This document shows, piece after piece, positions 1 through 10,370 of a stretch of 10,370 bases of DNA. Position numbers and translations under genes: made by a program. Source of the stretch: DASVDK01 sp036381125 [NCBI: Thermodesulfobacteriota bacterium] (GTDB lineage Bacteria; DASVDK01); contig DASVDK010000248.1 of NCBI GenBank assembly GCA_036381125.1, positions 1 to 10,370 on the forward strand. The letters run 5' to 3'. The first letter of the stretch is position 1. The number at the start of each line of letters is the position of its first letter. The notes beneath the pieces are model-generated. The model did not search any database. It was given only the letters and a program-made list of their open reading frames with translations, and was not told where the DNA came from.

Positions 1-44
1 GGCGGCGGCGTAGCCGCGCCCCCTGACCCCGGTCCTCCTGCTCG

Positions 45-1496
45 ATGCTGTTCACGGAATCCGCCCAGCGCCGGGCGCTCGCCCGGCTCCTCAGGGGGAT
101 CGCCCCGACGCCCTGGGGCCGATCCCTTCGCCTCGACCCCAGGATGCCGCTCTCGGACCTGGTCGACGTTCCGCCCACCGGGCCCGGGGACGTCGAGCCG
201 TTCGTCGCCCGCATCGTCGACGGCGAACGGGACGCCATGTGGACCGAGGGGGCGGTTGGGCTCGTCCGGACCACCGGGACGACGGGGGGCGCGAGGCTCC
301 TGCCGCTGACCGCCGCGCACCGGCGCGACCTCCTGGCCTTCGCCCGACGGCTCGTCCTGAGCCAGGTTCGCCGCGGCGCGGCGCCGCTGCCCCGGCTTTC
401 GCGGTGGCTCCTGGTCACCGCCTCCACGGAGATCGCCAGAGTCGGCGGGCTGCCGGCCGGCTACGCCGCCGCCCTGGTCCAGGACGCCGTCCGCATGGTG
501 CGCCCCGCCTCGGCCGTGCCCGACCCGGACATCGCGGCGGTCGACTCCCGGGAGGCGCGCCTCGACCGCCTCGTGGCCGTGTCTCGCGGGGCCCGCGTCG
601 GCGTCCTCTTCGGCGCCCCGGCCGACCTGGTCGCCCTGCTCGGTCGGCTGTCCGAGCTGGTCGGGCGGCCGGTCGCCGACGTCTGGCCGACGCTCGAGGA
701 GATCGCCTGGATCGGCGCCCATCTGGGACCGCACCGCGCGGCGCTCGAGCGCCTCGTCGGCCGTCCCGTCGCCTTCCGCGAGGTGTACGGAGGAGCCGAG
801 GGGGGCTTCGGGGCCGATCTGAAGGGTGACGGTCGGCTCCGGCTCGTCGCCGGCCGGATCGTGTTCGTGTTCGAGCCGGTCGGCGGAGGGCGCCGGCGCC
901 TGCTCCACGAGCTCGCCGAGGCGGCGCCGGGCAGCCGCTTCGAGGTGCTCGTGACCACGTCCGCGGGACTCGTCCAGTACCGTCTCGGGGACGTCATCGA
1001 GGTCCGGCCGGGCCAGCCCCCGGCGGTCGCGATCGTCGGTCGCACCGGGGAGGTCCTCTCGGCGGCAGGGGAAGGCCTCGTCCCGGCGGAGGCGCAGGGG
1101 GCGCTGGGCGAGCTGGCTGCGACGCTCGGGCTCGACGTGGTCGACTGGCTGGCCTCGCCGGCCCCGGTGCCCGACGCGGAGGGTCGGCCGCGGCTGCGCT
1201 TCGTCGTCGAGGGGCGCTCGCCGCTGCCGGAGGCCGACCTCGCCGAGCGGCTCGACGCCGCCCTTGCGCGGCGATCGGGCGGCTACGCGCACGCACGCGG
1301 GGCGGGACGGCTCGGCGCGGTCGAGGTCCGCCTGCTCCCCGCGGGTGCGCTCGAGCCCTACCGGTCGGCGGTCTGGCCCTCCGGCGGTCCCGTGAAGGCA
1401 CGGCCGTTCGCCGCGTCGTGGGGGGCGCTCCTCGAGCGGCCCGGCGCGGGCGCCGTGCTCGCGCAACTGGACGAGGCGACGCCCGGCCGCTGGTAA
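45..1496 (+). CDS. GH3-superfamily (auxin-responsive GH3-like) acyl-adenylating enzyme
   Basis: This 483-residue protein resembles the GH3 branch of adenylate-forming enzymes, which activate a carboxylic acid with ATP and, in plants, conjugate it to an amino acid. Three hallmark regions are visible: a Ser/Thr/Gly-rich ATP loop (RTTGTTGGARLLPLT, residues 75-89), a YGGAEGGFG motif (248-256) in the place of the GH3 acyl-adenylate motif, and YRLGDVIEV (312-320) followed by GRTGEVLSAAGEGL (332-345). A conserved-type lysine sits near the C-terminus in GGPVKARPF. Plant GH3 proteins are about 550-600 residues, so this is a short bacterial version. No signal peptide or membrane segment is seen, so it should be cytosolic. 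The start is bounded by an in-frame TGA at 24-26, making ATG 45 the first possible start; no good ribosome-binding site precedes it. The next gene begins one base after the stop, which suggests co-transcription. The superfamily call is good; the substrate is unknown. Confidence 0.8.
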   Translation: MLFTESAQRRALARLLRGIAPTPWGRSLRLDPRMPLSDLVDVPPTGPGDVEPFVARIVDGERDAMWTEGAVGLVRTTGTTGGARLLPLTAAHRRDLLAFARRLVLSQVRRGAAPLPRLSRWLLVTASTEIARVGGLPAGYAAALVQDAVRMVRPASAVPDPDIAAVDSREARLDRLVAVSRGARVGVLFGAPADLVALLGRLSELVGRPVADVWPTLEEIAWIGAHLGPHRAALERLVGRPVAFREVYGGAEGGFGADLKGDGRLRLVAGRIVFVFEPVGGGRRRLLHELAEAAPGSRFEVLVTTSAGLVQYRLGDVIEVRPGQPPAVAIVGRTGEVLSAAGEGLVPAEAQGALGELAATLGLDVVDWLASPAPVPDAEGRPRLRFVVEGRSPLPEADLAERLDAALARRSGGYAHARGAGRLGAVEVRLLPAGALEPYRSAVWPSGGPVKARPFAASWGALLERPGAGAVLAQLDEATPGRW

Positions 1497-1497
1497 G

Positions 1498-1860
1498 ATG
1501 GTCCCACTGGAGGTCATGGTGCAGACGGAGACGACGACGGCCGCCCGTGCGGCGGCCGGCTATCGGGCAGGGACCGGCTTCAGGCGCTGCTGGAACTGCG
1601 AGCACTTCAGCATCCCGGCAGGCGACCCCGGCGAGGTCGGCGCCGACGACCGCCCGCAGGTCACCTGCACCCTCCTCGGCGGCACGGTGGAGCCGACGGC
1701 CGTCTGCGACCGGTGGGTCCACATGGCCGACAGGGCGCGCAAGCGGACCGGCTTTCGGTCCGCGCAGCGTCAGCATGGCCGGTTCCTCTGGGACGAGCCT
1801 GGCGGAGGCGACGGGGGCGGCGGGTCGACCGGCGGCGCCGGCGGCCCGGTCGGCCTCTAG
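1498..1860 (+). CDS. Small four-cysteine protein with HiPIP-like metal/Fe-S motif
   Basis: This 120-residue protein has exactly four cysteines, C31, C34, C57 and C70, arranged as CWNCEHF, then CTLLGGTVEP, then VCDRW. The order (CxxC plus aromatic, C-x-L-x-G-x-V, C-x-x-W) recalls the cluster-binding cysteines of high-potential iron-sulfur proteins. The gap between the second and third cysteine (22 residues) is longer than in typical HiPIPs, and there is no signal peptide, whereas HiPIPs are normally exported. A zinc site is an equal alternative. The C-terminus (101-120) is a glycine-rich low-complexity tail. The start could be ATG 1498, one base after the upstream stop, or ATG 1516; a GGAGG at 1509-1513 is too close to 1516 to be decisive. 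The sensor kinase starts about 16 bases downstream, so it may belong to the same transcript and could serve as a redox partner, but that is inference. Confidence 0.7.
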   Translation: MVPLEVMVQTETTTAARAAAGYRAGTGFRRCWNCEHFSIPAGDPGEVGADDRPQVTCTLLGGTVEPTAVCDRWVHMADRARKRTGFRSAQRQHGRFLWDEPGGGDGGGGSTGGAGGPVGL

Positions 1861-1876
1861 CCGGACGGCTCGACAC

Positions 1877-3601
1877 GTGCTCGATCGCGCGGGCAATGCG
1901 CGGCGCCCCGACCGCCGGCGGTCGGCCGGCCGCCGCGCCGGGCCGGACGTGGCCGCCCTGGCCGAGGTCGGGCGGCTCCTCACGTCCACCCTCGAGCCGC
2001 GGGAGGTGCTGAACCTCCTCGTCAAGGCCGCGGTGGACCTGACCGGTGCGTCGTCGGGATCGCTGCTGCTGCGCGACGCCGACAGCCGGCTCCTCAACCT
2101 CGAGGCTTCGCGCGGCTACCCCTCGTCCGGGCGCGTGAAGCTCCTGTCGCTCAGGCTCGGCGAGGGGATCACCGGCTGGGTCGGCCAGCACGGCCGCTCG
2201 CTCCTCGTGCCCGACGTCCGGCGCGACCCCCGCTACGTGGAGGTGGACCGCTCGATCCGCAGCGAGCTGGCGGTGCCGCTCACGCTCAAGCGGGAGGTCA
2301 TCGGCGTCATCAACGTGAACGCCACGCGGGTCGGCGCCTTCGACGAGGGCGACGTCCGGATCCTCGAGGGGCTCGCCGCGCAGTCGGCGGCCGTGGTGCA
2401 GGGCGCGCGACTCCTCGACGCCGCGCGGCGCCGCAGCCGCGCGCTGCAGACCCTCTTCAACGTCGGCCAGCTCGTCGCCGGCTCGCTCGAGCTGGACGTC
2501 GTCCTCAGGCAGGTGGCGGCCTCGACGGCCCGGCTCCTCAAGACCCAGGTCACCTCCATCATGCTCCTGTCCGAGGACGGGGAGGAGCTGATCCTGCGCG
2601 CCGTGCACGGCGGCGGCCGCGCCTACGCGGCGCGCGGCGCGATCCGCGTGGACCAGTCCTACGTCGGACGAGCCGTACGCCAGAGGCGCGCCGTCACCGC
2701 CATGGACGTGCGGGAGGTCCACGGCTACTCCAGCGCGGAGCTGGCCCGCCGGCAGGGCCTCGTGGCGCTGCTCACCGTGCCGCTCGTCTCCCGCGACCGG
2801 GTGCTCGGCGTCATCAACGCCTACAAGCGGACGCGTCACCGGTGGACGAGCGAGGAGGTCGCGCTGCTCCGCTCCCTGGCCGACCTCTCGGCCGTGGCGA
2901 TCGAGAACGCCACCCTCCACGAGGGGCAGCTCAGGCTCGAGCAGGCACTGCGGACCATGGAGCGCACCGCGACGCTCCAGGAGCTGGCCATCGAGATGGC
3001 GCACGAGCTGCGCAACCCGCTCACGATCATCCGCATGCTCCTCCACTCGCTCGGCACCGACCACCGGGAGGACGTCGAGGTGATCCGCACGGAGGTGGCG
3101 CGGCTCGAGCGCCTCGCCACGCGCTTCCTCGATCAGGCGAAGCCGAAGGAGCCGGTCATGGCGCCGCTCGACCTCAACGAGCTGCTCGGCCGGCTCCTCG
3201 TGCTGGTCAGGCCGAAGGTCGCGGCGGGCCGCCTGCGGGTGCGGCGCGACCTGGCGCCGTCGCTGCCGCCCATCGTCGGCGACCGCGACCAGCTCGAGCA
3301 GCTCTTCCTGAACCTCGTTCTGAACGCCTTCGACGTGCTCCCGCCGGGCGGGCGGCTCACCGTGGCGACCCGGCGGACCGCGCGGGGGGTCGAGGCGACC
3401 GTGGCCGACGACGGGCCGGGCATCCCGGAGGCGATCCGGCAGCGGCTCTTCGAGCCGTTCGTCACGACCAAGCCGACCGGCATGGGCCTCGGCCTCGCCA
3501 TCGTCCGCCGCATCGCCGACGGCCACAAGGCCACCGTCCGCGTCGAGAGCGAGGCCGGCAAGGGGACGGCCTTCACGCTCGAGCTGCCCGCGAGCGGGTG
3601 A
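1877..3601 (+). CDS. Soluble sensor histidine kinase with two GAF domains (NtrB-like)
   Basis: This is the sensor of a two-component system. From the GTG at 1877 it has 574 residues: GAF domain 1 (about 25-182), GAF domain 2 (about 190-347), a short coiled linker, the dimerisation/phosphoacceptor helix with EMAHELRNPL (H376), and a C-terminal HATPase with N-box NLVLNA (N483), G1 DDGPGIP (511-517), F-box LFEPF and G2 GMGLGLAI (535-542). All catalytic boxes look intact. No membrane segment is seen, so it probably senses a cytoplasmic small molecule or redox signal through the GAF domains. The reading frame is open far upstream through the preceding gene, but that part is low-complexity Ala/Arg/Gly and is not counted. 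GTG 1877, 16 bases after the preceding stop, is the best start; ATG 1775 and GTG 1949 are alternatives, and none has a clear ribosome-binding site. Its last 18 codons are repeated twice just downstream. The likely partner is the NtrC-type regulator at 4283. Confidence 0.9.
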   Translation: MLDRAGNARRPDRRRSAGRRAGPDVAALAEVGRLLTSTLEPREVLNLLVKAAVDLTGASSGSLLLRDADSRLLNLEASRGYPSSGRVKLLSLRLGEGITGWVGQHGRSLLVPDVRRDPRYVEVDRSIRSELAVPLTLKREVIGVINVNATRVGAFDEGDVRILEGLAAQSAAVVQGARLLDAARRRSRALQTLFNVGQLVAGSLELDVVLRQVAASTARLLKTQVTSIMLLSEDGEELILRAVHGGGRAYAARGAIRVDQSYVGRAVRQRRAVTAMDVREVHGYSSAELARRQGLVALLTVPLVSRDRVLGVINAYKRTRHRWTSEEVALLRSLADLSAVAIENATLHEGQLRLEQALRTMERTATLQELAIEMAHELRNPLTIIRMLLHSLGTDHREDVEVIRTEVARLERLATRFLDQAKPKEPVMAPLDLNELLGRLLVLVRPKVAAGRLRVRRDLAPSLPPIVGDRDQLEQLFLNLVLNAFDVLPPGGRLTVATRRTARGVEATVADDGPGIPEAIRQRLFEPFVTTKPTGMGLGLAIVRRIADGHKATVRVESEAGKGTAFTLELPASG

Positions 3602-3622
3602 GCGGATGAACGCGCGCGTGGC
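3547..3622 (+). repeat. Kinase-tail repeat, copy 1 (76 bp, overlaps the kinase 3' end)
   Basis: These 76 bases contain the last codons of the kinase (SEAGKGTAFTLELPASG, stop at 3599-3601) plus 21 bases beyond. They match copy 2 (3734-3809) at 75 of 76 positions, 187 bases away. The single difference (C at 3556, G at 3743) is silent in the kinase frame (GCC/GCG, Ala). The segment 3553-3588 also matches copy 3 at 35 of 36 positions. Confidence 0.95.
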
Positions 3623-3639
3623 AACGAAAGCGAGGCGCG

Positions 3640-3656
3640 GCTCGGCCGCGCCGAGC
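3640..3656. terminator. Short GC hairpin downstream of the kinase gene (possible terminator or mRNA structure)
   Basis: A perfect 7-bp inverted repeat, GCTCGGC / GCCGAGC, with a 3-base loop (CGC) lies 38 bases after the kinase stop. It is followed by a G-rich run rather than a T-tract, so it does not meet the usual intrinsic terminator definition. It may instead be a transcript-stabilising or attenuating structure between the kinase and the downstream genes. Confidence 0.35.
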
Positions 3657-3668
3657 GGGGAGGGGGGT

Positions 3669-3723
3669 GCGGGGGGCCCGGCTCGGGCGACCGCCCGGCT
3701 GTGCGGCCCGTGAGGCCCCCCGC
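3669..3723. repeat. Perfect 10-bp inverted repeat with nested hairpin
   Basis: The arms GCGGGGGGCC (3669-3678) and GGCCCCCCGC (3714-3723) are exact reverse complements separated by 35 bases. A second hairpin (CGGGC / GCCCG, 3684-3688 with 3693-3697) is nested in the loop. The structure lies in the unique spacer between kinase-tail copies 1 and 2 and ends 10 bases before copy 2. It may be a transcription or mRNA-processing structure, or the remains of a small repetitive extragenic element. No second copy is seen elsewhere in the window. Confidence 0.6.
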
Positions 3724-3733
3724 GGATGACGGC

Positions 3734-3809
3734 GAGCGAGGCGGGCAAGGGGACGGCCTTCACGCTCGAGCTGCCCGCGAGCGGGTGAGCGGATGAACGC
3801 GCGCGTGGC
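3734..3809 (+). repeat. Kinase-tail repeat, copy 2
   Basis: A second copy of the kinase 3' end, 75/76 identical to 3547-3622, again ends with the LELPASG codons and TGA (3786-3788) and then the same 21 bases. It lies in a different frame from the kinase (offset 187). It could be read as a 20-residue mini-ORF from ATG 3726. Its last three bases overlap the start of copy 3. Confidence 0.95.
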
Positions 3810-3842
3810 GGGCAAGGGGACGGCCTTCACGCTCGAGCTGCC
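3807..3842 (+). repeat. Kinase-tail repeat, copy 3 (shortened, different end)
   Basis: These 36 bases are identical to 3740-3775 in copy 2 (offset 67) and match copy 1 at 35/36. After the shared LELP codons the sequence departs, encoding VNG and TGA (3853-3855) instead of ASG and TGA; relative to the other copies it looks like a small deletion plus substitutions. This TGA overlaps the ATG of the next gene as ATGA, the arrangement expected if this copy was once the end of the kinase gene. Confidence 0.95.
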
Positions 3843-3851
3843 GGTGAATGG

Positions 3852-4282
3852 ATGAGGCGGATGAGGGAAACGAGCTGGATCGACCGGCGGCCCGGGACCG
3901 TGGAGTTGCGCGCGCGGATCGAGCGCGACGGGCTCGTCGAGACGGTGCGGATCGTCGCGGACGAATCGCTCGCGCCGCGCGGCGTCTACGTCGCGGTGCG
4001 CGGCGCGGCCGGATGGCGCACACTCGAGGCGCTCCCGAAGCGGGAGGGCGGCTGGCTCGCGGTGGTCGTCTCGGCGCCGGACGGTGCGCGTCGGCGCGAC
4101 GACCTCGACCTGCCGCGCGAGGTCGTGGTGGACTACCCCGCGGCGGCGGTCGAGGCGTTCGCGCGCGAGCGGCTCGCGCTCGCGCCGGCCCGAGCCGCCG
4201 ACGTGGCCGTCCTGCGCGTGACGCCGCCGGCGCTCGACGTTCGCGCCGCGACGCGCCGGTACGATTCGCAAGAACCGCGCTC

Positions 4283-4286
<4 letters not shown>
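3852..4286 (+). CDS. Unrecognised 144-residue protein between kinase and response regulator
   Basis: I do not recognise this protein. It has 144 residues with no cysteine, no signal peptide and no membrane segment. Residues about 15-95 alternate hydrophobic and charged positions (VELRARIERDGLVETVRIV, GVYVAVRGAAGW, GGWLAVVVSAP), consistent with a small beta-rich domain; the rest is Arg/Ala-rich. ATG 3852 overlaps the TGA of the third kinase-tail copy (3853-3855), and its own TGA (4284-4286) overlaps the regulator's ATG, so translation is likely coupled at both ends. ATG 3861 is an alternative start. Its position inside a two-component operon suggests an accessory role in signalling, for example modulating kinase or regulator, but nothing in the sequence shows this. 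The strict ATGA link to a certain gene supports it being a real CDS despite the GC-rich background, in which spurious long frames are common. Confidence 0.7.
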
Positions 4287-5755
<1,469 letters not shown>

Positions 5756-5838
5756 GGGGAACGCCGCAGCGCCCGCCGACCGCCACGCGCCCTTCGGCCT
5801 CCTTCGTCGTCCGTCGCACCCCCTTCGCATAAAACCGT

Positions 5839-5868
5839 TTGACACACCGCGCCACGCGTCGATATCGT
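5839..5868 (+). promoter_or_regulatory. Sigma-70-like promoter upstream of the IclR gene and importer
   Basis: A perfect -35 hexamer TTGACA (5839-5844) is followed after 18 bases by TATCGT (5863-5868), a 4/6 match to TATAAT. This is an AT-richer patch in a 121-base intergenic stretch (5756-5876) that otherwise shows no gene. Transcription would start near 5875, directly before or at the first possible start codons of the IclR gene. It is the only good promoter seen for the importer genes. Confidence 0.55.
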
Positions 5869-5876
5869 TTCAGTAT

Positions 5877-6731
5877 GTGGTCATGGTGTTCACAATGCTG
5901 AACACCACGCGGAGGCGAGGAAGGCTGGCGCCCGCATCGGACAAACGGCGGTTGGGAGTGCGGCCGGGCATCCGCAGGCAGACAGCGGGGCGGGGGTACG
6001 GCCGGCTGATCGACCTCCTCGAGATCCTGACGCTCGAGGAGGCCGGCCTCACCGGCTCCGACATCAGCCGCCGCCTCGGGCTGCCGAGGAGCACGGTCTC
6101 GGTGCTCCTCCGCTACCTGGTCGACCGCGGGGTCACCACGCTCGATCCGCGGACGCGCCGCTACTGCGCCGGGCCGGTGCTGGTGCAGCTCGCCTACCGT
6201 GTCGTCGGCGGCCTGCAGCTCGTTCGCGTCGCGCGGCCCCACCTGGAGGCGCTCTCGGCGCTGACCGGCGAGGACAGCTACCTCGGCATCCGGACCGGGA
6301 CGCAGTTCATCTACGTCGACCGCGTCGAGGGGAGCCAGTCGATCGGGCTCAATCTCCGCCTCGGCTCACCCCGTTACCTCCACTCCACCGCCGTCGGGAA
6401 GCTGCTCCTGGCCTTCGGGACGCCGGAGCTGCTCGACGCGGTGATCGCCGAGCGGGGACTGCCGGCCATGACGCCGGCGACGATCACCGACCCCGCGCGC
6501 CTGGTCCGGGAGCTCGAGCGGATCCGGCAGCAGGGGTACTCGATCAGCGAGGAGGAGAACGTCGAGGGCGTCTACGGCCTCGCCGCGCCGATCCGCAACC
6601 ACGCGGGCGAGGTGATCGGCGCCGTGCACATCTCCGCGCTCAGGGCGCGTGCGCGCGAGCGCCGCGACGTGCTCGTCGGCCGGATGTGCGACGCCGCGCG
6701 CCGCATCAGCGAGGCGCTCGGCGGGCGATGA
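5877..6731 (+). CDS. IclR-family transcriptional regulator
   Basis: The protein has the IclR layout. An N-terminal winged helix-turn-helix (about 41-90, with LTGSDISRRLGLPRSTVSVLLRYL in two recognisable helices) is followed by an effector-binding domain (about 115-280) containing LHSTAVGKLLLAF and YSISEEENVEGVYGLAAPI, both typical of the family. Members are usually homodimeric repressors or activators of catabolic or uptake genes that respond to small acids. From GTG 5877 the protein has 284 residues with about 40 basic residues before the helix-turn-helix, longer than usual. The true start may be downstream: a strong purine run (GGAGG at 5911, GAGGAAGG at 5917-5924) precedes in-frame TTG 5952 and GTG 5958, though the spacing is long. 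The other upstream candidates are ATG 5883 and ATG 5895, which would be near-leaderless. Its stop overlaps an ATG (6728) of the binding-protein frame, so it is probably co-transcribed with the importer it likely controls. Confidence 0.92.
   Translation: MVMVFTMLNTTRRRGRLAPASDKRRLGVRPGIRRQTAGRGYGRLIDLLEILTLEEAGLTGSDISRRLGLPRSTVSVLLRYLVDRGVTTLDPRTRRYCAGPVLVQLAYRVVGGLQLVRVARPHLEALSALTGEDSYLGIRTGTQFIYVDRVEGSQSIGLNLRLGSPRYLHSTAVGKLLLAFGTPELLDAVIAERGLPAMTPATITDPARLVRELERIRQQGYSISEEENVEGVYGLAAPIRNHAGEVIGAVHISALRARARERRDVLVGRMCDAARRISEALGGR
5884..5907. promoter_or_regulatory. 24-bp palindrome, candidate IclR operator
   Basis: The perfect 9-bp arms TGGTGTTCA (5884-5892) and TGAACACCA (5899-5907) are separated by 6 bases. 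The palindrome begins about 16 bases after the proposed -10 element, so it would cover roughly +9 to +32, a classic repressor position. Palindromes with GTTC/GAAC-type arms are plausible sites for dimeric winged-helix regulators, and the adjacent IclR gene makes autoregulation the simplest reading. It lies within the annotated 5' end of that gene, which argues for a downstream start or a dual-use sequence. Confidence 0.6.
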
Positions 6732-6762
6732 CGCCGCGAGGCGACTCGCGGCGCACGAGCAT

Positions 6763-6771
6763 GGGGGGGAG
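6763..6771 (+). promoter_or_regulatory. Ribosome-binding site that decides the binding-protein start
   Basis: A purine run GGGGGGGAG lies 4 bases before ATG 6776. Neither ATG 6761 nor ATG 6728 has a comparable site, which is why 6776 is preferred as the start of the binding protein. Confidence 0.6.
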
Positions 6772-6775
6772 AGAC

Positions 6776-8029
6776 ATGGATCGATACGGCAACGACGGTC
6801 GCGCGAACGCCCGGACCCGGGGCCTCACCCGGCGGGACCTCGTGAGCCGCTCGCTCGCGGCGGCGGCAGGCGTGACGCTCGGCGGCGGCCGGGCCGCGGC
6901 GGCCCGCGCGGCCGCGCCGGCGATCAACGTCGGAGTCCTTCTGCCGCTGTCGGGCGCCAACGCCCAGTTCGGCATCAACGCCCGCAACGGCATCGAGCTC
7001 GTCGCCGACCGGATCAACGCCGGGGGCGGCATCCGGGCGCTCGAGGGCGCGACGATCAACCTCGTCGTGGCCGACGCCACCTCCAACCCCGCCACCGCCG
7101 CCACCGTGGCCCAGCGCCTGATCAGTCGCAACAGCGTCGTGGCCGTCCTCGGCGCGTTCGCCTCCTCCCTGACCCTCGCGGTCTCGGAGGTCACCGAGCG
7201 GCGGCGCATCCCGCTCCTGACCATGTCGTTCTCCGACCAGATCACCGGCCGCGGCTTCAAGTACGTCTTCCAGGTCGTCTCGAAGGCGTCGGTGATCGGC
7301 AAGGCGCAGTTCGAGTACACGCTCGGGATCGCGAAGGCGGCCGGCGAGACGCTCGATCGCGTCGCCATCATGTACGAGGACACCGCCTACGGCACCTCCC
7401 AGGCCACGGGGCTTCGGGCCGCGGCGAAGGAGGCGGGGATCGAGGTCGTGATGGACGAGGCCTACCCGCTCGGGATCACCGACGTGACCCCGCTGATCGG
7501 CAAGCTGCGCGCCTCGGGGGCCAGGGCGGTCTTCCCGGTCTCGTACCTGAACGACTCCATCCTCATCATCCGGACCATGCGGCAGCAGCGGCTCGACATC
7601 CCCGCCATCGGCGGCGCGGCCGGCTACGTCATCCCCGACTTCCACCGGGCGCTCGGGGAGTACGCGGAGGGCGTCCTCTCGGTCAACACGTCGAACTACG
7701 ACCTCGCGCCGGAGGAGACGCGGGCCTTCCGGGAGCGATACGGCTACTTCATGGTGCACGAGGCGATCGAGCACGCGGCGACGATGCACCTGCTCGCGCG
7801 CGCGATCGAGGCGGCGAAGTCGGCCCGGCCCGAGGCGGTCCGCGAGGCGCTCGCCGCCGGCCGGGTCTGCGACGGCATCGTCAAGGCGCTGCCCGGCGGC
7901 TGCGTGGCGTTCGACCGGACGGGGCTCAACACCGAGACCTACCCGATCATGGTCCAGTGGCGGGGGGCCGAGCTGGTGACGGTGTACCCCGAGCAGGTCG
8001 CCAGGGCGAAGCCGGCCTGGCGGAGCTGA
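6776..8029 (+). CDS. Tat-exported LivK-type substrate-binding protein of an ABC importer
   Basis: This 417-residue protein is a type I periplasmic binding protein of the branched-chain-amino-acid (Peripla_BP_6/LivK) class, which captures the solute and delivers it to the membrane permeases. The N-terminus carries a twin-arginine signal (TRRDLVSRSL, R19/R20) followed by an Ala/Gly-rich stretch, with cleavage likely near ARAAAPA (about 45). The mature domain opens with INVGVLLPLSGANAQFG (50-66), typical of the class, and continues with MYEDTAYGTSQATGLRAAA (199-217) at the start of the second lobe. It has two cysteines (C365, C376) that could form a disulfide after export. ATG 6776 has the best ribosome-binding site; ATG 6728, which overlaps the IclR stop as ATGA, would add 16 residues. 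The binding-site residues do not let me name the ligand, and the class also binds aromatic acids, amides and urea. Confidence 0.92.
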   Translation: MDRYGNDGRANARTRGLTRRDLVSRSLAAAAGVTLGGGRAAAARAAAPAINVGVLLPLSGANAQFGINARNGIELVADRINAGGGIRALEGATINLVVADATSNPATAATVAQRLISRNSVVAVLGAFASSLTLAVSEVTERRRIPLLTMSFSDQITGRGFKYVFQVVSKASVIGKAQFEYTLGIAKAAGETLDRVAIMYEDTAYGTSQATGLRAAAKEAGIEVVMDEAYPLGITDVTPLIGKLRASGARAVFPVSYLNDSILIIRTMRQQRLDIPAIGGAAGYVIPDFHRALGEYAEGVLSVNTSNYDLAPEETRAFRERYGYFMVHEAIEHAATMHLLARAIEAAKSARPEAVREALAAGRVCDGIVKALPGGCVAFDRTGLNTETYPIMVQWRGAELVTVYPEQVARAKPAWRS

Positions 8030-8036
8030 AGGGGGG

Positions 8037-8897
8037 ATGGACCTCCTCCAGGCCGTCGTCAACGGGGCGCTGATCGGCGGGGTCTACGCCGTGACGTCGA
8101 TCGGGCTGACGCTCGTCTTCGGCGTCATGGAGATCGTCAACTTCGCCCACGCGGCGTTCCTGATGCTCGGCATGTACATCGCCTACCATGCCTGGGCGGC
8201 CTGGGGCATCGACCCCCTCTTCGGCTCCCTGATCGCGCTCGTCGTGGTGTTCGTGCTGGGGGCGGTCCTGCAGCGAACCCTGATCATGCCGATCCTCCGG
8301 GCGCCGCAGGTCTCGCAGATCTTCCTGACGGTCGGGCTGCTCCTCGCCCTCGAGAACACCGCCCTGCTCGCCTTCGGGTCGGAGTTCCGGTCGGTCCAGA
8401 CGCCGTACCAGACGTCGGCGCTCCGCATCGGGGGCATCTTCGTCAGCGTCCCGTACCTCGCCGCGTTCCTGATGTCGGTGGCGTCGGGCGCGGCGCTCTC
8501 GCTCTTCCTGCGGCGCACCGACGTGGGTCGGGCGATGCGCGCCACGGCGCAGAACCCGACGGCGGCCAGGCTGGTGGGGATCGACGTCACCCGGATGTAC
8601 TGGATCGCCTTCGGGCTCGGCACCGGGCTCACCGCCTTCGGCGGCGCGGTCATCCTGCCCTACATGACCGTCTTCCCGACCGTGGGCGGGCAGTTCGTCG
8701 TCCTGATGTTCACGGTCGTCGTCCTCGGAGGGCTCGGGAGCATCCCGGGGGCGATGATCGGCGGGCTGGTCGTCGGGGTGATCCAGTCGGTGTCGGCGCT
8801 GCTCTTCCCGATCCACCTGCAGAACCTCGTGCTCTTCCTCGTCTTCATCGCGGTGCTCGCCGTCAGGCCGACGGGGCTCCTCGGGGCGGGACGGTGA
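8037..8897 (+). CDS. livH: LivH-type permease of a branched-chain-amino-acid-class ABC importer
   Basis: This 286-residue, strongly hydrophobic inner-membrane protein forms half of the translocation channel. The start MDLLQAVVNGALIGGVYAVTSIGLTLVFG and the following VMEIVNFAHAAFLMLGMY (30-47) are characteristic of LivH. The cytoplasmic coupling (EAA-like) loop that contacts the ATPase is GRAMRATAQNPTAARLVGID (164-183), and VVLGGLGSIPGAMIGG (228-243) is the conserved C-terminal segment. About eight hydrophobic segments are visible. It starts 7 bases after the binding-protein stop, with a G-run (8031-8036) touching the ATG. Its end overlaps the livM start by 4 bases (GTGA at 8894-8897). The family is certain; the solute is not. 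Confidence 0.95.
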   Translation: MDLLQAVVNGALIGGVYAVTSIGLTLVFGVMEIVNFAHAAFLMLGMYIAYHAWAAWGIDPLFGSLIALVVVFVLGAVLQRTLIMPILRAPQVSQIFLTVGLLLALENTALLAFGSEFRSVQTPYQTSALRIGGIFVSVPYLAAFLMSVASGAALSLFLRRTDVGRAMRATAQNPTAARLVGIDVTRMYWIAFGLGTGLTAFGGAVILPYMTVFPTVGGQFVVLMFTVVVLGGLGSIPGAMIGGLVVGVIQSVSALLFPIHLQNLVLFLVFIAVLAVRPTGLLGAGR

Positions 8898-9874
8898 AGC
8901 GGCCGCTCCGGTCGCTCCCCGCCGTCGCCGTGGTGGGGCTGGCGTTCGCGGCGCCGCTGGCGCTCGACCCGCTCGGGTACCCGATGCGGGTCCTCACGCT
9001 GGTCTTCCTCTTCGCGGCGATGGGGCAGGCCTGGAACCTCCTCGGCGGGCTCGCCAACCAGGTGTCGCTCGGCCACGCGGCGTTCTTCGGCATCGGCGCG
9101 TACACCTCGACGATCCTCCTGCGCGACCACGGGCTCACGCCCTGGATCGGCATGCTCGTCGGCGGCGCGATCGCCGCGGCCGCCGCCGTGGCGCTGAGCA
9201 TCCCCACCTTCCGGCTGCGGGGCCACTACTTCGCGCTGGCGACGCTCGCCTTCGGGGAGGTGATGCGGGTGGTGGCGAACAGCTGGTCCGAGGTGACCGG
9301 CGGTCCGGTCGGCATCTCGGTGCCGTTCCTCGGCGACGACGCGGCCATGTTCCAGTTCACGAGCAGCGTGCCGTACTACTACATCATGCTGGCCGCGCTG
9401 GTCGGGGTGAGCCTGGTCTTCTGGCGGGTCAAGGCGGGGCGGCTCGGCTACCGCCTGCGCGCGCTCAAGGAGAACCCGGAGGCGGCCGAGGTGATCGGCG
9501 TCGACACCTACCGGGCCAAGCTCGCGGCGATGCTCGTGTCGGCCTTCATCACGGCGCTCCTCGGGACCCTCTACGCCCAGCTCAACTACTTCTTCGACCC
9601 CGACACGATCTTCGGTCTGGCGACCGTCTCGGTGCGTATGGCGCTCGTCGCGATCGTCGGCGGCCTCGGCTCGGTCTGGGGGCCGATCGCCGGGGCGGCG
9701 TTCCTGATCCCGGTCGAGGAGTTCGCCAACGCGTTCTTCACCAACCAGGCGGCCGGCGTGTCGCAGCTCTTCTACAGCCTCCTCCTCATCGCGGTGATCC
9801 TCCTCGAGCCGAGGGGGCTCGTCGCCCTCGGGGGGCGAGCCGCGCGGCTCGCGCGGCGCGAGGGGCGGCCGTGA
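8894..9874 (+). CDS. livM: LivM-type permease of a branched-chain-amino-acid-class ABC importer
   Basis: This second permease subunit has 326 residues and partners LivH in the inner membrane. Hallmarks are WNLLGGLANQVSLGHAAFFG (47-66), RLRGHYFALATLAFGE (107-122), the ATPase-coupling loop GYRLRALKENPEAAEVIGVD (185-204) and VGGLGSVWGPIAGA (255-268). The length and the basic C-terminal tail (RAARLARREGRP) are normal for the family. GTG 8894 is chosen because it overlaps the livH stop as GTGA and gives a sensible hydrophobic first helix. Its own stop overlaps the livG start in the same way (GTGA at 9871-9874), so the three membrane-complex genes are tightly coupled. Confidence 0.95.
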   Translation: MKRPLRSLPAVAVVGLAFAAPLALDPLGYPMRVLTLVFLFAAMGQAWNLLGGLANQVSLGHAAFFGIGAYTSTILLRDHGLTPWIGMLVGGAIAAAAAVALSIPTFRLRGHYFALATLAFGEVMRVVANSWSEVTGGPVGISVPFLGDDAAMFQFTSSVPYYYIMLAALVGVSLVFWRVKAGRLGYRLRALKENPEAAEVIGVDTYRAKLAAMLVSAFITALLGTLYAQLNYFFDPDTIFGLATVSVRMALVAIVGGLGSVWGPIAGAAFLIPVEEFANAFFTNQAAGVSQLFYSLLLIAVILLEPRGLVALGGRAARLARREGRP

Positions 9875-10370
9875 GCGAGGTCGTCCTGCGGGTCACGGAC
9901 CTGTCGCGTCGCTTCGGCGGGCTCGAGGCCGTCAGGCGGGTCACCTTCGACCTGCGGCGGGGGGAGATCCTCGGCCTCATCGGCCCCAACGGCGCCGGCA
10001 AGACGACGCTCTTCAACCTGCTGGTCGGCCTCGTGCGCCCCTCGGCGGGACGCATCAGCCTCGACGGCCGCGACGTCACCGGATGGCCGCCGCATCGGGT
10101 GGCCGCCGCCGGGATGACCAAGACGTTCCAGAACGTCGCGCTCTTCGGCGAGATGAGCGTGCTCGACAACGTCCTGACCGGCGGGCTCCTGCGCCGCGGC
10201 CTCGGGGAGGCGCGCGCGCTGGCCGAACGGGTCCTCGCGCGGGTCGGGCTCGGCGGCATCGCCGGCAAGCGCGCCGCGGACCTCTCGTTCCCCGAGCGCT
10301 CGCGCGTCGAGCTGGCACGGGCGCTCTGCACGGAGCCGCGGGTGCTCTTGCTCGACGAGGTCATGGCCGC
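9871..10370 (+). CDS. livG: LivG-type ATPase of the importer (5' part, cut by the window end)
   Basis: This is the nucleotide-binding subunit that powers the LivHM channel; 166 codons are present and the gene continues past 10370. GTG 9871 overlaps the livM stop. Walker A is GPNGAGKTT (38-46), the Q-loop glutamine is Q87 in MTKTFQNVALFGEMSVLDN, and Walker B is VLLLDE (158-163). The ABC signature region reads LSFPERSRVELARAL (139 onward) in place of the usual LSGGQ-like or LSYGQQRR form, and Walker B is followed by VMA. I recall similar signatures in a divergent subgroup of Liv ATPases, so this is probably natural rather than damage. The long insertion after Walker A that is usual in LivG is less developed here. 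Only the C-terminal helical part and the D/H-loops are missing, because of the window edge. Confidence 0.93.
   Translation, partial: MSEVVLRVTDLSRRFGGLEAVRRVTFDLRRGEILGLIGPNGAGKTTLFNLLVGLVRPSAGRISLDGRDVTGWPPHRVAAAGMTKTFQNVALFGEMSVLDNVLTGGLLRRGLGEARALAERVLARVGLGGIAGKRAADLSFPERSRVELARALCTEPRVLLLDEVMA

Follow-up and report, generated by a model that had tools for sequence, protein, structure and literature searches.

The 3′ end of a two-component sensor histidine kinase gene is present in three consecutive copies, and the two additional copies are best accounted for by a putative 254-base insert. About even confidence is placed in the reading of this insert as a recombination scar, left at the kinase 3′ end by way of a diverged allele. 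Homology-anchored or illegitimate recombination with such an allele is the favored mechanism, and the main, serious rival is an artefact of assembly or strain merging. The window, i.e., the whole stretch of 10,370 nucleotides that was analyzed (contig DASVDK010000248.1), has a GC content of 0.736, and its features are collected in Table 1.

Table 1. Features of the window, with positions, strand, and the basis of each assignment
Feature	Position	Strand	Basis or remark
GH3-family gene	in window		
120-aa ORF	in window		
Sensor histidine kinase, GAF-GAF-HisKA-HATPase_c, 574 aa	1877..3601	+	Pfam GAF_2, GAF, HisKA, and HATPase_c matches; translation
Repeat copy 1: last kinase codons and 21 bases past the stop codon	3547..3622	+	Repeat search; 66-base exact run with copy 2
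Proposed 254-base insert, in pieces A (187 bases, 3557-3743) and B (67 bases, 3744-3810)	3557..3810	+	Copy offsets 187, 67, and 254; flank join
35-aa ORF after copy 1	3606..3713	+	No Pfam, PHROGs, or PADLOC match
Spacer of the insert, 111 bases, unique	3623..3733		GC 0.83
20-aa ORF MTASEAGKGTAFTLELPASG	3726-3788	+	In-frame ATG of copy 2
Repeat copy 2	3734..3809	+	75/76 against copy 1
20-aa ORF MNARVAGKGTAFTLELPVNG	3793-3855	+	In-frame ATG of copy 3
Repeat copy 3: 36-base core and diverged tail	3807..3855	+	Read as displaced original kinase end
144-aa ORF (ORF 3852) between kinase and regulator	3852..4286	+	Weak PF06475 (Putative glycolipid-binding) match
NtrC-type response regulator (receiver, sigma-54 interaction, Fis-type HTH)	4283..5755	+	Pfam
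IclR-type regulator	in window		
Branched-chain amino-acid transporter genes	in window		Reading of translations only

The kinase gene, whose GTG start codon is our choice, ends in repeat copy 1 and is separated from its response regulator by ORF 3852. The latter matches PF06475 with an E value of 5.8e-05; its 23.2 bits fall short of the curated cut-off (25). At 4283-4286, an ATGA combines the stop codon of ORF 3852 with the ATG of the regulator. Two matches alone were returned from the PDB (E 0.55 and 0.98), the structure model is too poor for use (mean pLDDT 40.7), and a plasmid search gave no match for this ORF at E 0.01. A defense or phage origin was considered for ORF 3852, ORF 1498, and the 35-aa ORF and was rejected, as none of the three has a PHROGs or PADLOC match. 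No promoter or terminator pattern was found in 3400-4400.

Repeat copies 1 and 2 share an exact run of 66 bases (3557-3622 = 3744-3809), while the exact run common to copies 1 and 3 spans 32 bases (3557-3588 = 3811-3842). The first-pass annotation had reported the recurrence of 3547-3622 at 3734-3809, that of a 36-base core at 3807-3842, and the placement of the copies in differing frames. All three are borne out: the first two copies agree at 75 of 76 positions (99%), the core is an exact run between copies 2 and 3 (3740-3775 = 3807-3842), and the stop codons of copies 1, 2, and 3 end at 3601, 3788, and 3855, respectively, one in each frame. Taken in register over its full length (3801-3876), the third copy is 71% identical in the repeat search. 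The window contains three exact copies of the 32-base core, and none of 200 shuffles contained three core matches at three or fewer mismatches. The diverged tail of copy 3, the overlap with ORF 3852, the in-frame ATGs, and the recurrence of GCGGATGA go beyond that annotation and are new here.

The copies differ in their tails. Copy 3 ends in LPVNG before its stop codon, and copies 1 and 2 end in LPASG. Between tails 1 and 3 there are five substitutions in 21 aligned columns and one gap; four of the substitutions are transitions (manual count), and the alignment score is equaled by 3 of 4799 random window segments. On sequence grounds, the two tails are thus related but diverged. At the substitution rate of the tail, zero differences in the 32-base core would have a probability of 1.7e-4, or 0.003 with a flat rate prior, both figures being derived from the 21 tail columns. 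Because the tail has diverged while the core is unchanged, a junction within the core is favored, and it would fit better than the uniform aging of a simple duplication, an argument that is drawn from 21 columns. Past the shared GCGGATGA, the flanks diverge as well, with copy 1 leading into the GC-rich spacer and copy 3 into the 144-aa ORF.

This difference in flanks bears on plain tandem duplication by slippage, with a period of 67 and then 187 bases and with point changes acquired later. Tandem Repeats Finder does report an array at 3722-3864 (period 67, 2.1 copies). Moreover, near-perfect local repeats (at least 57 of 60 bases identical at an offset of 40-999) are found in 3 of 111 sequences scanned (1,051,736 bases, a few places being counted twice), namely the window and two others, L010 and L014. 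However, duplication predicts a common right flank, and it is disfavored because the right flank of copy 3 is a different one; the combination of tails that differ at 5 of 21 positions with an identical core also speaks against it. We consider this explanation very improbable.

Copy 3 is most simply taken as the original kinase end and 3557-3810 as the added part, a reading that is drawn from the sequence because of the overlap with ORF 3852, the intact flank join, and the tight packing of orthologous loci. The stop codon of copy 3 (TGA, 3853-3855) overlaps the ATG of ORF 3852 at 3852 as ATGA. When the flanks are joined across the 254 bases, they yield a kinase of 574 residues that ends in LPVNG, has no internal stop, and retains the ATGA overlap with ORF 3852. 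Twelve distant orthologous loci, with kinase identities of 40-49%, were compared, with the regulator start extrapolated from the alignment. The distance from kinase to regulator is -23 to +6 bases in ten of these loci and 68 and 219 bases in the other two, as against 681 bases in the window. Because ten of the 12 fall within this narrow range, tight packing appears to be the rule and the gap in the window looks derived. No counterpart of ORF 3852 is present in the 3.6-4.7 kb fetched around the 12 loci. Searches over 1995 genomes (repeats counted) returned a best kinase orthologue of 49% and a best regulator of 61% identity, and there is no close relative among the matches listed (80 loci) in the bacterial genome scan. 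In viral contigs, five distant loci matched the regulator and one matched the kinase.

Under the favored mechanism, the ancestral operon would have consisted of the kinase, ORF 3852, and the regulator, connected by ATGA overlaps. The donor would have been a diverged allele that carried an ASG-tailed kinase end followed by other DNA. This DNA would have recombined inside the identical core, and its other end would have been closed by a short-homology join, for which the candidates are GAGCGAGGC (9 bases, before copy 2) and GGC (3 bases, before copy 3). GAGCGAGGC precedes the core in the kinase and also closes the spacer. The GGC join is by itself too short to be informative, and the joins may have arisen by chance. 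Either two such events or one event and a local duplication would produce the present arrangement, in which each insert piece opens with a copy of the kinase end. At the tip of the kinase, V-N-G would have been replaced by A-S-G, which probably leaves kinase activity unchanged. The scar explanation requires two events with the same donor tail. A donor allele with the ASG tail followed by the spacer was not found in the genomes, phages, and plasmids searched, and there is no empty site among the genomes searched, where kinase orthologues reach 49% at most.

The displaced kinase ends and the spacer are probably functionless. In a self-search against the window, the spacer gave short matches only, besides itself and the repeat. 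ORFs that start inside the insert on the gene strand have 20, 20, 20, 31, and 35 residues, and the longest of these is probably not a gene. Four long open frames cross the insert in antisense; none of the four has a Pfam match, and antisense genes over the insert were therefore rejected. Long antisense frames are common in DNA of such GC content. For the spacer, a structured RNA and a palindromic element were likewise rejected, as the folds are not clearly beyond those of shuffles (z of -0.33 for RNA of 3602-3745 and +0.47 for 3540-3860; z of -0.60 and -1.45 for two parts folded as DNA) and Rfam gives no match in the window at gathering scores.

The motif GCGGATGA occurs at four sites only in the window (3602, 3722, 3789, and 3857). 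Three of these start short ORFs, while the fourth contains the second ATG (3861) of the 144-aa ORF. The sites could represent a working chain of coupled mini-ORFs that hands ribosomes from the kinase to ORF 3852 and the regulator, a proposal to which we give next to no credence. All four lie in 3602-3864, each with an ATG soon after a stop codon, and 300 simulated stretches of 263 bases contained the motif 0.007 times on average and once at most. However, no selection is needed to explain the recurrence of GCGGATGA, which belongs to the repeated unit. The 35-aa ORF also lacks the codon-position GC pattern that the kinase and the regulator show, and the mini-ORFs have too few codons to be tested for coding.

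A survey of second kinase ends within 1 kb comprised 103 rows, which correspond to 98 distinct places including the window; one row (L072), in which the match ended before the gene end, was dropped. Over 36 positions, the second end has zero mismatches in the window, eight in the contig L004 (the same place as L086, fetched twice), and at least 13 in all others. The best such match in the 12 orthologous loci has 16-20 mismatches, and none of the 12 contains a second kinase end. In L004, a kinase end of 105 bases recurs 641 bases on; this second copy is 86% identical, lies in another frame, and immediately precedes the next kinase gene, and a HicA/HicB pair lies on the opposite strand between the two ends. 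L004 is a contig of an assembly that presumably belongs to the Elusimicrobia and is unrelated to the window. The L004 layout counts in favor of a recombination scar in the window, and the lack of a second end in the 12 loci counts against one. The second copy of L004 may be what remains of a tandem paralogue. An alternative that covers both loci is that very small cassettes dock at the conserved HATPase 3′ end of kinase genes; these would carry a copy of that end, rebuild the kinase, and place a passenger gene between the kinase and its old neighbor, and arrays would then grow in an integron-like manner by homologous anchoring with no integrase. We regard this as extremely improbable, and the same holds for the identification, within that proposal, of ORF 3852 and the HicAB pair as the passengers.

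The main rival to the recombination scar is an error of the assembler, which may have merged variants from different strains or assigned a wrong copy number to a local repeat. The true genome would then contain a single kinase end with ORF 3852 after it, or there would be two strains with one end each. Although somewhat unlikely, this explanation is a serious one. The contig may originate from a metagenome, and metagenome assemblies are described in passages of PMC7111523 as subject to local errors in repeat number, duplicate sequence at scaffold joins, and concatenated copies. By our own reasoning, exact runs of 32-66 bases are within the range where short-word assembly graphs collapse; in addition, a pair of strains would be expected to yield two tails and two right flanks. 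On the other hand, the arrangement is not a plain concatenation, since copy 3 has a tail and a flank unlike those of the other copies and 111 unique bases separate copies 1 and 2. The unique spacer and the diverged tail count against plain concatenation and not against strain merging. A diverged second kinase end is also present in the unrelated contig L004, itself an assembly, which argues against an artefact. If the insert is an artefact, it provides a clear example of an assembly error that resembles a mobile-element scar.

Integrative elements offer another route to the same layout. Here, the kinase 3′ end would be an attachment site that is rebuilt on insertion, and the insert would consist of one or two tiny decayed elements, i.e., two att-flanked remnants that have accreted. 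According to passages of PMC5704250, the att sites of tyrosine recombinases are direct repeats of 8-60 bp, and integrative elements use the 3′ ends of protein genes, keep the gene whole, and accumulate in tandem once decayed. The direct repeats of 32-36 bases are within this range, the layout of a restored end and a displaced end fits, and the kinase frame is intact through copy 1. We nevertheless consider such an origin distinctly unlikely. No integrase was found in the insert, its longest ORF on the gene strand has 35 residues, and its antisense frames lack a Pfam match. A decayed remnant could be without an integrase. The pieces are merely 187 and 67 bases long, and a second stem is shared by copies 1 and 2 but not by copy 3, such that no dyad is common to the three cores (DNA folds of 53-base stretches have z of -2.49, -0.64, and +1.26 for copies 1, 2, and 3, respectively). 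A blastn search of phage (50,697) and plasmid (72,556) records found nothing at E 1e-5, viral contigs gave no exact match to the core pattern, and the lack of a second kinase end in all 12 orthologous loci points the same way. The first-pass annotation had suggested a short element that carries a copy of the 3′ end of the gene and rebuilds it on insertion. The layout supports part of this suggestion, as the kinase appears to have been rebuilt and the old end displaced with its ATGA overlap kept, whereas an integrative nature is not supported, given that no recombinase was found, that the stem is lost in copy 3, and that the phage, plasmid, and viral searches gave no match. The recent duplication, gene conversion, or misassembly also named in that annotation may each still apply, with copies 1 and 2 nearly identical and the tail of copy 3 diverged.

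If the insert is real, it suggests that the displaced-end scars of toxin loci also arise at ordinary regulatory genes. The route would be short identical cores in a conserved catalytic domain, and this would be one way for new ORFs to enter between a kinase and its regulator.

Four known systems invite comparison with the window. Repeat errors of metagenome assemblies share with it the short, near-identical direct repeats within 300 bases and differ in that the copies in the window have unlike tails, with unique sequence lying between them. Integrative elements and decayed cis-mobilizable remnants share the rebuilt gene end, the displaced far end, the direct repeats of 32-36 bases, and the tandem pieces; in contrast, no integrase was found in the insert, its pieces have 187 and 67 bases only, and no dyad is common to the cores.

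The third system is homology-facilitated illegitimate recombination (HFIR). As described in passages of PMC3240628, HFIR in competent bacteria produces joins of mostly 3-10 bp, usually also deletes target DNA, and has a frequency 100 to a million times below that of ordinary recombination; in E. coli, three of four such clones lacked homology at the join. In Salmonella, short repeats are reported as sites of many spontaneous rearrangements (PMC3411829). The window shares with HFIR a single identical anchor (the core, 32-66 bases), a candidate short join at the far end, and other DNA beside the anchor. It differs in that no accompanying deletion was seen, the flank join leaving the kinase at 574 residues and the overlap with ORF 3852 in place. 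Two rounds would also be needed, and the competence of the host and the donor are assumptions.

HFIR has been proposed to underlie the downstream displacement of effector genes in Vibrio arrays, and the same displacement route is hypothesized for Rhs loci (passages of PMC5361080). Within the open-access literature searched for displaced kinase ends, work on type VI secretion alone turned up. A displacement array of the Rhs/T6SS kind was itself rejected for the window, as the gene encodes a GAF-GAF histidine kinase and not a toxin with a variable C-terminus and immunity genes. Compared to the C-terminal displacement arrays of Rhs and Vibrio T6SS effector-immunity loci, the window thus contains a sensor kinase gene in place of a toxin gene, only the last three residues change, no immunity gene is present, and the copies are far shorter. 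What the window and these arrays have in common is a constant body, a new 3′ end, and an old end that stands before the old neighbor.

Between the histidine kinase and the NtrC-type regulator lies a 144-aa ORF with ATGA overlaps (a stop codon overlapping an ATG) at both its ends. Its match to PF06475 is weak and sub-threshold, and it has no counterpart in the DNA retrieved around 12 distant orthologous kinase-regulator loci. A real gap separates kinase and regulator in only two of these 12 pairs (L099 and L100, 219 and 68 bases, respectively), and the longer gap contains degenerate GGTTCAAGGTTCAA and TGAACCCTGAAC repeats. A 120-aa ORF of the window has several cysteines (WNCEHF, TCTLL, and VCDRW) and returned no matches in Pfam, NCBIfam, PHROGs, or PADLOC.

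Coordinates of the ORFs and repeats
Sequence	Positions	Feature
Window	1498-1860	120-aa ORF
Window	3852-4286	144-aa ORF
L004	1354-2099	Kinase 3′ end and second copy
L014	598-821	Local repeat, spacing 114
L014	2576-2831	Local repeat, spacing 155
L010	1516-1760	Repeat array

L004, a contig from an Elusimicrobia assembly, carries a second copy of a 105-base kinase 3′ end 641 bases downstream with 86% identity. This copy is out of frame and directly 5′ of the next kinase gene. Between the two copies, the other strand encodes a HicA/HicB toxin-antitoxin pair.

The Acidobacteria contig L014 has two separate near-perfect local repeats, whose units, by eye, contain GC-rich palindrome-like stretches; the second appears to start close to a gene's stop codon. 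L010 holds an array whose 86-base repeat unit includes GGGGCAAC and GTTGCCCC parts; by eye, the array resembles a dispersed palindromic repeat.
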